Source: Mucispirillum schaedleri ASF457 (GTDB lineage: Bacteria > Chrysiogenota > Deferribacteres > Deferribacterales > Mucispirillaceae). Taken from it: a stretch of 64,000 nt of DNA. The notes under the pieces were generated by a model. The model was not told the DNA's origin. It was given only the letters and a program-made list of their open reading frames with translations, and did no database searches. This document shows, piece by piece, positions 1 through 64,000 of this stretch. How positions within the stretch are numbered: the stretch's first letter is position 1; the number at the start of each line of letters is the position of its first letter. Where the stretch lies: NCBI RefSeq assembly GCF_000487995.2, contig NZ_CP097562.1, positions 1,609,001 through 1,673,000 on the forward strand, in the 5' to 3' direction. Both the position numbers and the translations under genes were made by a program.

Positions 1-1
1 A

Positions 2-976
2 CAGCAGGAGCAGGCTAAAACTCAGGCAGAATTAAATGCAGAAAGAATGGCTGCTGTAATAAAGGCAGTAGGGCTTGATAAATTTACTGATTTGCTTGAA
101 GATATAGGCGATATAAAAAAACAGCTTGCTAATATGCAGAGCAATATAGCCGATAACATAGTTATAGATTTACCTGCAAAATTAAAAGATTATCATGCAC
201 TGTTTATTAAAAATGGTGTAGATGATATAATTTCTTACAGGTTATTAAAAGATATTGAAGCAAGAATTGAGGGAAAAGAGGCAACATCTGCTCAGATAAA
301 AAGCATAGCAGTAGATAAACTTGCAGAGCTTATACCTGTTGAGAAAAACTATTATGATGTTATGATTAATAAAATAGTGGCTCTTGCAGGTCCAACAGGT
401 GTTGGCAAAACTACAACTATTGCAAAAATTGCAGCTACTATGACATTAAAATACGGCAAAAAAGTATGCCTTATTACAGTTGATAATTTTAGAATAGGTG
501 CTGTTGAGCAGTTGAAAACTTATGCTGAAATAGTTAATCTTCCCCTTTATGTTGCCACAAGTCCTGAAGAGCTTTTGCGTGTTGTTGCAAAAGTGAAAGA
601 TAAATATGACAGTGTATTAATAGATTCTATGGGGCGTGGTCAGTTTGATACAGGTCAGATAACAGGCATTAGAGATTTTTTAAAAATAGATTCCCGCATA
701 ACTACGACATTAGTGCTTTCTATGGCATCAAACCATATAGAGCTTTATGATACATTTGAAAGATATGAGGTTTTAGAGCCAGATTATCTTATTTTTACAA
801 AGCTGGACGAAACGAAATATTTTGGACCGCTTATAAACATTCCTGTAAAAAAGAAGCTGCCGCTTTTGCTTGTTACAACAGGTCAGAATGTGCCTGATGA
901 TATGGAAATACCAGATGGCAGGAAAATTGCTAAGAGAATGTTACAGGAAATACCTACTTTATGGAGCGACAAATGA
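2..976 (+). CDS. flhF: Flagellar biosynthesis GTPase FlhF (5' partial)
   Basis: This is an SRP-type GTPase that, with FlhG, controls placement and number of flagella at the inner membrane. The reading frame is open back to base 2, so the true start and the N-terminal B domain lie outside the window. What is visible is the helical N domain followed by the G domain. The G1 loop reads GPTGVGKTTT, followed by DNFR (G2 region), DSMGR (the G3 position, usually D-x-x-G-R) and TKLDE (G4). The gene overlaps flhG by 4 bases if flhG starts at 973, which supports translational coupling in the motility operon. The family call is firm from the P-loop, the TKLDE motif and the flhG-fliA neighbourhood. Confidence 0.95.
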   Translation, partial: QQEQAKTQAELNAERMAAVIKAVGLDKFTDLLEDIGDIKKQLANMQSNIADNIVIDLPAKLKDYHALFIKNGVDDIISYRLLKDIEARIEGKEATSAQIKSIAVDKLAELIPVEKNYYDVMINKIVALAGPTGVGKTTTIAKIAATMTLKYGKKVCLITVDNFRIGAVEQLKTYAEIVNLPLYVATSPEELLRVVAKVKDKYDSVLIDSMGRGQFDTGQITGIRDFLKIDSRITTTLVLSMASNHIELYDTFERYEVLEPDYLIFTKLDETKYFGPLINIPVKKKLPLLLVTTGQNVPDDMEIPDGRKIAKRMLQEIPTLWSDK

Positions 977-1818
977 CAGATCAGGCATTTACTTTGAGAA
1001 GAAGAGCATGGGAAGCTAACAGAAACAGCCATTATATTTCCGTATCCAGTGGAAAAGGCGGTGTTGGTAAAACTAACTTTACAGTTAACTTTGCATGCCA
1101 GCTGGCAAATCTTGGCAAGAAAGTTCTTGTATTTGATGCAGACTTAGGTCTTGCTAATGTGGATATTATGTTATCTTTATCAGTTACAGCTACAATAAAA
1201 AAATATTTAGAAGGCAGAGCAACTATTGATGATATTTTAAAAAAGAATATTTACGGTTTTGATGTTTTTCCAGCATCAAGCGGTTTTATGGAACTTGCTC
1301 ATTTATCAGATGAAGATTTTGATAAAATATTTAATATTTTTATTACTCTTGATGACAGATATGATTTTATAATATTTGATACTGGTGCGGGTATTTCTGA
1401 TGCTGTTGTCAGGTTCAGCTCAATTTCAGATACAATAATTGTTGTAACTCAGCCTGAGCCTACTGCTATAACTGATGCTTATGCTTTTATGAAAGTTATT
1501 AAGCAGACTTATGATATTAAACTTGTTAATGTTGTTTTTAACAGGGTAGATGATATACAAAATTCAGACAATGTTTTTGCAAGCCTTAAAAATGTTGCAT
1601 CTAAATTTTTAAGTATGGATTTGCGTCTTTTAGGTCATCTTCGTGATGATAAAAATGTTCGTAAAGCTATCAGGGCTCAAAAACCTGTAAGTATATTAGA
1701 CCCAAAAACAGCATTCTCAAAAGATATACAGGACTGTGCCAGACGCTTTATAGGAGCACCTGTAGAAAAACAAAAAAGTGCCAATGTTTATGATTTATTT
1801 AAAGGAGTATTTAAATGA
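973..1818 (+). CDS. flhG: FlhG/YlxH MinD-family ATPase, flagellar number regulator
   Basis: This is a ParA/MinD-type ATPase that antagonises FlhF and limits flagellar number. The deviant Walker A motif SGKGGVGKTN lies near the N terminus, followed by DADLGLANVDIML (switch I region) and FIIFDTGAGI (Walker B). A basic N-terminal stretch (LRRRAWEANR) corresponds to the region that in known FlhG proteins stimulates the FlhF GTPase. Two starts are possible: ATG 961 (16-base overlap with flhF) or ATG 973 (ATGA overlap). I prefer 973 because GGAG at 963-966 is correctly spaced for it. Gene order flhF-flhG-fliA is typical of polar flagellates. Confidence 0.93.
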   Translation: MTDQAFTLRRRAWEANRNSHYISVSSGKGGVGKTNFTVNFACQLANLGKKVLVFDADLGLANVDIMLSLSVTATIKKYLEGRATIDDILKKNIYGFDVFPASSGFMELAHLSDEDFDKIFNIFITLDDRYDFIIFDTGAGISDAVVRFSSISDTIIVVTQPEPTAITDAYAFMKVIKQTYDIKLVNVVFNRVDDIQNSDNVFASLKNVASKFLSMDLRLLGHLRDDKNVRKAIRAQKPVSILDPKTAFSKDIQDCARRFIGAPVEKQKSANVYDLFKGVFK

Positions 1819-2021
1819 TTACATCTCTTAAATATTATCCTATATTAATCGCATCTGTTGTTATGATGGCATCGTTTTTATTTAAAATACTTTTAGTGCC
1901 AGACTTGAAAGTAACATATTTTGCAAGAGATATTGTTTTATTTTTTATAGTTTATTATGTGGTAAAAGTATTAACAAACAGTCTTACAAGAATACTTAAA
2001 AACTATTGGAAAATCCTTTAA
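1815..2021 (+). CDS. Small two-helix membrane protein between flhG and fliA
   Basis: This is a 68-residue protein that I do not recognise. The first hydrophobic stretch (about residues 7-28) and the second (about 37-55, with FFIVYYVVKV) suggest two transmembrane helices, with a basic C terminus (LTRILKNYWK). The start ATG overlaps the flhG stop as ATGA and the next gene begins 15 bases downstream, so it is embedded in the motility operon and probably co-translated. Position suggests a role linked to flagellar assembly, but nothing in the sequence assigns one. Confidence 0.7.
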   Translation: MITSLKYYPILIASVVMMASFLFKILLVPDLKVTYFARDIVLFFIVYYVVKVLTNSLTRILKNYWKIL

Positions 2022-2035
2022 TTCAGGAGCAGTAG

Positions 2036-2749
2036 GTGGAAAAGTTTAGTGAAGAAGAAAAGCAGAATATTGTAGCGGAATTTCTGCCTAAGATAAAGTC
2101 ATGGACAATCAGACTTAAAGGGACACTGCCAGACAGTGTTGAAGTTGATGACCTTTTTTCTGCTGCTTCTATTGGTTTAATAGAAGCAATGGATAGATTT
2201 GACAAAAGCCGCAATATTAGTTTCAGCACTTTTGCAGAAAGACGAATAAAAGGTGCTATATTAGATTCTTTACGCAATCTGGATTTTCTGCCTAGAAATG
2301 TTAGAACAAGATTAAAAGCCCTTGATGCAGCTGTTAATGAGCTGGCAGGAAAACTTGGAAGAAAACCAACAGTTCAGGAAATAATAGATAACACTGAATA
2401 CAGTGAAGAAGACATTTATCGTCTTATGGGTTTACAAGAAAATGAAAAAATGTTATCATTAGATGAAACTGTTGGTGACGGAGACGATACAAGCCTTGTA
2501 GATTTCGTAAGAAGCACTGGACTAACGCCAGAAGATGAAGTTATGAAAACTAATCTTATAGAAAGAATGGCAGAAGAAATAGATAAACTTTCTGAAAAAG
2601 AGCGTCAGGTAGTCACTCTTTATTATTATGAAGAGCTTACAATGAAAGAGGTTGCAGAAGTTTTAAATATTACAGAATCAAGAGTATCACAAATTCATAC
2701 ATCAGCTACACAGAAGTTAAAAAGGAGGCTAAAAGATATTTATGAATAA
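2036..2749 (+). CDS. fliA: Flagellar sigma factor FliA (sigma-28)
   Basis: This alternative sigma factor directs RNA polymerase to late flagellar and chemotaxis promoters. It shows region 2 (VDDLFSAASIGLIEAMDRFDKSRNI, FSTFAERRIKGAILDSLR), region 3 (residues about 100-150) and a region 4 helix-turn-helix (LTMKEVAEVLNITESRVSQIHTSA). Length, 237 residues, is normal for FliA/WhiG sigma factors. The start is GTG 2036, preceded by AGGAG at 2025-2029 with six bases of spacing. It overlaps cheB by 8 bases. No flgM (anti-sigma) gene is in the window. Confidence 0.95.
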   Translation: MEKFSEEEKQNIVAEFLPKIKSWTIRLKGTLPDSVEVDDLFSAASIGLIEAMDRFDKSRNISFSTFAERRIKGAILDSLRNLDFLPRNVRTRLKALDAAVNELAGKLGRKPTVQEIIDNTEYSEEDIYRLMGLQENEKMLSLDETVGDGDDTSLVDFVRSTGLTPEDEVMKTNLIERMAEEIDKLSEKERQVVTLYYYEELTMKEVAEVLNITESRVSQIHTSATQKLKRRLKDIYE

Positions 2750-3881
2750 AATAAAAGTCTTAATTGTAGATGATTCTATTTTTATGAGAAAGGCACTAGA
2801 GTCTTTACTTTCAGGTGAACCAGATATTGAAATAGTAGGGCTTGCTAAAAATGGTAAAGAAGGTGTTGAAATGGCAGAGCAGTTTCACCCAGATGTTATT
2901 ACCATGGATATAGAGATGCCTACAATGGATGGTATTACAGCCTTAGAAATGATTATGAAAAAAAATCCGACACCTGTGATTATGGTAAGCTCGCTTACAA
3001 AAGAAGGGGCAGATGCTACATTAAAAGCATTAGATTTAGGTGCTGTTGATTTTATGACAAAAGATTCTCAGTCATTTGGCGGAGCAGATATTGAGAAAGG
3101 CTTAAAAGATAAAATTAGAAAATTTGCAAGAAATAAAGGGGTTTTAAGGCTTTTCTCTCATTCAAGCTCTTCCCAGTCTCATCAAACTCCGTCATATAAA
3201 TTATCAGGGACACTTGCATCTCATACTCCAAATGTTCAAACACCATTTGCTCATACTGCTCAAAGTGGCAATACTGATGGCTCAAAAAGAGTTGTTGTAA
3301 ATAAAACAGGTATAAAAAGAATTGTAGCACTTGGCACATCAACTGGCGGTCCACAGTCGCTGCAAAGAGTTATTCCATTACTTCCTGCTGATTTAGGAGT
3401 GCCTGTTGTTGTTACTCAGCACATGCCGCCAAACTTTACACAGTCTCTTGCTTCAAGACTTAATACTTTATCTAAAGTAGAAGTAGTAGAGGCTCAAGGA
3501 AAAGAAAAATTAGAGCCAAATGTGGTATATATTGCAAAAGGTGGATACCATTTAAAATTTAAAAAAGTTGGACCATCTGTTTATACAGAGCTTTCAACAG
3601 AGCCTAGCAATGTATTTAACATTCCCGGAGTTGATGTAATGGTTGATTCTATTGCAGAATTATACGGCAAAGAGTGTTTAGGTGTTATTATGACAGGTAT
3701 GGGAAGCGACGGCTGCAAAGGTTTAACTAATCTTAAAAGAATGGGTGGCACAATTATTGCACAAGATGAACCAACATGTATTGTGTATGGTATGCCAAGA
3801 GCAGTTGTTGAAGCTGGTATTGCAGATGAAATTGTTCCGCTTGATGAAATAGCTGCAAGAATTTCCTACCATGTTAAATAA
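2742..3881 (+). CDS. cheB: Chemotaxis response regulator protein-glutamate methylesterase CheB
   Basis: CheB removes methyl groups from (and deamidates) chemoreceptors when phosphorylated by CheA, resetting sensitivity. The N-terminal receiver (about 1-125) has DD at the acidic pocket and the phospho-Asp in VITMDIEMPTMDG. A Ser/Gln-rich linker (about 140-180) leads to the esterase domain with Ser in LGTSTGGPQS, His in TQHMPPNFT and Asp in GMGSDGCKG. It is full length at 379 residues. Its partner methyltransferase, cheR, lies about 12 kb downstream in a separate cluster rather than next to it. Confidence 0.96.
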   Translation: MNKIKVLIVDDSIFMRKALESLLSGEPDIEIVGLAKNGKEGVEMAEQFHPDVITMDIEMPTMDGITALEMIMKKNPTPVIMVSSLTKEGADATLKALDLGAVDFMTKDSQSFGGADIEKGLKDKIRKFARNKGVLRLFSHSSSSQSHQTPSYKLSGTLASHTPNVQTPFAHTAQSGNTDGSKRVVVNKTGIKRIVALGTSTGGPQSLQRVIPLLPADLGVPVVVTQHMPPNFTQSLASRLNTLSKVEVVEAQGKEKLEPNVVYIAKGGYHLKFKKVGPSVYTELSTEPSNVFNIPGVDVMVDSIAELYGKECLGVIMTGMGSDGCKGLTNLKRMGGTIIAQDEPTCIVYGMPRAVVEAGIADEIVPLDEIAARISYHVK

Positions 3882-3942
3882 ATTTATTAATCAAGCTGAA
3901 TAAACTTGTTAATAAGGTTAAATAAACTGGTAAATAAAATAT
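3877..3942 (+). repeat. Three degenerate 22-bp tandem repeats at the cheB-fliM junction
   Basis: The last bases of cheB run into three head-to-tail 22-base units (3877-3898, 3899-3920, 3921-3942), each beginning AATAAA and containing a T/G-TTAAT-like core. They sit just before the predicted fliM promoter. The units are imperfect, and low complexity in AT-rich DNA could produce part of the similarity. Confidence 0.5.
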
Positions 3943-3946
3943 TTAA

Positions 3947-3976
3947 TTGACTATTGTCATAAAATAATTGTAATAT
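3947..3976 (+). promoter_or_regulatory. Predicted sigma-70-type promoter before fliM
   Basis: TTGACT (3947-3952) and TAATAT (3971-3976) are 18 bases apart in the only sizeable gap (149 bases) inside the first motility cluster. A better -10 hexamer, TATAAT, lies at 3974-3979 but at a 21-base spacing. This suggests an internal start for fliM-fliN and downstream che genes. Confidence 0.4.
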
Positions 3977-4030
3977 AATGACATAAGTGCCTAGTTTAGA
4001 AGTAAATTAGTGCTTATATAAAGGTGATTA

Positions 4031-5062
4031 ATGGCTGATATATTAAGTCAGGATGAAATTGATGCTCTGTTATCAACTGTTTCAGATGAACCAGCAGGCG
4101 AAGGAAGCGGTGGCGATAGTGGTGATGATTTTGATGACTTTGCCCCTGATTTTGTCCCGAAAAAAATATCTGTATATGATTTTAGACGGCCAGACAGGGT
4201 TTCAAAAGAGCAGCTTCGTTCTATTAGAAACCTGCATGATAAGTTTGCAAGAAACTTCAGCTCAAATTTATCAAGTTTTTTAAGGACAATAACAGATATT
4301 TCTCTTGTGGGTGTTGACCAGATGACTTATGGTGAATTCCTTATGTCACTGCCTGACCCAACAAGCTTTAATATTATCTCTATGATACCTTTACAAGGCA
4401 ATGCTGTTTTAGAGATTAACCCGTCACTTATCTTTCCAATAGTAGATAAGCTTTTAGGCGGGCAGGGGCTGCCGCTTTTCCATGTGCGAGAGCTTACGCC
4501 TTTGGAAATGACTATTATAGACAGTATTATTACACTTATTTTAAAAGATTTGGAAGATGTATGGAAACAGATTATTCCAAATGTAAGGCTTAAAAAAGAG
4601 TTAAGTGAAAACAGTCCGCATGTCATACAAATTGTTGCACAAAATGAAGTAGTTGTGCTTGTAGTATTTGAGGTTAAGTTTGGTGAGGCTACTGGTATGA
4701 TGAATATTTGTCTTCCAGCACTTATTTTAGAGCCAATACTTAATAAAATAAGCTCTCAGGACTGGCTTATTGGAGCAAAAAAAGGCAGGTCAGGTGAATA
4801 TGAATCCCGCATATTAGAGCTGCTTGAAAATATTAATGTGCCATTAATTGTAGAGCTTGGCAGAACAAAATTAAAAATAGGGGAAATACTTAATTTAAGA
4901 GAAAACGATACAGTTATTCTCAGTAAAAAAGCAAAACGCCCTTTAAATATATATATTAGTAATAAACAGAAATTTTTTGGAGCTTTGGGTATTCTTGGTA
5001 TAAAAAAAGCTATCAAGATAACAAGAGCAACTACGGAGCAGGATGATGACAGAAACGGTTAA
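4031..5062 (+). CDS. fliM: Flagellar motor switch protein FliM
   Basis: FliM is the C-ring protein that binds CheY-P and sets rotation direction. The N-terminal peptide LSQDEIDALL is the CheY-P docking motif, followed by an acidic Gly/Ser-rich linker (about 22-45). The central CheC-like domain (about 50-235) includes the conserved FARNFSSNLSSFLR and a GGQG loop. The C-terminal SpoA/FliN-like domain spans about 250-330. An AAGGTG ribosome-binding site lies just before the ATG. The end overlaps the next switch gene by 20 bases, consistent with coupled synthesis of the two C-ring subunits. Confidence 0.95.
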   Translation: MADILSQDEIDALLSTVSDEPAGEGSGGDSGDDFDDFAPDFVPKKISVYDFRRPDRVSKEQLRSIRNLHDKFARNFSSNLSSFLRTITDISLVGVDQMTYGEFLMSLPDPTSFNIISMIPLQGNAVLEINPSLIFPIVDKLLGGQGLPLFHVRELTPLEMTIIDSIITLILKDLEDVWKQIIPNVRLKKELSENSPHVIQIVAQNEVVVLVVFEVKFGEATGMMNICLPALILEPILNKISSQDWLIGAKKGRSGEYESRILELLENINVPLIVELGRTKLKIGEILNLRENDTVILSKKAKRPLNIYISNKQKFFGALGILGIKKAIKITRATTEQDDDRNG

Positions 5063-5957
5063 TTTTATTAACAGCCCCGGCTTAGAAAAGTTTTCAGGGC
5101 TTATTGTTTCTACATTTGCATCTTCTTTATCAGCCATAAGCTCTAGAACAGTAAATTTATCTCTTAGTGAGATGGTAAAATGTGATGCAGATACACTGTT
5201 TGCTGCTTATGAAAATGAAACACTTGTTGTTTCAAAAGAAGATAATGGCGATTATGAAACAGGGCTGCTTTTTAGAACAAGAGATATTACAAAACTTGCA
5301 GACTTTATGCTTGCAGGTGACGGCGAAAGTAAAGACGAAATAGATGATGATACAAAAGATGCAGTGCAGGAATTAACTTCTCAACTGCTCAGCAGTTTAA
5401 ATGTTCCATTTGAGGAAGCATTTACTAACAAGTTTTCATTTAAAAGTGAAGATGTTATTAAAAATACATCATCAGCTCTTTTTCAATGTGCTGAATACTA
5501 CTGTATAGATTTAGCAGGTGATGTTGATGGTGCAGAGTTAAATTTCAGGTTTGTATGTGATACAAATATTGAAGGAAAATTGGGCGGTCAGGATGATGGC
5601 AATTTAATTAATGACGGCAGTATTGAAGCTCTGCTTGGAAATGCAGGCATATCATTTGATGATGAACCCCCTGCAGAAAGCAGCGGCAATACACCGAAAA
5701 ATCTTGATTTGCTGCTGGATATTGATATACCTATAAGTGTAAGAATGGGCAGTGCTAAATTATTTTTAAAAGATATTTTAGGATTAGGACCAGGAAACAT
5801 TGTGGAATTAGAGCAAAATGCTGATGACCCTATTGAACTTGCAATTAATGACAAGGTGATTGCAAGAGGGGAAGTTGTTATTGTTGATGGCTATTTTGGT
5901 TTTAGAATTAAAGAGATTGTCAGCAAGGCAGAAAGAATTAGAAAATTAAAAGATTGA
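5043..5957 (+). CDS. fliN: Flagellar motor switch protein FliN/FliY-type, long form
   Basis: The C-terminal 85 residues form a SpoA domain (LDLLLDIDIPISVRMGSAKLFLKDILGLGPGNIVELE and VIARGEVVIVDGYFGFRI), the hallmark of FliN in the C-ring. FliN is usually 80-150 residues; here about 200 additional N-terminal residues resemble the CheC-like middle region of FliM/FliY. I see no clean copy of the CheC phosphatase signature E-x-x-N: the equivalent region reads DAVQELTSQLLSSLN. So it looks like a FliY-architecture protein, probably without CheY-P phosphatase activity (inference). Start ATG 5043 or 5046; the fliM overlap supports either. Confidence 0.88.
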   Translation: MMTETVNFINSPGLEKFSGLIVSTFASSLSAISSRTVNLSLSEMVKCDADTLFAAYENETLVVSKEDNGDYETGLLFRTRDITKLADFMLAGDGESKDEIDDDTKDAVQELTSQLLSSLNVPFEEAFTNKFSFKSEDVIKNTSSALFQCAEYYCIDLAGDVDGAELNFRFVCDTNIEGKLGGQDDGNLINDGSIEALLGNAGISFDDEPPAESSGNTPKNLDLLLDIDIPISVRMGSAKLFLKDILGLGPGNIVELEQNADDPIELAINDKVIARGEVVIVDGYFGFRIKEIVSKAERIRKLKD

Positions 5958-6016
5958 CATATTTAAAAATAATGAATAAATATAAAGGATACTAACCTAT
6001 AATTGCGGAGGTTTAA

Positions 6017-6394
6017 ATGGGTTACGAACAATCAATAATTACTGTTGATGATTCTTCTACAATGAGAAGAATTATTAAAAATACTCTTCAAAAGCTTGGT
6101 TTTGAAACAATACTCGAAGCAGGAAATGGTGTAGAAGCTCTGGAAGTCATGTCTAAAAATAAAGTAGATATGATTGTTACAGACTGGAATATGCCTGAAA
6201 TGGATGGACTTACATTTGTTAAAGCTGTTCGTGCAAAAGATGAGTATAAAGATTTACCTATTTTAATGATTACAACAGAAGCTGCAAAAGAAGATATTTT
6301 AACAGCATTACGCAGCGGTGTAAATAACTATGTTGTAAAACCTTTTACCCCTGAAACATTACAAGAAAAGGTATTTAAATTACTGGATTTATAA
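6017..6394 (+). CDS. cheY: Chemotaxis response regulator CheY
   Basis: This is a single receiver domain of 125 residues that is phosphorylated by CheA and binds FliM. It has the acidic pair in VDDSSTMRRI, the phospho-Asp in VTDWNMPEMDG (the W-N-M-P-E-M-D-G block is highly CheY-like), the switch Thr in MITTEA and the conserved Lys in VVKPFTPETL. GGAGG at 6006-6010 precedes the ATG. The gene follows the switch genes by 59 bases and is followed after one base by a CheZ-like gene, linking the signal with its probable terminator. Confidence 0.96.
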   Translation: MGYEQSIITVDDSSTMRRIIKNTLQKLGFETILEAGNGVEALEVMSKNKVDMIVTDWNMPEMDGLTFVKAVRAKDEYKDLPILMITTEAAKEDILTALRSGVNNYVVKPFTPETLQEKVFKLLDL

Positions 6395-6395
6395 A

Positions 6396-7028
6396 ATGAG
6401 CGAGTTCAAAGACCTGAATGAATTATTGAGCATAGCACGCAACATTAATGAAGGCAAATATGATGTTGTAGATGTTACTGTTGAGCCTGAAAGTGAGCTT
6501 TATGATATAGCTCAGTATTTTAATGATTCATTAAAAAAATTACAGACTGTTTCATCAGCTATAGAAGGGGCATACAGCGATTTGCCTGCTTTTGAAAAAG
6601 TGCTTAACGGTGTAATTAATGATTCTAAAAGTGCATCAGAAGATGTTCTGGCATTTGTAGATAAGATAAACTTTAATATTGATGATATTAAGGAAAATCT
6701 TGAGCTTGTTAGGCAGTTTATAACATCAGGGGATTATGCGCGTGCTGGCGGTATGATTGACAGGCTGTCAGAGTGTGCTATTCAAGGTCAAGATATATGC
6801 TGCGATATAGTTTCTTCCTTAGAGTTTAAAGAAGTAACTAAATCTAAGATTAATGAAAGCATAAAAGTAGTAAACTCATTAGAAGAAAAACTGGCATCTG
6901 TTTTAATAAAACTGGGTATTAAGCAGAATGTTATAGATGTTGATGTTTTAGATAAATTTAAAGATACTAAAGAAATATTGCAAGACCAAGATTTAGTTGA
7001 TAGACTCCTTAAAGAATTTGGTGTATAA
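6396..7028 (+). CDS. cheZ: CheZ-like CheY-P phosphatase with altered catalytic motif
   Basis: CheZ dephosphorylates CheY-P. This 210-residue protein is predicted largely helical, and its last 15 residues (about 196-210, QDQDLVDRLLKEFGV) closely match the C-terminal CheY-docking peptide of CheZ. The region SLEFKEVTKSKI (141-152) aligns by eye with the FQDLTGQ motif of the four-helix bundle. Against that motif the catalytic Asp is Glu146 and the catalytic Gln is Ser150. Fold and docking seem kept while the residue that positions the attacking water is not. It lies between cheY and cheA, one base after cheY. The CheZ assignment rests on motif and context. Confidence 0.75.
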   Translation: MSEFKDLNELLSIARNINEGKYDVVDVTVEPESELYDIAQYFNDSLKKLQTVSSAIEGAYSDLPAFEKVLNGVINDSKSASEDVLAFVDKINFNIDDIKENLELVRQFITSGDYARAGGMIDRLSECAIQGQDICCDIVSSLEFKEVTKSKINESIKVVNSLEEKLASVLIKLGIKQNVIDVDVLDKFKDTKEILQDQDLVDRLLKEFGV

Positions 7029-7045
7029 GGAAAGCAGGTGAATAT

Positions 7046-9205
7046 ATGAATAATGATGATATGCAGGAATTAGTTCAGGACTTTTTAGTTGAAACTAATG
7101 AAATAATTGAAAATTTAGACCATGACCTTGTAGAGCTTGAAAGCAACCAAAATGATTTGGAGCTTTTAAACAAAATCTTCCGTGGTGCCCACACAATGAA
7201 AGGTTCATCTTCATTTCTTGGGTTTACTAAACTGGCAGAGTTGACTCACCATGCTGAAGATATATTAAATAAACTCCGTAAAAGTGAAATGGTAGTTACT
7301 CGTGAGATTATGGATACTCTTTTAGAATTTGTAGATAAAACAAAACAAATTATCAATGATATTGAAAACGGCACAGATAGTGCAGACTGCTCCTCTGTTA
7401 TTGAAAATTTGAAACTGGCAAGTGAGGGCAAACTTACTGCAAGAGCAAAAGCAGCTCCGGCAGCTCAACCAGCACAGGCAGCTAAGGCGGCAGCACCTGC
7501 TCCTGCACCAAAACCTCAGGCAGCCCCTAAACAGGAAGCAGCAAAAACTACTCATCAGGCAACTCAGGTAGAACAGACAATTCGTGTTGATGTAAGCCGT
7601 TTAGACTCCCTTGTAAACTTAGTTGGTGAGCTTGTTTTAAGCAGAAATATGCTTTCTCAAATTGCTGGTGAACTTGAGAATAAGTTTGAAAATGAATATC
7701 TTGTTGAACAGCTTTTAGTGGCTACAAACTCAATAGGTATGAATACTACAGAACTACAGCTTGCAATTATGAAAACAAGAATGATTGCAATAGGTAAAGT
7801 ATTTAATAAATTCCCACGAGTTGTTCGTGATATTGCAAGAGATACTGGTAAAGAGATAGAGTTAATCATATCAGGTGAAGAAACAGAGCTTGATAAACAG
7901 GTTATTGAATCTATTGGTGACCCGCTTTTACACATGATTAGAAACTCCTGCGACCATGGTGTAGAAACTCCTGAAGCCCGTCTTGCAAAAGGCAAACCAA
8001 GAATGGGAACAGTTAATTTATCAGCATACCATGAAGGTAACCATGTCGTTATTGAAATAAAAGACGACGGTGCTGGTATGGACCCTGATAAACTAAAACG
8101 AAAAGCTATAGAAAAAGGTGTCATTACTGTTGAAGAAGCAAACAGTATGGATGATAAACAGGCTTTTTCATTGATTTTTAAAGCAGGCTTTTCTACTGCT
8201 GAAAAAATTACAAACATTTCAGGCCGCGGTGTTGGTATGGATGTTGTTCGCACAAATATTGAAAAATTAAATGGTATTATTACTATTGATTCTAAAATAA
8301 ATGAGGGTTCAATATTCTATTTAAAACTTCCGTTAACACTTGCTATTATTCAAGCACTTCTTGTTGAAGTTGCAGGTGAAACATTTGCTATACCTCTTGC
8401 ATCAGTTGTTGAAACTGTTCGCATTACAAATGAAGAAATCCACTCATTTGAAGGCAGGGAAGTATTAAAATTAAGAGACAGAGTATTATCTCTTGTCAGA
8501 CTTGATGAAGCATTTGCTCTTGATGAGCTTGAGCAGGACGAAATATATGTAGTAGTCGTTGCATTAGCAGAAAAACAGTTAGGATTTATTGTTGATAAGT
8601 TAATTGGTCAGGAAGAGATAGTTATTAAATCTCTTGGCGATTACTTAGGCGGAAACCCTGGTATTGCAGGTGCAACTATTACTGGTGATGGTCGTGTTAG
8701 ATTAATTTTAGATGTGGCTGGTGTAATTGAAGTTGCACAAAATATGCCTAGAAGAATTAGAAACACTAAAAAACTTTCATCAAATAAACGCTCTAGTATT
8801 CAGTCTGTATCTAAGAAAACAAATGCAGTTAAAGTATTAATATGTGATGATTCTTCAACAGACAGAAAAATTACTAAAAAAGTTCTTGAGTCTCAGGACT
8901 GGATAGAAACAATTGAAGCACCATCTGGTAAAGATGCACTGAATATTCTTAGCAAAGACAACAGTATAGATTTAGTAATCAGTGATATTATGATGCCAGA
9001 TATGGATGGTTTCAGACTTGCACGCAGTATGAGAGAAAAAGGTTATGATATGCCTATAATTGCAATATCCGCTAGAATGGAGCCATCGGATAAGAAAAAA
9101 CTCACTACTTCTGGTGTGAATGCATTTATATCAAAGCCTATAAATCAGCAGCTGCTGCTGGATAAAATTGATGAGCTTATCTCGCAAAAAAATAACAACG
9201 GTTAG
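7046..9205 (+). CDS. cheA: Chemotaxis histidine kinase CheA with C-terminal receiver
   Basis: CheA phosphorylates CheY and CheB in response to receptors. Domains in order: HPt P1 (about 1-105, phospho-His in GAHTMKGSSSFLG); an Ala/Pro/Gln-rich linker (about 130-175) in place of a recognisable P2 domain; P3 dimerisation (about 180-250); HATPase P4 (about 285-430, with H-N-S-C-D-H-G and DDGAGMD boxes); CheW-like P5 (about 435-565); and a fused receiver (about 600-719, Asp in VISDIMMPDMDG). The receiver may act as a phosphate sink or internal feedback domain (inference). The ATG lies 17 bases after the cheZ stop. Confidence 0.96.
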   Translation: MNNDDMQELVQDFLVETNEIIENLDHDLVELESNQNDLELLNKIFRGAHTMKGSSSFLGFTKLAELTHHAEDILNKLRKSEMVVTREIMDTLLEFVDKTKQIINDIENGTDSADCSSVIENLKLASEGKLTARAKAAPAAQPAQAAKAAAPAPAPKPQAAPKQEAAKTTHQATQVEQTIRVDVSRLDSLVNLVGELVLSRNMLSQIAGELENKFENEYLVEQLLVATNSIGMNTTELQLAIMKTRMIAIGKVFNKFPRVVRDIARDTGKEIELIISGEETELDKQVIESIGDPLLHMIRNSCDHGVETPEARLAKGKPRMGTVNLSAYHEGNHVVIEIKDDGAGMDPDKLKRKAIEKGVITVEEANSMDDKQAFSLIFKAGFSTAEKITNISGRGVGMDVVRTNIEKLNGIITIDSKINEGSIFYLKLPLTLAIIQALLVEVAGETFAIPLASVVETVRITNEEIHSFEGREVLKLRDRVLSLVRLDEAFALDELEQDEIYVVVVALAEKQLGFIVDKLIGQEEIVIKSLGDYLGGNPGIAGATITGDGRVRLILDVAGVIEVAQNMPRRIRNTKKLSSNKRSSIQSVSKKTNAVKVLICDDSSTDRKITKKVLESQDWIETIEAPSGKDALNILSKDNSIDLVISDIMMPDMDGFRLARSMREKGYDMPIIAISARMEPSDKKKLTTSGVNAFISKPINQQLLLDKIDELISQKNNNG

Positions 9206-9509
9206 TTTTGCTGTTGTAATATTATTAATATTATTAGTTAAAGTTGCTGCAGCAAGGGTTTATGTATATGAAGTAACCACTGCAGCAACTCATTTTCAAA
9301 CTGCATCAAAACTGCCGCCTGATGCTTTTTTATATTATAATGGCGGCTATGATGTAATATATGACCTTAAAGTAATTGCTACATATCCTGATGAAAAAAT
9401 GGATCAGGCATTAAAGGATTATAACCTTGAAGAAAATAACAGTAATAGTCTTGTTCACAATCCTGTTCCTCGCAGTATACCAAAAAAACCATATTATTGG
9501 TGGAGATAA
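9171..9509 (+). CDS. Small exported protein of unknown function
   Basis: This protein of about 112 residues overlaps the end of cheA in another frame. The start is ATG 9171, with TTG 9168 just before it. The N terminus (MSLSRKKITTVSFAVVILLILLVKVAAA) is a convincing signal peptide or membrane anchor, leaving about 80 residues that end in the aromatic tail KKPYYWWR. I recognise no domain. The last 83 bases may be overprinted by the next gene's signal peptide. Position between cheA and an OmpA-like gene suggests an envelope or motor-related role. Confidence 0.6.
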   Translation: MSLSRKKITTVSFAVVILLILLVKVAAARVYVYEVTTAATHFQTASKLPPDAFLYYNGGYDVIYDLKVIATYPDEKMDQALKDYNLEENNSNSLVHNPVPRSIPKKPYYWWR

Positions 9510-10215
9510 TCTATATGCTGCTACTTACGAGGAGCAGAATATGTATGAAGTCAAAATTGAAAATAATTTATCAAAAGTGATTACAACAATGACTGTAATG
9601 GCTATGACAGAACAGGAAGCTTATGATAATGTGGCTTTAAATGGCTGGACTGTTATTGGTGTAAAACTGATAAAAGAAAGGGTGAAAGATGAATATACTC
9701 TTTCTACTGACTATATAAAAACAGAAATCCCAAACAAAATAGAGCTTGAAGATGCCATAGAGATACCTGCAGCAAAAGAGCTGGAAGAAGAAAGCCGCAT
9801 TATTGTTTCAAAAGAAAGCGGCAATAAAAATGTGGCAGATAACTTAAACCTTGTTCCTACATCAAAAGATTTAGAATTAATATTAACAATACATTTTCAG
9901 CTTGGAAATGTATCACCAATATTTAATGATGACATATCAAAATTATTTGACAGCCTGCCAAAAGACAAAAACTATGTGCTTTTTGGAAATGCAGATGATG
10001 TTGCAGTAGGCAGACATGCTACATACAGCAATAACTATGAGTTGTCATATTTAAGAGCAGACCATATAAAAAAACTGCTTATTGAAAAAGGATATAATGC
10101 CGATAAAATAAGGACAATAGGTTTAGGCACCGGCTACCCATTAGAAAAAAACAGTAAAAAAGGCAGCCTTAAAAACAGACGAGTAGAGATATATGGATTC
10201 AGAACGCAAAGCTAG
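9427..10215 (+). CDS. OmpA-like peptidoglycan-binding protein
   Basis: The C-terminal half (about residues 140-262) is an OmpA/MotB-type domain: TIHFQLGNVSPIF, then LRADHIKKLLIEKGYNADKIRTIGLGTGYPL and a KNRRVEIYGF end, the usual NRRVE signature. Such domains bind peptidoglycan. From TTG 9427 (AAGGA at 9414-9418) the N terminus MKKITVIVLFTILFLAVY is signal-peptide-like with a possible cleavage after LYAA. ATG 9541 also has a good GAGGAG and would give a protein without a signal. I favour the TTG start because an OmpA domain needs export. It overlaps the next gene by 23 bases. Confidence 0.72.
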   Translation: MKKITVIVLFTILFLAVYQKNHIIGGDNLYAATYEEQNMYEVKIENNLSKVITTMTVMAMTEQEAYDNVALNGWTVIGVKLIKERVKDEYTLSTDYIKTEIPNKIELEDAIEIPAAKELEEESRIIVSKESGNKNVADNLNLVPTSKDLELILTIHFQLGNVSPIFNDDISKLFDSLPKDKNYVLFGNADDVAVGRHATYSNNYELSYLRADHIKKLLIEKGYNADKIRTIGLGTGYPLEKNSKKGSLKNRRVEIYGFRTQS

Positions 10216-11167
10216 GTATGAACAGCTCTATAACATTAAACTTACAGAATTTTATAATTTTGTCAGTGAAGTTATGGGTGATTTTAACTACTCACTTCAC
10301 AGAACAGTAAAAGATATAGAAAATAAACGCCGCATAGAAATATGGTCATATCAAAGCCGTGAAGACCAGTCAGCAGTTGTATGGATAGAAGTTGTAAAAC
10401 CGGGAGAGATATTAGACCCATACATTACAACAGATGTTCTTAGAACAATGAATGACGAAAATGTTACCCGTCTTTTCTTTTTTACAAATGGTCAAATGGG
10501 ACCTGAAGAAAAAGAGGTATTAGAAGGCTCTAACCATTTTGTTTTTGGAACAGATGAAATAGTAGAAACATTAATAGCCATAGATATGAAACGCTCTATA
10601 AAAGTGGTGCGTAAGCGTAAAAAAGTAAAAGTGCCGTCAGCTATGGTATTAATTAAAAATTTTTTAAAGGCAAATAAAGTAACAAGACGGGAAATTAAAC
10701 TTAAAACAAGTGCAGTTCCAGAGCTTGCGTCTCAATATTATAAACTTATCCGCAGAGTGTTAAATGAAATAGACAGAATACCGGATATTAATGACATACC
10801 TGCTCAGTCAAGAGAGCGTCTTAAAAAAATACAGTATGACCTGCTTCCAGAGCTTTTAAAAACACCTTATTATACTTTTACATATCAGTTTGTATATTTA
10901 AGAAATGCTCTTTTTTCTTTAATTGAATATACAATAATATATATAGGCAATGTTATTGAATATGAAGCAGAAGATGATTTAAAGAAAAACAGAGAAGTTA
11001 TAGAAGAAATTATGAGTAAACTTGACAGTGTTGATGAAGAGATTTCAAACTATAAATCAGACCTTATGTTTACTTCTGAAAAGGTAGCATTAAAATTAAT
11101 AATGTATGCAGCAGTATTTAGCGTCGCTTCTATTTTTATAATGATTGTATTAAAATTTACCAGATAA
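10193..11167 (+). CDS. Tail-anchored cytoplasmic protein of unknown function
   Basis: This is a 324-residue protein. The N-terminal 120 residues have an alpha/beta pattern (RRIEIWSYQS, SAVVWIEVVKPG, VTRLFFFTNGQMG) loosely like Mrr-type nuclease folds, but I see no proper E-x-K catalytic pair, so nuclease activity is not supported. The middle (about 140-275) is helical and basic, followed by a coiled-coil-like stretch (NREVIEEIMSKLDSVDEEISNYKSD). The C terminus has one transmembrane helix (about 300-320, LIMYAAVFSVASIFIMIVL). Its start overlaps the OmpA-like gene, and it is the last gene before the IS element. Confidence 0.7.
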   Translation: MDSERKARYEQLYNIKLTEFYNFVSEVMGDFNYSLHRTVKDIENKRRIEIWSYQSREDQSAVVWIEVVKPGEILDPYITTDVLRTMNDENVTRLFFFTNGQMGPEEKEVLEGSNHFVFGTDEIVETLIAIDMKRSIKVVRKRKKVKVPSAMVLIKNFLKANKVTRREIKLKTSAVPELASQYYKLIRRVLNEIDRIPDINDIPAQSRERLKKIQYDLLPELLKTPYYTFTYQFVYLRNALFSLIEYTIIYIGNVIEYEAEDDLKKNREVIEEIMSKLDSVDEEISNYKSDLMFTSEKVALKLIMYAAVFSVASIFIMIVLKFTR

Positions 11168-11240
11168 AATCATGAATTTTTTAAAAATATAATTAATAAT
11201 AAAATAATTATTATGCCAATATATGTATTATCCATTATTT

Positions 11241-11265
11241 AAGCTGATAAAAATAAAAAAATTTT
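11241..11265 (+). repeat. Left copy of a perfect 25-bp direct repeat flanking the IS
   Basis: These 25 bases (starting AAGCTGATAA) recur exactly at 12361-12385. The copy abuts the predicted left IS end (TGT at 11266-11268). It is most simply the target-site duplication made on insertion. Confidence 0.85.
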
Positions 11266-11308
11266 TGTAAGATTATGAGACATATGTTACAAAAATAAGT
11301 ATAAAAAA

Positions 11309-11366
11309 ATACCTCTTAGTATATAGTATAAAATTAAGCAAAAAACTAAACTAAACTAAGAGGTAT
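11309..11366 (+). promoter_or_regulatory. Inverted repeat that can hide the transposase ribosome-binding site
   Basis: ATACCTCTTAGT (11309-11320) is the perfect complement of ACTAAGAGGTAT (11355-11366). The right arm contains the AAGAGG ribosome-binding site seven bases before the transposase ATG at 11371. A transcript entering from upstream could fold and block translation, a known way for IS elements to limit expression from outside promoters. Confidence 0.65.
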
Positions 11367-11370
11367 CACA

Positions 11371-12309
11371 ATGAATAAAGTGATAATAACAGAAGAAATG
11401 CGATTTCGTCAACGGTTATGTGAGTATGCATTAAAAAAAGGAGCAACGAAAGCAGCCCGCAAATATCAAGTGAACCGTATGTTTGTATACAGGCATTTAA
11501 AGAAATATGATGGAACAGTTCAGAGTTTATCTTTTAAAAGTCGTAGACCAAGAAACAGTCCAAATAAGCATAGTAAAGAAGAGCTTGATTTAATATTTAA
11601 CACATATGCCGAGCATGGTTTGTATGGTAATGCGGAGGTATATGTCAGACTTCTAGAAATTGGTTATAATCGTAGTTTTGGCAGTATGTGTATGCAGATA
11701 AGGAAGAAAGGCTTAAAGTCATTAAACAAGTCAAAAAAGAGCTATACAAGATATGAACCAATAACAGGTCAGTATATAGGCGACAAGGTTCAGATAGATA
11801 TAAAATATGTTCCACAGGAATGTATAATGTTTTCCAGCTATGGTAAAAAATATTATCAGATAACAGCGATAGATGAATACAGCAGAATGAGAGTATTAGA
11901 AATAGTAGAAGAAAAAAGCACATTTGAAACAGGTAAGTTTTTAGACGAACTGGAAAGTAAATTTGGCTTTCCACTAAAAACAATTCAAGTGGATAATGGC
12001 TATGAGTTTGTAAATGATAAGGAAGTTACAAACAAGAAAAGCTATTTTGAAGAGACAGCTGAAAAGAAAGGATATACTATTAAACGAATAAGACCTTATT
12101 CACCTTGGCAGAATGGAAAGGTGGAAAGAAGTCATAGAGAGGATGGAAAAATTTTATATGCAAATAATAAATTCTATTCCAAAGATGAATTAATTAAGGC
12201 TCTTAAACAGCATGAAGATAGATATAATAATACTGCTAAAACATGCTTAAATTTTAAATCTCCATATGAGATTGTTATTGAAAATAAATTATTGCTTGAT
12301 TTATATTAA
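11371..12309 (+). CDS. IS481-like DDE transposase
   Basis: This 312-residue integrase-fold transposase starts with a helix-turn-helix (about 15-50, GATKAARKYQVNRMFVYRHLKKY). The rve catalytic core carries Asp in KVQIDIKYVP, Asp in IQVDNGYEF and Glu in SPWQNGKVERSHRED, so all three DDE residues are present. One uninterrupted frame of this length suits the IS481 family better than the two-frame IS3 family. The catalytic core is intact, so the copy may be active. Confidence 0.9.
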   Translation: MNKVIITEEMRFRQRLCEYALKKGATKAARKYQVNRMFVYRHLKKYDGTVQSLSFKSRRPRNSPNKHSKEELDLIFNTYAEHGLYGNAEVYVRLLEIGYNRSFGSMCMQIRKKGLKSLNKSKKSYTRYEPITGQYIGDKVQIDIKYVPQECIMFSSYGKKYYQITAIDEYSRMRVLEIVEEKSTFETGKFLDELESKFGFPLKTIQVDNGYEFVNDKEVTNKKSYFEETAEKKGYTIKRIRPYSPWQNGKVERSHREDGKILYANNKFYSKDELIKALKQHEDRYNNTAKTCLNFKSPYEIVIENKLLLDLY

Positions 12310-12360
12310 GTTAAGATTTATTTTTTACTAAAAGTGTAACATTTGTCCTGTTAGTTAAGA

Positions 12361-12385
12361 AAGCTGATAAAAATAAAAAAATTTT
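12361..12385 (+). repeat. Right copy of the 25-bp direct repeat flanking the IS
   Basis: Identical to 11241-11265. This copy lies immediately upstream of the -35 element of the PAS-RsbU gene promoter, so the duplicated sequence is the A/T tract in the UP-element position. Confidence 0.85.
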
Positions 12386-12389
12386 ACTA

Positions 12390-12418
12390 TTGTAAAATAA
12401 AATTCTTTTTTGTATAAT
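12390..12418 (+). promoter_or_regulatory. Predicted promoter for the PAS-RsbU gene
   Basis: TTGTAA (12390-12395), 17 bases, then TATAAT (12413-12418), a near-consensus sigma-70 promoter 48 bases before the gene start. The IS inserted just upstream, so the core promoter is intact but its upstream context beyond 25 bp has been replaced. Confidence 0.65.
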
Positions 12419-12465
12419 CAAGTAATTATGAAATAAGCAAAAGAAGTATATTACAGAGTGGGTAT

Positions 12466-14064
12466 ATGGACTTAAACACATTAACAAGACTTTTTGATGG
12501 TCTTGATTCATACATTATAGCAGTTGACAGTGAATTTAATATTAAATTTGCAAACGGCAGGATTTCTTTTGTTTCTGGCAAGCATCCAGATGAAATACTG
12601 AATAAAAAATGTTATAATGTTATACATGGATATAATAAACCATGCAAAAACTGTCCTATTGATGAAGATAAAAATTTTTCTGGCACAAAAGTACTTATAA
12701 AAGATATTATTACTTATAAAGGGGAAAGAATATTTACCCGTGCTGCTTTTACCCGTATATCTGATGATTTATATGTATCTTCTTTAATTGATATTACAGA
12801 TATAGAAAGAGAGCGTTTGAAATTAACCCATTCAACGAAAGAATCAAAAGCAAATAATTTCAGATTAACCCATGAAAAAAATATTATGGACCATGAAATA
12901 ACATTTTTAGAAAAAGCTATTGATAATATGGCTCATGGGATTATGATAGTTGATGATGAATATAACATTAAAACTATTAATAAAATACTGAAAGAAACTT
13001 CTCAGCTTGGAAAAAAAGATATTGAAAAGATAAAGTGTTATAATGTTTATGGCTTTGAAGAACCTTGTAAAGACTGCCCTTTTCAAACAAATCACAGTAA
13101 AGCATTAAGGCATATACATAATAAACATATGACAATAATGTTTTCTAAATTTGATAAATATATTGTTGAAAGTTTAAGAGATACAACAAGAGAAATTAAG
13201 TTAATTGATGATATAAAAGAACGCCAGAATGAGATTAATGAAAAGCAGCGTCAAATGTCTATAATGAATAAAGACCTTTTACGCATGAATGAAAAATTAA
13301 AAACAATTCAGGCATTAATAGAAGAAGAATTAAAACAGGTTGGTCATATTCAAGAAAGTCTGCTTCCTGAAAAGCTGCCTGAAGTAAGCGGATATGATTT
13401 TGGTGCTACATATATTCCAGCAGAGCAGGCAGGTGGTGACTATTATGACTGTATCCAAATGAGTAATAACTACTGTGGTTTTGTTGTGGCAGATGTATCA
13501 GGTCATGGAACACCCGCAGCAGTTATTATGGCAATAACCCGTGCTATAATGCGAAGCTATACATTTGATGTAATTTCTGCATCAGATGCTCTTACTATGG
13601 TTAATGATATTTTATGCGATAATATACATACAAAAGATTTTGTTACAATGTTTTATGCAGTATTAAACACTAATAATGGTATGTTTAATCTTGCCTCAGC
13701 AGGTCATAATCCTGTGCTTTTCTTTGATTCATCAGAGTTTATTGTAAAAAAAATAACAGCATCTGGTATGTTTTTAGGAACATTTGAGGGCTTAAGTTTT
13801 GAAGAAAAGAAATGGTATATAGAAGAAGGTGATGTATTTTTTATGTATACAGATGGGTTAGTTGAAGCTATGAACAACCAGCGTGAGCAGTATGGTTATG
13901 ACAGACTTGTATCTAAACTTATGATGTTTAATGATTATCCTGCCGAGCGTCTCATCAAGGAAGTAATGGAAGATGTTAAAGATTTTACAGCAGGTGCACC
14001 TTTTGAAGATGATATTACAATACTTGTAATTAAACGGAATAAAAAGGAAAGTAAAAATAAATAG
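12466..14064 (+). CDS. PAS-PAS-PP2C (RsbU/SpoIIE-type) serine phosphatase
   Basis: RsbU-type phosphatases dephosphorylate STAS anti-anti-sigma proteins in partner-switching pathways, and a STAS gene follows directly. Two PAS domains (about 1-110 and 140-245) each end in a Cys motif, CYNVIHGYNKPCKNCP and CYNVYGFEEPCKDCP. A coiled coil (about 245-290) leads to the PP2C-like domain (about 300-530). Metal-binding Asp residues are visible in EQAGGDYYDC, VADVSGHG, YTDGLVEA and FEDDITILV. No transmembrane helix is seen, so sensing is cytoplasmic. The paired cysteines suggest redox or metal sensing, which is inference. No kinase of the RsbW type is adjacent. Confidence 0.88.
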   Translation: MDLNTLTRLFDGLDSYIIAVDSEFNIKFANGRISFVSGKHPDEILNKKCYNVIHGYNKPCKNCPIDEDKNFSGTKVLIKDIITYKGERIFTRAAFTRISDDLYVSSLIDITDIERERLKLTHSTKESKANNFRLTHEKNIMDHEITFLEKAIDNMAHGIMIVDDEYNIKTINKILKETSQLGKKDIEKIKCYNVYGFEEPCKDCPFQTNHSKALRHIHNKHMTIMFSKFDKYIVESLRDTTREIKLIDDIKERQNEINEKQRQMSIMNKDLLRMNEKLKTIQALIEEELKQVGHIQESLLPEKLPEVSGYDFGATYIPAEQAGGDYYDCIQMSNNYCGFVVADVSGHGTPAAVIMAITRAIMRSYTFDVISASDALTMVNDILCDNIHTKDFVTMFYAVLNTNNGMFNLASAGHNPVLFFDSSEFIVKKITASGMFLGTFEGLSFEEKKWYIEEGDVFFMYTDGLVEAMNNQREQYGYDRLVSKLMMFNDYPAERLIKEVMEDVKDFTAGAPFEDDITILVIKRNKKESKNK

Positions 14065-14093
14065 TCATATTAATAATATTAGGAGGATATGAT

Positions 14094-14411
14094 ATGAATG
14101 TTAAAAATGTAAATGGAAAAAATGTAGCCTATCTTGAAGGTGAAATTAATGCTCAGACAGGTGCACAGGTAAAAGCAGAAATAAATACACTGCTTAATAA
14201 AGGCGATTCTGTTATTTTGTCTTTTAAAAGTGTAGTATATATGAACTCATCTGGTTTAAGAGAAATTATAGACTTGTTTAAAACAGCAAGTAAAAATAAA
14301 AAAGAAGTTTCTCTTTGTGATATGAACTCAGATATTAGAGAAATGTTTTCTTTTACAGGACTTGATAAAGTATTTAAAATTTATGATACAGAAGCAGCTG
14401 CAATAGGTTAA
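14094..14411 (+). CDS. STAS-domain anti-anti-sigma factor-like protein
   Basis: This 105-residue single STAS domain resembles SpoIIAA/RsbV. The phosphorylatable Ser lies in VVYMNSSGLREI. It is the likely substrate of the PP2C phosphatase encoded 29 bases upstream. AGGAGG lies just before the ATG. The next gene, itself with a STAS-like N terminus, starts four bases after its stop. No anti-sigma kinase or sigma factor is nearby, so the output may not be transcriptional. Confidence 0.9.
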   Translation: MNVKNVNGKNVAYLEGEINAQTGAQVKAEINTLLNKGDSVILSFKSVVYMNSSGLREIIDLFKTASKNKKEVSLCDMNSDIREMFSFTGLDKVFKIYDTEAAAIG

Positions 14412-14415
14412 GATT

Positions 14416-15834
14416 ATGGTTGAGTTACAATACGAAATTAAAAATGGAGTATTTAAAGCTCATATAAACCCTGATAACGACTTATCTGATATTTCAGAAG
14501 TGTGCAATATTGTTGAAGAACACAGTGAAGTTGTATTGATAGGTATTGATTTATATAAATGCTCCTATATACAAAGCAAATTTTTAGCAGGGCTTGTTGC
14601 TGTAAAAAAATTAGCAATGGTCAGGAAAATAAATATTGAACTTTTAAATGTATGTGACAATATAATACAGGTTCTGCAGTCTACTAATCTTCAAAAATTA
14701 TTTGTAATTAAAGATGATTTTGCATCTTATCCACTTGATGCTCTTTTTGAAAGGTTTTTAGATACAGATAAAGCAGGCACTGTTTCAGAATATTTAGCAG
14801 CAAACTATGATGATAATATACAAAACAAACTTATAGAGCTTATAGATGGTGGAAACCCACTGCTTGTTGAATATGCAATACTTACTATGGGCAGAGCTCA
14901 GGATTATCAAAACTTAGAAATATACAGGAAAGCTCTTAATGCTAATGAAGCCAGTGTTAAATCAGCTGCTATATTAGTGCTTGGATGGATAGGCGATACT
15001 CAGTCTAAAGAGCAGCTTTACAGCTATCTTGCTAGTAAAGAGATAGGTATTTCTGAAGCGGCTGCTGCATCTATTGCATTGCTTTCAGATGATACTGATT
15101 CTGAAAAACTTGCTAAATATCTGCATGACAGTGATATTAGAATTCGTCTTGTTGCAATATATGCTTTATCACTTATTAATGATGAGAAAGCATTTGAATA
15201 TTTATCAAATGCAATGAATGAAGAAAAAGATGAAGCTGTCCGCATCCAGCTTACTAAGAAAATAGCATTGTTTAAAGATGAGCGTGTTGGAAGAATATTA
15301 CTTGGTTTACTTGATGATAATTCTATACAGTTAAGAGAGGCAGCAGCTTCTGGTTTATCAAGACGCGGCAGTGGTGAGTTTACATCAATACTGGTTGAAA
15401 AAATTGGCGATAATGATAACTGGGTTGGCTTTTTCGCTGCTAAATCATTAGCTGGCATAGAAGATGAAAACATAATCAAAAAAATTGAAAGCTATTATGA
15501 TAAAGTAGAACAGAATGTTAAGCTTGCAATCATAGAAGTATTAGGAAAATGTAAAGGTGTTGACCCTTCGTTTTTATTATCAAAACTAGATGATACAAAC
15601 GAGGATATAAGAAAAGAAGCATTAAATTCATTAAGTCTTATGCATGGTCCTGTAGCATTAACTGCTGCTATAAAGTTGTTTAATAAAGATGAAAGCTGGC
15701 TTGTAAGGTATAAAGCAGTTAATATTATACTTGAGCAGAAACCAGTGGGCTATGATAACTTATTAAGAGCTAGACTAAAAGATGAGACTAATAAGTATAT
15801 CCTTGAGCATATCATTGGTGAAATTGGAGAGTAG
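14416..15834 (+). CDS. STAS-like / HEAT-repeat fusion protein
   Basis: The first 115 residues follow the STAS pattern (VVLIGIDLYKCSYIQSKFLAGLVAVKKL, INIELLNVCDNIIQVLQSTNLQKLF) but lack the Ser-Ser-Gly site, so it is probably not phosphorylated there. Residues about 130-472 are HEAT/PBS-lyase-type repeats, seven or more helix pairs such as AAILVLGWIGDTQSKEQLYSYL and AAASGLSRRGSGEFTSILVEKI. Such a solenoid is a protein-binding scaffold. It sits between the STAS gene and cheR (5-base gap), hinting at a link from partner switching to chemotaxis adaptation (inference). Confidence 0.82.
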   Translation: MVELQYEIKNGVFKAHINPDNDLSDISEVCNIVEEHSEVVLIGIDLYKCSYIQSKFLAGLVAVKKLAMVRKINIELLNVCDNIIQVLQSTNLQKLFVIKDDFASYPLDALFERFLDTDKAGTVSEYLAANYDDNIQNKLIELIDGGNPLLVEYAILTMGRAQDYQNLEIYRKALNANEASVKSAAILVLGWIGDTQSKEQLYSYLASKEIGISEAAAASIALLSDDTDSEKLAKYLHDSDIRIRLVAIYALSLINDEKAFEYLSNAMNEEKDEAVRIQLTKKIALFKDERVGRILLGLLDDNSIQLREAAASGLSRRGSGEFTSILVEKIGDNDNWVGFFAAKSLAGIEDENIIKKIESYYDKVEQNVKLAIIEVLGKCKGVDPSFLLSKLDDTNEDIRKEALNSLSLMHGPVALTAAIKLFNKDESWLVRYKAVNIILEQKPVGYDNLLRARLKDETNKYILEHIIGEIGE

Positions 15835-15839
15835 GTGTT

Positions 15840-16670
15840 ATGCTTTTAAGTTCAATCAAAATTAATGACCAAGAGTTTGTAGAGTTAAAAGATGTAATTT
15901 ATAGAAATTCAGGTATAATGTTTGCAGAAAACAAAAAATATCTGCTTGAAAACAGGTTGTCAAAAAGGCTTGCAGACCTTAACTTTACTACTTTTAAAGA
16001 CTATATTTATTATTTAAAATATGATATTAAGAAAAGACAGGAGCTTGATACATTAATTAACCTTGTTACAATTAACGAAACTTATTTTTTAAGGGAACGG
16101 GGTCAGCTTGATTATCTTGTATCAAATATTGTGCCTGATTTAATTAAGGCAGGAAAGAAAAGCATAAAAATATGGTCAGCACCATGCTCTACAGGTGAAG
16201 AGCCATACTCTATTGCAATACTTCTTAAAAATGCAGGTTTATTTGATAAAGCATCAATAGATATTATTGCAACAGATATTAACTCTGAAGTTGTAGCATT
16301 AGCCAAAAAAGGCGAATACAGGCAGGCTTCTTTCAGAGGTGTCCCTGCTGATTTTATGAGAAACTTTGATGTTCAAGGACAAAGTTATTTTATTAAAGAT
16401 GAAATAAAAAGACATGTCCGTTTTAATACAGGCAATATTACTACCCCTACAATTACCAGCCTTATAGGAAAAGTTGATGTAATATTCTGCCGTAATGTTC
16501 TTATTTATTTTGATATGGATGGTAAACAAAGAACAATTAAAAATTTCCATAATATGCTGACAGAGCCGGGCTATCTGTGTCTTGGACACTCAGAAACATT
16601 GAATAAAATCTCAGAAGATTTTACAATGAAAAATGCAGGCACATGTATAATTTATATGAAGAAAAAATAA
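15840..16670 (+). CDS. cheR: Chemotaxis protein methyltransferase CheR
   Basis: CheR transfers methyl groups from S-adenosylmethionine to receptor glutamates. The N-terminal helical domain (about 1-80) is followed by the NETYFLRE motif (NxTxFFR type), the SAM-binding block IWSAPCSTGEEPYSIAI, the Asp in DIIATDINSEVV and CRNVLIYFD. Length, 276 residues, is normal. No tetratricopeptide extension is present. It lies at the end of the PAS-RsbU-STAS-HEAT cluster, away from cheB. Confidence 0.95.
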   Translation: MLLSSIKINDQEFVELKDVIYRNSGIMFAENKKYLLENRLSKRLADLNFTTFKDYIYYLKYDIKKRQELDTLINLVTINETYFLRERGQLDYLVSNIVPDLIKAGKKSIKIWSAPCSTGEEPYSIAILLKNAGLFDKASIDIIATDINSEVVALAKKGEYRQASFRGVPADFMRNFDVQGQSYFIKDEIKRHVRFNTGNITTPTITSLIGKVDVIFCRNVLIYFDMDGKQRTIKNFHNMLTEPGYLCLGHSETLNKISEDFTMKNAGTCIIYMKKK

Positions 16671-16681
16671 TATAAAGCCCA

Positions 16682-16715
16682 GATAAATTTAATTTATCCT
16701 TTATTTTTAAATTTT
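16682..16715 (+). terminator. Weak AT-rich hairpin after cheR
   Basis: GATAAAT and ATTTATC (16682-16698) form a 7-bp stem with a 3-base loop, followed by a T-rich run. It is a plausible but weak intrinsic terminator. Confidence 0.35.
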
Positions 16716-16717
16716 AT

Positions 16718-16937
16718 CCAGCTGCGGACTTTTAATTCCATCGCTGCTCGCTTGGAAAGTCCTTGAGTTGTAAAAAACGGGGTCTTGCCCATGTTAGTGG
16801 CAGACCGTTTTCTATACTTGGAGCGGAGCGTAGTAAAAGATGCTCCCCCTGAATTTGAAAAAACATGCTTGGTCGCAGTAAATACTCCCGTCGCATAGAA
16901 TAAGCGACGGGACTTCCTGCCCCTGCCTTAGTCTACT
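16718..16937 (+). repeat. Single unit of the structured intergenic repeat family
   Basis: This diverged copy of the units in the neighbouring island has the GGACTTTTAATTCC...GGAAAGTCC hairpin (16727-16763), then a block starting GCTTGGTCGCAGTAAA and the CCCGTCGC/GCGACGGG hairpin with GGGACTTCCTG. It is in the same orientation as the units at 17161-17480. No coding capacity is apparent. Confidence 0.7.
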
Positions 16938-17535
16938 GAGCTTGAAACATAGCGAAGTAACTATAATAGTGATGTTTTATAATTCCTTCTCTCACTGATA
17001 CTCACTCAGGAAGACATATTTTAGTATTTCAAAAATTTATGCAGTATAAAAATTACTTCATTAAAAAATATACAAAGTTAAGTAAAGCTCTAATACATTT
17101 CAACTTATGTCACACTGAGCCAAAGGCGAAGTATCTAAATTTATACTTTATTAAAAAATACTGTCCAGCTACGGACTTTTAATTCCATCGCTAATCGCTC
17201 GGAAAGTCCTTGCGTCATAAAAGACACTCCCCTTGTATTTTTTAAATCACGCTTGGTCGCAGTAAATGCTCCCGTCGCTTACTTTCAGACGGGACTTCCT
17301 GTCCCTTGCATTGTCATACTTAGAGTGATAAGGCGAAGTATCTTAATTTATCTTTTATTTTCAAATTCATCCCTGAATTTGAAAAACCACGCTTGGTCGC
17401 AGTAAATGCTCCCGTCGCTTACTTTCAGACGGGACTTCCTGTCCCTTGCATTATCATACTTAGAGTGATAAGGCGAAGTATCTAAAAGATAAGATATTTT
17501 AAATATATTATGCACTTTTGCAATATATATAATTT
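16938..17535 (+). repeat. Left arm of a long inverted repeat (structured repeat island)
   Basis: Most of this 600-bp stretch is the reverse complement, with scattered differences, of 27741-27798 plus 29251-29913. Landmarks shared with the other arm are CACTCAGGAAGACATATT (17002-17019), AGTAAAGCTCT, CTGTCCAGCTACGGAC, CACTCCCCTTGTATTT and the block with CGCAGTAAATGCTCCC. It contains two units of the roughly 142-bp tandem repeat, against three in the right arm. The ends mark the limits of visible similarity. Confidence 0.85.
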
Positions 17536-17570
17536 AGATTTTTCGTCTTTAAAATCAGGCTTAAAATGAC
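17454..17570 (+). repeat. Palindromic MITE-like element, copy 1
   Basis: This copy of about 117 bp is closely similar to 38826-38942. Its left end (TCATACTTAGAGTGATAAGGCGAAGTATCTA, 17454-17484 region) is roughly the complement of its right end (TAGATTTTTCGTC...GGCTTAAAATGAC). Both copies share the internal ATCTAAAAGA...TTTAAATATATTAT. No coding sequence is apparent. Confidence 0.65.
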
Positions 17571-17578
17571 TTATATAC

Positions 17579-17597
17579 AAAATTTCTGGGTAAGTCC
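17579..17597 (+). repeat. IS-end-like remnant
   Basis: AAAATTTCTGGGTAAGTCC resembles the right terminal repeat of the IS3-family element at 29235-29250 (TTTTTGGGTAAGTTCA). It stands alone, nine bases after the palindromic element, with no transposase sequence beside it. Confidence 0.45.
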
Positions 17598-17728
17598 CCA
17601 CATTATCACATTTTATATACTTGCTGTTTAAGAATATTTTTATTATATTATATTATGGTCTAATGCAATGTTAAGTTTTAAGCAGAAAAAACGATATTAA
17701 ATAAAAGAACACTCAAAAGGAGGTTACT

Positions 17729-18025
17729 ATGCCAACTCCCTATGATGTCTCAACAGTAGTATCCAGAAGTTATATTCCTGAGCAGATGCAGGATAGTATG
17801 CAGAAAGGTCAGGAGCAGAAAAATGCTGCGTTTTTAGCAGAATTTCAAAAGGAATATGAGAAAAAGCAGAAAGAAGTAGGTGGTAAAATAAAAACAGAAA
17901 GTGCGGGAGTGGCAGATAAATCTGTTAAAATGGAAGAAGAACGCAAAAAAAGAGAAAAACGCAGAAAACAAAAACAGCAGGAAGATAAAAAAGAAAAACA
18001 CGGTGGCATAGATATTCAGGCATAA
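17729..18025 (+). CDS. Small charged protein of unknown function
   Basis: This is a 98-residue protein. The first half is polar and Gln-rich (EQMQDSMQKGQEQKNAAFLAEFQKEYEKKQKEV, probably a helix); the second half is extremely basic (EEERKKREKRRKQKQQEDKKEKH), likely disordered or a coiled coil. There is no signal peptide. A strong AAGGAGG precedes the ATG, and the next gene follows after one base, so it is probably the first gene of the four-gene unit ending in a FliK-like protein. I do not recognise the family. Confidence 0.7.
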   Translation: MPTPYDVSTVVSRSYIPEQMQDSMQKGQEQKNAAFLAEFQKEYEKKQKEVGGKIKTESAGVADKSVKMEEERKKREKRRKQKQQEDKKEKHGGIDIQA

Positions 18026-18026
18026 A

Positions 18027-18800
18027 ATGCAGAAACGAGTAAAACTTTCAGTTATAAAAGAAAATCAAATTAATGCAGTATATGGGCTTATATTGGATTT
18101 AAACCCGCTTACTATTCAGAGCGAGCAAGCAGATGTATTTCAGGAAAAAAGTATTATTATTTTTCCAGAAAATGTGGATAATAATAGAGAAATATATATT
18201 CTTGAAGTTAAAAACATACTTGATAACACAGTTATATTTGAAAAAGTAAAAAGAATTGATGATGTATTTTTTAAAAACCATTATATAGAATTCAACCATA
18301 CATTCAGTATAGCAGAAGTAATAAGCAGTAATGAATTGAAATACAAGTCTCTTGCTGCAAATATTAACAGGCAGGAGCTTAACTCTACCGCTTCCCGTTT
18401 AAAAGAAGTATTTTCAAGAGATGAAGTAGAAAACAGGGAAATTATTAATTTTTTAATAGACATAAACTCTAAACTTGATGAAATTTTATATCTTTTAAAA
18501 CCAAAAGAAAAGATAGATGGTGCAGAAGACTATCTTTCATTAATTATATCAGAAGAAGGTATTTTATTTGCCTGCAAAAAAAATATAGCAGCTGATAAAA
18601 TATTTTTATATACTACAATAAGAGACAGCAGCGGATTTTTTTCATTTGCTGCATTATGCAGTGTGGAAAAATTAATGTATTCAGGCGAATATATTATATA
18701 TAAGGGTGTATTTTTTGATGTAAATTTTGACACTAAGGATAAAATAATGAAATATATATTCAAACTTGAAAGAGAAATGTTAAAAGAGGCTAATAAATAA
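18027..18800 (+). CDS. Protein of unknown function in a putative motility operon
   Basis: This is a 257-residue soluble protein. The N-terminal 90 residues are beta-rich (KRVKLSVIKENQINAVYGLILDLNPLTIQSE, IIIFPENVDNNREIYILEVKNILDNTVIFEKVKRID). A helical middle (about 110-160, VFSRDEVENREIINFLIDINSKLDEILYLL) is followed by a second beta-rich domain (about 170-245). The two-domain plan is loosely like PilZ/YcgR-type proteins, but I find no clear RxxxR...DxSxxG c-di-GMP motif, so that function is not supported. It overlaps the next gene by one base. Confidence 0.65.
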   Translation: MQKRVKLSVIKENQINAVYGLILDLNPLTIQSEQADVFQEKSIIIFPENVDNNREIYILEVKNILDNTVIFEKVKRIDDVFFKNHYIEFNHTFSIAEVISSNELKYKSLAANINRQELNSTASRLKEVFSRDEVENREIINFLIDINSKLDEILYLLKPKEKIDGAEDYLSLIISEEGILFACKKNIAADKIFLYTTIRDSSGFFSFAALCSVEKLMYSGEYIIYKGVFFDVNFDTKDKIMKYIFKLEREMLKEANK

Positions 18801-19330
18801 TGGGAAATACTTTAATAATACTTCTAAGTTATATTTTAAACTTTATATTAATAATATTAATAGTAAGTCTGCTTTTAAGAATAAGAAATGTGGAAAGAAA
18901 ACTGATAAATTTTTCACCTACTGAAGCATACAGTATTATGGAAAATATGCATGAAATGGTGCTTGAAAGCCAAAGGCTTGCAGACAGTTTAGAAGCATCT
19001 ATTAAAGCAAGGGAAGCAGTGCTTGAAGATTTATCAGATTTAGTTGATGAAAAAATATTAAGATATGAACATGTTACGGGAGAAAAATTTTCAAAAATAA
19101 AAAATGAGAAAAAAGAAGTAAAAAGTGAGCAGATACATTTAGAAACAGTCTTGAAAAAACAGGAAACATTAAAGGAGCAGTTAAATAAGCAGGACAGCAA
19201 AAAAGACTTGAAAACAAACATACTTTCTCTTAATGCAGAAGGTAAATCAAGCATAGATATTGCAAGAGAGCTTGGTATATCTATAACAGAAGTTCAGCTT
19301 GCACTAAGGCTTCCTATAAAGGATAAGTAA
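18800..19330 (+). CDS. Membrane-anchored coiled-coil protein with C-terminal HTH-like segment (DUF2802-like)
   Basis: This is a 176-residue protein. One N-terminal transmembrane helix (about 4-25, IILLSYILNFILIILIVSLLLRI) is followed by a long coiled coil (about 45-130). A short C-terminal segment, LSLNAEGKSSIDIARELGISITEVQLALRL, has a helix-turn-helix look. This plan matches the DUF2802-type proteins found near flagellar or chemotaxis genes in some proteobacteria (recollection, not searched). Function is unknown. It starts within the stop of the previous gene and ends two bases before the next. Confidence 0.65.
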   Translation: MGNTLIILLSYILNFILIILIVSLLLRIRNVERKLINFSPTEAYSIMENMHEMVLESQRLADSLEASIKAREAVLEDLSDLVDEKILRYEHVTGEKFSKIKNEKKEVKSEQIHLETVLKKQETLKEQLNKQDSKKDLKTNILSLNAEGKSSIDIARELGISITEVQLALRLPIKDK

Positions 19331-19332
19331 AA

Positions 19333-20361
19333 GTGGATATAAATATTTCTGCCTATAAAAACAGCATGCAGCATAACATCATAAATGCAGGGGATATTGT
19401 TTATGCATCAAGTGTCAAGGCAGGCAGAGATGGAAGCTATATATTAAATATAAACGGCAGAAATGTGGAAGCATTTTCAAAAGATTTGCTTTATGGCAGT
19501 AATTTAAAATTAATGATATTAAAAATAAATCCTTTGGAAGTTGAGCTTTTAAAACAGCAAAGCAGTAGTTTATTTCACATTGGAGATAAACTGCCTGTAA
19601 AAATATTATCTGCAAATAATGGCATTTTTAGTGTTGAAATAGGTGGCAGAATATATCAGGCAGAAATACCTGCAAATTCAGGCAGTGCAAAAATAATGGC
19701 AGAAGTTATCAAAACAGAGCCTGTCTTAACATTAAAGGAAATAAATATTTCGTCAAAGCAAACAGCTCTTGCTGTTATGGCAAAAGAAATAGCGTCTTAT
19801 AATCAGAAAGAAACAGCAGCAGTATTAAAAGAGTTTGGTGCAATACATTTATCATCATTTATGGCAGATGATATAAAAAAAACACTAAAAAACAGTGGTC
19901 AGTTTTTTGAATACAAGCTGTCAAAAGGTTTATCTCTTGAAGGAGATATGAAACTTGCCGCCTATACTCAGCAAAACAGCAGTGCAGAAAGTGCCGTTAC
20001 TAAACAGCAGATTGCAAATGTATTAATGGGAAGTGATTTCTTTTCTTTTTTTGAAAATGATGAGCTTGATTTTGATGATGGTATAATAAGGGTTGCTAAA
20101 AACAACAGTAATTATTATTCAGTATATATTTATATGAATTTTACTAAAATTGGGGAAACTATTATCAGTATAACAAGGCATTATGAAAATTCATATTTAA
20201 TAACTGTCCGCTCAAAAGTAAATATTATGGCAGAACTTTCTAGATTAAGGATAAAAAACTGCAAAGTAGTATGGAAAGAAATGCAGGATAAAGATAAAGA
20301 GTTTTTTCAGATAAAAAAAGAAAACTTAAAAGAAATGAATGGATTTGAAAGAATAGGCTAG
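19333..20361 (+). CDS. FliK-like (flagellar hook-length control) protein, tentative
   Basis: This is a 342-residue protein starting at GTG. The N-terminal 135 residues have two beta-rich repeats (GDIVYASSVKAGRDGSYILNINGRNVEAFS and GDKLPVKILSANNGIFSVEIGGRIYQAEIP). The C-terminal 100 residues (YSVYIYMNFTKIGETIISITRHYENSYLITVRSKVNIMAELSRLRIKNCKVVWKEM) follow the pattern of the FliK C-terminal domain, which interacts with FlhB. It is shorter than most FliK proteins and lacks a Pro/Thr-rich ruler region, so it may be a FliK paralogue or part of a divergent system. Confidence 0.5.
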   Translation: MDINISAYKNSMQHNIINAGDIVYASSVKAGRDGSYILNINGRNVEAFSKDLLYGSNLKLMILKINPLEVELLKQQSSSLFHIGDKLPVKILSANNGIFSVEIGGRIYQAEIPANSGSAKIMAEVIKTEPVLTLKEINISSKQTALAVMAKEIASYNQKETAAVLKEFGAIHLSSFMADDIKKTLKNSGQFFEYKLSKGLSLEGDMKLAAYTQQNSSAESAVTKQQIANVLMGSDFFSFFENDELDFDDGIIRVAKNNSNYYSVYIYMNFTKIGETIISITRHYENSYLITVRSKVNIMAELSRLRIKNCKVVWKEMQDKDKEFFQIKKENLKEMNGFERIG

Positions 20362-20436
20362 GTTATATAAAAATTCTTGAAATAAAAGGTAAAAAATAAT
20401 ATCCTTACATAGATTAATCAAATGGAGTATTCAATA

Positions 20437-21855
20437 ATGAAAGCAATTACAAAAACAAAGCTGATATGCACTATTGGGCCAGCATCTAATGACCCGACTG
20501 TAATTAGAAAAATGATAGAAAATGGAATGAATGTGGTAAGGCTCAATTTTTCGCACGGCACACATGAAAGCCACAGAGCAACAATTAAACTTGTAAGGAG
20601 TATTTCTCAGGAAATGGGAGTGCATGTTGGCTTTTTGCAGGATTTATGCGGACCAAAAATACGCCTTGGTATACTTCCAGAAGAAGGTGTCAGGTTAATT
20701 GCTGGTGATTATATTGCACTTGCTTCTACAAATAAAAAATATGAAAATGCTCTGCCTGTAGAGTATGATAATTTACATAAGGAAGTAAATATTGGCGAAA
20801 GAATACTTTTAGCTGATGGTATGCTTGAGCTTTGTGTTACAAGTATAGAGGAAGAGAAAGTAATATGCAAAGTTATTACTGGCGGTGTGGTTTATACAAA
20901 AAAAGGAGTAAATATGCCGCAGACTGATTTACATGTGCCTGCATTTAGTGAAAAGGACAGAATAGATTTGCAGATGGCATTGGAAGAAAAACTTGATTTT
21001 GTAGCACTTTCTTTTGTCCGTTCTGCAAAAGATTTAGAAGAAATAAAAAGCATTATAGATAAAAGTGAGCATAAACCGCTTCTCATTGCAAAAATAGAAA
21101 AGCCGCAGGCAGTAGATAATTTGGAAGAAATACTTGATGTGGTAAATGGGGTAATGGTTGCCCGTGGTGATTTAGGGGTGGAGATGCCTTTGGAAGAAAT
21201 ACCACATGTTCAAAAACATATTATAAAACAGGCAAGAAAAGCAGGCAGAATAACAATTACAGCAACGCAGATGCTTGCAAGCATGGTAAAATCACAGCGT
21301 CCAACACGGGGTGAAACTACTGATGTGGCAAATGCAGTCATTGATGGCACAGATGCATTAATGCTTTCAGATGAAACAGCAAACGGCGACTATCCAGATA
21401 CAGCAGTTGAAACTTTAGCTCGTATTGCAAGTGCTGCAGAAGGATACAGCAGATATACACCAGATTTTGATTATTCATTATTTAGAGACAACCATGCATT
21501 TACACTTGCAATAGGCAGAGCTGCATGCTGGCTTGCAAAAGATGTTGGTGCAAAATGTATAGTATGTTATTCTGCAACAGGTCTTGCTCCATACTGTATA
21601 TCCAGATTTCGTCCAGAATGTGAGCTTTTAGTGCTTACTTTTGATGAAAAGGTATGTAATATGACAAGTCTTATATGGGGTGCTCAGGGTGTAATATCTG
21701 AATTAATGACAGATTTAGAATCTGTAATTGAGACAGCAAAAATCAAATCTATTGAAGCAGGTCTTGCAGAACATGGTGATACTATCATAGTTACAGCAGG
21801 CATGCCTTTTGGCAAAACAGGCACAACAAGTCTTTTGCATTTAATTCAATTATAA
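20437..21855 (+). CDS. pyk: Pyruvate kinase
   Basis: Pyruvate kinase converts phosphoenolpyruvate and ADP to pyruvate and ATP. The protein begins MKAITKTKLICTIGPASND, the standard N terminus, so ATG 20437 (GGAG nine bases upstream) is better than ATG 20422. Landmarks are VRLNFSHG, the active-site block LIAKIEKPQAVDNLEEIL, GVMVARGDLGVEMP, TATQMLASM and RPTRGETTDVANAVIDGTDALMLSDETANGDYP. The C-terminal domain is complete, giving 472 residues, the usual size. It stands alone, with a terminator after it. Confidence 0.96.
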   Translation: MKAITKTKLICTIGPASNDPTVIRKMIENGMNVVRLNFSHGTHESHRATIKLVRSISQEMGVHVGFLQDLCGPKIRLGILPEEGVRLIAGDYIALASTNKKYENALPVEYDNLHKEVNIGERILLADGMLELCVTSIEEEKVICKVITGGVVYTKKGVNMPQTDLHVPAFSEKDRIDLQMALEEKLDFVALSFVRSAKDLEEIKSIIDKSEHKPLLIAKIEKPQAVDNLEEILDVVNGVMVARGDLGVEMPLEEIPHVQKHIIKQARKAGRITITATQMLASMVKSQRPTRGETTDVANAVIDGTDALMLSDETANGDYPDTAVETLARIASAAEGYSRYTPDFDYSLFRDNHAFTLAIGRAACWLAKDVGAKCIVCYSATGLAPYCISRFRPECELLVLTFDEKVCNMTSLIWGAQGVISELMTDLESVIETAKIKSIEAGLAEHGDTIIVTAGMPFGKTGTTSLLHLIQL

Positions 21856-21875
21856 TGTATAAAATACATAATACA

Positions 21876-21906
21876 TAAAAGGTGGGAATTTTTTTCTGCC
21901 TTTTTA
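21876..21906 (+). terminator. Intrinsic terminator of pyk
   Basis: AAAAGGTGGGAA pairs imperfectly with TTCTGCCTTTT around a T-rich loop and runs into TTTTTAATT. It lies about 20 bases after the pyk stop. Confidence 0.6.
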
Positions 21907-22252
21907 ATTATATTTATATAATCAATAATAGTCTTTCAGTAATATTGCCTAAAAAAATAAGGTATAAAATAAAATATTAAGTCTGTTTAATAGTCTAGTA
22001 AATATTAGTATATTTATAATAAAAAAAGACAATTACTATCTATTTTAAATGAATTTATGTTATTTTGAAAAATAATATAAGTAAAAAAACATAAAAAAGA
22101 AAATGAAACAATATAAAAAGCAAAAAATATAACTAGAAAATAATTTTACAGCAATTATGTATAATTATATATATATTATTTATCAGTAGTTTACTTGATA
22201 AGATGAGTTTTCTTATAAATTTGTTTTTTTTAAGGTTAAATAATTATATCTA
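21907..22252 (+). other. Extremely AT-rich non-coding region
   Basis: About 350 bases of nearly pure A/T with no credible reading frame, RNA gene or repeat that I can see. It separates pyk from the hydrogenase promoter and could act as an upstream regulatory or bendable region. Confidence 0.5.
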
Positions 22253-22281
22253 TTGTTTTATTTATAAAAGTATGGTATAAG
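22253..22281 (+). promoter_or_regulatory. Predicted promoter of the hydrogenase operon
   Basis: TTGTTT (22253-22258), 17 bases, TATAAG (22276-22281). It lies about 180 bases before the hybO start. I saw no sigma-54-type -24/-12 element. Confidence 0.45.
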
Positions 22282-22287
22282 AATAGT

Positions 22288-22313
22288 ATATCGGTATGTG
22301 CCTATACTGATAT
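22288..22313 (+). promoter_or_regulatory. Inverted repeat at the predicted hydrogenase transcription start
   Basis: ATATCGGTAT and ATACTGATAT are near-perfect inverted arms with one mismatch, separated by six bases. They start about seven bases after the predicted -10. This is a candidate operator or 5' mRNA hairpin; the regulator is unknown. Confidence 0.45.
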
Positions 22314-22462
22314 GTATTATAATTCATAGTAACCAAGTATTTATCTTTGTGTATTACAGCTGGTATTTTACATGGTTTACCCATGATAAGAATATATCAT
22401 ATTTCAAATTAAATAAGTGCAAACGCACCATGATAAGATGTGGAATGCACCAGGGGGTTTGT

Positions 22463-23629
22463 ATGATCGAACGTAGTTTATTATCCGCCGGAATATCTAG
22501 GCGGGATTTCATGAAGACAGTTTCAACAGCAACTGCAATCATGGGATTACCACTTGCAATGGCTGAAGAAGTTATTGCACAAGCAGGCAGAGAAGATAAG
22601 CGTCCGCCTGTAATATGGCTTCATTTCCAAGAGTGCACTGGATGTTCTGAAGCATTATTAAGAGCTAACCATCCTAGCATTGCAGAAGTTGTTCTTGATA
22701 TAATTAACCTTGAATATCAGGAAACATTAATGGCAGGTTCTGGTGATCAGGCTGAAGCATCACTGCATAATGCTATTGAAAAGCATGCAGGTAAATATAT
22801 ACTTGTAGTTGAAGGCTCTATACCAACAGATGATATGGCAGTGTGCTGTCAAATTGGCGGCAAAACAGCAGTAGATTCTTTTAAAGCAGCTGCTGCAAAA
22901 GCTGCTGTTGTTGTATCTCTTGGTGCATGTGCATGCTCTGGTGGTATTGTTGCTATTGAGCCAAATCCAACTAAGGCAAAAGGTGTAATAGATATTCTTG
23001 CTGGTGATATGCAATGGTCTGATGATGATTTAAAAAATAAATATATTTCACTCCCGGGCTGCCCACCTAACCCACATAATATATTAAGTGTTATTTTATA
23101 TGTTGCTACATTTAACAAACTGCCAGAAAAAGGCTTAAAAATACCATCTATTGCAAACCTTTCTATGAAAGATGAAAGAGCACACCGTCCAACATTTGCT
23201 TACGGCAGATTAATTCATGAACACTGCGAACGCAGACCACACTTTGATGCTGGACGCTTTGTAAGAGAATTTGGTGATGAAGGTCACAAAAATGGATGGT
23301 GTTTATATCATATGGGATGTAAAGGTCCTGAAACTTATGCAAACTGTTCAATAATACATTTCAATGATGGTGCTGCATGGCCTATTGGTAACGGCTGCCC
23401 ATGTATAGGATGCACAGAAGGAACAGTTTTATTTAAAGACAGCTTATTCTCATTAGCTAAAGTGGCTCAACCAAAACCACATTCAAATATAATTGAAACA
23501 CAAGGTAGAGGTAAAGAATCCTCCGTTGCACAAGCAGCTGTAGTTGGCGGTCTTGTTGGTGCTGCAATAGGTGCAGGAGCAGTATTTGCAAGTAAACTTC
23601 CAAAGGAGCCAGAGGATGAAAACAAATAG
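22463..23629 (+). CDS. hybO: [NiFe] hydrogenase small subunit (HybO type)
   Basis: This is the iron-sulfur electron-transfer subunit of a membrane-bound uptake hydrogenase exported by the Tat pathway. The start ATG 22463 has AGGGGG five bases upstream and puts the Tat motif SRRDFMK near the N terminus; a start at 22298 would bury it. Cluster ligands are visible in HFQECTGCSEALLR, LGACACSGG, PGCPPNP, HEHCERRPHFD and GWCLYHMGCKGPETYANC...GCPCIGC. A C-terminal hydrophobic helix (AAVVGGLVGAAIGAGAVFA) anchors it. It overlaps hybA by 14 bases. Confidence 0.95.
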   Translation: MIERSLLSAGISRRDFMKTVSTATAIMGLPLAMAEEVIAQAGREDKRPPVIWLHFQECTGCSEALLRANHPSIAEVVLDIINLEYQETLMAGSGDQAEASLHNAIEKHAGKYILVVEGSIPTDDMAVCCQIGGKTAVDSFKAAAAKAAVVVSLGACACSGGIVAIEPNPTKAKGVIDILAGDMQWSDDDLKNKYISLPGCPPNPHNILSVILYVATFNKLPEKGLKIPSIANLSMKDERAHRPTFAYGRLIHEHCERRPHFDAGRFVREFGDEGHKNGWCLYHMGCKGPETYANCSIIHFNDGAAWPIGNGCPCIGCTEGTVLFKDSLFSLAKVAQPKPHSNIIETQGRGKESSVAQAAVVGGLVGAAIGAGAVFASKLPKEPEDENK

Positions 23630-24680
23630 ACGCGATTTTTTAAAGGCAGCAGCAGGCTCTGCAGCAACAGCAGGTGTGCTAACTTTAGCTCCGTCTTATG
23701 CAGTAGCATCAGATGAGGGGGAACCTTTTGCTAAAGATACTATGGTTAAATTTTATGATTCAACTGTATGTATTGGCTGTCAGGCCTGCGTTGTTGCATG
23801 CTATGAAACAAACTTTGTAAACAGAGCTGATAATCTTAACAAACCAAAAGAGGAACGCAATTTTATTGAAAATAATGATGTTATTCCTGTTTTAGCAGAA
23901 GAAGACCAGTTTAATCCACAAGCTCCGTGGATACGCGTGAATGGTCTTGATTACAGACTTAGAACTATTATTAGAAAATATGTTGATGAAAATGAAAAAT
24001 CTCATTTCATTAAACAGAACTGTATGCACTGTAAAAAACCGGGCTGTGTATCTGCATGTCCTGTAAGTGCATTACAAAAAGATAAAGATGATGGTGTTGT
24101 TACTTATGACCCTAACCGCTGTATAGGCTGCCGTTATTGTCAAATGGCATGTCCATTTAACATACCAGCATTTGAATGGCACAGAGCAAATCCAAAAATT
24201 ACTAAATGTGATATGTGCCGCTCAACAATTAACCTTAAAACTAATGATTTTGATATTGATGCAGAGGGTAATGCTGTATATAAAGATAACCCTAAAAAAG
24301 GCACTGCATGTACAAAAGTATGTCCTACTGGTGCTGTATTATATGGCAGAAGGGAAGATATGCTTGCTCTTGCTCATGACCGTATTAATAAATCAAAAGA
24401 AAAAGGCGAAAACAAATATTATGAAGATACAGCTAGAGGCGAATCTGTTCTTGGCGAAAAAGTTTATGGTGGAACAGGCGAGCTTGTGATTTCTGCTGTT
24501 GATTTCAGAAAACTTGACTTCCCTGTTGATAAAATAGGTGATAGAGCAACTGCTTATAAATCAGAAGGCATTCAGCATACAATTTATAAATATGGTATTG
24601 CTCCAATAGCCCTTTTTGCAGCATTATCTATAGTTGTTCGTAAAAATGTTAAAAAACATCACGAACATGAGGAGGACTAA
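23616..24680 (+). CDS. hybA: Hydrogenase 4Fe-4S ferredoxin subunit (HybA type)
   Basis: This periplasmic ferredoxin passes electrons from the small subunit to the membrane subunit. The Tat signal NRRDFLKAAAGSAATAGV is at the N terminus when ATG 23616 is used (AAGGAG 23603-23608); an upstream ATG at 23571 would displace it. Four cysteine clusters are visible: CIGCQACVVAC, CMHCKKPGCVSACP, CIGCRYCQMACPFNIP and CDMCR...CTKVCP. A C-terminal hydrophobic helix (YGIAPIALFAALSIVV) precedes a His/Glu-rich tail. Order O-A-B-C matches the hyb operon of enteric bacteria. Confidence 0.94.
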   Translation: MKTNRRDFLKAAAGSAATAGVLTLAPSYAVASDEGEPFAKDTMVKFYDSTVCIGCQACVVACYETNFVNRADNLNKPKEERNFIENNDVIPVLAEEDQFNPQAPWIRVNGLDYRLRTIIRKYVDENEKSHFIKQNCMHCKKPGCVSACPVSALQKDKDDGVVTYDPNRCIGCRYCQMACPFNIPAFEWHRANPKITKCDMCRSTINLKTNDFDIDAEGNAVYKDNPKKGTACTKVCPTGAVLYGRREDMLALAHDRINKSKEKGENKYYEDTARGESVLGEKVYGGTGELVISAVDFRKLDFPVDKIGDRATAYKSEGIQHTIYKYGIAPIALFAALSIVVRKNVKKHHEHEED

Positions 24681-24682
24681 TA

Positions 24683-25879
24683 ATGAGTAAGCAAAGAGAA
24701 TATGCAATCCATAAAGCCCCTATTCTTACTCCTGCATTTTTTATTGTATTAGCAGTGATATGTATAGGTATGGCTCTTGTTGTTTACAGATACTTTGTAG
24801 GTATTGGTCCTGTATCTAACCTTTCAAACGGCTACCCTTGGGGTATATGGCTTTCCTATGATGTGGCGACTGGCTCTGCAATTGCCTGTGGTGGTTATGT
24901 ATTAGCAGTTACTGTATATATCATGAATAATTTTAAATATCATTCAATGGTTAGGTCGGCAGTTCTCGCAAGTATGTTTGGATACAGCTTAGCAGGTCTT
25001 TCAGTTATGGTGGATATTGGTCGTTACTGGAACTCTTACGGCTTTTTTGTACCTAGCAGAATGAACCCTAATTCAGCACTTTTTGAAGTTGCACTTTGTA
25101 TCATGGCATACTGTGTGGTATTAATACTTGAATATCTCCCTGCAGTGTTTGAAAAATTTGCAGACAGCGATAAAGCAAAATCTCCAAAACTTGTGGAATT
25201 TGGCAAAATATGGGAAAAAAGATTTTCAACAGCACTTTTTGTTATTGTTGCAATAGGTGCTACTCTGCCAACAATGCACCAGTCATCATTAGGAACATTA
25301 TATGTATTAATGGGCTATAAACTTGACCCAATGTGGCAGACTGGCTTTTTACCACTGTTATTTTTAAGCAATGCTTATTTAATGGGCTTTTCTATAACAG
25401 CTTTTGAAACTGTTCTTTCTACAAGATTATTAAAACGACCATTTGAAAAAGAAATAGTAGACTTATCAAAAGTTATCCCTTTTGTTGTGGGCTTTTGGCT
25501 TATAGTAAGGGTTATTTCTGTTACTTTAAACGGCGGCTGGTCAAATGCTTTTGCATTTTCTACTCAGTCAATATGGTTTTGGCTTGAACTTATATTAGTT
25601 ATAGTGCCATCACTTATGATTTTAACATGCAAATACGCTAGAAGTGAAAGCGGTATATTCTTAGTTGGTATGCTTCTTTTAATCGGCGGAGGTATGTATA
25701 GGATTGGTGTATATAATGTAGGCTTTAATCCTGGAGCAGAATGGAATACATATTTCCCAAGTGTAGCAGAATTTTTAATTACTTTAAGCTTTATTGCCAT
25801 AGAAATATTTGGATATATGGTGCTTGTTAAATTAACCCCTGTGCTTCCAAATCTGGAAAACCATGGGCATCATCACTAG
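24683..25879 (+). CDS. hybB: Hydrogenase membrane subunit (HybB, NrfD family)
   Basis: This 398-residue polytopic membrane protein of the NrfD/PsrC family has about ten hydrophobic segments and transfers electrons to the quinone pool. The loop NGYPWGIWLSYDVATGSAIACGGYVLAV after the first helix and VDIGRYWNSYGFFVPSRMNPNSALFEVALC are typical of HybB. It lacks haem-ligand patterns of a b-type cytochrome. It starts three bases after the hybA stop. A His-rich tail (HGHHH) is present. Confidence 0.93.
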   Translation: MSKQREYAIHKAPILTPAFFIVLAVICIGMALVVYRYFVGIGPVSNLSNGYPWGIWLSYDVATGSAIACGGYVLAVTVYIMNNFKYHSMVRSAVLASMFGYSLAGLSVMVDIGRYWNSYGFFVPSRMNPNSALFEVALCIMAYCVVLILEYLPAVFEKFADSDKAKSPKLVEFGKIWEKRFSTALFVIVAIGATLPTMHQSSLGTLYVLMGYKLDPMWQTGFLPLLFLSNAYLMGFSITAFETVLSTRLLKRPFEKEIVDLSKVIPFVVGFWLIVRVISVTLNGGWSNAFAFSTQSIWFWLELILVIVPSLMILTCKYARSESGIFLVGMLLLIGGGMYRIGVYNVGFNPGAEWNTYFPSVAEFLITLSFIAIEIFGYMVLVKLTPVLPNLENHGHHH

Positions 25880-25880
25880 G

Positions 25881-25941
25881 CTTTTTAGCCTGTGAAAAGC
25901 ATATATATAGTATGCTTAAAAGGGCTTGTAAGCCTAAAAAG
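25881..25941 (+). promoter_or_regulatory. Structured spacer between hybB and hybC
   Basis: Nested inverted repeats: outer CTTTTTAG (25881-25888) with CTAAAAAG (25934-25941), inner AAGCATA (25897-25903) with TATGCTT (25911-25917). It lies in an 84-base gap of an otherwise tight operon. It could be an mRNA processing or stability element, or an attenuator, setting the large-subunit level. Confidence 0.5.
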
Positions 25942-25963
25942 ATTATAAGAAAAGGAGATTTAT

Positions 25964-27673
25964 ATGCCAGTTAATGGAAATAGAATTACAGTAGACCCGA
26001 TTACAAGGATTGAAGGTCACTTGCGTATAGATGTAGAAGTAGAAGGCGGTAAAGTTTCTAACTCTTGGTCATCTGCTCAAGCATTTAGAGGTATTGAAAC
26101 TATTATGAGAGGCAAAGACCCACGCAGTGCATGGGCTATGACTCAGCGTTTCTGCGGCGTATGCACAACAACTCATGCATTATGCTCTATTAGAACAGTT
26201 GAGGATGCTTTAAATGTGCCTGTTCCTGTTAATGCCCACATGCTTAGAAACTTAGTATCAACTATGCAGTCTTTACAAGACCATATAGTTCACTTCTACC
26301 ACTTAACAGCATTAGACTGGGTAGATATTGTAAGTGCATTATCTGCAGACCCTGCAACAGCTGGTAAAATCGCAGAAAGCCTTGCTGCTTATTCCCCAAT
26401 AGGCAAAGCATGGCCGACAAACTCTTTTAATGCTATGAAAAATGCTAAAGATCGTTTAGCAGCTTTTGTTGGAACTAAAAATTTAGGTATTTATGGCTCA
26501 GGTTACTGGGGTCATAAAGATATGAGACTTACTCCAGAAATAAACTTAATTGCTTTTGCTCACTATTTAGAAGCATTAGAATATCAACGCAAAATTGCTG
26601 AAGCTGTAGCTATTATAGGCAGTAAAAATCCACATATCCAAAACTTAACTGTTGGTGGTGTATCTACTGCAATTAATTTTGACAGTATGGCTGCTCTTAA
26701 TATGGAAAGAGTTCAGTGGATTAAAAAACTTCTTGATGATACAGCTGATTTTGTAAGATGTGTATATATTCCAGATGTTATTGCAATCGCTGGTGCTTAT
26801 AAAGACTGGTTTAACCTTGGTAAATGTTCGCCTAACTATATCGCAGTGCCAGACATACCAATGAACAGCGAATTAACTGAATTTGGTTTGAAAGGTGGCA
26901 TAATTATTGGCGATAATTTTAGAGAAATTAAAACTTGGAAAGATGAAGCATTAAGAAAGGGTATTACAGAAAACACTACTCATGCATGGTATAAAAACCC
27001 ACAAGATACACTGCACCCTTATGATGGAGAACAAATTCCATCATATACTGACTGGCAGGAAAATGGCAAATATTCTTGGGCAAAAGCACCACGCTTTGAA
27101 GATAATGTTACTCAAACTGGTCCAATATCTCAAGTATTAGCAGGCTATATGGCAGGCGACCCACTTGTTAAAAAATATGTTGATTTTGTTGCATCAAAAG
27201 CTGGTGTAACTATTCCACAGCTTAATTCTGTAATGGGCCGTAATGCAGCAAGAGCAATCAGGTCCTTATTAATGGTTGACCATGCATATCTCTGCTTAGA
27301 AAAATTACTTGATAACTGCAAAACAGACCAAAGCTATGTAAACTATTTAAAAGAAGTGCCAACTGATAAAGAATACATTGGTGTTGGTTTCAATGAAGCA
27401 CCACGCGGTATGCTTTCTCACTGGATTAAAATTAAAAATGGTTTAATTGAAAATTATAGTGCAGTTGTTCCATCTACATGGACAGCAGGTCCAAGAGATG
27501 ACAAAGGCAGAAAAGGTCCTTATGAAGAGTCATTAATGAACCTTCCTGTTGCAGAAATGGATAAACCACTTGAAATCATACGCTCAATTCACTCTTTTGA
27601 CCCTTGCATAGCTTGTGCAGTTCACACTATTGACCCAGAGGGCAAAGAAATAGTGAATGTAAAAATAAGATAA
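25964..27673 (+). CDS. hybC: [NiFe] hydrogenase large (catalytic) subunit (HybC type)
   Basis: This subunit carries the NiFe active site that oxidises H2. The N-terminal metal motif is RFCGVCTTTHAL and the C-terminal motif is DPCIACAVHTID; together they supply the four Cys ligands. The 15 residues after the motif His would be removed by a maturation protease, which is not in the window. Nor are hypA-F genes. RIEGHLRIDVEVEGGKV at the N terminus is typical of group 1 enzymes. It has a GGAG ribosome-binding site (25953-25956), is full length at 569 residues, and is followed by a terminator. Confidence 0.96.
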   Translation: MPVNGNRITVDPITRIEGHLRIDVEVEGGKVSNSWSSAQAFRGIETIMRGKDPRSAWAMTQRFCGVCTTTHALCSIRTVEDALNVPVPVNAHMLRNLVSTMQSLQDHIVHFYHLTALDWVDIVSALSADPATAGKIAESLAAYSPIGKAWPTNSFNAMKNAKDRLAAFVGTKNLGIYGSGYWGHKDMRLTPEINLIAFAHYLEALEYQRKIAEAVAIIGSKNPHIQNLTVGGVSTAINFDSMAALNMERVQWIKKLLDDTADFVRCVYIPDVIAIAGAYKDWFNLGKCSPNYIAVPDIPMNSELTEFGLKGGIIIGDNFREIKTWKDEALRKGITENTTHAWYKNPQDTLHPYDGEQIPSYTDWQENGKYSWAKAPRFEDNVTQTGPISQVLAGYMAGDPLVKKYVDFVASKAGVTIPQLNSVMGRNAARAIRSLLMVDHAYLCLEKLLDNCKTDQSYVNYLKEVPTDKEYIGVGFNEAPRGMLSHWIKIKNGLIENYSAVVPSTWTAGPRDDKGRKGPYEESLMNLPVAEMDKPLEIIRSIHSFDPCIACAVHTIDPEGKEIVNVKIR

Positions 27674-27693
27674 TTATTAAGTATTAAAAATAT

Positions 27694-27725
27694 AAAAGGT
27701 ACCTTTTTAAAGGTGCCTTTTTTGT
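27694..27725 (+). terminator. Intrinsic terminator of the hyb operon
   Basis: AAAAGGTACC pairs with GGTGCCTTTT (one G-T pair) and runs into TTTTTT. It sits 20 bases after hybC and just before the right inverted-repeat arm. Confidence 0.85.
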
Positions 27726-27740
27726 AATTATGGATTTACA

Positions 27741-27798
27741 AAATTATATATACTGCAAAAGTGCATAATATATTTGATGTATATATTTTTAGATACTT
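27741..27798 (-). repeat. Right inverted-repeat arm, distal fragment split by the IS
   Basis: Reading the complement, the sequence from CTTTTGCAGTATATATAATTT back through AGTATCTAAA matches 17470-17535. The arm breaks at 27798, where the IS3-family element starts, and resumes at 29251. Confidence 0.8.
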
Positions 27799-27836
27799 TG
27801 AACTTACCCAAAAAAGTTGGACGAGCCATATAAGGA

Positions 27837-28400
27837 GTGTATATGGCAAGAAAATACAGCTATGAGTTTAAGAAGTTTATAGTAACAGTCTTAGAAAGCG
27901 GTATAATGAGTGCCAGTGAATTATCAAGATGCTGTAAAATTCATAAAGGAGTAATATGTAATATCTATAACAGATATAAGCATTCAGGCGAATCAAGTTT
28001 ACATCATAGCTTTACCCGCAATGAATATAGTAGAGATTTTAAATTAAATGTGTTAACTTATAAGGCATCAAATAATTTAAGTTATGAGCAGACAGCACTA
28101 TATTTTAATATACCATCAGCATCAGTAATATATGACTGGAATAAGTTTTGCAGTAAGTTTATTGGAGATAATATGTCAGATAAGAATATCCCGAACAGTA
28201 AAAAGAGTAAACACTCAAACTCTACTGATATTAAACTCACTAAATCAGATGATAGTGAAGAAGTAAGACAATTAAAAGAGAGAATATCAGAGCTTGAAAA
28301 AGAGCTTTATTACAAGTCAGCGGAGAATGCATATTTAAAAAAGCTGGAAGCCTTAATGCAGTCAAAGGAACAGAGAGTTCAACAGAAAAAGCACAAATAA
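27837..28400 (+). CDS. IS3-family transposase OrfA
   Basis: This is a 187-residue DNA-binding and regulatory protein. Two helix-turn-helix segments are visible (SYEFKKFIVTVLESGIMSASELSRCCKIHKGVICNIYNRY and YSRDFKLNVLTYKASNNLSYEQTALYFNIPSASVIYDWNKF). A C-terminal leucine-zipper-like coiled coil follows (about 143-178, EEVRQLKERISELEKELYYKSAENAYLKKLEALM). AAGGAG precedes the ATG. The end holds GAAAAAG (28385-28391), a candidate -1 slippage site (A-AAG), which would join it to orfB in the -1 frame. Confidence 0.92.
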   Translation: MYMARKYSYEFKKFIVTVLESGIMSASELSRCCKIHKGVICNIYNRYKHSGESSLHHSFTRNEYSRDFKLNVLTYKASNNLSYEQTALYFNIPSASVIYDWNKFCSKFIGDNMSDKNIPNSKKSKHSNSTDIKLTKSDDSEEVRQLKERISELEKELYYKSAENAYLKKLEALMQSKEQRVQQKKHK

Positions 28401-28426
28401 TAACTGCATTAAGGCTGTATTACAGT

Positions 28427-29227
28427 TTGGATATCCTGTTGTCTGTGAGTAATATGAAAAGAAGCACTTACTATTATAATGTTAAAAAGCCTGCTGCATT
28501 AGATAAATATGCAGAAGTCAAGACATCTATATTAGAAATATATGAAAAATCTAACAAGACTTATGGTTATCCAAGAATATCAAAGGTATTAGAGAAACTG
28601 GGTTATACTTATGACAGGAAGACAGTGTATAAATTGATGAAAGAACTAAAAATTTCATCACTAATCAGGGTTAAGAAAAGGTATAAACAAGGCAGAGTAA
28701 GTCATATATGCAGCAATAAATTAAACAGAGCCTTTACAAGTGAGAGACCATGTTTAAAATGGGTAACAGATGTGGCAGAGATAAAAATTAATAATGAAAA
28801 GGTGTATTTATCAGCAATAATGGATTTGTATAACAGAGAAATAACAGCATACAGTGTAAGCAAATATAATAATGAAGAAATGGTAATAGATAATTTAAAA
28901 CAGGCAATAGATAAAACAAAAGATACAACAGGGTTAATGATACATTCAGACCAGGGTATATTATATCAGGCTAATCAATTTAGAAAGTTATTAAAGGAAA
29001 ATAATATAGAGCAGAGTATGTCAAGGCGTGGCAACTGCTATGATAATGCTGTTATGGAAAGTTTCTTTGCTACTTTAAAATGTGAATTGGTTTATATTAA
29101 CAAATTCAAAAATATAGAACAGTTTAAATATGAACTTGAAAAATATATTGATTTCTATAATAATTACAGAATAAAAGCTAATGGACTTACACCTTTACAG
29201 GAAAAAGAAATTTATTTAGTGGCTTAG
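28427..29227 (+). CDS. IS3-family transposase OrfB (DDE integrase domain)
   Basis: This is the catalytic part of the transposase. The HTH_21-type N-terminal region (YYYNVKKPAALDKY...YGYPRISKVLEKLGYTYDRKTVYKLMKEL) is followed by the rve core with Asp in CLKWVTDVAEI, Asp in MIHSDQGILYQ and Glu in CYDNAVMESFFATLKCEL. All three DDE residues are present. The frame is open upstream of the TTG at 28427, back past the end of orfA, as expected for synthesis as an OrfAB fusion by -1 frameshifting; independent initiation is less likely. Confidence 0.93.
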   Translation: MDILLSVSNMKRSTYYYNVKKPAALDKYAEVKTSILEIYEKSNKTYGYPRISKVLEKLGYTYDRKTVYKLMKELKISSLIRVKKRYKQGRVSHICSNKLNRAFTSERPCLKWVTDVAEIKINNEKVYLSAIMDLYNREITAYSVSKYNNEEMVIDNLKQAIDKTKDTTGLMIHSDQGILYQANQFRKLLKENNIEQSMSRRGNCYDNAVMESFFATLKCELVYINKFKNIEQFKYELEKYIDFYNNYRIKANGLTPLQEKEIYLVA

Positions 29228-29250
29228 TTCAAAATTTTTGGGTAAGTTCA

Positions 29251-29676
29251 CTTCGCCTTATCACTCTCAGTATGACAATGCAAGGGACAGGAAGTCCCGT
29301 CGCATAGCGTAAGCGATGGGAGCATTTACTGCGACCGAGCGTGGTTTTTCAAATTCAGGGATGAATTTGAAAATAAAAGATAAATTAAGATACTTCGCTT
29401 TATCACTCTCAGTATGATAATGCAAGGGACAGGAAGTCCTGTCGCATAGCGTAAGCGATGGGAGCATTTACTGCGACCGAGCGTGGTTTTTCAAATTCAG
29501 GGATGAATTTGAAAATAAAAGATAAATTTAGATACTTCGCTTTATCACTCTCAGTATGATAATGCAAGGGACAGGAAGTCCCGTCGCATAGCGTAAGTGA
29601 TGGGAGCATTTACTGCGACCAAGTGTGATTTAAAAAATACAAGGGGAGTGTCTTTTACGACGCAAGGACTTTCCGA
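29251..29676 (-). repeat. Three tandem 142-bp structured units
   Basis: Units begin at 29251, 29393 and 29535, each with CTTCGCYTTATCACTCTCAG, then GGGACAGGAAGTCC, the GTCGCATAGCGTAAGCGATGGG block and GCATTTACTGCGACC. The third diverges after its last block into AAAAAATACAAGGGGAGTG. Identity between units is very high. The left arm has two units, so copy number varies. Confidence 0.9.
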
Positions 29677-29913
29677 GCGAGTAGCGATGGAATTAAAAGT
29701 CCGTAGCTGGACAGTATTTTTTAATAAAAGATAAATTTAGATACTTCGCTTAAAAATCAAGCTCATTAAGACATAAGTTGAAGTGTATGAGAGCTTTACT
29801 TAACTTTATATATTTTTAATGAAGTAACATTTTTACACTGCACAAATTTTTGAAATACTAAAATATGTCTTCCTGAGTGAGTATCAGCGAGCGAAGGAAC
29901 TATGTTTCAAGCT
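29251..29913 (-). repeat. Right arm of the long inverted repeat
   Basis: The complement of this stretch matches 16938-17480 with scattered differences. It contains, from low to high coordinates, three 142-bp tandem units, the GGACTTTCC...GGAATTAAAAGTCC hairpin (about 29667-29703), and the segment with AATATGTCTTCCTGAGTGAG. Two of the units give similar short minus-strand reading frames, which I treat as by-products of the repeat. Confidence 0.85.
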
Positions 29914-29979
29914 TAGTAATACACTGCTTTAATCAGAAATAATCAATAAATATTTGTTATAATTATTTCATCATACAGT

Positions 29980-30017
29980 AAAAAGCCCCGTATAATAAAA
30001 TTACACGGGCTTTTTTA
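29980..30017 (-). terminator. Intrinsic terminator of typA
   Basis: AAAAAGCCC and GGGCTTTTTT form a strong stem (with CGT/ACG inside) around an A/T loop. It lies 24 bases past the typA stop on the minus strand and has T-runs in both directions. Confidence 0.85.
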
Positions 30018-30040
30018 TAAAAAGAGATTATTCAAATTAA

Positions 30041-31894
30041 TTAATCATCTAAATCTTCAATACCCTGTAATTTTTTCCCCCGCAGAGTATGCCTTTCTTG
30101 CGCTGAAAGGATAATTTTTCTAATTCGTATGGACTGTGGTGTTACTTCCACCATTTCATCATCTGCAATAAAATGTATAGCTTTTTCAAGTGTCATAGGA
30201 AGTATTGGTCGCAGTGTAAGTGCTTCATCTTTACCAGATGCACGCATATTTGTAAGTTTTTTCTCTTTACAAGGGTTTACATTTAAATCATTATCTTTAT
30301 TATATTCTCCAATAACCATACCTTCATATACAGCATCACCCGGCACAACAAAAAGCTGTCCCCTAGGCTCTAAATGAAAGAGTCCATAACCTACTGCAAC
30401 CCCTGCTCTGTCTGAAACAAGTGAGCCAGTATGGCGGACTGGAAAATCACCTCTGTATTCTTCATATCCTGCAAAAAGTGTATTAATAATGCCAGTTCCT
30501 TTTGTATCTGTAAGGAAATCATCACGGTAACCAATAAGACCACGGGAAGGAATAGAAAACTCTGCTCTAACTCTGCCAGTGCCTTTATTTACAAGATTAG
30601 TCATTCTGCCTTTTCTCATAGAAAGTTTTTCAGTAATAACACCAAGATATGGCTCTTCACAGTCAATATATACATTTTCAACAGGCTCTAAACGAATACC
30701 GTCTTGTTTTTTAAATATAACCTGTGGTCTTCCCACATTAAGCTCAAAGCCTTCTCTTCTCATTTCTTCTATTAAAATAGCAAGCTGAAGTTCGCCTCTG
30801 CCTTTAACAATAAAGCTGTCTTTTTCTGCTGCATCTTCTACTTTAATAGATACATTTCTAAGCACTTCTTTTGCCAGCCTTTCTTTAATTTTAGCAGCCT
30901 GAACAATTTTGCCTTCTTTACCAGCAAGTGGAGATTTATTAATAGTAAATTTCATAGCAACTGTAGGTTCATCAACTGATATTCTAGGAAGCGGTTCAGT
31001 GTTATCTTTAGAGCAAATTGTATCACCAATAGTAACTTCAGCCATACCCGCGACGACTAAAATATCCCCCGGCTGTGGGTTAGTGTTATCAACTAATTCC
31101 ATACCAGAATATGACTGAATTTTAGAAACTCTTGCAGGTTTTGATTCGCCTTTTTCATTAAAAATAATAAGTCCGTCATTAATATTTGTAATATTACTTC
31201 TTATTTTACCAATAGCAAGTCTGCCAAGATAATCAGAATATCCTAAATCTGAAACAAGCATTTTAAAAGTTGATTCTTCATCATAGGCAGGAGCAGGTAT
31301 TTTCTTTAAAATCATATCAAAAAGTGGTTTTAAATCTTTTCCCTGTTCTTCAAGAGTAAGGGATGCAACACCATCTCTGCCTACTGCATAAAGGATAGGA
31401 AAATCAAGCTGTTCTTCTGTTGCATCTAAATCAATAAATAAGTCTAAAACTTCATCTATAACTTCATGAGGTCTTGCATCTTTTCTATCTATTTTGTTAA
31501 TACATACTATAACTACTAAACCTCTTTCAAGTGCTTTTTTAAGAACAAAACGGGTTTGCGGAAGTGGTCCTTCAGAAGCATCTACTAAAAGTATGGCACC
31601 ATCAACCATAGATAATGCTCGCTCCACCTCGCCGCCAAAATCGGCATGTCCTGGAGTATCTAAAATATTGATTTTAGTGCCATGCCAGCTAACAGAACAG
31701 TTTTTAGCAGTGATAGTGATGCCTCTTTCTTTTTCAATATCCATACTATCCATTGCTCTTTCTTCAGTAACTTGATTATCTCTGTATACGCCGCTTTGTT
31801 TAAACATAGCATCAACAAGAGTTGTTTTACCATGGTCAACATGGGCAATAATTGCAATATTTCTTAATGAATTATTTTGTGATAAATTTTTCAT
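30041..31894 (-). CDS. typA: Ribosome-associated GTPase TypA/BipA
   Basis: TypA is a translational GTPase related to EF-G that assists ribosome assembly and stress adaptation. The G domain has AHVDHGKTTLVDAM (G1), RGITITAKN (G2), DTPGHADFGGEVER (G3) and NKIDRKDARP (G4). Domain II, the EF-G-like domains III and V and the C-terminal TypA-specific domain (ending RKIILSAQERHTLRGKKLQGI) follow. Length is 617 residues, standard. The ATG has a GAGG upstream. It is transcribed divergently from the TrkA-type gene. Confidence 0.97.
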   Translation of the reverse strand: MKNLSQNNSLRNIAIIAHVDHGKTTLVDAMFKQSGVYRDNQVTEERAMDSMDIEKERGITITAKNCSVSWHGTKINILDTPGHADFGGEVERALSMVDGAILLVDASEGPLPQTRFVLKKALERGLVVIVCINKIDRKDARPHEVIDEVLDLFIDLDATEEQLDFPILYAVGRDGVASLTLEEQGKDLKPLFDMILKKIPAPAYDEESTFKMLVSDLGYSDYLGRLAIGKIRSNITNINDGLIIFNEKGESKPARVSKIQSYSGMELVDNTNPQPGDILVVAGMAEVTIGDTICSKDNTEPLPRISVDEPTVAMKFTINKSPLAGKEGKIVQAAKIKERLAKEVLRNVSIKVEDAAEKDSFIVKGRGELQLAILIEEMRREGFELNVGRPQVIFKKQDGIRLEPVENVYIDCEEPYLGVITEKLSMRKGRMTNLVNKGTGRVRAEFSIPSRGLIGYRDDFLTDTKGTGIINTLFAGYEEYRGDFPVRHTGSLVSDRAGVAVGYGLFHLEPRGQLFVVPGDAVYEGMVIGEYNKDNDLNVNPCKEKKLTNMRASGKDEALTLRPILPMTLEKAIHFIADDEMVEVTPQSIRIRKIILSAQERHTLRGKKLQGIEDLDD

Positions 31895-32100
31895 ACAACC
31901 TCAAATTTTTTAAAGTAGGAATTTACTCTTTTGCCTTTTTTTTAGTAAATAGTCAAGTTATTTTATTTAAAAACAGATAATTTGGCTTATAATATACTGA
32001 TAAATAATAAATTAATACTGCAATATATTGATTATATATTTTATTTATATCAAATAAATAATAAAAATTTGAATAAATTAAAAATAAAATAATGGCTGTA

Positions 32101-32129
32101 TTGACATATATAGATAATCATATTAAAAT
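32101..32129 (+). promoter_or_regulatory. Near-consensus promoter of the TrkA-type/CPA2 pair
   Basis: TTGACA (32101-32106), 17 bases, TAAAAT (32124-32129). It lies 33 bases before the TTG start of the downstream gene. Confidence 0.7.
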
Positions 32130-32161
32130 ACAGAAGAAACTTAAATACATGGAGCATTACT

Positions 32162-33577
32162 TTGGCATCTAAAAAAGTGTTACTTTTTGGGCTTGGTTTT
32201 TTCCAACGCAGGTTATTAAAAATGCTTGCAGATGAAAGACCCTGTGTTGTTGTAGATATAAATGGTGACCTTGTGGAGCGGGTAACTAATGAATATAGTA
32301 ATGTTACAGGTATAGAGGGTGAAGCTTCCAGTATTGTTATATGGAAGAAAATCAATTTAGAAGATATTTCTCATATTGTGTCATCTTTGCAGGATTTTGA
32401 TGTTGTTTTAGAAATATGCAGGATAGCTCGTCAAGTATATAATCTTCAAATTCCAATTGTATTAATGCTTTATAAAAATGACAGGCGTGAAGAATTAGAG
32501 CAGTTTGATGTAAAAGTGATTAATCCAATATTAATCGCGTCAGAATCTGTTTTAAATATTATACAAAAAAACTATGCAAGACCTAACAATATAGGGCTTG
32601 GTAATGGTGAGATAGTAGAGGTTATTATCCGCAGGCGTTCCCATATAGTTGATAGAAAAATGCGTTTTTTAGCACCAAGCAGGTGGAAAGTAGCAGCTGT
32701 ATATAGAAATGCCTCATTTATAGTGCCTGATGGTGATTTTAAGCTTCAAATAGGGGACAGGGTCGTGCTTGTAGGCGAGCCAAAAGTTGTAGAAAATATT
32801 GTAAATATTTTAATGATAGGCAAGCCTGAATTTCCATTGCAGTATGGGCAAAGTTTTGCAGTGCTTACAGGTGGTTTAGTAGAGAGAGATTCTGTTGAAA
32901 TAAATTACTTTTTTAATAATACAAAGGCAAAAAAATATTTGTGGTATGATACAGAACATCATAAAGTTACAGATACAAAAGAAATAGAGATAATACAAAA
33001 AGCAGGTTGTGAGTTTGGCGGCACTCTTAAAAATTTTCGCAGTGCTGCATATCTTCATGATGTAGGAACATTAGCAGTGTCAGGTAGTGCAGGGTTTGGT
33101 TTATTTAATAGAAAGCTAAAATATTATTTTAAGAAAACTCATCATCCTATTCTTATATGCAGGGGCAGAATGCCTTATAATGAAGTGCTGGTGTTATTAA
33201 ACGGCAGTATTCCTGAAAGACTTATTGAAACAGGTGCAGAGGTCGCTGCCCATTTTGGTGTGCCTTGCAGATGTATATATGTTGTGCCACCCGGTGCTTT
33301 AAAAACTAATCAGGATACTTATGATATGGAATCTCGTAAAAATTTTGTCAGAGATTATGAAAATTTAACAAGAACAAAAATACCACTTTTAATACTAGAA
33401 GGTAATCCTGTTCATAAAGTTTTGTCAGAAGTAGATGATAAATTAAATAATCTTTTAATAGTGTCAGCTAACTCTAAAGACAGTATATCATTTTTAAACC
33501 CTCATACATCATTTTTAATAGCATCCCGCACAAATAACAGTGTGCTTGTGCTTCCAGATGAGGATTCTAATGACTGA
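32162..33577 (+). CDS. TrkA-type NAD-binding regulator with RCK domains
   Basis: This 471-residue cytosolic protein has an N-terminal Rossmann domain (VLLFGLGFFQRRLLKML...VVVDINGDLVERV) followed by a TrkA_C domain (about 150-230, IVEVIIRRRSHIVDRKMRFLAPSRWKVAAVYRNASFIVPDGDFKLQIGDRVVLVGEP). The C-terminal 200 residues have a possible USP-like alpha/beta fold (HHPILICRGRMPYNEVLVLLNGS). The usual GxGxxG is altered to GLGFFQ. It probably gates the transporter encoded next, which it overlaps by 8 bases. Start is TTG 32162 with GGAG at 32151-32154. Confidence 0.8.
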   Translation: MASKKVLLFGLGFFQRRLLKMLADERPCVVVDINGDLVERVTNEYSNVTGIEGEASSIVIWKKINLEDISHIVSSLQDFDVVLEICRIARQVYNLQIPIVLMLYKNDRREELEQFDVKVINPILIASESVLNIIQKNYARPNNIGLGNGEIVEVIIRRRSHIVDRKMRFLAPSRWKVAAVYRNASFIVPDGDFKLQIGDRVVLVGEPKVVENIVNILMIGKPEFPLQYGQSFAVLTGGLVERDSVEINYFFNNTKAKKYLWYDTEHHKVTDTKEIEIIQKAGCEFGGTLKNFRSAAYLHDVGTLAVSGSAGFGLFNRKLKYYFKKTHHPILICRGRMPYNEVLVLLNGSIPERLIETGAEVAAHFGVPCRCIYVVPPGALKTNQDTYDMESRKNFVRDYENLTRTKIPLLILEGNPVHKVLSEVDDKLNNLLIVSANSKDSISFLNPHTSFLIASRTNNSVLVLPDEDSND

Positions 33578-34748
33578 GCATGAAGCACTGTTTTTATTTC
33601 TTATGGCAATAGGTGCTTTTTTTATGCCTTTTATCAGTAAAAGGCTGCTTTTGCCTGCTGCTGTTGGGGAAATAATATATGGCATAGTTATAGTTTCTGT
33701 TTTGCCCCATGGTGAAAACCAGCTTGAAATGGTTGAATATTTTTCAGCTCTCGGCTTTTTAATTCTTATGTATTTAGCTGGGCTTGAAATAGATTTTGAC
33801 AGGTTCAGAGATTTATCAAGAAAAGAATTTTTGCTTTATGTATCAGTTTTTATTCCAGTGGCTGTTGTTGCATGGTATTTATCATTTTACTTAAATCTGC
33901 ACTGGTCATTTGCTATTATATTTTTCACATCAGGTATAGGGCTTTTGTTTCCAGTTCTTAGGGATACAGAGCTTATAAAAACAGATTTTGGTCAGAAGCT
34001 TTTAATTATTACTATGATAGGCGAGATACTAACTCTTGCAGGGCTTACTATCTTTACTATTATATCTAAATATGGATATACAATAAATAGTGCAAGGCAG
34101 ATTTTATATTTAGCAGTATTTTTTATTGTAATTTATTTATTTATGAAAATCTTGAAGGTTGCACTTTGGTGGAAGCCTAATCTGCAGTCTGTATTTTTAG
34201 AAGTAGGTAATACAACGGAAACAGGTATGCGGGCTAATTTTGTAATACTTTTTGCATTTGTTGCTTTTGCTGCTGTTTTAGAAATAGCTTTTGTTGTGGG
34301 AGCATTTGTTGGCGGTATGATGTTTGCCCTTGTTTTTGCAGGCAGAGATGGTGTGCTTGATAAGCTTGGCGGAGTTGGCTATGGGTTTTTCATACCAATA
34401 TTTTTTATATCAGTTGGTATGCGTGTAACATTTGATGATTTTCTACAGAAAGATGTTATTTTGCTGGCACTTCTAATTATTACATCGCTGTTTTTATCAA
34501 AAGCAGCTGGGACGATACTGCTTTTATTTTCATCTATTCCTAAGCAGAAACTTTTACTTGTTGCAACAGGTCTTTCATTTCCTCTTACTATGCTTGTTGT
34601 TGTATCAAGTATCTTTTATGATTTAGAGCTAATAGACAAAATGCAGACATCAGCAGTTCTTTTAGCATCAATGATTTCTGCTATTATATTCCCATGGATA
34701 TTTAAGGCTTTTGCAGCTGTGATTATGCCTGATGAAGATGTAAGATAA
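33570..34748 (+). CDS. CPA2-family cation/proton antiporter (Kef/NhaS type)
   Basis: This protein of about 392 residues has roughly eleven to twelve hydrophobic segments typical of Na+(K+)/H+ exchangers. Family signs are LLLPAAVGEIIYGIVI, LMYLAGLEIDFDRF (the LAGLEID motif of CPA2), SGIGLLFPVLRD, and FVVGAFVGGMMFALVFAGR...FFIPIFFISVGM. There is no cytosolic RCK domain of its own; the upstream TrkA-type protein probably fills that role. ATG 33570 with GAGG upstream is preferred to an in-frame start at 33540. Confidence 0.88.
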   Translation: MTEHEALFLFLMAIGAFFMPFISKRLLLPAAVGEIIYGIVIVSVLPHGENQLEMVEYFSALGFLILMYLAGLEIDFDRFRDLSRKEFLLYVSVFIPVAVVAWYLSFYLNLHWSFAIIFFTSGIGLLFPVLRDTELIKTDFGQKLLIITMIGEILTLAGLTIFTIISKYGYTINSARQILYLAVFFIVIYLFMKILKVALWWKPNLQSVFLEVGNTTETGMRANFVILFAFVAFAAVLEIAFVVGAFVGGMMFALVFAGRDGVLDKLGGVGYGFFIPIFFISVGMRVTFDDFLQKDVILLALLIITSLFLSKAAGTILLLFSSIPKQKLLLVATGLSFPLTMLVVVSSIFYDLELIDKMQTSAVLLASMISAIIFPWIFKAFAAVIMPDEDVR

Positions 34749-34755
34749 TAAAAAT

Positions 34756-34784
34756 TTTACATTTAATTATGCAGTATATATAAT
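34756..34784 (+). promoter_or_regulatory. Predicted promoter of the hybrid kinase gene
   Basis: TTTACA (34756-34761), 17 bases, TATAAT (34779-34784). It lies 19 bases before the ATG, so the leader would be very short. Confidence 0.6.
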
Positions 34785-34803
34785 ATTGTAATGGATAATT
34801 TAT

Positions 34804-37800
34804 ATGAATAATATTAAGTTGCTTGTTATTACTTTTGTGGTTATAGAAATATTTGTATCTATCTTTATTCTTCGTGATTTAAACAGAAGAATAGATGTTG
34901 AAATAGCATCAAGGGTAAATACTATTACTACACAGAAAGAAATTATTTATAACAATGTAGTAAATGATGCTTTATCTAAATTTCAGATATTATATACTAA
35001 TCAGGCTTTTTGCGAAGATATTAAAGAAATAAACAGCCTTACAGGCAAAGAAAGAGAAAATGCAATAAGGCGTATGCACCATCATTTTCTTGATATGTAT
35101 GTTAATTTTATTCCGGGTTCTGCTAATTTAATAAGAATATATGATAAGTCAGGTAAATTAATAGGCAGATATGTTGATGGCGAGCTTGACCCGTCATCAT
35201 TTAACAGCAGCTTCCATATAATTTATCCAACAAAAGAAAGCAGACTTTTCACAATAGATTCTAAAGATATTGCTGTAATCATTCCACACAAACTCCAGCA
35301 TAATAATGAAGTGTATGGATATATTGAATTTGGTATGACAGCAGATTCATTTTTAAACCATATAGAAACTCTTTATTCCAGCTTATATATATTTTTAATT
35401 AAAAATACATATATAGATAAGGGTGGTAAAGAAGATATTCAAGGTATGGATATAGGTGAATATAAAGTGATGACAGGACGCCATCATCATATATCAGAAA
35501 TAGTTTTAAAGGGTATTATTAATAATATAGACTATGTAGTATCTTTACAAAAAGATGCCAAAAACTTTATAAAAGATATATATATGGATGGAGCAAGATA
35601 CTGGGGTGTATTTATCAGTATAAATGATATTGATGATAACGAGCTTGGCTATGTAGCAGAGATTATGCCTAATAACTATATATATCAGCTTAAAAATGTT
35701 GCTTTTTTCTTATGGCTTTTAATAACTGTAGCACTATGGCTTTTTGCTTTTATTGTTATAGTTATGGATAGAAACAAATACTCTATGATGCAGCTTAACA
35801 GGGTGCTTGAAGGCTATAAGCTGGCAGTAGATAATTCATCTCAAATTATAGAGTTCAGCAGCGATTTATTTATAACTAATGTAAACCAGAAATTTTTAGA
35901 TTTAATGGGCGGTCAGATTGATGAATATATTGGTGAAACACTAGCTCATTTTGCAAAAAGATGCAGTGAACCTAAAAAATTTATTAACTCTTTTAACAGT
36001 GAAAGCACTAATACAGTATTTAACGGTATTTATGAATTTACAACAAAGCACAGTAAAAAAGCAGTTTTATCAATATCAAGCACTCCTATTATGAATAGTT
36101 ATGGCGGTGTAATAAATATTTTATGTGTAATGAGTGATTTAACTCCAGAGTATTCTGCAATTAATGAATTAAAAGTAGCAGAAGATAGAAGTGAAGAATT
36201 TATTACAATCTTAACAGACTATATTAATGCAACAGGAAATATATTAGTTGTTTATAAAAAAGATTTTACATTAGAATATTCTAATTCAAGCCAGGCATCA
36301 GACTCTTATGATAATATAGTAAACTGTTACAAGCATTATGCAGGCAGATGCACAAGGGCATGCAGGGAATGTTATATAAAACAGGTATTTGAAGAAAAAA
36401 TTAAAATATCTTATGAAGTAATAGAAGAAGAAAATAATATATATGAAATGATAAGCTTTTTCCCTATTTTTGATAAGCATGGTAATGTAAGGCTTGTTGT
36501 ATGCGAACACAGGAATATTTTTGACAAGGTAGAATCTCAGAAAACACTGCTTGAATTAAATGAAAAAGAGCGTGCAATGGTTACACAGCTGCATGAAATG
36601 GTGCAGGCTAGAGATATTGCAAAAGCAGAAGCAGAGCATGCAAGTAAGGCAAAAAGTTTATTTTTAGCTAATATGAGCCATGAAATAAGAACTCCGATTA
36701 ATGGTATATTAGGCTTTTTAGCACTTTTAAAAGACTATAAAATGGATGAAACTGCAAAAGAATATCTTAATATTATAAGCACAAGTTCAGAAAGTCTTTT
36801 AGGTGTAATTAATGATATATTAGATTTCTCTAAAATAGAAAGCGGTAAAATGGAGCTTGAAAAAGTGCCATTTAGCATTGTAACAGATATTGAAGCGATA
36901 GCAGATTTATATATAGCACAAGCAGAAGAGAAAAAAATAGAGCTTACATGTTATATAGACCCGCTTTTGCCACATAAACTTTTAGGTGATTCTTTAAAAA
37001 TCAAGCAGATTATGACAAACTTTTTATCAAATGCTGTAAAATTTACACCAGAATATGGCAGCATATCATTAGATGTGCGCTGCATTTATAAAGAAAATGG
37101 TATAGCAAGAGTTAAATTTTCAGTAACAGATACTGGTATTGGTATAAATAATGCTACTAAGGAAAAAATATTTTCTCCATTTGCTCAAGGAGATACATCT
37201 ATAACAAGACGGTTTGGCGGCACAGGGCTTGGTTTATCTATATCACATAGTATGCTTGAAATGATGAATTCTCAGTTAGAGCTTGAAACAAAGGAAAATA
37301 ATGGCTCTACATTTTCTTTTGAGCTTTCATTAAAAATAATTGATGATACAGACTATATTGAAAAATTTGATACAAACTTTAAAATGTTTATTTTTGACAG
37401 TAAAAATGGTTGTGGCAGGGTTATGCAGGAATATATGTCTTCTTTAAATATAAAGATTAATGACTGCAATGGTGATTACAATAAAATTACAGAAGATACT
37501 GATTATGTGCTGATAGATTCTGGCAAAGATATAGAGCATTTTAAAGCATTATTTAGCAAAATGCCTTATAAGAACAAAGTTCAATATATAGCAGGCTCAT
37601 ACAGTATATATAAGAACGAAATCAGTAAGATAGATGGTATAAGCCATATTTTTCTAAAGCCTGTTACATTAACAAGATTAAAAAATATATTTAAAAATTT
37701 GGTGCAAAAAAGTTATAAAGAAGATAAAAAATTATCCGATATAGATAATCAAGTGATGCTGAAAGGCAATGTTCTAGTTGTGGAAGATAACCCTGTAAAC

Positions 37801-38124
37801 CAAAAACTTATGGTTATCTTTCTTGAAAAAACAGGCTTTAATGTTACTGTTGCAGGTAATGGTCAGGAAGCTGTAGATATAGTATCAAGTGGAAAAGAAT
37901 TTGATATTATATTTATGGATATACATATGCCAGTTATGGATGGTGTTTCGTCCACAAAAGAAATCAGGGCAAAAGGTATTAATATTCCTATTATAGCATT
38001 AACTGCGAATGTTATTAAAGAAGATATGGATAATTTTATTGCAAGTGGTATGAATAAGCATGTTGCAAAACCAATCAACTTTGATAAACTTCAGGAAGTT
38101 CTGCTCCAGTATGTAAAAGCCTGA
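34804..38124 (+). CDS. Hybrid sensor histidine kinase (periplasmic sensor, PAS, HisKA, HATPase, receiver)
   Basis: This is a 1,106-residue membrane kinase. Transmembrane helix 1 (about 4-22) and helix 2 (about 298-318) enclose a 270-residue periplasmic sensor. Then come a PAS-like region (about 345-455), a second PAS-like region (about 470-590) with the Cys-rich [13 protein letters not shown], a coiled coil, HisKA with the phospho-His in [13 protein letters not shown] (about 630), HATPase (N box [24 protein letters not shown]), a degenerate receiver-like domain (about 860-975, no clear phospho-Asp site) and a true receiver (about 990-1106, Asp in [11 protein letters not shown]). An HPt-like gene follows by 16 bases. 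Confidence 0.9.
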
Positions 38125-38140
38125 AAACAGGGGGCTTTTA

Positions 38141-38473
38141 ATGAAAGTTGATATGGAAACACTTGCAAAATCTACAGGAATAGCTAATACAGAGCTTTTG
38201 AAAGGCTTTGTGTGTGATTTTTTTAATATATGCTCAAAAGATTTAGAGCGTATACCACAAAGCATTAAAAAAGGTGATAATGAAGCAGTAATTCGCCATT
38301 CTTATAATATATATGGAGCAGCTTACAGGCTAAGGCTTGAAGATATTAAGCAGGCTGCAGCATGTCTTGTCCGTGCAGCAAATAATATGGAAACAGAAAA
38401 ATATGACAAACTTTATGATGAATTGGCAGAAGTATTTACTGCAGGTCAAATAGATTATAAGGAAACAGCATAA
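38141..38473 (+). CDS. HPt-like protein lacking the canonical phospho-histidine
   Basis: This 110-residue all-helical protein sits directly after a hybrid kinase, where a phosphotransfer (HPt) protein is expected. The HPt signature AHxLKGxA is represented by RHSYNIYGAAYRL (52-64). Aligning the conserved Gly (59) puts Tyr55 where the phospho-His should be; the nearest His is residue 53. The helix pattern after it (RLEDIKQAAACLVRAANN) fits the family. It may be a regulator that docks without taking phosphate, or may use His53 in a shifted register. Confidence 0.65.
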   Translation: MKVDMETLAKSTGIANTELLKGFVCDFFNICSKDLERIPQSIKKGDNEAVIRHSYNIYGAAYRLRLEDIKQAAACLVRAANNMETEKYDKLYDELAEVFTAGQIDYKETA

Positions 38474-38530
38474 AATAGATATAATATAAACACCTGAAAA
38501 ATAGATTATGAGAACTTGTTAAGACAATTA

Positions 38531-38642
38531 TGTCATATTGAGCCATAAGGCGAAATATCTAACATATTAGTATTTAAAGACTTTTAGCAAATATAAATAA
38601 TTATTATCCTAGATTCTTCGCCAGTGGCTTAGAATAGACATT
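38531..38642 (+). repeat. Palindromic MITE-like element, diverged copy
   Basis: The left end (GTCATATTGAGCCATAAGGCG, from 38532) is roughly the complement of the right end (TAGATTCTTCGCCAGTGGCT then AGAATAGACATTG). It has the same plan as 38826-38942 with more differences and a different middle. Confidence 0.65.
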
Positions 38643-38742
38643 GTATAGTGTATGTTTACAGCAATAATTATGTTGAAATTATATAATATTCAAGCCTAAT
38701 TAATACATCATTATTTATACTGCTTAAAGTAAAAGTATGTCT

Positions 38743-38782
38743 TTTTGAAAGAGTAAAGCGACCGAAGGAACTATATATTTAT
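38743..38782 (+). repeat. Short REP-like repeat
   Basis: AGTATGTCTTTTTGAAAGAG...GCGACCGAAGGAACTATA resembles AATATGTCTTCCTGAGTGAG...GCGAGCGAAGGAACTATG in the right inverted-repeat arm near 29860-29910. It is a solitary diverged member. Confidence 0.5.
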
Positions 38783-38825
38783 ATTACTTAAAATTTTATA
38801 ATATTTATAAAACTATTGCAGTTAT

Positions 38826-38942
38826 GTCATATTGAGCCATAAAGCGAAATATCTAAAAGAGAAGATAATTTAAATATATTATATACTAATATAATTTAGA
38901 TAATGTAGATTTTTCGCCTTATAAATTCAGGCTCAAAATGAC
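38826..38942 (+). repeat. Palindromic MITE-like element, copy 2 (best preserved)
   Basis: The 117-bp element has imperfect inverted ends of about 35 bases: GTCATATTGAGCCATAAAGC... (from 38826) and ...TTCAGGCTCAAAATGAC (to 38942). The middle matches 17454-17570, and both copies are followed nine or ten bases later by IS-end-like sequence. No protein is encoded. It probably folds into one long hairpin if transcribed. Confidence 0.75.
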
Positions 38943-38950
38943 TGTAGTCT

Positions 38951-38971
38951 AATTTTTTTGGGTAAGCTCAA
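38951..38971 (+). repeat. IS-end-like remnant
   Basis: The bases TTTTTTTGGGTAAGCTCA within this interval differ at one position from the IS3-element right end TTTTTGGGTAAGTTCA. No transposase remains here. Confidence 0.55.
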
Positions 38972-39031
38972 AGTATTAGTCTATTTTCAATAGAATTAGC
39001 AAAATGTATATATATAAAAATCATATAAAAG

Positions 39032-39068
39032 AAAAAGCACTTTCACATAATTATAAAAGTGCTTTTTT
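39032..39068 (-). terminator. Intrinsic terminator of efp
   Basis: AAAAAGCACTTT and AAAGTGCTTTTTT form a long stem with an A/T loop. It lies 33 bases past the efp stop on the minus strand; it could work in both directions. Confidence 0.85.
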
Positions 39069-39100
39069 ATTGTCTGATAGGGGTATTATGCCACAATAAT

Positions 39101-39673
39101 TTATTTTTTAGAGCTTACTCTTTCAATATATGATGCATCACGAGTATCAATTTTTAATACATCGCCTTCATTAATAAATAATGGCACTTGGATTTTGCCG
39201 CCAGTAATAACAGTAGCACCTTTTGAACCACCTGTTACTGTATCCCCTTTAACTCCCGGCTCACATTCAGTAACTTCCAGTTCTACAAAGTTAGGAAGTG
39301 TAATGCCTATTGGCCTGCCATTGAAAAACTGCACTGCTACATCTAATGATTCTGGCATAAATAAGTATGCATCACCAACACAGTCATCATCAAGATGAAC
39401 CTGCTCATAGCTTTCCTGGTCCATAAAAATATATTCAGTGCCATCATTATAAAGATACTGCATTCTTTTTTCTTCAAAGTCTGGCTCTTTTAATTTTTCA
39501 CCTGAATCGTAAGTTCTTTCAAGCACTCTGCCTGATATTAAGTTTTTAATTTTAGTGCGAACTGTGGCTCCACCCCTGCCGCATTTAATGTGCTGCCATT
39601 CTATTACAGCGTATGGCTCACCATCAACTTCAATTTTAGAGCCTCTTTTAAATTGGTTTGGAGTAATTGGCAT
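39101..39673 (-). CDS. efp: Elongation factor P (Arg-type tip)
   Basis: EF-P relieves ribosome stalling at proline runs. It is full length at 190 residues with the N-terminal KOW-like domain and two OB domains, ending in the expected IDTRDASYIERV. The loop that reaches the peptidyl-transfer centre reads KCGRGGATVR, so residue 33 is Arg where Escherichia coli has the modified Lys34. That excludes beta-lysylation by EpmA at this position. Whether this Arg is modified cannot be told from here; no earP or epmA gene is in the window. The gene stands alone with its own terminator. Confidence 0.96.
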   Translation of the reverse strand: MPITPNQFKRGSKIEVDGEPYAVIEWQHIKCGRGGATVRTKIKNLISGRVLERTYDSGEKLKEPDFEEKRMQYLYNDGTEYIFMDQESYEQVHLDDDCVGDAYLFMPESLDVAVQFFNGRPIGITLPNFVELEVTECEPGVKGDTVTGGSKGATVITGGKIQVPLFINEGDVLKIDTRDASYIERVSSKK

Positions 39674-39748
39674 ATTTTCCTCATTTTTATAAATTTTTCA
39701 GAGTGTATCATTGTTTTTCATAAATTGCAAGTAAAAGCAGTATTTTAA

Positions 39749-39770
39749 TTTTTGGAAAAAATTCCAAAAA
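39749..39770 (+). promoter_or_regulatory. Palindrome 1 upstream of the AAA/DUF4143 gene
   Basis: TTTTTGGAA and TTCCAAAAA form a perfect 9-bp inverted repeat around four A residues. The same sequence recurs 39 bases downstream. It is likely an operator site. Confidence 0.6.
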
Positions 39771-39787
39771 CTATGCAGATATATTTT

Positions 39788-39809
39788 TTTTTGGAAAAAA
39801 TTCCAAAAA
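39788..39809 (+). promoter_or_regulatory. Palindrome 2 upstream of the AAA/DUF4143 gene
   Basis: The same 9-bp arms and A4 centre as at 39749-39770. It overlaps the likely -35 region, with a TATTAT -10 candidate at 39823-39828, so a dimeric regulator bound here would block or control transcription of the ATPase gene. Confidence 0.6.
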
Positions 39810-39862
39810 ATACTTGAAACAATATTATAAGCAAACTATATTAATTTTGTAGGAGCAGTATT

Positions 39863-41065
39863 ATGATTATTAGAAAAGAATATATTGATTATCTTATAAA
39901 ATTTAAAGATATGGAATTAATAAAAGTAGTTACTGGAGTAAGACGGTGTGGTAAGTCAACTTTATTTATACAGTATATAGACTATCTTAAACAGAATAGC
40001 ATAAATGATGACCATATAGTTTTTATTAACATGGAAGATATGAAGTATGAAGAGTTAAGTGATTATAAAAATCTATATAATTATATTAATGAAAAGATAG
40101 TAGATAATGGAAAATATTATATTTTATTAGATGAAATACAAAATGTAGATAAATATGAAAAAGTGATAGACAGCTTATTAATAAAAGGTAATTGTGATAT
40201 ATATATTACAGGCTCCAATGCTTATATGTTGTCTGGAGAATTAGCTACTTTATTAAGTGGAAGATACATTGAAATTAAAATGCTTCCTTTTTCATTTAAA
40301 GAATATGTTTCATATCATAAAAATGATAATAATGGATATGAAGATTTATTTAATAAGTATATAAATAGTTCATCGTTTCCATACAGCATTTATTTTAAAG
40401 AAGAAATCATACTTACTAACTATTTGGAAGATATATATAATTCTATTATAATAAAAGATATATCAATGCGGATACAAAAAATAGATATATCACTTTTAAA
40501 CAGGATTGTTAAATTTATGTTTGACAGTGTTGGAAGTATGCTTTCTATTAATAATATTGCAAATAAACTTACATCAAGCGGATATAAAATAGATAATAAA
40601 ACTGTCAGCAAATATCTTAAATTATTAACAGATAGTATGCTTTTTTATAAAGTGGAAAGGTATAATGTTAAAGGAAAAAATATATTATCATCACTGGAAA
40701 AATATTATGCAGTTGACATTGGTATAAGAAATATTAAACTAGGAAGAAGATATTCAGATTTAGGTCATATTATAGAAAATATAGTATTTTTAGAGCTGAT
40801 AAGAAGAAAATATGAAGTATATATTGGTTTTATTCAGGATGGTGAAATTGATTTTGCTGCCTTTAAAAATGGAAATATAGAATATTATCAGGTTACTTTA
40901 TCCCTTATTGATAAAAATGTTATGGAAAGAGAAACAAAAAGCCTTAAAAACATACATGATAATTACCCAAAATATATATTAACTCTTGATAAAATAGGCA
41001 CAAATACTAATATTGATGGTATCAGGCATATTAATCTTATAGACTGGCTGTTAGAAATGTATTAA
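39863..41065 (+). CDS. AAA-family ATPase with DUF4143 domain
   Basis: This is a 400-residue protein of the AAA_14/DUF4143 type. Walker A is VRRCGKSTLF and Walker B is YYILLDEIQN, followed by the sensor-like DIYITGSNAYMLSGELATLLSGRYIEIKMLPFSFKEY, a signature of this family. The C-terminal DUF4143 half (about 200-400) includes a winged-helix-like region and the nuclease-like block GEIDFAAFKNGNIEYYQV. Cellular function is unknown for the family as a whole; members are often scattered by transfer. It is monocistronic, behind two palindromes. Confidence 0.88.
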   Translation: MIIRKEYIDYLIKFKDMELIKVVTGVRRCGKSTLFIQYIDYLKQNSINDDHIVFINMEDMKYEELSDYKNLYNYINEKIVDNGKYYILLDEIQNVDKYEKVIDSLLIKGNCDIYITGSNAYMLSGELATLLSGRYIEIKMLPFSFKEYVSYHKNDNNGYEDLFNKYINSSSFPYSIYFKEEIILTNYLEDIYNSIIIKDISMRIQKIDISLLNRIVKFMFDSVGSMLSINNIANKLTSSGYKIDNKTVSKYLKLLTDSMLFYKVERYNVKGKNILSSLEKYYAVDIGIRNIKLGRRYSDLGHIIENIVFLELIRRKYEVYIGFIQDGEIDFAAFKNGNIEYYQVTLSLIDKNVMERETKSLKNIHDNYPKYILTLDKIGTNTNIDGIRHINLIDWLLEMY

Positions 41066-41161
41066 ATAGTCAAACTTCATAAAAAATAACAATATTAATC
41101 ATATTTTTTACTGTAATAAAATAACAGGTTGATAAAATATATCTAAAAATATATAAAACAC

Positions 41162-41190
41162 TTGAAAAATTTTACACTAGCATATATAAG
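41162..41190 (+). promoter_or_regulatory. Predicted promoter of glyS
   Basis: TTGAAA (41162-41167), 17 bases, TATAAG (41185-41190). It lies about 110 bases before glyS. Confidence 0.5.
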
Positions 41191-41298
41191 TATAGTTTAG
41201 AGTATATTATAAAAATGCGATAAATTTTTATTTTTTTATGCTTAATCAGTAGTTTTTATTATACTGTTATTATATTATTATGTAAAAGAGGATTGTTT

Positions 41299-43368
41299 AT
41301 GCCTTCATATTTACTAGAGATTGGCTGCGAAGAAATACCAGCAGCATTTATTCCATCATCTTCTAAATATCTGCTTGATGAATGGACAAAAAGGCTTTCA
41401 GCTTTAAATTTACCATTTTCATCAATAGAGTCTGGTGGCACACCACGAAGGCTGTATGTAAATATAGAAGGTCTGCCTGTTTCGCAGGTTGATAAAACTG
41501 AAATTATTATGGGTCCGCCAGCTAATATTGCATTTAACAGTGATGGCTCACTAACTGAAGCTGCTAAAAAATTTGCAGCTTCTAAAGGGATAAATGAAAG
41601 CTCATTAAAAAAAGTAACTACTCAAAAAGGCGACTATTTACAGGGCGAGAAAACAACAGGCGGTGAAAATACTGTTGCTTTACTGCTTAAAACTGCACCT
41701 GAAATTATTAAAAGCATACCTTTTCCAAAATCTATGAAGTGGGGAGATAATGATTTTAAATTTGTCCGCCCTATTCACTCTATTTTGTCTGTTTATGATG
41801 AGAAAGCCCTTGTTTTTGAAACTTATGGCATTACTGCTTCAAATATAACTTATGGACACAGGTTTTTAGCTCCTGATAAAATTGAAGTAAAAAGTGTTGC
41901 AGAATATAAAGAAAAACTAGAAAATGCTTATGTTTATGTTGATACAGAAACTAGAAGAAAAATTATTCTTTCCCAAATAAAAGAAATAGAAGCAAAAGAA
42001 AATATTACAGTAGAAACTGATGATGAGCTTTTAAATACAGTATCTGATTTAGTGGAATATCCTTATGCAATACTTGGCTCTTTTGAAGATTCATATTTAA
42101 CACTTCCAGAAGAAGTGCTTATTACTTCTATGAAAATACATCAAAAATATTTTCCTGTTAGAAACAGTAATGACAGGCTTATTAATAAATTTGTTGGTAT
42201 TGCTAATATTAAATCCCCTAATGGTGATGGAACTATCAGGCAGGGTTATGAAAGAGTGCTGAGAGCAAGGCTTAATGATGCATTATTTTTCTTTAATAAT
42301 GATAAAAAAGTAAAGCTGGAAGAAAGAGCAGAGCAGCTTAAAAAAGTTGTTTATCAGGAAAAACTTGGCACAAGCTATGAAAAAATGGAAAGGTTTAAAG
42401 CTGTTGCTGGATTTTTAGCAGAAAAATTATGCAGTGATAAAAAAGAAAGTGTAGAAAAAACTGCATATCTTTGCAAAGCTGACCTTTTAAGTGAAATGGT
42501 TTATGAATTTCCAGAGCTGCAGGGTATAATGGGCTATTATTATGCTAAACATGAAGGTTTAGATGATGATATTGCCTGTGGTATAAAGGAACACTATCTT
42601 CCTAAATTTTCAGGTGATGTTCTTCCAGAAACAGAAACAGGCAGGCTTACTTCTATTGCTGATAAAATAGATACTATTGCAGGTGTTTTTGCTGCCGGTA
42701 TGAAGCCAACAGGCAATTTAGACCCTTATGGATTAAGAAGAAATGCTATAGGCATTATTTCTATCATTGAGCAGGCAGGTTATAGAATAGAATTAAAAGA
42801 TATTATAAATATTTCGTTTGATAAATTAAGCTCACATCTTGATTTTGATAAAAATAGTGTAATGAAAGAAGTATTATCTTTTATTAACCTTAGATATAGA
42901 CAGATGCTTGTATCAAAAGATATTGTGGCATCAGATGTTTTTGATGCAGTATGTGATAAATCAAGCGATATTTTAAAAACATTAAACCTTGCAAAAGTAT
43001 TGACAAATGCAAGATATACTGATGATTTCCAGACTATTGCTCAAGCATTTAAAAGGATTAACAATATATTAAAGAAAAATAACTGGGAAAAAGAAGAATT
43101 TTCTGATGAACTTTTACAGACTGAAGAAGAAAAAGCTCTTGGCAGTTTGATAAGAAACCAGAATATGCAGGCTCTTTTAGATGAAGAAAAAAATTATGCA
43201 ACACTTGATGAGCTTATGAAGTTTGCTCCAGCTGTTGACAATTTTTTTGAAAAAGTTATGGTAATGGCAGAAGATACAAAAATAAGAGAAAACAGGCTTG
43301 GTTTAATAGCATGCCTTAGGAAAGTATTTTTAATTATTGGTGATTTAGGTGCAATAGCTGCTAAATAA
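41299..43368 (+). CDS. glyS: Glycyl-tRNA synthetase beta subunit
   Basis: This is the beta subunit of the alpha2-beta2 bacterial glycyl-tRNA synthetase, involved in tRNA binding. It begins MPSYLLEIGCEEIPAAFIPSS, the family N terminus, so ATG 41299 (AAGAGG at 41285-41290) is better than TTG 41293. Other landmarks are GGTPRRLYV, the MKWG...FVRPIHSI block, and HQKYFPVRN. About 689 residues, normal length. The alpha-subunit gene glyQ, usually adjacent, is not in the window and must be elsewhere. Confidence 0.95.
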   Translation: MPSYLLEIGCEEIPAAFIPSSSKYLLDEWTKRLSALNLPFSSIESGGTPRRLYVNIEGLPVSQVDKTEIIMGPPANIAFNSDGSLTEAAKKFAASKGINESSLKKVTTQKGDYLQGEKTTGGENTVALLLKTAPEIIKSIPFPKSMKWGDNDFKFVRPIHSILSVYDEKALVFETYGITASNITYGHRFLAPDKIEVKSVAEYKEKLENAYVYVDTETRRKIILSQIKEIEAKENITVETDDELLNTVSDLVEYPYAILGSFEDSYLTLPEEVLITSMKIHQKYFPVRNSNDRLINKFVGIANIKSPNGDGTIRQGYERVLRARLNDALFFFNNDKKVKLEERAEQLKKVVYQEKLGTSYEKMERFKAVAGFLAEKLCSDKKESVEKTAYLCKADLLSEMVYEFPELQGIMGYYYAKHEGLDDDIACGIKEHYLPKFSGDVLPETETGRLTSIADKIDTIAGVFAAGMKPTGNLDPYGLRRNAIGIISIIEQAGYRIELKDIINISFDKLSSHLDFDKNSVMKEVLSFINLRYRQMLVSKDIVASDVFDAVCDKSSDILKTLNLAKVLTNARYTDDFQTIAQAFKRINNILKKNNWEKEEFSDELLQTEEEKALGSLIRNQNMQALLDEEKNYATLDELMKFAPAVDNFFEKVMVMAEDTKIRENRLGLIACLRKVFLIIGDLGAIAAK

Positions 43369-43402
43369 ATAAATTTCAGCCTTAAAATATTTGAGGTGCA
43401 GT

Positions 43403-44860
43403 ATGAAACTGATTGAAATTATTAACAAACGCTGTAATTGTAAAGTAATCCATGTTGTTATAAAAAGCAAAATTGGAGAAAGAGTTGCATACAGAAATGT
43501 TTGTGAAGATAATTCTAAAGAATATATCCACCGTATCCATTCAGGCAGTATGGAATTGGAGATAAAGTATTCTGCAGATAAAGAATTATCAGATGAAGCT
43601 GTCAGCTTGCTTACAGATTTAATTGATGTTTATGTGGAAAACAGAGCTGCATGGGAAATTGACGAACATGTTTCAAAAAGCCCAGATATATATGCAGGAA
43701 GAGCCACTCTTGATGAGATGGTAAAAGTTGCAACAAATGCACTTGTGTATTCAAGCCTTTTTGATAAAGCAGCAGTTATGTTTTTTAATGAAAGACTTAT
43801 GGAGCTGCGTGGTATATATATGATAGGTATACCGCCGTATACAGAAGAACAGGTAAAAGCATTTAGAAATAAGCGGGTGCCTGTGGAGCAATCTATTATA
43901 AAGAAGCTGCAGGAATATAATCAGTATCCAGACGATATTGAGATGCATTTAGAGCTGGAAGATAAAATTTTCAGCTCAATAGACAATGTAAAATTATCAA
44001 ATCCGCTTATTATTGCACCAATGATGACTGGTAATAAAATATATGGCATATTAATTACATATTCAAATAATAAGTATACTAATACCCATATATTCACTAC
44101 TCGCTCAACTGCACGGCTTTTAAATACTATGATGATGGCTGCTATCTCTAACCAGAAATATGAATACACAACATCATTTTATAAAGAAATAGAATCTGAA
44201 ATGCGTAATAAGCAAAGTCTTGTTACTCTTGGAAACTATGTGGCAACTATTGCCCATGAAGTAAAAAATCCGCTTATTTCTATCGGCGGTTTTGCAAAAC
44301 GGCTTATGAAAGCTGTTACAAATGAAGATTTAAAGCGTATGGCAGGCATTATCGCTGCAGAATCTATCAGATTAGAGCATTTAACGGAAGATATTCTTTC
44401 TTTTTCAAGAAAACGACCACCTAAAAAAGAAAAAATACTGCTTAAAAAGCTTTTTAGTGAGATTAAGCCATTGTTTGAGACAAGAATGGCAGAGCATAAT
44501 TTTAAAATGAATATTGATATTCCTGATGATGCTTATATTTATGCAGATATTGACCAGATAAAACAGGTAATTGTCAATTTAATAACAAATGCTATGAATG
44601 TAATGGAAAATGATGGAACAGTTGCTGTTAATTTTCAGGAAAAAGATGGCAAAACAAATATTATGATTTCAGACAGTGGGCCGGGAATACCACTTGAAGT
44701 TATGCCTAATTTATTTAAGCCGTTTTTTACTACATCAAATTCTGGGACAGGTTTAGGTCTGCCAATAAGTAGAAAAATATTAAATAATCATAATGGTGAT
44801 TTAACAGTATATAACAGTAAAAATGGTGCTGTTTTTACTATTATACTGCCAGTGGAGTAG
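43403..44860 (+). CDS. Soluble sensor histidine kinase with GAF-like domain
   Basis: This protein of about 485 residues has no transmembrane helix. The N-terminal 100 residues are unassigned. A GAF-like domain (about 100-255) follows, then HisKA with the phospho-His in TIAHEVKNPLISIGGFAKRL (about 295) and HATPase with NLITNAMNV, DSGPGIP and GTGLGLPISRKIL. This NtrB-like kinase type often phosphorylates a sigma-54 activator, but no response regulator is adjacent. Six bases separate it from the radical SAM gene. ATG 43403 with GAGG upstream is preferred to TTG 43391. Confidence 0.88.
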   Translation: MKLIEIINKRCNCKVIHVVIKSKIGERVAYRNVCEDNSKEYIHRIHSGSMELEIKYSADKELSDEAVSLLTDLIDVYVENRAAWEIDEHVSKSPDIYAGRATLDEMVKVATNALVYSSLFDKAAVMFFNERLMELRGIYMIGIPPYTEEQVKAFRNKRVPVEQSIIKKLQEYNQYPDDIEMHLELEDKIFSSIDNVKLSNPLIIAPMMTGNKIYGILITYSNNKYTNTHIFTTRSTARLLNTMMMAAISNQKYEYTTSFYKEIESEMRNKQSLVTLGNYVATIAHEVKNPLISIGGFAKRLMKAVTNEDLKRMAGIIAAESIRLEHLTEDILSFSRKRPPKKEKILLKKLFSEIKPLFETRMAEHNFKMNIDIPDDAYIYADIDQIKQVIVNLITNAMNVMENDGTVAVNFQEKDGKTNIMISDSGPGIPLEVMPNLFKPFFTTSNSGTGLGLPISRKILNNHNGDLTVYNSKNGAVFTIILPVE

Positions 44861-44866
44861 GTTAAA

Positions 44867-46195
44867 GTGGTATACACAATTACTAAAGATAATATTGATG
44901 ATTTAAAAAATAATGGCTTAAAAGCTGATGCAAAAAGATATATAGAGCAGTATGAAAACTTTTTAGAATATATAAAAGAAAGCGGAGCAGGTATATCCAG
45001 CAAAGATTATTCTAAAAAAGAGCAGGAACTTTTAAAAAAGCTGGAAGAAAAAGGTGCTAAAATATGCAACAGTGGCAAAAGTGTTGTAATTAATGCAGTA
45101 TCCCCATCATGTGAGCACTGCCATACTGGTATAGGCTCTGCAACTTATATTCTTACTTTAAAATGCAACCGTGACTGTTTTTTCTGCACTAATAAAAATC
45201 AGGCAGATTATGCAGCAGGTGTTAATAAAGTATATGATATTATATCAGAATTTAAAACTCATTTAGGGTATTATAAAAAAATGAAATCTGTTGGTATAAC
45301 TGGCGGCGAACCGTTATTATACCCAGAAAAATGTATACAGTTTTTAAAAGAAGTTAAAAAATCAGATAAAACAATTCAAACAAGAATATATACAAATGGG
45401 GATTTAGTTACTGAAGAAATGCTTAAATCATTAAAAGATGCAGGACTTGATGAAATCCGCTTTGGCTTAAAACCAGATGAAAATGGCAAAGTAGACCAAA
45501 AAAGCCTTGATAATTTAGCATTATCAGTAAAATATATAAAACGCACAATGGTAGAAATGCCTTTAACACTTGGAAAAGTAAAAGAAATGGAAGAGCTGAT
45601 GATGGCTCTTGATAAAACAGGTATATTTGGCATAAATATATTAGAGTTTTTATACCCTTATGTGCATCCAGATGAATATAAAAGCAAAGGATATGAAGTT
45701 ACAAAAAGACCATATAAAATTCTTTATCCTTATACTTATGCAGGCGGTGTGCCGATTGCTGGCAGCAGCATAGAATGCTTGGAAGTAATGCTATACTCTC
45801 TTGAAAATAATGTAAAAATGGGTATGCACTACTGCAGCCTTGAAAATAAATTAACTTCACAGCTTTATCAAAGCAATCATCATATTAAAATGAGTGAAAT
45901 AGAATATTTTTCTGAAAAAGATTTCTTTTTGAAAACAGCAAAAGGATATGGAGATGATGCTGCTAAAATAAAAGAAGTGCTTGATGTAAATAAAATAGAC
46001 CACTATATGTATGATACATCAAATAAAGTCATAGAATTTTCACCAACATATATTACTTTGTTAAAAGACTATGATATGGAACTGGGGCTTACTTATTTAG
46101 CTGTTGATTTTGATGAAGAATATGGCAGAAAAGTATTAAGAGAATATCAGATAAATAGAGTAGAGCCTAAAACTTTTGAATTATCTGATATTTAA
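44867..46195 (+). CDS. Radical SAM protein of unknown substrate
   Basis: This is a 442-residue enzyme. The radical SAM [4Fe-4S] motif is LKCNRDCFFCTN (CxxxCxxC, about 102-109). The SAM-binding GGEPLL follows about 40 residues later. An additional CxxC (SCEHCHTG) sits just before the motif, and further Cys residues (IECLE, HYCSLEN) lie in the C-terminal half and could bind an auxiliary cluster. A helical N terminus (about 1-70) precedes the core. Start is GTG. It lies between a histidine kinase and a polyferredoxin gene, which could supply electrons. I do not recognise the family. Confidence 0.85.
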   Translation: MVYTITKDNIDDLKNNGLKADAKRYIEQYENFLEYIKESGAGISSKDYSKKEQELLKKLEEKGAKICNSGKSVVINAVSPSCEHCHTGIGSATYILTLKCNRDCFFCTNKNQADYAAGVNKVYDIISEFKTHLGYYKKMKSVGITGGEPLLYPEKCIQFLKEVKKSDKTIQTRIYTNGDLVTEEMLKSLKDAGLDEIRFGLKPDENGKVDQKSLDNLALSVKYIKRTMVEMPLTLGKVKEMEELMMALDKTGIFGINILEFLYPYVHPDEYKSKGYEVTKRPYKILYPYTYAGGVPIAGSSIECLEVMLYSLENNVKMGMHYCSLENKLTSQLYQSNHHIKMSEIEYFSEKDFFLKTAKGYGDDAAKIKEVLDVNKIDHYMYDTSNKVIEFSPTYITLLKDYDMELGLTYLAVDFDEEYGRKVLREYQINRVEPKTFELSDI

Positions 46196-46227
46196 TAATA
46201 TATTTTGCTTTAAATACAGGTGGTATA

Positions 46228-47346
46228 TTGTTTAATAAAATAGATATTGCAAATATGGTGTTTGAGGGGGTATCTCGTTCTATTTCTATTGCCCCTAAAT
46301 TCTGCTCTAAAATAAAACACAAAAGCTCACCATGTATAATATGTTATTCTTTATGTCCTGCTGAGGCAGTAACTATTGGCGGACCGGGGGAGACTATAAA
46401 AGTAGACTGGGATAAATGCACAGGCTGTGGAATATGTGTAAGCCAGTGTCCTGCTCAGGTATTCAGACTCCGCCATGGCGGGTATAGAAAATTTATTGAT
46501 AATTTAAGCCGAAGTATTACTTCTCGCGGTGATTTAGTTATCACATGCAGTGATAATCCTGCTTACAGCAGACAGACTGCAGTTGTAGATTGTGCAGGCA
46601 TATTTAATGTGGTAGATTTTATTGTGCTTTATCTGCATGGAGCTTCCCGCATAACTATAAAATACGGGCTTTGTATGGAATGTCCGTCTAAAAACGGCAG
46701 GCAGATTTTAGAGCAGGAAATAAAACTTTTAGAGCAGTTAAAAACTATATTTGAAGACTTAAATGATTTAGAAATAATATATGAATCTGATAACATATGC
46801 ATAATATTTCCAAAACAGCTTCCTATTATTCAGCCGAAAGAAGAAGAAAAACCAAACCCAACAGTAAACAGGCGTGGGATGTTTAATTTTTTTAAAAATA
46901 CACTGCAGGAAAGTATTTTAAAAAGTGCAGATATGATTACTGTGGAAAATTTAGAAGACAGGACTAAAATAGATTTTTCCCATGAAGAAACAGCAAGAAG
47001 AAAAATATTTTTAGACAGTATAATGTCTTTGGGCAGAATAAAACGATTAGATGTTGAAACTAATAATTTATTTAATAATATTGTAATAGATGAAACATGT
47101 GTTTACTGCGGTATGTGTGCAAGATTTTGCAATACTGGTGCATTATATATAAATGATGAAAGAACTGAAATCACATTTAATCCATCAAAATGTATATCAT
47201 GCAGGCTGTGCGAAAGGGCATGCTATCATAATAAGCTGCACTATAAAGATACATTAAACTTAAAAACATTTTTTCAAGATAATGTCCTTGTTTCAAGAAA
47301 CAGCGAAAGGATAACAATATCAGATATGAAAACATTTGATGTATAA
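46228..47346 (+). CDS. 4Fe-4S polyferredoxin-like protein
   Basis: This is a 372-residue protein with ferredoxin modules at both ends. N-terminal: PCIICYSLCPAEAV plus CTGCGICVSQCPAQVF. C-terminal: CVYCGMCARFCNTGAL plus CISCRLCERACYHNKL. The region between has a CxxC pair (MECPSK) and a charged linker. No signal peptide, so it is cytoplasmic. Start is TTG 46228 with AGGTGG upstream. It lies 32 bases after the radical SAM gene, suggesting a joint redox function, and ends one base from the convergent M24 peptidase gene with no terminator between. Confidence 0.82.
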   Translation: MFNKIDIANMVFEGVSRSISIAPKFCSKIKHKSSPCIICYSLCPAEAVTIGGPGETIKVDWDKCTGCGICVSQCPAQVFRLRHGGYRKFIDNLSRSITSRGDLVITCSDNPAYSRQTAVVDCAGIFNVVDFIVLYLHGASRITIKYGLCMECPSKNGRQILEQEIKLLEQLKTIFEDLNDLEIIYESDNICIIFPKQLPIIQPKEEEKPNPTVNRRGMFNFFKNTLQESILKSADMITVENLEDRTKIDFSHEETARRKIFLDSIMSLGRIKRLDVETNNLFNNIVIDETCVYCGMCARFCNTGALYINDERTEITFNPSKCISCRLCERACYHNKLHYKDTLNLKTFFQDNVLVSRNSERITISDMKTFDV

Positions 47347-47347
47347 G

Positions 47348-48550
47348 TTATAAATATTTACCAGCAACTATTACATCGTCAGCCTGCCCGTTAATAGATA
47401 CACCGCCTTCTGCTGTAACAATATATGTATGCTGCATACCTGTTACACCATAACCTTCTAATGATGAGAAAAATCCTAGATTTATTACCATATTTTCTAC
47501 AAGTGGTTTATCATTGTTTTTTGATATGATAGGAAATTCGTCAACAGCAAGTCCTGTTCCCCTGCCAAGATGTGTAAGAGTGCTATCTCCAAGCCCCATA
47601 AATGTGCCTTGTATTTCTGGATGAATATTATCCATAATTTCTGTATAAATATCGCTTGCTTTTGCTCCTGATTTTAAAATAAGGACTGCCAAATCTTTTA
47701 AAGTTTTGCAGTGCTCATGCTGTCTGCGGATATAGTCTATAAGGCTGTTAAAAGCATAGCAGTATGTGCATACTGAATGATAGCCGTTAACACCAAATAC
47801 TGATGGAATTGTAATTAAATCATTTTGTTTTAAGGTGATTTTACTGCTTCCAAAAAATGGGGAAGCAGCATATAACCCTGTTATACCTGCTGGAATATCA
47901 TATTTATAAATATTTAATGAACTTTCACCAAAAGCCACATTTACTGTTTGAAACTCCATACCAGCTCTTTCAAAGCGAACTATACCTTGATGTCCATTTT
48001 TCATAAATTCATTAAAAATAAGCAGAGCAGCATCACGCTCTGAAATATCTTCGGTTAAAAGCTCTGGCACTATATTTGTCATAATATCAGCATGTATTGC
48101 ACCTGCTTCTTTTAATATATCAAGCTCATACTTGCTTTTTACACTTCTGCACATATTCAGTGCCGTATCGCATGAATATATTTTGCCAAACTCAAATTGT
48201 GAATTAAATTCTTCTAAAAGTTTGATTGTTACAAAACTTTTGTCTACAAATGCAGGGAAGAAAACATTAAGTGCAAGCTCGTTTTTAATGTCCTGCAGTT
48301 CTTTATATGCCATAACTTTACAGTATCTTATTTCTTCGGCTGCTCTTTCTACACTTCTTTTTACAAAATATACAGGCTCTTCATCTCTTTGTATAAAAAG
48401 TATACCGTCCTGCATAGTGCCAGTGAAATAATAAATGTTTACAGGGTTAAATATAAAAATATACCGCCATGTATCATCAGCCATATCCATAAAAGTAGTA
48501 AATTTTTTAAGTCTGTTAATAAGTTCTGCACCGGGCACTTTTGAATACAT
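47348..48550 (-). CDS. M24-family peptidase-like protein (Xaa-Pro aminopeptidase fold)
   Basis: This protein of about 400 residues has the creatinase N-terminal domain (about 1-130, IFNPVNIYYFTGTMQDGILFI...VYFVKRSVERA) and a pita-bread peptidase domain. The usual M24 metal ligands (D, D, H, E, E) are only partly recognisable: the expected Asp pair region reads ITLKQNDLITIPSVFGVNGYHSVCTYCYAF, where the second Asp appears lost. A glycine-rich LGRGTGLAVDEFPII block remains. It may be a non-catalytic or altered homologue. ATG 48550 has GAGG upstream on the minus strand and is preferred to 48577. Confidence 0.75.
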   Translation of the reverse strand: MYSKVPGAELINRLKKFTTFMDMADDTWRYIFIFNPVNIYYFTGTMQDGILFIQRDEEPVYFVKRSVERAAEEIRYCKVMAYKELQDIKNELALNVFFPAFVDKSFVTIKLLEEFNSQFEFGKIYSCDTALNMCRSVKSKYELDILKEAGAIHADIMTNIVPELLTEDISERDAALLIFNEFMKNGHQGIVRFERAGMEFQTVNVAFGESSLNIYKYDIPAGITGLYAASPFFGSSKITLKQNDLITIPSVFGVNGYHSVCTYCYAFNSLIDYIRRQHEHCKTLKDLAVLILKSGAKASDIYTEIMDNIHPEIQGTFMGLGDSTLTHLGRGTGLAVDEFPIISKNNDKPLVENMVINLGFFSSLEGYGVTGMQHTYIVTAEGGVSINGQADDVIVAGKYL

Positions 48551-48577
48551 AAAAGCCTCACAAATAAAATGCTGCAT

Positions 48578-48832
48578 AAGAATAACATAAGCATATATAT
48601 TTTAAAAGCACAAAATTAAATAATATAAGGTAACTATTTTGTATTGTATAAATTCAAGCTGTATTTTGGTATGTAATTTTAATAGACAGAAGTATCTTAT
48701 AAAAACAATATATAAACTGCGACATTATGTCATTATAAGCGAATGCGAATAATATAATCTCTATTTATTCTGCTGTAATCACTTGCATATTCAAAAAAAT
48801 CTTTTTATTTTAATTTTATAAAAGTATAAATA
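48578..48832. other. Non-coding spacer between the M24 gene and the candidate sRNA
   Basis: AT-rich, with no credible reading frame. It probably holds the leader of the M24 gene (minus strand). I see no convincing promoter or repeat. Confidence 0.4.
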
Positions 48833-48862
48833 AAAACAGCAGGTGTGCCTGCCTGCTGTTTT
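48833..48862 (-). terminator. Strong intrinsic terminator ending the candidate sRNA
   Basis: AAAACAGCAGG and CCTGCTGTTTT form an 11-bp perfect stem with an 8-base loop. On the minus strand it runs into TTTTTATTTAT; the plus-strand T-run is shorter. Confidence 0.85.
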
Positions 48863-49012
48863 AATTGTGCAAAATATGGGAGAATTGTAAGAACGAATAA
48901 ATCTTACTATTTGAAAATGCTTATCACCAATAAGCCTGAGTGCTAAAAATCTTAACTAAACAACTCCTTATATAATAACTTATTTCGGCTTTTATTACTT
49001 TTTCCTGCCGAT
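48833..49012 (-). ncRNA. Candidate structured small RNA, about 180 nt
   Basis: On the minus strand a promoter (49018-49046) is followed by four possible hairpins. They pair GCCG/CGGC (49007-49010 with 48986-48989), a perfect 6-bp stem GCTTAT/ATAAGC (48919-48924 with 48930-48935), a perfect 6-bp stem GTAAGA/TCTTAC (48887-48892 with 48902-48907), and a strong terminator at 48833-48862. No open frame of more than about ten codons starts inside. It lies between xerC and the M24 gene, in their orientation. Size resembles 6S RNA, but I cannot show the 6S bulge structure. An attenuator leader for the M24 gene is the alternative. Confidence 0.5.
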
Positions 49013-49017
49013 GATTA

Positions 49018-49046
49018 TTAATACCATTATTGATAATAAAAGTCAA
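49018..49046 (-). promoter_or_regulatory. Predicted minus-strand promoter of the candidate sRNA
   Basis: On the minus strand TTGACT (complement of 49041-49046), 17 bases, TATTAA (complement of 49018-49023). Transcription would begin near 49012. Confidence 0.55.
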
Positions 49047-49393
49047 TAAAAATTTTAAAAAAAAGAAAAAAAGTTTGATATACAGCATAACTCATTAATA
49101 ATAAAATAGTTTTCATAAAAAATGTTTTTATAAATATTATTTGTAGATTATAGTTTTATATATCTTTAAGATAATAAAAATTTTTTAAACTATTAAATTA
49201 AGATAATAATAGAAAAATCCCACAAACATTTATTTATAGGATTTAGCATTTAGGATAAAGTATAATTTATTTAGGCTCTTGATTAGTATCTTTATAAACT
49301 CTTTTAACTTTTAGAAGCTTCTTTTAGTCTACGGGTTTATTTTATCATGGGTAGTGGTAAGTGTTTTTCTGAAAAATAGAGAAAAAATTTATT
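49047..49393. other. AT-rich non-coding region after xerC
   Basis: No reading frame or repeat is recognised. A hairpin AAATCC/GGATTT (49214-49245 region) followed by a T-run on the minus strand is a weak terminator candidate for the xerC-containing operon. Confidence 0.4.
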
Positions 49394-50311
49394 TTACTGC
49401 TTATCTTTTTTTGCCATAGGGTGAGATTCATCATATACTTTTAAAAGTGAAGATAAATCACTGTGGGTATATTTTTGTGTAGTGGCAAGTGATTCATGCC
49501 CTAAAAGCTCTTGTATAGAGCGTAAATCTGCACCGCCTTCAAGCAGGTGGGTCGCAAAAGTGTGCCTGAAAGAGTGTGGTGAATAATCAAGGGGAAGTCC
49601 AGCTTTTTTAAGATATGCTTCTACTACTCTGCGGACAGTTCTATCTGTCATGCGAGTGCCAAGTCTGTTTATTATTAAAGCATCGCTGTCTACTATCCTG
49701 TTATCTGCTGCAACATCATACATTACTTTATAATAATCTTTAATAAGAGATATTAGTTCTGGTGCAAGTGGCACAATCCTTTCTTTTTTACCTTTACCGC
49801 GGACAAGTATACGCATACCGTTTAAGTCAACAGCACTTCTGTCAAGCCCTACAAGCTCAGAAACACGGATACCAGTGCCATACAAAAGCTCCAATATTAA
49901 AGCATCCCGCATACCCATAGGTGTAGTTTTATCTGGCAAATCTAAAAGTGTAAAAATATCATCTATATTAAAAACAGTAGGCAGATATTTTTCTTTTTTA
50001 GGAAATTTAAGCATGCGGGCAGGGTTTTCTTCTATAATCCCCCGTCTGTATAAAAATTTAAAAAATGATTTAATAGTAGATATTTTTCTTTCAATGCTGG
50101 ATTTAGAAAGCTGCCTGTCATAAAGAGTAGTAATAAATCCGCGAAGCATAAAAAAATCAAGAGATTTTATATTATCAGGCACTTTTTCATCATGAGCATA
50201 AATAGAAAGCTCGCTTAAATCTTTTGCATAGGCTGTAACAGAGTGTTCACTATATTCCCTTTCTATGCGGACAAAATTTATAAATTCTTCTATTGCGTTA
50301 TCTATTTCCAT
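49394..50311 (-). CDS. xerC: Tyrosine recombinase XerC
   Basis: With XerD, XerC resolves chromosome dimers at dif. The SAM-like N-terminal domain (about 1-90) is followed by the catalytic domain with Arg in YGTGIRVSELVGL, Lys in VRGKGKKERIVPL, His and Arg in SPHSFRHTFATHLLEGG, the second His in LGHESLATTQKYTH and the nucleophile Tyr in the same block. The C terminus YDESHPMAKK resembles XerC rather than XerD. Length is 305 residues. It overlaps trmFO by 14 bases, an arrangement common with topA and trmFO in many bacteria. I saw no dif-like site in the window. Confidence 0.92.
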   Translation of the reverse strand: MEIDNAIEEFINFVRIEREYSEHSVTAYAKDLSELSIYAHDEKVPDNIKSLDFFMLRGFITTLYDRQLSKSSIERKISTIKSFFKFLYRRGIIEENPARMLKFPKKEKYLPTVFNIDDIFTLLDLPDKTTPMGMRDALILELLYGTGIRVSELVGLDRSAVDLNGMRILVRGKGKKERIVPLAPELISLIKDYYKVMYDVAADNRIVDSDALIINRLGTRMTDRTVRRVVEAYLKKAGLPLDYSPHSFRHTFATHLLEGGADLRSIQELLGHESLATTQKYTHSDLSSLLKVYDESHPMAKKDKQ

Positions 50312-51635
50312 AATTTTCTTTATAAAATAATTCTGCCTTTTGATATGCTGAATCTATCTGTATTTGTTTTTTTTGTTTTTTATCCCGCACTTTCTTTTCA
50401 AGTGGTGGCAGCATTCCAAGATGAAAGTTAGATGGCACATATTTTTTATTTTTAGAAAATTCAGAAATGCCAGAAATATATTCAGATAAACTTCCAAAAG
50501 CGGTGCCAGCTGGAAAATCTAAAAATGGTTTATTTTGCAAAAGTCTTGCAATCTGCAAAGATGCTATTAAGCCGCCTGCAATAGATTCATTATATCCTTC
50601 AAGACCTGTAATCTGACCTGCAATAAACAAGTTTTTATTACTATTAAAATTAAAATATCTAGAAATATGTTTTGGGCTTTCTATATATGTATTTCTATGG
50701 ACAGAGCCAAACCTTAAAAACTCTGCCGTTTTTAAAGCAGGGATTTTCCTGAATATTTCAATTTGTGCTCCTATTGTCATTTTTGTCTGAAAGCCTACCA
50801 TATTATATGCAGTGCATTCTTTATTTTCCTTTCTCAGCTGAATAACTGCATAAGGGCGTATATTTGTTTTCGGGTCTTCAAGTCCAACTGGTTTCATAGG
50901 TCCAAAAGTTAAAGTCTGCCTGCCTCTTTCTGCCATAATTTCCACAGGCATACAGCCTTCAAAATATGATATTTTTTCAAAATCATGGAAAGCTGTTTTT
51001 GGTGCAGCCATTATATCATCATAAAATATATTATATTCTTCTTCTGTTAAAGGAATATTAAAATAATCATCGCCACCTTTGCCGTATCTGCCAAGAAAAT
51101 ATCCTTTTTCCATATCAACAGTATCTGCATCTATTATAGGGCTTATTGCATCAGCAAAATATAATGCACCACCGCAGTATTCTTTTATATGTTCTGCTAA
51201 AATATCGCTTGTTAAAGGTCCTGTTGCAATAAGAAATGGAGTATCTGTATTTATAGGAAGTTCTGTTATTTCTTTATTTGTAACAGTAATATTTTTATGA
51301 TTTTTTAATGAGTTAGTAATGATATTGGAAAATAATACTCTGTCAACAGCTAATGCACCGCCTGCAGGCACACTGCATTTAAGAGCAGTCTGCATAAGAA
51401 AAGAATTATAAAGCATCATTTCTTTTTTTAAAAGTCCGCTTCCTGTTGTAATATCCAATGATTTTAAACTGTTAGAGCATACAAGTTCTGCAAATTTATC
51501 AGTTTCATGGGCTGGAGTAGTTTTTAAAGGTCTCATTTCTATAAGATTAACTTTATATCCACTTTCTGCCAGCTGGTAAGCAGCTTCACTGCCTGCAAGC
51601 CCAGCCCCAGCAATTATAACATCATATTCTGCCAC
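50298..51635 (-). CDS. trmFO: tRNA m5U54 methyltransferase TrmFO (folate/FAD)
   Basis: TrmFO makes ribothymidine at position 54 of tRNA using methylenetetrahydrofolate and FAD. The FAD-binding motif VIIAGAGLAGSEAAYQLAESG is at the N terminus, followed by the family-specific ELVCSNSLKS and GALAVDRVLFS. The second conserved Cys region is FEGCMPVEIMAERGRQTLTFGPMKPVGL, and the C-terminal ITGLEGYNESIAGGLIA is also diagnostic. Length is 445 residues, standard. It sits between topA and xerC on the minus strand. Confidence 0.96.
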   Translation of the reverse strand: MAEYDVIIAGAGLAGSEAAYQLAESGYKVNLIEMRPLKTTPAHETDKFAELVCSNSLKSLDITTGSGLLKKEMMLYNSFLMQTALKCSVPAGGALAVDRVLFSNIITNSLKNHKNITVTNKEITELPINTDTPFLIATGPLTSDILAEHIKEYCGGALYFADAISPIIDADTVDMEKGYFLGRYGKGGDDYFNIPLTEEEYNIFYDDIMAAPKTAFHDFEKISYFEGCMPVEIMAERGRQTLTFGPMKPVGLEDPKTNIRPYAVIQLRKENKECTAYNMVGFQTKMTIGAQIEIFRKIPALKTAEFLRFGSVHRNTYIESPKHISRYFNFNSNKNLFIAGQITGLEGYNESIAGGLIASLQIARLLQNKPFLDFPAGTAFGSLSEYISGISEFSKNKKYVPSNFHLGMLPPLEKKVRDKKQKKQIQIDSAYQKAELFYKENYGNR

Positions 51636-51657
51636 GAAATATCCTTATCTTTTAACT

Positions 51658-53994
51658 TTATTTTTTCTTAATAGGCTTTGCATTTTTACATTCTGGATAG
51701 CCAGAGCATGCGAGAAAAGCACCACGGAAACTTCTTTTTATTACCATTGGTTTGCCGCATTTTTCACATACTTCACCGCTTTCATTTGGAGTGTTTGGCT
51801 TAATACCAATAGTGCCGTCATCTTTCATTTCAATATTAGCAGTAAATTTGCATGCAGGATATCCTGAACAGGCTGCAAACATACCATTTTTACCAGATTT
51901 TAGAGTAAGTGGTTTAGAGCATTCTGGGCATTTTTCATCTAACACCTGCCCTGCTTCTAATATTTTAAACTTTCCGTCAGGAGTTCGCAGAAAGTTTTTA
52001 ATATTTTTACATTCTGGATATTCTGGGCATGCTATCACTTCACCAAAGCGTGTTTTTTTAAATACAAGCTCAGCACCGCATTTTTCGCATTTTATACCAG
52101 TGCCTTCAAATGCTTTATCTTCTACAAGCTCTATTTCCCCTTTTTCATTTCTTTTAAAGTTAGATGTAAATTTACATTCTGGGTATGCAGAGCATGCAAG
52201 AAAAGCACCATTTTTACCCATTTTTATAACTAATTCACTTTTGCATATTGGGCATTTTTTATTAGTTTCTAAATTAGCAGATATTTTGCCAGTGGAAGCA
52301 GCATTTAATTCCTTATCAAAATTTTTATAAAAGTTTGATAATACATTATGCCAGTTTTCTGAGCCATCTTCTATTAAGTCTAAATCTTTTTCCATGCTTG
52401 CTGTAAATTTGACTTCAAATATTTTAGGAAAGTTTTCTATTAATATTTTATTTACAATTCTTCCAAGCTCTGTTGGGTGAAATTTTTTCTCTTGTAATTC
52501 TGTATACTGCCTTTCAACAATAGTAGAGATAATAGCAGCATAAGTTGATGGTCTGCCTATTCCCTGCTGCTCTAATGTTTTAACAAGAGTAGCTTCTGTA
52601 TATCTTGGCGGGCTTTGTGTAAAATGCTGTTTCTTTTCTGTTTTATCTCTTAATGCTGGAGTATTTTCTGATATTTTAAATGAAATAGTAGTTTCATCAT
52701 CTTCTTCATTTTTTACATCTTCTTCTTTGCTTTCAAGATAAAGTTTAGTAAAACCAGCAAAAGCAAGAGTTTTAGCAGATGCTTTAAATTCATAATCAAG
52801 ACCTGTTAAGCGGACTACTGTTTGGTTAAATACAGCTTCTGCCATTCTGCTTGCCACAAACCTTTCCCATATAAGTTTGTAAAGCCTGTATTGGTCATTA
52901 GTTAAATATTTTTTTATATCATTTGGAGTTCTTAAAACTGATGTAGGGCGTATGGCTTCGTGAGCGTCCTGCACATTGTTTGATTTTTTAGCAGATTTTT
53001 TATTTTTTGTAACATAATCTTTTCCAAAAGTATTTTCTATATATTCTTTTGCCTGATTTTCTGCTTCTGGGGATATGCGGGTAGAGTCTGTTCTCATATA
53101 AGTGATAAGACCAACAGGACCTTCTGCAAGCTCAACACCTTCATATAAGCTTTGAGCAACTGCCATTGCTTTTTTAGCAGTAAAACCTAGTTTTCTAATA
53201 GCTTCCTGCTGCATTCTTGATGTAATAAAAGGCTCAGCAGGGTTTTGTTTAACTGCCTTTTCTTCTACACTTGTTACAATAAAATCTTTTGGCAAATCAT
53301 TAAATATACTTTCTGCTTCTTTTTCTGATTTTAATTCTGCTTTTTTGCCTTTTATTTTATCAAGTTTAGCTTTTAATACACCTTTTTCTTTTGTAGCTTT
53401 GCTTTCTATATTAAAATCTGCACTGATGCTCCATGATTCAACTGGTATAAATTTTTCTATTTCTTCTTCTCTTTCGCATATTAATCTTAATGCAACAGAC
53501 TGCACCCGCCCTGCAGAAAGACCGTAGCGAAGTGGTTTCCATAAAAGCGGACTTACCATATAACCTACAAGCCTGTCTAATATTCTTCTTGACTGCTGAG
53601 CATTTACTCTATTTAGATTAATATCTCCGGGATGATTTATGCCCTCTAATATACCTTTTTTAGTAATTTCATTAAAAAGCACTCGTTTAACAGGCTTATT
53701 TTTATCTATCTGGCTTGCAATATGCCATGCAATAGCTTCCCCCTCTCTATCAGGGTCAGGAGCAAGATATACAGTATCAGCTTTTTTTGCATTGCTTTTA
53801 AGTGATGATATAACTTTTTCTTTTCCTTCTATAACAATATATTTAGGCTCAAAGTTATTCTCAATATCTACACCTAATTCATTAGGCGGCAGGTCAATAA
53901 TATGACCAACGCTTGCGATTACTTTGTAATCAGAGCCAAGATATTTTTCAATAGTTTTAGCTTTTGCAGGTGATTCAACAATTACCAGATTCAT
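51658..53994 (-). CDS. topA: DNA topoisomerase I
   Basis: This type IA topoisomerase relaxes negative supercoils. TOPRIM domain: MNLVIVESPAKAKTIEKYLG, with acidic residues in APDPDREGEAIAWH. The catalytic Tyr is in GLITYMRTDSTRIS, and a VKTLEQQGIGRPSTYA block follows. The C terminus carries four Cys4 zinc-ribbon modules, starting CPICKSELVIKMG, CEKCGAELVFKK, CPECSKPLTLKSG and CEKCGKPMVIKRS. The family N terminus suggests ATG 53994; an in-frame ATG at 54006 directly abuts the dprA stop and would add four residues. Confidence 0.96.
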   Translation of the reverse strand: MNLVIVESPAKAKTIEKYLGSDYKVIASVGHIIDLPPNELGVDIENNFEPKYIVIEGKEKVISSLKSNAKKADTVYLAPDPDREGEAIAWHIASQIDKNKPVKRVLFNEITKKGILEGINHPGDINLNRVNAQQSRRILDRLVGYMVSPLLWKPLRYGLSAGRVQSVALRLICEREEEIEKFIPVESWSISADFNIESKATKEKGVLKAKLDKIKGKKAELKSEKEAESIFNDLPKDFIVTSVEEKAVKQNPAEPFITSRMQQEAIRKLGFTAKKAMAVAQSLYEGVELAEGPVGLITYMRTDSTRISPEAENQAKEYIENTFGKDYVTKNKKSAKKSNNVQDAHEAIRPTSVLRTPNDIKKYLTNDQYRLYKLIWERFVASRMAEAVFNQTVVRLTGLDYEFKASAKTLAFAGFTKLYLESKEEDVKNEEDDETTISFKISENTPALRDKTEKKQHFTQSPPRYTEATLVKTLEQQGIGRPSTYAAIISTIVERQYTELQEKKFHPTELGRIVNKILIENFPKIFEVKFTASMEKDLDLIEDGSENWHNVLSNFYKNFDKELNAASTGKISANLETNKKCPICKSELVIKMGKNGAFLACSAYPECKFTSNFKRNEKGEIELVEDKAFEGTGIKCEKCGAELVFKKTRFGEVIACPEYPECKNIKNFLRTPDGKFKILEAGQVLDEKCPECSKPLTLKSGKNGMFAACSGYPACKFTANIEMKDDGTIGIKPNTPNESGEVCEKCGKPMVIKRSFRGAFLACSGYPECKNAKPIKKK

Positions 53995-54006
53995 AATGTT
54001 ACCCAT

Positions 54007-55131
54007 TTATATTATTTTAATTATATATTTTTCATCTTGTGCTTTTTCTATTATGCCCTCAAGCTCAAGGCAGGCTATGGCACTCACAGCAGAAACAACA
54101 TCAATATTTAATTTTAAGCATATATTATTTAAAGATAAAGGCTCTATGGATAAAGCTTCATATATCTTCTGCCCTGTTTCATCTCCAATTTCAAGAGATT
54201 TTGTGCTATTTTCAACAATTTCACTATTATTGTCATTCAGCTTAATTTTTAAGTCATATTGTAAATCAGAGATTATGTCAAGAGATGTTTCTAAAAATTT
54301 TGCACCCTGTCTTAAAAGAGAGTTTGTGGCACTGTTTCTGCCAACGGGAAAAGCAGGTGCTGCAAAAATCTCTCTATTTTGCTCTAATGCAAACCTGCAT
54401 GTAATTAGCGAGCCGCTTTTATATCCTGCTTCAATAACTGCAATAGCTTTTGAAAGACCTGATATTATTCTGTTTCTTCTAGGGAAATTTTGCGGCAGCG
54501 GTGCTTCATCAAGAGTAAATTCACTCACCACACAGCCGCTTTTTTCTAATATTTTATCAATATATTTAGTATGTGCTGCTGGATATATGTTTGCAAGACC
54601 GCTGCCTAAAATACATGCAGTTGCACCATTTTCTATTGCACCAAGATGTGAAGCAATATCTATACCGTATGCAAAGCCGCTTACAACAGTTATGCCTACT
54701 GCTGCTAATTCTTTAGAAATTTTATATGCAAAATTTCCTGCTGATTTAGAGCAGCTTCTAGAGCCAACAACACCAACACATACATTATTTAAACATTCAT
54801 AATTTCCAAGCACATAAAGCAGTGCAGGTGGAGTATATATCTCTTTAAGCATTTCAGGGTATCTTTTATCTTCAAGAGTTATAATAGATATTCCCGCATC
54901 TTCTGCACGCCTGATTTGGCTTTCAACAGCCTGCTCATTGAAAGATTTTGTAATAATCCTGTCAGCTATGGTATTTGGAATATTTGAGCCGTAAAAGAAA
55001 TCTGCCTTTTCTTGAAATATGCCGGATATTGTGCCGCGTTTTTCTATAATTAAAGAGATGATAGTATCACTTAACCCTTTAATATGCTTTAATGCCATAT
55101 ATTCATAAACGGTATCTATAATAAACTCCAT
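54007..55131 (-). CDS. dprA: DNA-processing protein DprA
   Basis: DprA protects incoming single-stranded DNA and loads RecA during natural transformation. A helical N-terminal domain (about 1-75) is followed by the Rossmann-like domain with VGVVGSRSCSKSAGNFAYKISKELAAVGITVVSGFAYGIDIASHLGAIENG, GSGLANIYPAAH and SGLSKAIAVIEAGYKSGSLITCRFALEQNREIFAAPAFP. The C-terminal DML1/winged helix (about 310-374) is present. ATG 55131 is preferred because the longer form from 55203 only adds an unlikely aromatic-rich stretch. No SD is obvious for either. Confidence 0.92.
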   Translation of the reverse strand: MEFIIDTVYEYMALKHIKGLSDTIISLIIEKRGTISGIFQEKADFFYGSNIPNTIADRIITKSFNEQAVESQIRRAEDAGISIITLEDKRYPEMLKEIYTPPALLYVLGNYECLNNVCVGVVGSRSCSKSAGNFAYKISKELAAVGITVVSGFAYGIDIASHLGAIENGATACILGSGLANIYPAAHTKYIDKILEKSGCVVSEFTLDEAPLPQNFPRRNRIISGLSKAIAVIEAGYKSGSLITCRFALEQNREIFAAPAFPVGRNSATNSLLRQGAKFLETSLDIISDLQYDLKIKLNDNNSEIVENSTKSLEIGDETGQKIYEALSIEPLSLNNICLKLNIDVVSAVSAIACLELEGIIEKAQDEKYIIKII

Positions 55132-55250
55132 AAAATGATAATAAAAGAAAGAATATAATATAGGATACAAAATGTCAAATAGATAAATTGCAGGATAAAT
55201 CATTTTTACTATATTATTTTATATAGATATTCTTTGTTATTCGTTATTAA

Positions 55251-55391
55251 AAACAAGTAATAAAGTTTTTAATTAAGAAAGTAGAGATAAATAATAAGGC
55301 TTTTGATATATATGAAGATTTTTTAGAAGAACATCTAAAAGCTGTTGTCAGCAGATTAAATATATTAATAGAAAAATACAGCCAAAAATAA
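55251..55391 (+). pseudogene. Orphan coding-like fragment without a start codon
   Basis: A plus-strand frame of 46 codons ends at TAA 55389-55391 and reads like real protein in its second half (FDIYEDFLEEHLKAVVSRLNILIEKYSQK). It has no ATG, GTG or TTG, and a stop bounds it upstream. It may be the 3' remnant of a decayed gene, or a small gene using ATT. It lies between divergent dprA and the rRNA methyltransferase gene. Confidence 0.35.
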
Positions 55392-55459
55392 ACATATTAA
55401 ATACAATTTGCTTTATATTTTCCCCTTGCATAAATTTTATTAATTTAATATGGTATGCT

Positions 55460-56818
55460 ATGGAAAATAATTGGTTAGAGCGTTTCAGGGCGGAGTATAA
55501 GCCTTTATTAAAAGATAAGTATGATGAGTTTGAGTATGGGCTTGCATGCCCTAAATCTAAACATATCCGCATCCAGTCATCAAGAAATATTGATTATTTA
55601 AAAGAGCTTGAAAGTATATGTTCATTAGAAAAATTAAAAGAATATGATAATGTTTATAAAGCTGCAAAAAACAGTGAAAATATAGTAAACAGCATTTCTT
55701 TTCAAACTGGCGGCATATATATTATGAATCCATCATCTGTTGCACCAGCCAGTATATTAATGTCTTATATGGAAGAAAATCCTGTTATGCTTGATGTTTC
55801 TTCTGCTCCCGGTGGCAAAACATGTGCATTATCTGATATGAGTAACAGAAAAGGCGTAATAGTTGCTAATGAAATATCAGCAAGCCGTTTGAAATCACTT
55901 CACTTTAATCTGGAAAAATATGGTGCTTACAATGTAAAAACTGTTTCTATGGATGGCAGGCTTCTTCCAAATATTTTTGAAAATTCTTTTGATGGTATTC
56001 TGCTTGATGCACCATGCTCTAATGAAAATAAGATTTTCCGCAATAAAACTGTGCAGGCAGAGTGGAATAAAGAGCTTGTTGCAAGAATGGCAAATTTACA
56101 GCGTCAGTTAATAAAATCAGCCTTTTTATGTTTAAAGGAAGGCGGTGTTTTAGTTTATTCTACATGCACATTAAGTCTGGAAGAAAATGAATATGTAATA
56201 AAATATCTGCTTGATGAATTTGATAATGCAGAGCTTCTGCCATCAGGTGTTGACTATGGCAGGGGAATATCTGGAATAAATCATATTGATGAAAATGTTG
56301 CACGGATTATGCCTGATACTGATAAAATAGACGGTTTTTTTGCAGCAGCAGTTCGTAAAAAAGGCACTCTTATTCCTTATAATTTTATAAACTCTAAACT
56401 AAAAGAAAAGGAAAAAGATTTCTTTAAAAAATATTATCCAGCATTTTCTCATAATCACATATCAATCAGCGAATATGACAGACGGGGATATATAGAGACT
56501 GCTCCAGAAATCTTTAAAAAAGTAAGGTTTAAAAGGCGTGGTCTAAATATTTATAAAGATACAGGTAAACTTTTTGAGCCATCATGCCAGAGTGTATGGC
56601 AGTGGGGTTCTTTTGTTGAAGATAATATGAAATATGATATTTCAGCAGAATTGGCAGAAAATTTTTTGAAAGGGTTTGACATATCCTGTAATGATAATTA
56701 TAATAATGAACTTTTATTTTTTAACAATATTCCTGTCGGCTATGCTAAAAAAGTGGACAGTAGATTAAAAAATAAATTAGACAGATATTTTTTATACGGT
56801 AAAAATATAGAGTGGTGA
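55460..56818 (+). CDS. rRNA cytosine-C5 methyltransferase (RsmF/YebU-like)
   Basis: This Rossmann-fold SAM enzyme of the NOL1/NOP2/sun family probably modifies 16S rRNA. Motif I is MLDVSSAPGGKTCAL, motif IV DAPCSNENKIFRN has the release Cys, and motif VI VYSTCTLSLEENE has the catalytic Cys. FQTGGIYIMNPSSVAPASIL before motif I and the PUA-like C-terminal region (about 330-452) match the RsmF branch rather than RsmB, which has an N-terminal NusB domain. Length is 452 residues. The next gene follows by seven bases. Confidence 0.9.
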   Translation: MENNWLERFRAEYKPLLKDKYDEFEYGLACPKSKHIRIQSSRNIDYLKELESICSLEKLKEYDNVYKAAKNSENIVNSISFQTGGIYIMNPSSVAPASILMSYMEENPVMLDVSSAPGGKTCALSDMSNRKGVIVANEISASRLKSLHFNLEKYGAYNVKTVSMDGRLLPNIFENSFDGILLDAPCSNENKIFRNKTVQAEWNKELVARMANLQRQLIKSAFLCLKEGGVLVYSTCTLSLEENEYVIKYLLDEFDNAELLPSGVDYGRGISGINHIDENVARIMPDTDKIDGFFAAAVRKKGTLIPYNFINSKLKEKEKDFFKKYYPAFSHNHISISEYDRRGYIETAPEIFKKVRFKRRGLNIYKDTGKLFEPSCQSVWQWGSFVEDNMKYDISAELAENFLKGFDISCNDNYNNELLFFNNIPVGYAKKVDSRLKNKLDRYFLYGKNIEW

Positions 56819-56825
56819 AAAAATA

Positions 56826-58184
56826 ATGAAAGTATTATGCAGTATATTATGTGCATTAGTATTATCTTTTGGTATCAGCTATGCTTATGAAGAAATACCT
56901 GCTGATGCAAAAAGTCATACAGAAGATGTATCAAAACAGATGATAGCTTCTCAGGCACCTGCTGCAAAAAGCAGGCTTGGTAAAAATACTATTGTCAATT
57001 TATCTGCCAGCGGTGCAGAATTGTTACATGTTGTGCTTGTAGATAAATCTATTAAAAGGCTTTATATTGCAGTGCTTAATAATGATGGTATGGAAGTAAT
57101 TAAAGAGTTTCCTATCCTTACAGGCAGAGTGGATGGTAATAAAGTAAAACAAGGGGATGAAAAAACTCCAGAAGGTGTATATTTTGTTGTTTCATACTCA
57201 TCAGGTGATGAGCTTGTAAAAAAATACGGCAGCTATGCTTTAATATATGGAGCTGGCTCGTTTCCATTAAATTATCCTAATATTATTGATAAAATAGAGA
57301 AAAAAACAGGTGGCGGTATATGGCTGCATGGTGTTAAGCCTGATTTAGATAAAACATATACTCAAGGCTGTGTTGCCATGAATAACACTAATTTTGGGCT
57401 GCTTTATGATAAAATATCAATAAAAACACCAGTTATTATTGCAGAAAAGCTGTTATATTCTGATGATAAAGATTATGAAACATCAAGAAAACAACTGCTT
57501 AACACATTAAATTCATTTATTACTGCATGGCAGGATAATGATAAGGAAACTTTTAAAAGTTTAATTCACAGCAAATTTAAAACTTATAGTGGTGCAGATT
57601 ATAAAAAATATACTAATAACAAAACAAATTTAATGGATAAATATCCTGATAAAGTTATCCGCAACTATAATACAAAAATATTTATGAAAGATGATGACTA
57701 TACTGTTTTTGATACAAATCAGTATTACTGTGCTGCAAACCTTTCTACATATACTAATAAAAAATATTATTTTATAAAAGAAGACGGCAGATTAAAATTA
57801 ATCAGTGAAGAAACATCTTCTATGCCTGTTGCAAAAGCACCAGAACTTAATAATGAAATTAAATCATTTGTGGAAAACTGGGCTGCATCATGGAGAGCTC
57901 AGGATATTGAAAAATATATGGCTAATTATGATATAAAATTTAAAACAGATAAAGAAAACTATAATCAGTGGAAATCAAAAAAAACTACACTTTTTTCACA
58001 AGGCGAAAAAATATCACTTAATATATCAAACATTAAATGGTCTTATTCAGGTGGTGAATACAGAGTGGAATTTATACAGGAATATTCATCTGGCAGTGTA
58101 AGCGATAAAGGCAAAAAAATATTAACTCTTTCAGGCTGTCCATCATTTTTTAAAATTAAGTCTGAAATATGGAGAGAAATTTGA
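56826..58184 (+). CDS. Csd6/Pgp2-like L,D-transpeptidase-fold enzyme with two NTF2-like domains
   Basis: This protein is exported through an N-terminal signal peptide (MKVLCSILCALVLSFGISYA). The YkuD domain (about 60-205) has His168 in GGGIWLHGV and the catalytic Cys182 in YTQGCVAMNN. Two NTF2/SnoaL-like domains follow (about 220-330 and 335-452). In Helicobacter and Campylobacter this architecture, with an NTF2-like pocket, is Csd6/Pgp2, an L,D-carboxypeptidase trimming peptidoglycan tetrapeptides to tripeptides and needed for helical shape. Those have one NTF2-like domain; here I see two. The next gene is a Csd4/Pgp1 homologue, strengthening the call. Confidence 0.82.
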   Translation: MKVLCSILCALVLSFGISYAYEEIPADAKSHTEDVSKQMIASQAPAAKSRLGKNTIVNLSASGAELLHVVLVDKSIKRLYIAVLNNDGMEVIKEFPILTGRVDGNKVKQGDEKTPEGVYFVVSYSSGDELVKKYGSYALIYGAGSFPLNYPNIIDKIEKKTGGGIWLHGVKPDLDKTYTQGCVAMNNTNFGLLYDKISIKTPVIIAEKLLYSDDKDYETSRKQLLNTLNSFITAWQDNDKETFKSLIHSKFKTYSGADYKKYTNNKTNLMDKYPDKVIRNYNTKIFMKDDDYTVFDTNQYYCAANLSTYTNKKYYFIKEDGRLKLISEETSSMPVAKAPELNNEIKSFVENWAASWRAQDIEKYMANYDIKFKTDKENYNQWKSKKTTLFSQGEKISLNISNIKWSYSGGEYRVEFIQEYSSGSVSDKGKKILTLSGCPSFFKIKSEIWREI

Positions 58185-59725
58185 GAGTATTAATTTATAG
58201 TTTAGTAATTTTATTTTCTACAGCAGAATTTTTATATGCAGATGTAAAAAGACCAGATACTATAAAAGAAGTATTTTTTACAGGCACAAATCATGAGCTT
58301 GAAGTTTATAAAATATATGGCAGAAAGGATGGTCCTACTATGCTTATTATTGGCGGCATTCAAGGGGATGAGCCCGGGGGACTTTTATCTGCTGATTCAT
58401 ATGCTGATATAAAACTTGAAAAAGGTAATCTGATAGTCATACCACGCACAAATTTTTATTCCATTATGCTTTTTAACAGGGAAGTAAAAGGTGTTGATAT
58501 GAACAGGCTTTTTGATAAAGCTCCAAATGACTGGCAGGGAGATATTGTTAATAAAATAAAAGAATATATGAAAGAATCTGATATTTTTTTAAACCTGCAT
58601 GACGGCTGGGGATTTCACTATCCAGAACATATAAACTGGCATAAAAGTCCAGATAGATTTGGCTATTCTGTTATTGTAGATGAAGAAGAATTTACATGCA
58701 GTAATGGAACAACTTTAAAACTTGGAGAAATGGCAAAAAAAGCAATGGAAGCAGCAAATGCAAAAATCCCTGATGACGACCCTAAAAAACATTACTTTAA
58801 CACAGAAACAAACAAAAGCTCAAGCCGTTTTCAAAATATGAAAAAATCAGCCACATGGTATGCAGTGTCTGATTTATGTATCCCTGCTTTTGGTATAGAA
58901 GGCTCTAAAAATATGAAACTTGACAAAAATGTCCTGTATCATAATTATGTAATAAATGAGTTTATGAAAAATGCAGGTATAGAAATAGAATACCCTAACA
59001 CTCATACTTATGAGCCTGAATTTACTGGGGCAGTTATAAAAGTGCATAATGATGAGCTTTTTATCCGCAGTGGAAAAGTGCTGGAAGTGAAAAAAGGCAG
59101 TGTAATAAAGGTGACAGAAATATTTGCAAATCATAAGCGTGGCATAACATGCGATATTGTAGATTTTGGAAACTTAAATGACATAAATAAAGACTATAAA
59201 GTAGAAAAAGACAGCAGAATTATTTTCCGTAAAGATAATATTGTTATGGGCAGTGTTACTGTTAAAGCTGTTGAGCAGGTCAGTAATATAATAACAGCAG
59301 AAAATACTAAAAATAAAGAAATAGAAATACCTGTTAAAGAGCATAAACAGGTAGAATTGAGCAAAGAAGAAAGCAAAATCATTTTAGAGCCTAACATAAA
59401 ATATTTTCACTTAATTATTGATGGTAAAGATATACATATAAAAAATGGAGATAAAATCCATATAAAAGACAGCTCAAAAGTAGTATTTGTAAAACTTTTA
59501 AGCTCAAAAGTGCAGGACTATAATGTAGCTATTAATTTTAAGGGCTGGTTTCCTGCTGATATTTCTGCAAATATTGGTGATGACAGAGGGTATGAAATAA
59601 TTTTTCCACCTGCAAATATTTTAAAAAAATATTCTGTAGGTCAAAAAGGCAAGCTTTATCCAGTGGTCGCTCATGATGCTGCTAAAAAGCAGGATATAGC
59701 AAAAATTTTAGTAGAGCTTGATTAA
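58181..59725 (+). CDS. Csd4/Pgp1-like peptidoglycan D,L-carboxypeptidase (M14 metallopeptidase)
   Basis: This protein has a signal peptide (MRVLIYSLVILFSTAEFLYA). The start TTG 58181, with GGAGAG at 58171-58176 and a TTGA overlap, is better than ATG 58169, which lacks a ribosome-binding site. The M14 domain has zinc-ligand candidates Gln61 and Glu64 in GGIQGDEPGG and His140 in LNLHDGWGFH. Gln in place of the usual first His is a hallmark of Helicobacter Csd4. The C-terminal 260 residues form beta-rich modules (FTGAVIKVHNDELFIRSGKVLEV and so on), also as in Csd4. Csd4 cuts tripeptide stems to dipeptides, giving helical shape. It overlaps the Csd6-like gene. Confidence 0.85.
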   Translation: MRVLIYSLVILFSTAEFLYADVKRPDTIKEVFFTGTNHELEVYKIYGRKDGPTMLIIGGIQGDEPGGLLSADSYADIKLEKGNLIVIPRTNFYSIMLFNREVKGVDMNRLFDKAPNDWQGDIVNKIKEYMKESDIFLNLHDGWGFHYPEHINWHKSPDRFGYSVIVDEEEFTCSNGTTLKLGEMAKKAMEAANAKIPDDDPKKHYFNTETNKSSSRFQNMKKSATWYAVSDLCIPAFGIEGSKNMKLDKNVLYHNYVINEFMKNAGIEIEYPNTHTYEPEFTGAVIKVHNDELFIRSGKVLEVKKGSVIKVTEIFANHKRGITCDIVDFGNLNDINKDYKVEKDSRIIFRKDNIVMGSVTVKAVEQVSNIITAENTKNKEIEIPVKEHKQVELSKEESKIILEPNIKYFHLIIDGKDIHIKNGDKIHIKDSSKVVFVKLLSSKVQDYNVAINFKGWFPADISANIGDDRGYEIIFPPANILKKYSVGQKGKLYPVVAHDAAKKQDIAKILVELD

Positions 59726-60351
59726 TGGAGCTGTCAGAAAAACTTAAACTTTATTTGGTATTAGAAACAAAATATTTGCAGCTGCCTTTAAGTGATTTTT
59801 TAGAAAATGTAATTAAAGGCGGGGTAACCATTGTGCAGCTTCGCAATAAATCACAAAATTTAGATGAAAAAATCAAATATGCTTATATAGTAAGAGAAAT
59901 TACTGCAAAGTATAATACTTTATTTCTAATGAATGACAGCATAGATATGGCAGTAAAAGTTTATGCAGATGGTGTGCATATTGGCATAAATGATGGTAAT
60001 GCTGCATTAATCAGACAGAACTTTAAAGATATGATTATAGGCTATTCCTGCAATAATATGGAAGATGTAGAGATTGCAAACAAATATGCAGATTATGCAG
60101 GCATTGGACCTTTTACAGAAACATACACTAAAAAAGACCACAGGCAGATTTTAGGTGCAGAAGGTATATATAAAATAAATAATACATTAAAAATCCCTGC
60201 TGTTGCAATAGGCGGCATAAATATTGAAAGGGCAGCAGAAGCATTGAAATCAGGCGTAAAAGGTCTTGCAGTATCATCATTTTTATGCAAATCAAAGACA
60301 CCTTATGATGATGCAAAAAGGCTTTTGGATATTATAAATGAAAGAATTTGA
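59725..60351 (+). CDS. thiE: Thiamine-phosphate synthase
   Basis: ThiE joins the pyrimidine and thiazole moieties of thiamine as thiamine monophosphate. This TIM barrel of 208 residues has GGVTIVQLRNKS (family signature), FLMNDSIDMAVKVYADGVHIG, YAGIGPFTETYTKKDH and PAVAIGGINIERAAEALKSGVKGLAV with the phosphate-binding glycines. Its ATG overlaps the stop of the preceding gene (TAATG) and its end overlaps thiL by 14 bases, so it is co-translated with the kinase for its own product. Confidence 0.94.
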   Translation: MELSEKLKLYLVLETKYLQLPLSDFLENVIKGGVTIVQLRNKSQNLDEKIKYAYIVREITAKYNTLFLMNDSIDMAVKVYADGVHIGINDGNAALIRQNFKDMIIGYSCNNMEDVEIANKYADYAGIGPFTETYTKKDHRQILGAEGIYKINNTLKIPAVAIGGINIERAAEALKSGVKGLAVSSFLCKSKTPYDDAKRLLDIINERI

Positions 60352-61267
60352 GTTTATTTCGTATCTAGAAAAAAGCATAATAAATAAAAATAAATATATA
60401 GGCGATGATGCAGCCCTGATTTATAACAGGCTGCTCGTATCAAAAGACATAATATCTGAAAATATCCACTTTTTACCATCTACCCCGCTGAAATATGTAA
60501 TTCATAAACTTTTTACATGCAATATAAGCGATATTGCATCAATGGGTGCTGTATCAAAATATGTGCTTTTAGGGCTTGCTTTAAAAGATAAGTCATATTT
60601 AAAAAATATTATACCATTAATAGAAGAAGAATGTAATTTTTATAATGTGGAACTTGCAGGGGGAGATACTGCATCATCTGAACGAAATTTTTTTTCATTA
60701 ACAGTGCTTGGAGAAAAGGGCAGAAATATAATATACAGAAGTGGTGCAGAAAAAGGGGATATAATATTTATTTCACGCCCACTTGGCAGGTGCAGAATAT
60801 CTCTAGAAAAAGAATTAAATCAAAATTCCTGTAATATAGATAAATATTACCACTATTCAGTTAATGCAGAAGATAAGCTGGGAATATATCTTGGCAGTAT
60901 AGATGGCATAACATCTATGACAGATATAAGTGACGGTTTAGGAGTAGATTTAAATAATATTGCTCTATCATCAAATAAAAAAGCTGTGATAGAGTATAAC
61001 CGCCTTGATTTATCATATTTAGATGAATACGGCATAGATAATTTTGATTATTTTATTTCATCAGGTGAAGAATTTGCTTTGGTTTTTACAGTAAAGAATT
61101 ATCTTGCATCAAAAATACAAAAAGATATTTTAGATTATTTAAATATAAATATAATCCCTGTTGGCAGAATAGAAGATGGCAGTGGTATTTATTTAGAAAA
61201 AGATGGATATTTGCAAAAAATAGATGTGGCAGGATACGAACATTTTAATAAAAATGGCAGTATTTAG
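60338..61267 (+). CDS. thiL: Thiamine-monophosphate kinase
   Basis: ThiL phosphorylates thiamine monophosphate to the active cofactor thiamine diphosphate. It shows the PurM/AIRS fold: YIGDDAALI (metal-binding Asp pair), SENIHFLPSTPLKYVIHKLFTCNISDIASMGAVSKYVLLGLAL, GGDTASSERNFFSLTVLGE and SMTDISDGLGVDLNNIA. Length is 309 residues, normal. It is the last gene of the run that starts at the rRNA methyltransferase; no terminator is obvious before the repeat region that follows. Confidence 0.94.
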   Translation: MKEFEFISYLEKSIINKNKYIGDDAALIYNRLLVSKDIISENIHFLPSTPLKYVIHKLFTCNISDIASMGAVSKYVLLGLALKDKSYLKNIIPLIEEECNFYNVELAGGDTASSERNFFSLTVLGEKGRNIIYRSGAEKGDIIFISRPLGRCRISLEKELNQNSCNIDKYYHYSVNAEDKLGIYLGSIDGITSMTDISDGLGVDLNNIALSSNKKAVIEYNRLDLSYLDEYGIDNFDYFISSGEEFALVFTVKNYLASKIQKDILDYLNINIIPVGRIEDGSGIYLEKDGYLQKIDVAGYEHFNKNGSI

Positions 61268-61315
61268 TATAAAATTCTGTTTTGTATAATAAATTTATAC
61301 AGCTTAAAAATAAAT

Positions 61316-61345
61316 ACTTCGTCTTTGGTTCAGTAAGACACGGAA
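61316..61345 (+). repeat. REP-like remnant
   Basis: TACTTCGTCTTTGGTTCAGT...AGACACGGAAG resembles the complement of the GTCAyAyTGAGCCAAAGGCGAAGTA motif at 17109-17133. It is one diverged half of the palindromic repeat family, next to an IS remnant. Confidence 0.45.
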
Positions 61346-61378
61346 GCAGATTCAATAAGACAATGCAGTGACAGAAAT

Positions 61379-61478
61379 TGAACTTACTCAAAAAAGTTGG
61401 ACTAGCCATATAATGAGTGTATATGGCAAGAAAGTATAGTTATGAGTTTAAGAAATATTTAATAACAGTCTTAGAGAG
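61379..61478 (+). mobile_element. Truncated left end of the IS3-family element
   Basis: About 100 bases match the left end of the intact IS (27799-27898) with roughly one difference in ten. They cover the terminal repeat TGAACTTACTCAAAAA and the first codons of orfA. The match stops abruptly and no right end is present nearby. Confidence 0.85.
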
Positions 61479-61491
61479 TAAATATACTTAA
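61423..61491 (+). pseudogene. orfA remnant of the IS3-family element
   Basis: The frame reads MARKYSYEFKKYLITVLESKYT then stop. The first 19 residues match the intact OrfA start (MARKYSYEFKKFIVTVLES), after which it diverges. It is a dead fragment. Confidence 0.8.
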
Positions 61492-61609
61492 TATTTATTA
61501 TTTACCTTTATTTTTAACTCTAAAAATGGTGTATAAAGTAGAAAACTATTGCTTTTATATATTATATCTATTACTATAAAGTGTTATACTATAATATTTT
61601 AGAGGTCTT

Positions 61610-63151
61610 ATGACTATTCGTATTGCTGGAGAGCAGGATAAACATCAGCTTGATTTTGCAGCTCGTAATATATATACACTGCCAAATGATGAATATAGGG
61701 TGCTGCCCTCATCACTTAAAGATGGAGATTATATTTTAGAGATTAAAACTATCAGGATTATTGAGCCTATTATTAAAGTTTTAGTTTCTGATGATATGCT
61801 TAGTGCAAGAGTGTCTTTCTATCCAGGTATAAATACAGATAGAAAAATAAAATATCAAGATGTAATTCTTAATTTAACAGAAAAACATAAAATCAGTCCG
61901 AAAAATATTGATGATAAAGCCTTAAAAGAAGCAATAGAGCTTTTAAATGAGGGATATATTGTAGAAGGTATATTAGTATGCCAGGGCACTCCGCCAGTTC
62001 AAGGCAAAGATGCTAATATAGAATATCTTTTTGAAAAACCTAATATAAAACCACAACTTTTACCAAATGGTAAAGTAAATTATAGAGAGTTTACAAAATT
62101 TATCTTTGTAAGTAAAGACCAGCTTATTATAAAACGCACTCCACCAGATAAAGGCATGGATGGCAGAGATATTTCTGGTAATATAATAAAAGCTCAAGAG
62201 GGTATAGATAAAAGTGTAGAAGTAGTTGAAGGAGTATACTCTAATTTAGAGAAAACTGAATACCGCTCAAAATATAATGGTCATATAATATTAAGCGGCA
62301 ATACAGTAAGTGTTTTGCCTATGCTGCAGGTTAATGGTGATGTAAATATGCATACAGGCAACCTAAGATTTGAGGGGACTATTCAAATTACAGGCAATGT
62401 TCAGTCAGGGTTTATTATTGATGCTGATGATATTATAGTAGATGGTATAGTTGAAAATGCTGAATTAAAAGCATCTAATTCTATTATTATAAAAACAGGA
62501 GTTAAGGGTATTATCAATAAAGGCTCTATCAAGGCAGGTGGCAATATTTCAGTAGGATACTGTGAAAATGCAAATATTTCTGCAGGCGGCGAGCTAAGTA
62601 TTGAGAAATACTGCTTTAATTCAAATATAGAAGCAGCACAGGTTACTGCTCTTGGTAAAGATACAATTATCAGCGGTGGAGTATTAGATATATTTTCTGA
62701 ACTGCATGCTACACATTTAGGCTCAAAAAATTCTGGTAAAATGGAAATTAATCTTGGTTATTCACCACTTTTGCAAAATAAGGCAGAGAAAATCAAAGTT
62801 GAAATAAATCAGTTAAGCGAATCTATGGAAAAGATAAATGATGTTTTATCAAAATTAAATATCAAGGACCCTAAAATAAAAAGCAATCCAAAAGTAAAAA
62901 TGCTGATTGACAGCTCTGATGCTTTTAAACGCAGACTTCCACTGCTTGAAAGAAAGTATAATGATTTAATGCAGAAATCTGTTTGTGATGCACCTAAAAT
63001 AATAGTGGAAGATATAATATATCCTGGTGTTGAAATTAAAATGTTAAATATTTCAAGAAAAATAAAATCAGAAATGAGCCGTGTAGAATTTACATATAAT
63101 GAGATTTCAAGAGAAATAACAAATAAACCTATACAAAATAGAGAAGTATAA
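61610..63151 (+). CDS. FapA/DUF342-family protein
   Basis: This is a 513-residue soluble protein. An N-terminal region (about 1-95) is followed by the DUF342 core (about 100-390): GILVCQGTPPVQGKDANIEYLFE, the IIKRTPPDKGMDGRDISGNII block, then a right-handed beta-helix (INGDV-like turns: VNGDVNMHTGNLRFEGTIQITGNVQSGFIIDADDIIVDGIVENAELKASNSIIIKTGV). A coiled coil (about 390-440) and short C-terminal region complete it. DUF342 proteins occur widely beside motility or signalling genes; the function is not established. It lies upstream of an ExeA-type ATPase gene. Confidence 0.85.
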   Translation: MTIRIAGEQDKHQLDFAARNIYTLPNDEYRVLPSSLKDGDYILEIKTIRIIEPIIKVLVSDDMLSARVSFYPGINTDRKIKYQDVILNLTEKHKISPKNIDDKALKEAIELLNEGYIVEGILVCQGTPPVQGKDANIEYLFEKPNIKPQLLPNGKVNYREFTKFIFVSKDQLIIKRTPPDKGMDGRDISGNIIKAQEGIDKSVEVVEGVYSNLEKTEYRSKYNGHIILSGNTVSVLPMLQVNGDVNMHTGNLRFEGTIQITGNVQSGFIIDADDIIVDGIVENAELKASNSIIIKTGVKGIINKGSIKAGGNISVGYCENANISAGGELSIEKYCFNSNIEAAQVTALGKDTIISGGVLDIFSELHATHLGSKNSGKMEINLGYSPLLQNKAEKIKVEINQLSESMEKINDVLSKLNIKDPKIKSNPKVKMLIDSSDAFKRRLPLLERKYNDLMQKSVCDAPKIIVEDIIYPGVEIKMLNISRKIKSEMSRVEFTYNEISREITNKPIQNREV

Positions 63152-63188
63152 TAGATATATAAAACAGATAGAGGCATACAAGAAAAAA

Positions 63189-64000
63189 ATGAGAACATTT
63201 ACAGAATTTTTTGGCTTTTACCAAGACCCTTTTAAAAGAACTCCTGATGTAGATTTTTACTACCCAACACAAATGCATATAGAGGCATTAGATACTTTAC
63301 AGTATTTAATACATTCTGATGAGCCATTTGCTGTTTTAACAGGGGAGCCCGGCACAGGTAAAACTATTACTATTAAAAAATTTATTAATGAGCTGCCATC
63401 AAATATAGTTTCTGCATATATATTATTTCCAAACCTTACTCCAGAGGAGCTTTTTATGGCAATACTGGAAGATTTTAATATACATGTAGATAAATCACTT
63501 ACTAAAAATGCTCTTTTTGCAAAACTTCGTGATTTTTTAATAGAGATAGGCTCAGAAGGTAAAAAAGCGGTTATTATTATTGATGAGGCACAAAATCTGC
63601 CAAATGAAACTCTGGAAGAACTGCGTCTTTTATCTAATTTGGAAACAGAAAAAGACAAACTTTTAAAAATCATTTTAGCAGGTCAGCCAGAGCTTGATGA
63701 AAAATTAAATGAAGAAAGTTTAAGACAGCTAAAACAGCGTGTAACTTTATATGTTAAACTTGATAATATTAAGCAGGAAGATATAAAAAATTATATTTAT
63801 TCCCACCTTGAAAAAGCTGGTAAAAGTTATGTAAAAATCCACAGTGGAGTTGTTAAGCGTATTGCTAAAATTACAAAAGGTAATCCTAGGCTTATAAATA
63901 CTCTTATGGAAAGAACAATTATTGCTGCTTTTTTAGATAATTCTCATACTATTAATGAAAACCATTTAATAAGTGCATTATCCAGTGTTAATAATGTAAT
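63189..64000 (+). CDS. ExeA/MshM-type AAA ATPase (3' partial)
   Basis: The frame is open to the end of the window (270 codons seen). It begins FTEFFGFYQDPFKRTPDVDFYYPTQMHIEALDTLQYLI, a signature of the ExeA/GspA-like family. Walker A is TGEPGTGKTIT and Walker B VIIIDEAQNLP, followed by LKIILAGQPELDEKL and RLINTLMERTI (sensor/arginine-finger regions). Such ATPases help secretin or pilus assembly, often through a C-terminal peptidoglycan-binding domain that would lie outside the window. The ATG is at 63189; its ribosome-binding site is weak. Confidence 0.88.
   Translation, partial: MRTFTEFFGFYQDPFKRTPDVDFYYPTQMHIEALDTLQYLIHSDEPFAVLTGEPGTGKTITIKKFINELPSNIVSAYILFPNLTPEELFMAILEDFNIHVDKSLTKNALFAKLRDFLIEIGSEGKKAVIIIDEAQNLPNETLEELRLLSNLETEKDKLLKIILAGQPELDEKLNEESLRQLKQRVTLYVKLDNIKQEDIKNYIYSHLEKAGKSYVKIHSGVVKRIAKITKGNPRLINTLMERTIIAAFLDNSHTINENHLISALSSVNNV

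Follow-up and report, generated by a model that had tools for sequence, protein, structure and literature searches.

What is known of how helical cell shape arises comes largely from Helicobacter and Campylobacter, in which the genes of the two peptidoglycan-trimming enzymes lie at distant sites. In Campylobacter jejuni, Pgp2 converts tetrapeptide stems to tripeptides and thereby feeds Pgp1, which converts tripeptides to dipeptides; loss of either enzyme yields rods (PMC3961634). Deferribacterota, the phylum of Mucispirillum, are described as curved or spiral (PMC12887300). We analyzed a window of 64,000 nucleotides from Mucispirillum schaedleri ASF457, whose genome is a single contig of 2.35 Mb, and found two overlapping genes, here called ORF A and ORF B, that resemble csd6/pgp2/bd1075 and csd4/pgp1, respectively. 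The locus raises the question of whether an operon of trimming enzymes sets the curvature of this organism and whether such an operon is a portable curvature cassette.

The overlapping genes and their products

ORF A (56826..58184, + strand; positions are those of the window) encodes a predicted LD-carboxypeptidase of 452 aa, comprising a putative N-terminal secretion signal, a YkuD domain, and two tandem NTF2-like domains. ORF B (58169..59725, + strand) encodes a predicted DL-carboxypeptidase of 518 aa, with a catalytic domain, a beta-barrel, and an Ig-like domain. The first 16 nt of ORF B are also the last 16 nt of ORF A (58169..58184, + strand), an overlap that suggests coupled translation of the two genes. 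Other Mucispirillum have the same overlap of 16 nt, and in most other families of the phylum it is 1-4 nt. The pair is preceded by an RsmF/RsmB-type rRNA methyltransferase gene and followed by thiE-thiL, all tightly packed on one strand. A candidate sigma-70 promoter, TTGACA-17-TATAAT (56676..56704, + strand), was recognized by consensus match alone (12/12) about 120 nt upstream of ORF A, within the 3' end of the preceding gene. Both hexamers are kept in 8/8 Mucispirillum genomes; across the region, promoter-like sites were not in excess (40 vs 39.9 in shuffles).

The Pfam search assigned ORF A to YkuD (58.6 bits, cut-off 23.4) and matched two further stretches to Cds6_C (84.1 bits, cut-off 27), the family named for the NTF2-like domain found in Csd6. 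The putative signal peptide, read from the sequence, consists of Met-Lys and a hydrophobic stretch to SYA. The YkuD catalytic domain (57030..57440, + strand; aa 69-205) carries the triad His168-Gly169-Cys182, with Cys182 in the motif YTQGCVAM, and all three residues are invariant in 69/69 homologues. Two residues past the nucleophile, LD-transpeptidases usually have Arg, whereas Csd6 and Pgp2 have Ala (PMC8938487). ORF A has Ala184, and its 69 homologues have Ala, Val, Ser, Thr, or Gly at this position, never Arg. Among solved structures, the closest relatives of ORF A in a PDB search were Bd1075 (E = 7e-38), Pgp2, and Csd6. The AlphaFold model of ORF A (pLDDT 91, pTM 0.86) retrieved Bd1075, Csd6, and Pgp2 far ahead of all other matches in Foldseek, and the structural alignment gave Z scores of 29.3, 25.9, and 25.0, respectively, with the next best at 15.9. 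Residues 1-50, where a counterpart of the N-terminal dimerization region of the Csd6/Pgp2 family (absent in Bd1075) would be expected, were modeled with low confidence. By its sequence, ORF A is a member of the Csd6/Pgp2 family with active-site residues of the carboxypeptidase type rather than the transpeptidase type. Apart from ORF A, the genome has a single YkuD gene (genome positions 1311143-1311550, G000:C1, outside the window), which encodes a protein of about 180 aa with the motif WTEGCIAV and no NTF2 domain. It also lacks Arg after the Cys; thus, the genome shows no classical LD-transpeptidase.

ORF B matched Peptidase_M99, the Csd4-specific Pfam family, with 111.4 bits (cut-off 27). 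In Csd4, the metal ligands are Gln46, Glu49, and His128, the general base is Glu222, and Arg86 and Arg94 also belong to the site (PMC4220969). These residues align with Gln65, Glu68, His144, Glu244, Arg104, and Arg113 of ORF B, which are the predicted ligands, base, and arginines of its catalytic domain (58313..58987, + strand; aa 49-273). Gln65 lies in the motif GGIQGDE and takes the place of the His that is the first ligand in ordinary M14 carboxypeptidases (HxxE...H). Conservation of this Gln among ORF B homologues is partly by construction, since the residue was written into one of the two patterns used for the scan; in addition, the homologue of the deep-branching genome G032 belongs to the same family and has His at this position, so Gln alone is not diagnostic of M99. 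Csd4 was retrieved with ORF B in the PDB search at E = 5e-22. The AlphaFold model of ORF B (pLDDT 87) aligned with Csd4 over residues 43-518, with 367 aligned residues from all three domains and a Z score of 32.0 (next best 21.8); we interpret the overall rmsd, 11.8 A, as a difference in domain orientation.

These results bear on an earlier sequence-only reading of the locus. It described a YkuD-fold protein with Cys182 in YTQGCVAM and two NTF2-like domains, encoded by a gene overlapping that of an M14 peptidase with a Gln zinc ligand. The domain content of ORF A and the gene overlap were borne out, as were the linkage of the genes and the presence of an additional NTF2-like domain. The Gln ligand also stands, although the family is more precisely Peptidase_M99. 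The expected superposition of both predicted structures on their Csd counterparts was obtained, and the alternative kinship with ordinary YkuD and M14 enzymes was not found: both products fall into Csd-specific Pfam families and carry carboxypeptidase-type residues.

Tandem NTF2-like domains of ORF A

The inner, extra copy, NTF2-1 (57474..57824, + strand; aa 217-333), was delimited by an HMM match and is followed by the C-terminal copy, NTF2-2 (57843..58178, + strand; aa 340-451). The two copies are mutually homologous (HHalign 98.9%), and Cds6_C is present in 69/69 ORF A homologues. The NTF2 domains of Bd1075, Csd6, and Pgp2 scored 85.9, 49.0, and 43.4 bits, respectively, against NTF2-2 and lower, 54.9, 35.2, and 24.8 bits, against NTF2-1. 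The pocket residues of Pgp2 tested by mutation are Y233, F242, K257, K307, and E324 (PMC8038945); they correspond to Y364, F372, K386, K431, and E447 of NTF2-2, which are kept in 67-69 of the 69 homologues. In Bd1075, mutation showed that Y274 and W303 are needed for targeting (PMC8938487), and these residues correspond to Y420 and W449. Thus, NTF2-2 matches Pgp2 and Bd1075 at each of the seven pocket or targeting residues that were examined by mutation in those enzymes. The equivalent of Trp449 occurs in 63/69 homologues; hence, contrary to the earlier description, W303 is not specific to Bdellovibrio.

In the structural alignment, the single NTF2 domain of Bd1075 or Csd6 aligned onto NTF2-1 (model range 53..333), so that NTF2-1 appears to occupy the docking site. 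The docking position thus appears to be held by NTF2-1, and the pocket signature is carried by NTF2-2. The inner copies all group together in the domain trees, with indecisive support (69 and 81), which agrees with a single old duplication; tree tests did not reject a placement of the known single-NTF2 enzymes outside the C-terminal copies (p-AU 0.66 and 0.68).

Variants of this architecture were also seen. In a sister genus (L030 and L032, genus g2) and in L078 and L113, NTF2-1 is partly deleted, with its first helices gone and NTF2-2 intact. At L116, from Neomarinimicrobiota, the YkuD protein encoded next to the M99 gene has three NTF2-like domains.

Distribution in Deferribacterota and other phyla

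Thirty relatives were searched, with the Mucispirillum genome itself excluded, and both genes adjoin in the same order in 24/24 genomes that have them; no relative carried just one of the two. Given this constancy and the PDB E-values, neither the identity of ORF A and ORF B nor their pairing is due to chance. Across 51 Deferribacterota genomes, 44 have both genes, seven have neither, and none has one alone. The genes are linked in 41 of the 44, and the three unlinked cases constitute one deep family (f10). G032 (L127, L128; 2,928,377 bp), a deep-branching member of this family, has a Csd6-like protein with one NTF2 domain and no terminal Trp, in addition to the His first ligand and the unlinked genes; this condition is possibly an ancestral or a reduced state.

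The absences reflect at least three apparent independent co-losses, in the Flexistipes lineage, in family f5, and in genome G014, counted among genomes 93% or more complete. Two genomes of the Flexistipes group, G023 (Flexistipes sinusarabici) and G016, lack the pair and also lack flagellin; their sister G037 retains both genes. In family f5 and G014, the pair is absent and flagellin is kept. Regarding morphology, the pair-bearing Calditerrivibrio is vibrio-shaped and the pair-bearing Denitrovibrio is vibrioid with corkscrew movement. F. sinusarabici, which lacks the pair, is a non-motile species whose cells are described as straight to acutely bent, so the correlation of the pair with shape is imperfect. 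Bactofilin is present in 50/51 Deferribacterota genomes and in every nearly complete one, including those without the pair. The single bactofilin gene (CcmA-type) of M. schaedleri ASF457 is located outside the window, at genome positions 1446720-1447007 (G000:C1); in several family f6 genomes, the bactofilin gene lies about 12 kb from the operon.

For the survey beyond the phylum, named genomes were scanned with ORF B alone, and the best 80 of 520 relatives were kept. A YkuD-NTF2 gene is near the M99 gene in 73 of these 80 loci, adjoining it in 48 and one gene apart in 25; in four of the remaining seven loci, the sequence starts at or only shortly before the M99 gene. The adjoining form occurs in Nitrospirota, Gammaproteobacteria, and Neomarinimicrobiota. 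The form with one gene between occurs mainly in Desulfobacterota and the loosely named 'Deltaproteobacteria'. The M99 tree (a quick tree) and the YkuD tree largely track these groups. With Campylobacterota represented by PDB chains and papers only, both trees place the window genes inside Deferribacterota, apart from Csd4 and Csd6/Pgp2.

The intervening gene of the Desulfobacterota-type loci (for example, L076:3456-4259, L083:4994-5785, L085:5122-5865, L104:5070-5963, and L118:4934-5893) encodes a protein whose C-terminal domain is conserved and which also shows a single apparent membrane helix and a coiled-coil-like segment. It had no Pfam match and no convincing homologue in Mucispirillum, and its product is a candidate membrane partner of both enzymes.

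Proposed role, alternatives, and known systems

Taken together, the pair most probably forms a translationally coupled cell-curvature operon in which LD-carboxypeptidase trimming is followed by DL-carboxypeptidase trimming. Family membership, architecture, residues, gene overlap, co-occurrence, and co-loss were observed directly. The sequence-only reading attributed the curved body of this organism to the pair; we infer both activities, their order, the role of the pocket, and the effect on shape from the characterized homologues. ORF A would be exported to the periplasm, where Cys182 and His168 would cut the terminal D-Ala off tetrapeptide stems to give tripeptides. ORF B, as a zinc enzyme (Gln65/Glu68/His144), would then take meso-DAP off the tripeptides, and the resulting dipeptide stems could no longer be cross-linked. 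NTF2-2 would serve as the peptidoglycan-binding and localizing pocket known from Pgp2 and Bd1075; by conjecture, NTF2-1 sits against the catalytic domain and shifts the pocket of NTF2-2 outwards. If trimming took place along only one side or one path, the wall would relax there and a bend or helix would become fixed, giving the curved to spiral cells that typify the phylum. A precedent for one-sided trimming is Bd1075, which acts on the convex side of Bdellovibrio under NTF2 targeting (PMC8938487). As for the tetrapeptide supply, no S11-type DD-carboxypeptidase was found in this genome, and several M23 peptidases were; Helicobacter pylori is likewise reported to have several M23 peptidases and no S11-type enzyme (PMC3310797). 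The M23 peptidases could be the suppliers in Mucispirillum. C. jejuni Pgp1 and Pgp2 jointly failed to make Escherichia coli helical (PMC3961634); the two enzymes may thus not be enough on their own.

The pair may instead trim stems mainly for peptidoglycan turnover, recycling, or muropeptide release at host mucus, without setting shape. Carboxypeptidase activity alone is no predictor of shape, the pair is missing from some flagellated genomes, and bactofilin, another shape factor, is kept in nearly complete genomes even where the pair is gone. However, besides gut species, free-living thermophiles and marine lineages also keep the pair, and all characterized homologues (Csd4, Pgp1, Csd6, Pgp2, and Bd1075) affect shape, which makes a turnover role unlikely. 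It is considerably less plausible that ORF A is an LD-transpeptidase, forming 3-3 cross-links or attaching outer-membrane lipoproteins, and that its pairing with ORF B is incidental. The YkuD fold is common to LD-transpeptidases, and Bacillus subtilis YkuD gave a Z score of 14.9 against the ORF A model; nevertheless, the top matches are LD-carboxypeptidases, ORF A has NTF2 domains, and the pairing is phylum-wide. An ordinary LD-transpeptidase was rejected because position 184 is Ala, not Arg, and Arg occurs there in none of the 69 homologues (comparison as in PMC8938487).

The origin of the genes was considered as well. M. schaedleri is reported to carry 97 putative transfers from Epsilonproteobacteria, including a T6SS (PMC5285517), which would fit a recent acquisition of the module from Helicobacter or Campylobacter. 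The operon is nevertheless found in nearly all families of the phylum, both trees separate the window genes from Csd4 and Csd6/Pgp2, and the linked genes and two NTF2 domains are unlike Csd6/Pgp2. We consider this origin the most improbable of the alternatives, and recent transfer from Campylobacterota was rejected on the trees and the phylum-wide presence.

The curvature-operon reading of the Mucispirillum pair can be extended, tentatively and with less than even confidence, to a general scheme. The widespread form would be a two-pocket LD-carboxypeptidase co-translated with its DL-carboxypeptidase partner as a self-contained curvature cassette across several phyla, with NTF2-1 as an old paralogue that took over docking and NTF2-2 as the outer pocket for peptidoglycan binding and convex-side targeting. 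Secondary simplification would then account for the single NTF2 domain and the unlinked genes in Helicobacter, Campylobacter, and Bdellovibrio. Because the overlapping operon is kept or lost jointly across a phylum of curved bacteria and recurs elsewhere, its standing as a portable curvature cassette can be tested directly. In the known enzymes, one NTF2 domain serves both docking and wall recognition, two roles that the tandem domains would separate, and with the conserved C-terminal Trp, a targeting feature called Bdellovibrio-specific is in fact widespread.

The occurrence of such a module outside Campylobacterota, as the sequence-only reading had it, is correct but not new. Pgp1 homologues outside Epsilonproteobacteria were noted in 2012 (PMC3310789), and neighboring pgp1/pgp2 homologues within 300 bp were reported in 2014 for Nitratiruptor, Nautilia, a Desulfococcus species, and Persephonella (PMC3961634). 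The 2014 report covered four genomes without domain architecture, and Deferribacterota, Nitrospirota, Gammaproteobacteria, and Neomarinimicrobiota were not named in it. In the openly searchable literature, where priority is uncertain, neither the tandem NTF2 architecture nor the split between docking position and pocket signature was found described; on the same basis, three further points appear to be new: the all-or-none pairing across the phylum, with co-loss, the wide occurrence of the overlapping operon, and the finding that W303 is not confined to Bdellovibrio.

Among known systems, C. jejuni Pgp1/Pgp2 (cjj81176_1344/cjj81176_0915) represent the same enzyme families with the same active sites, and the same tetra-tri-di trimming is expected in Mucispirillum (PMC3961634). 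In C. jejuni, however, the two genes are far apart rather than overlapping, and Pgp2 has one NTF2 domain, whereas ORF A has two. For H. pylori, the three domains of Csd4 (HP1075), its Gln/Glu/His site, Glu222, Arg86, and Arg94 are all matched by ORF B, and the Cys-His-Gly triad and NTF2 pocket of Csd6 (HP0518) are matched by ORF A; by contrast, csd4 and csd6 are unlinked by locus number, and the single NTF2 domain of Csd6 ends ahead of the conserved Trp. Bd1075 of Bdellovibrio bacteriovorus (PDB 7O21) is the best sequence and fold match of ORF A and shares its C-terminal Trp (Trp303), but it has a single NTF2 domain and a monocistronic gene, and the YkuD tree groups it with the Desulfobacterota-type enzymes, not with those of Deferribacterota.
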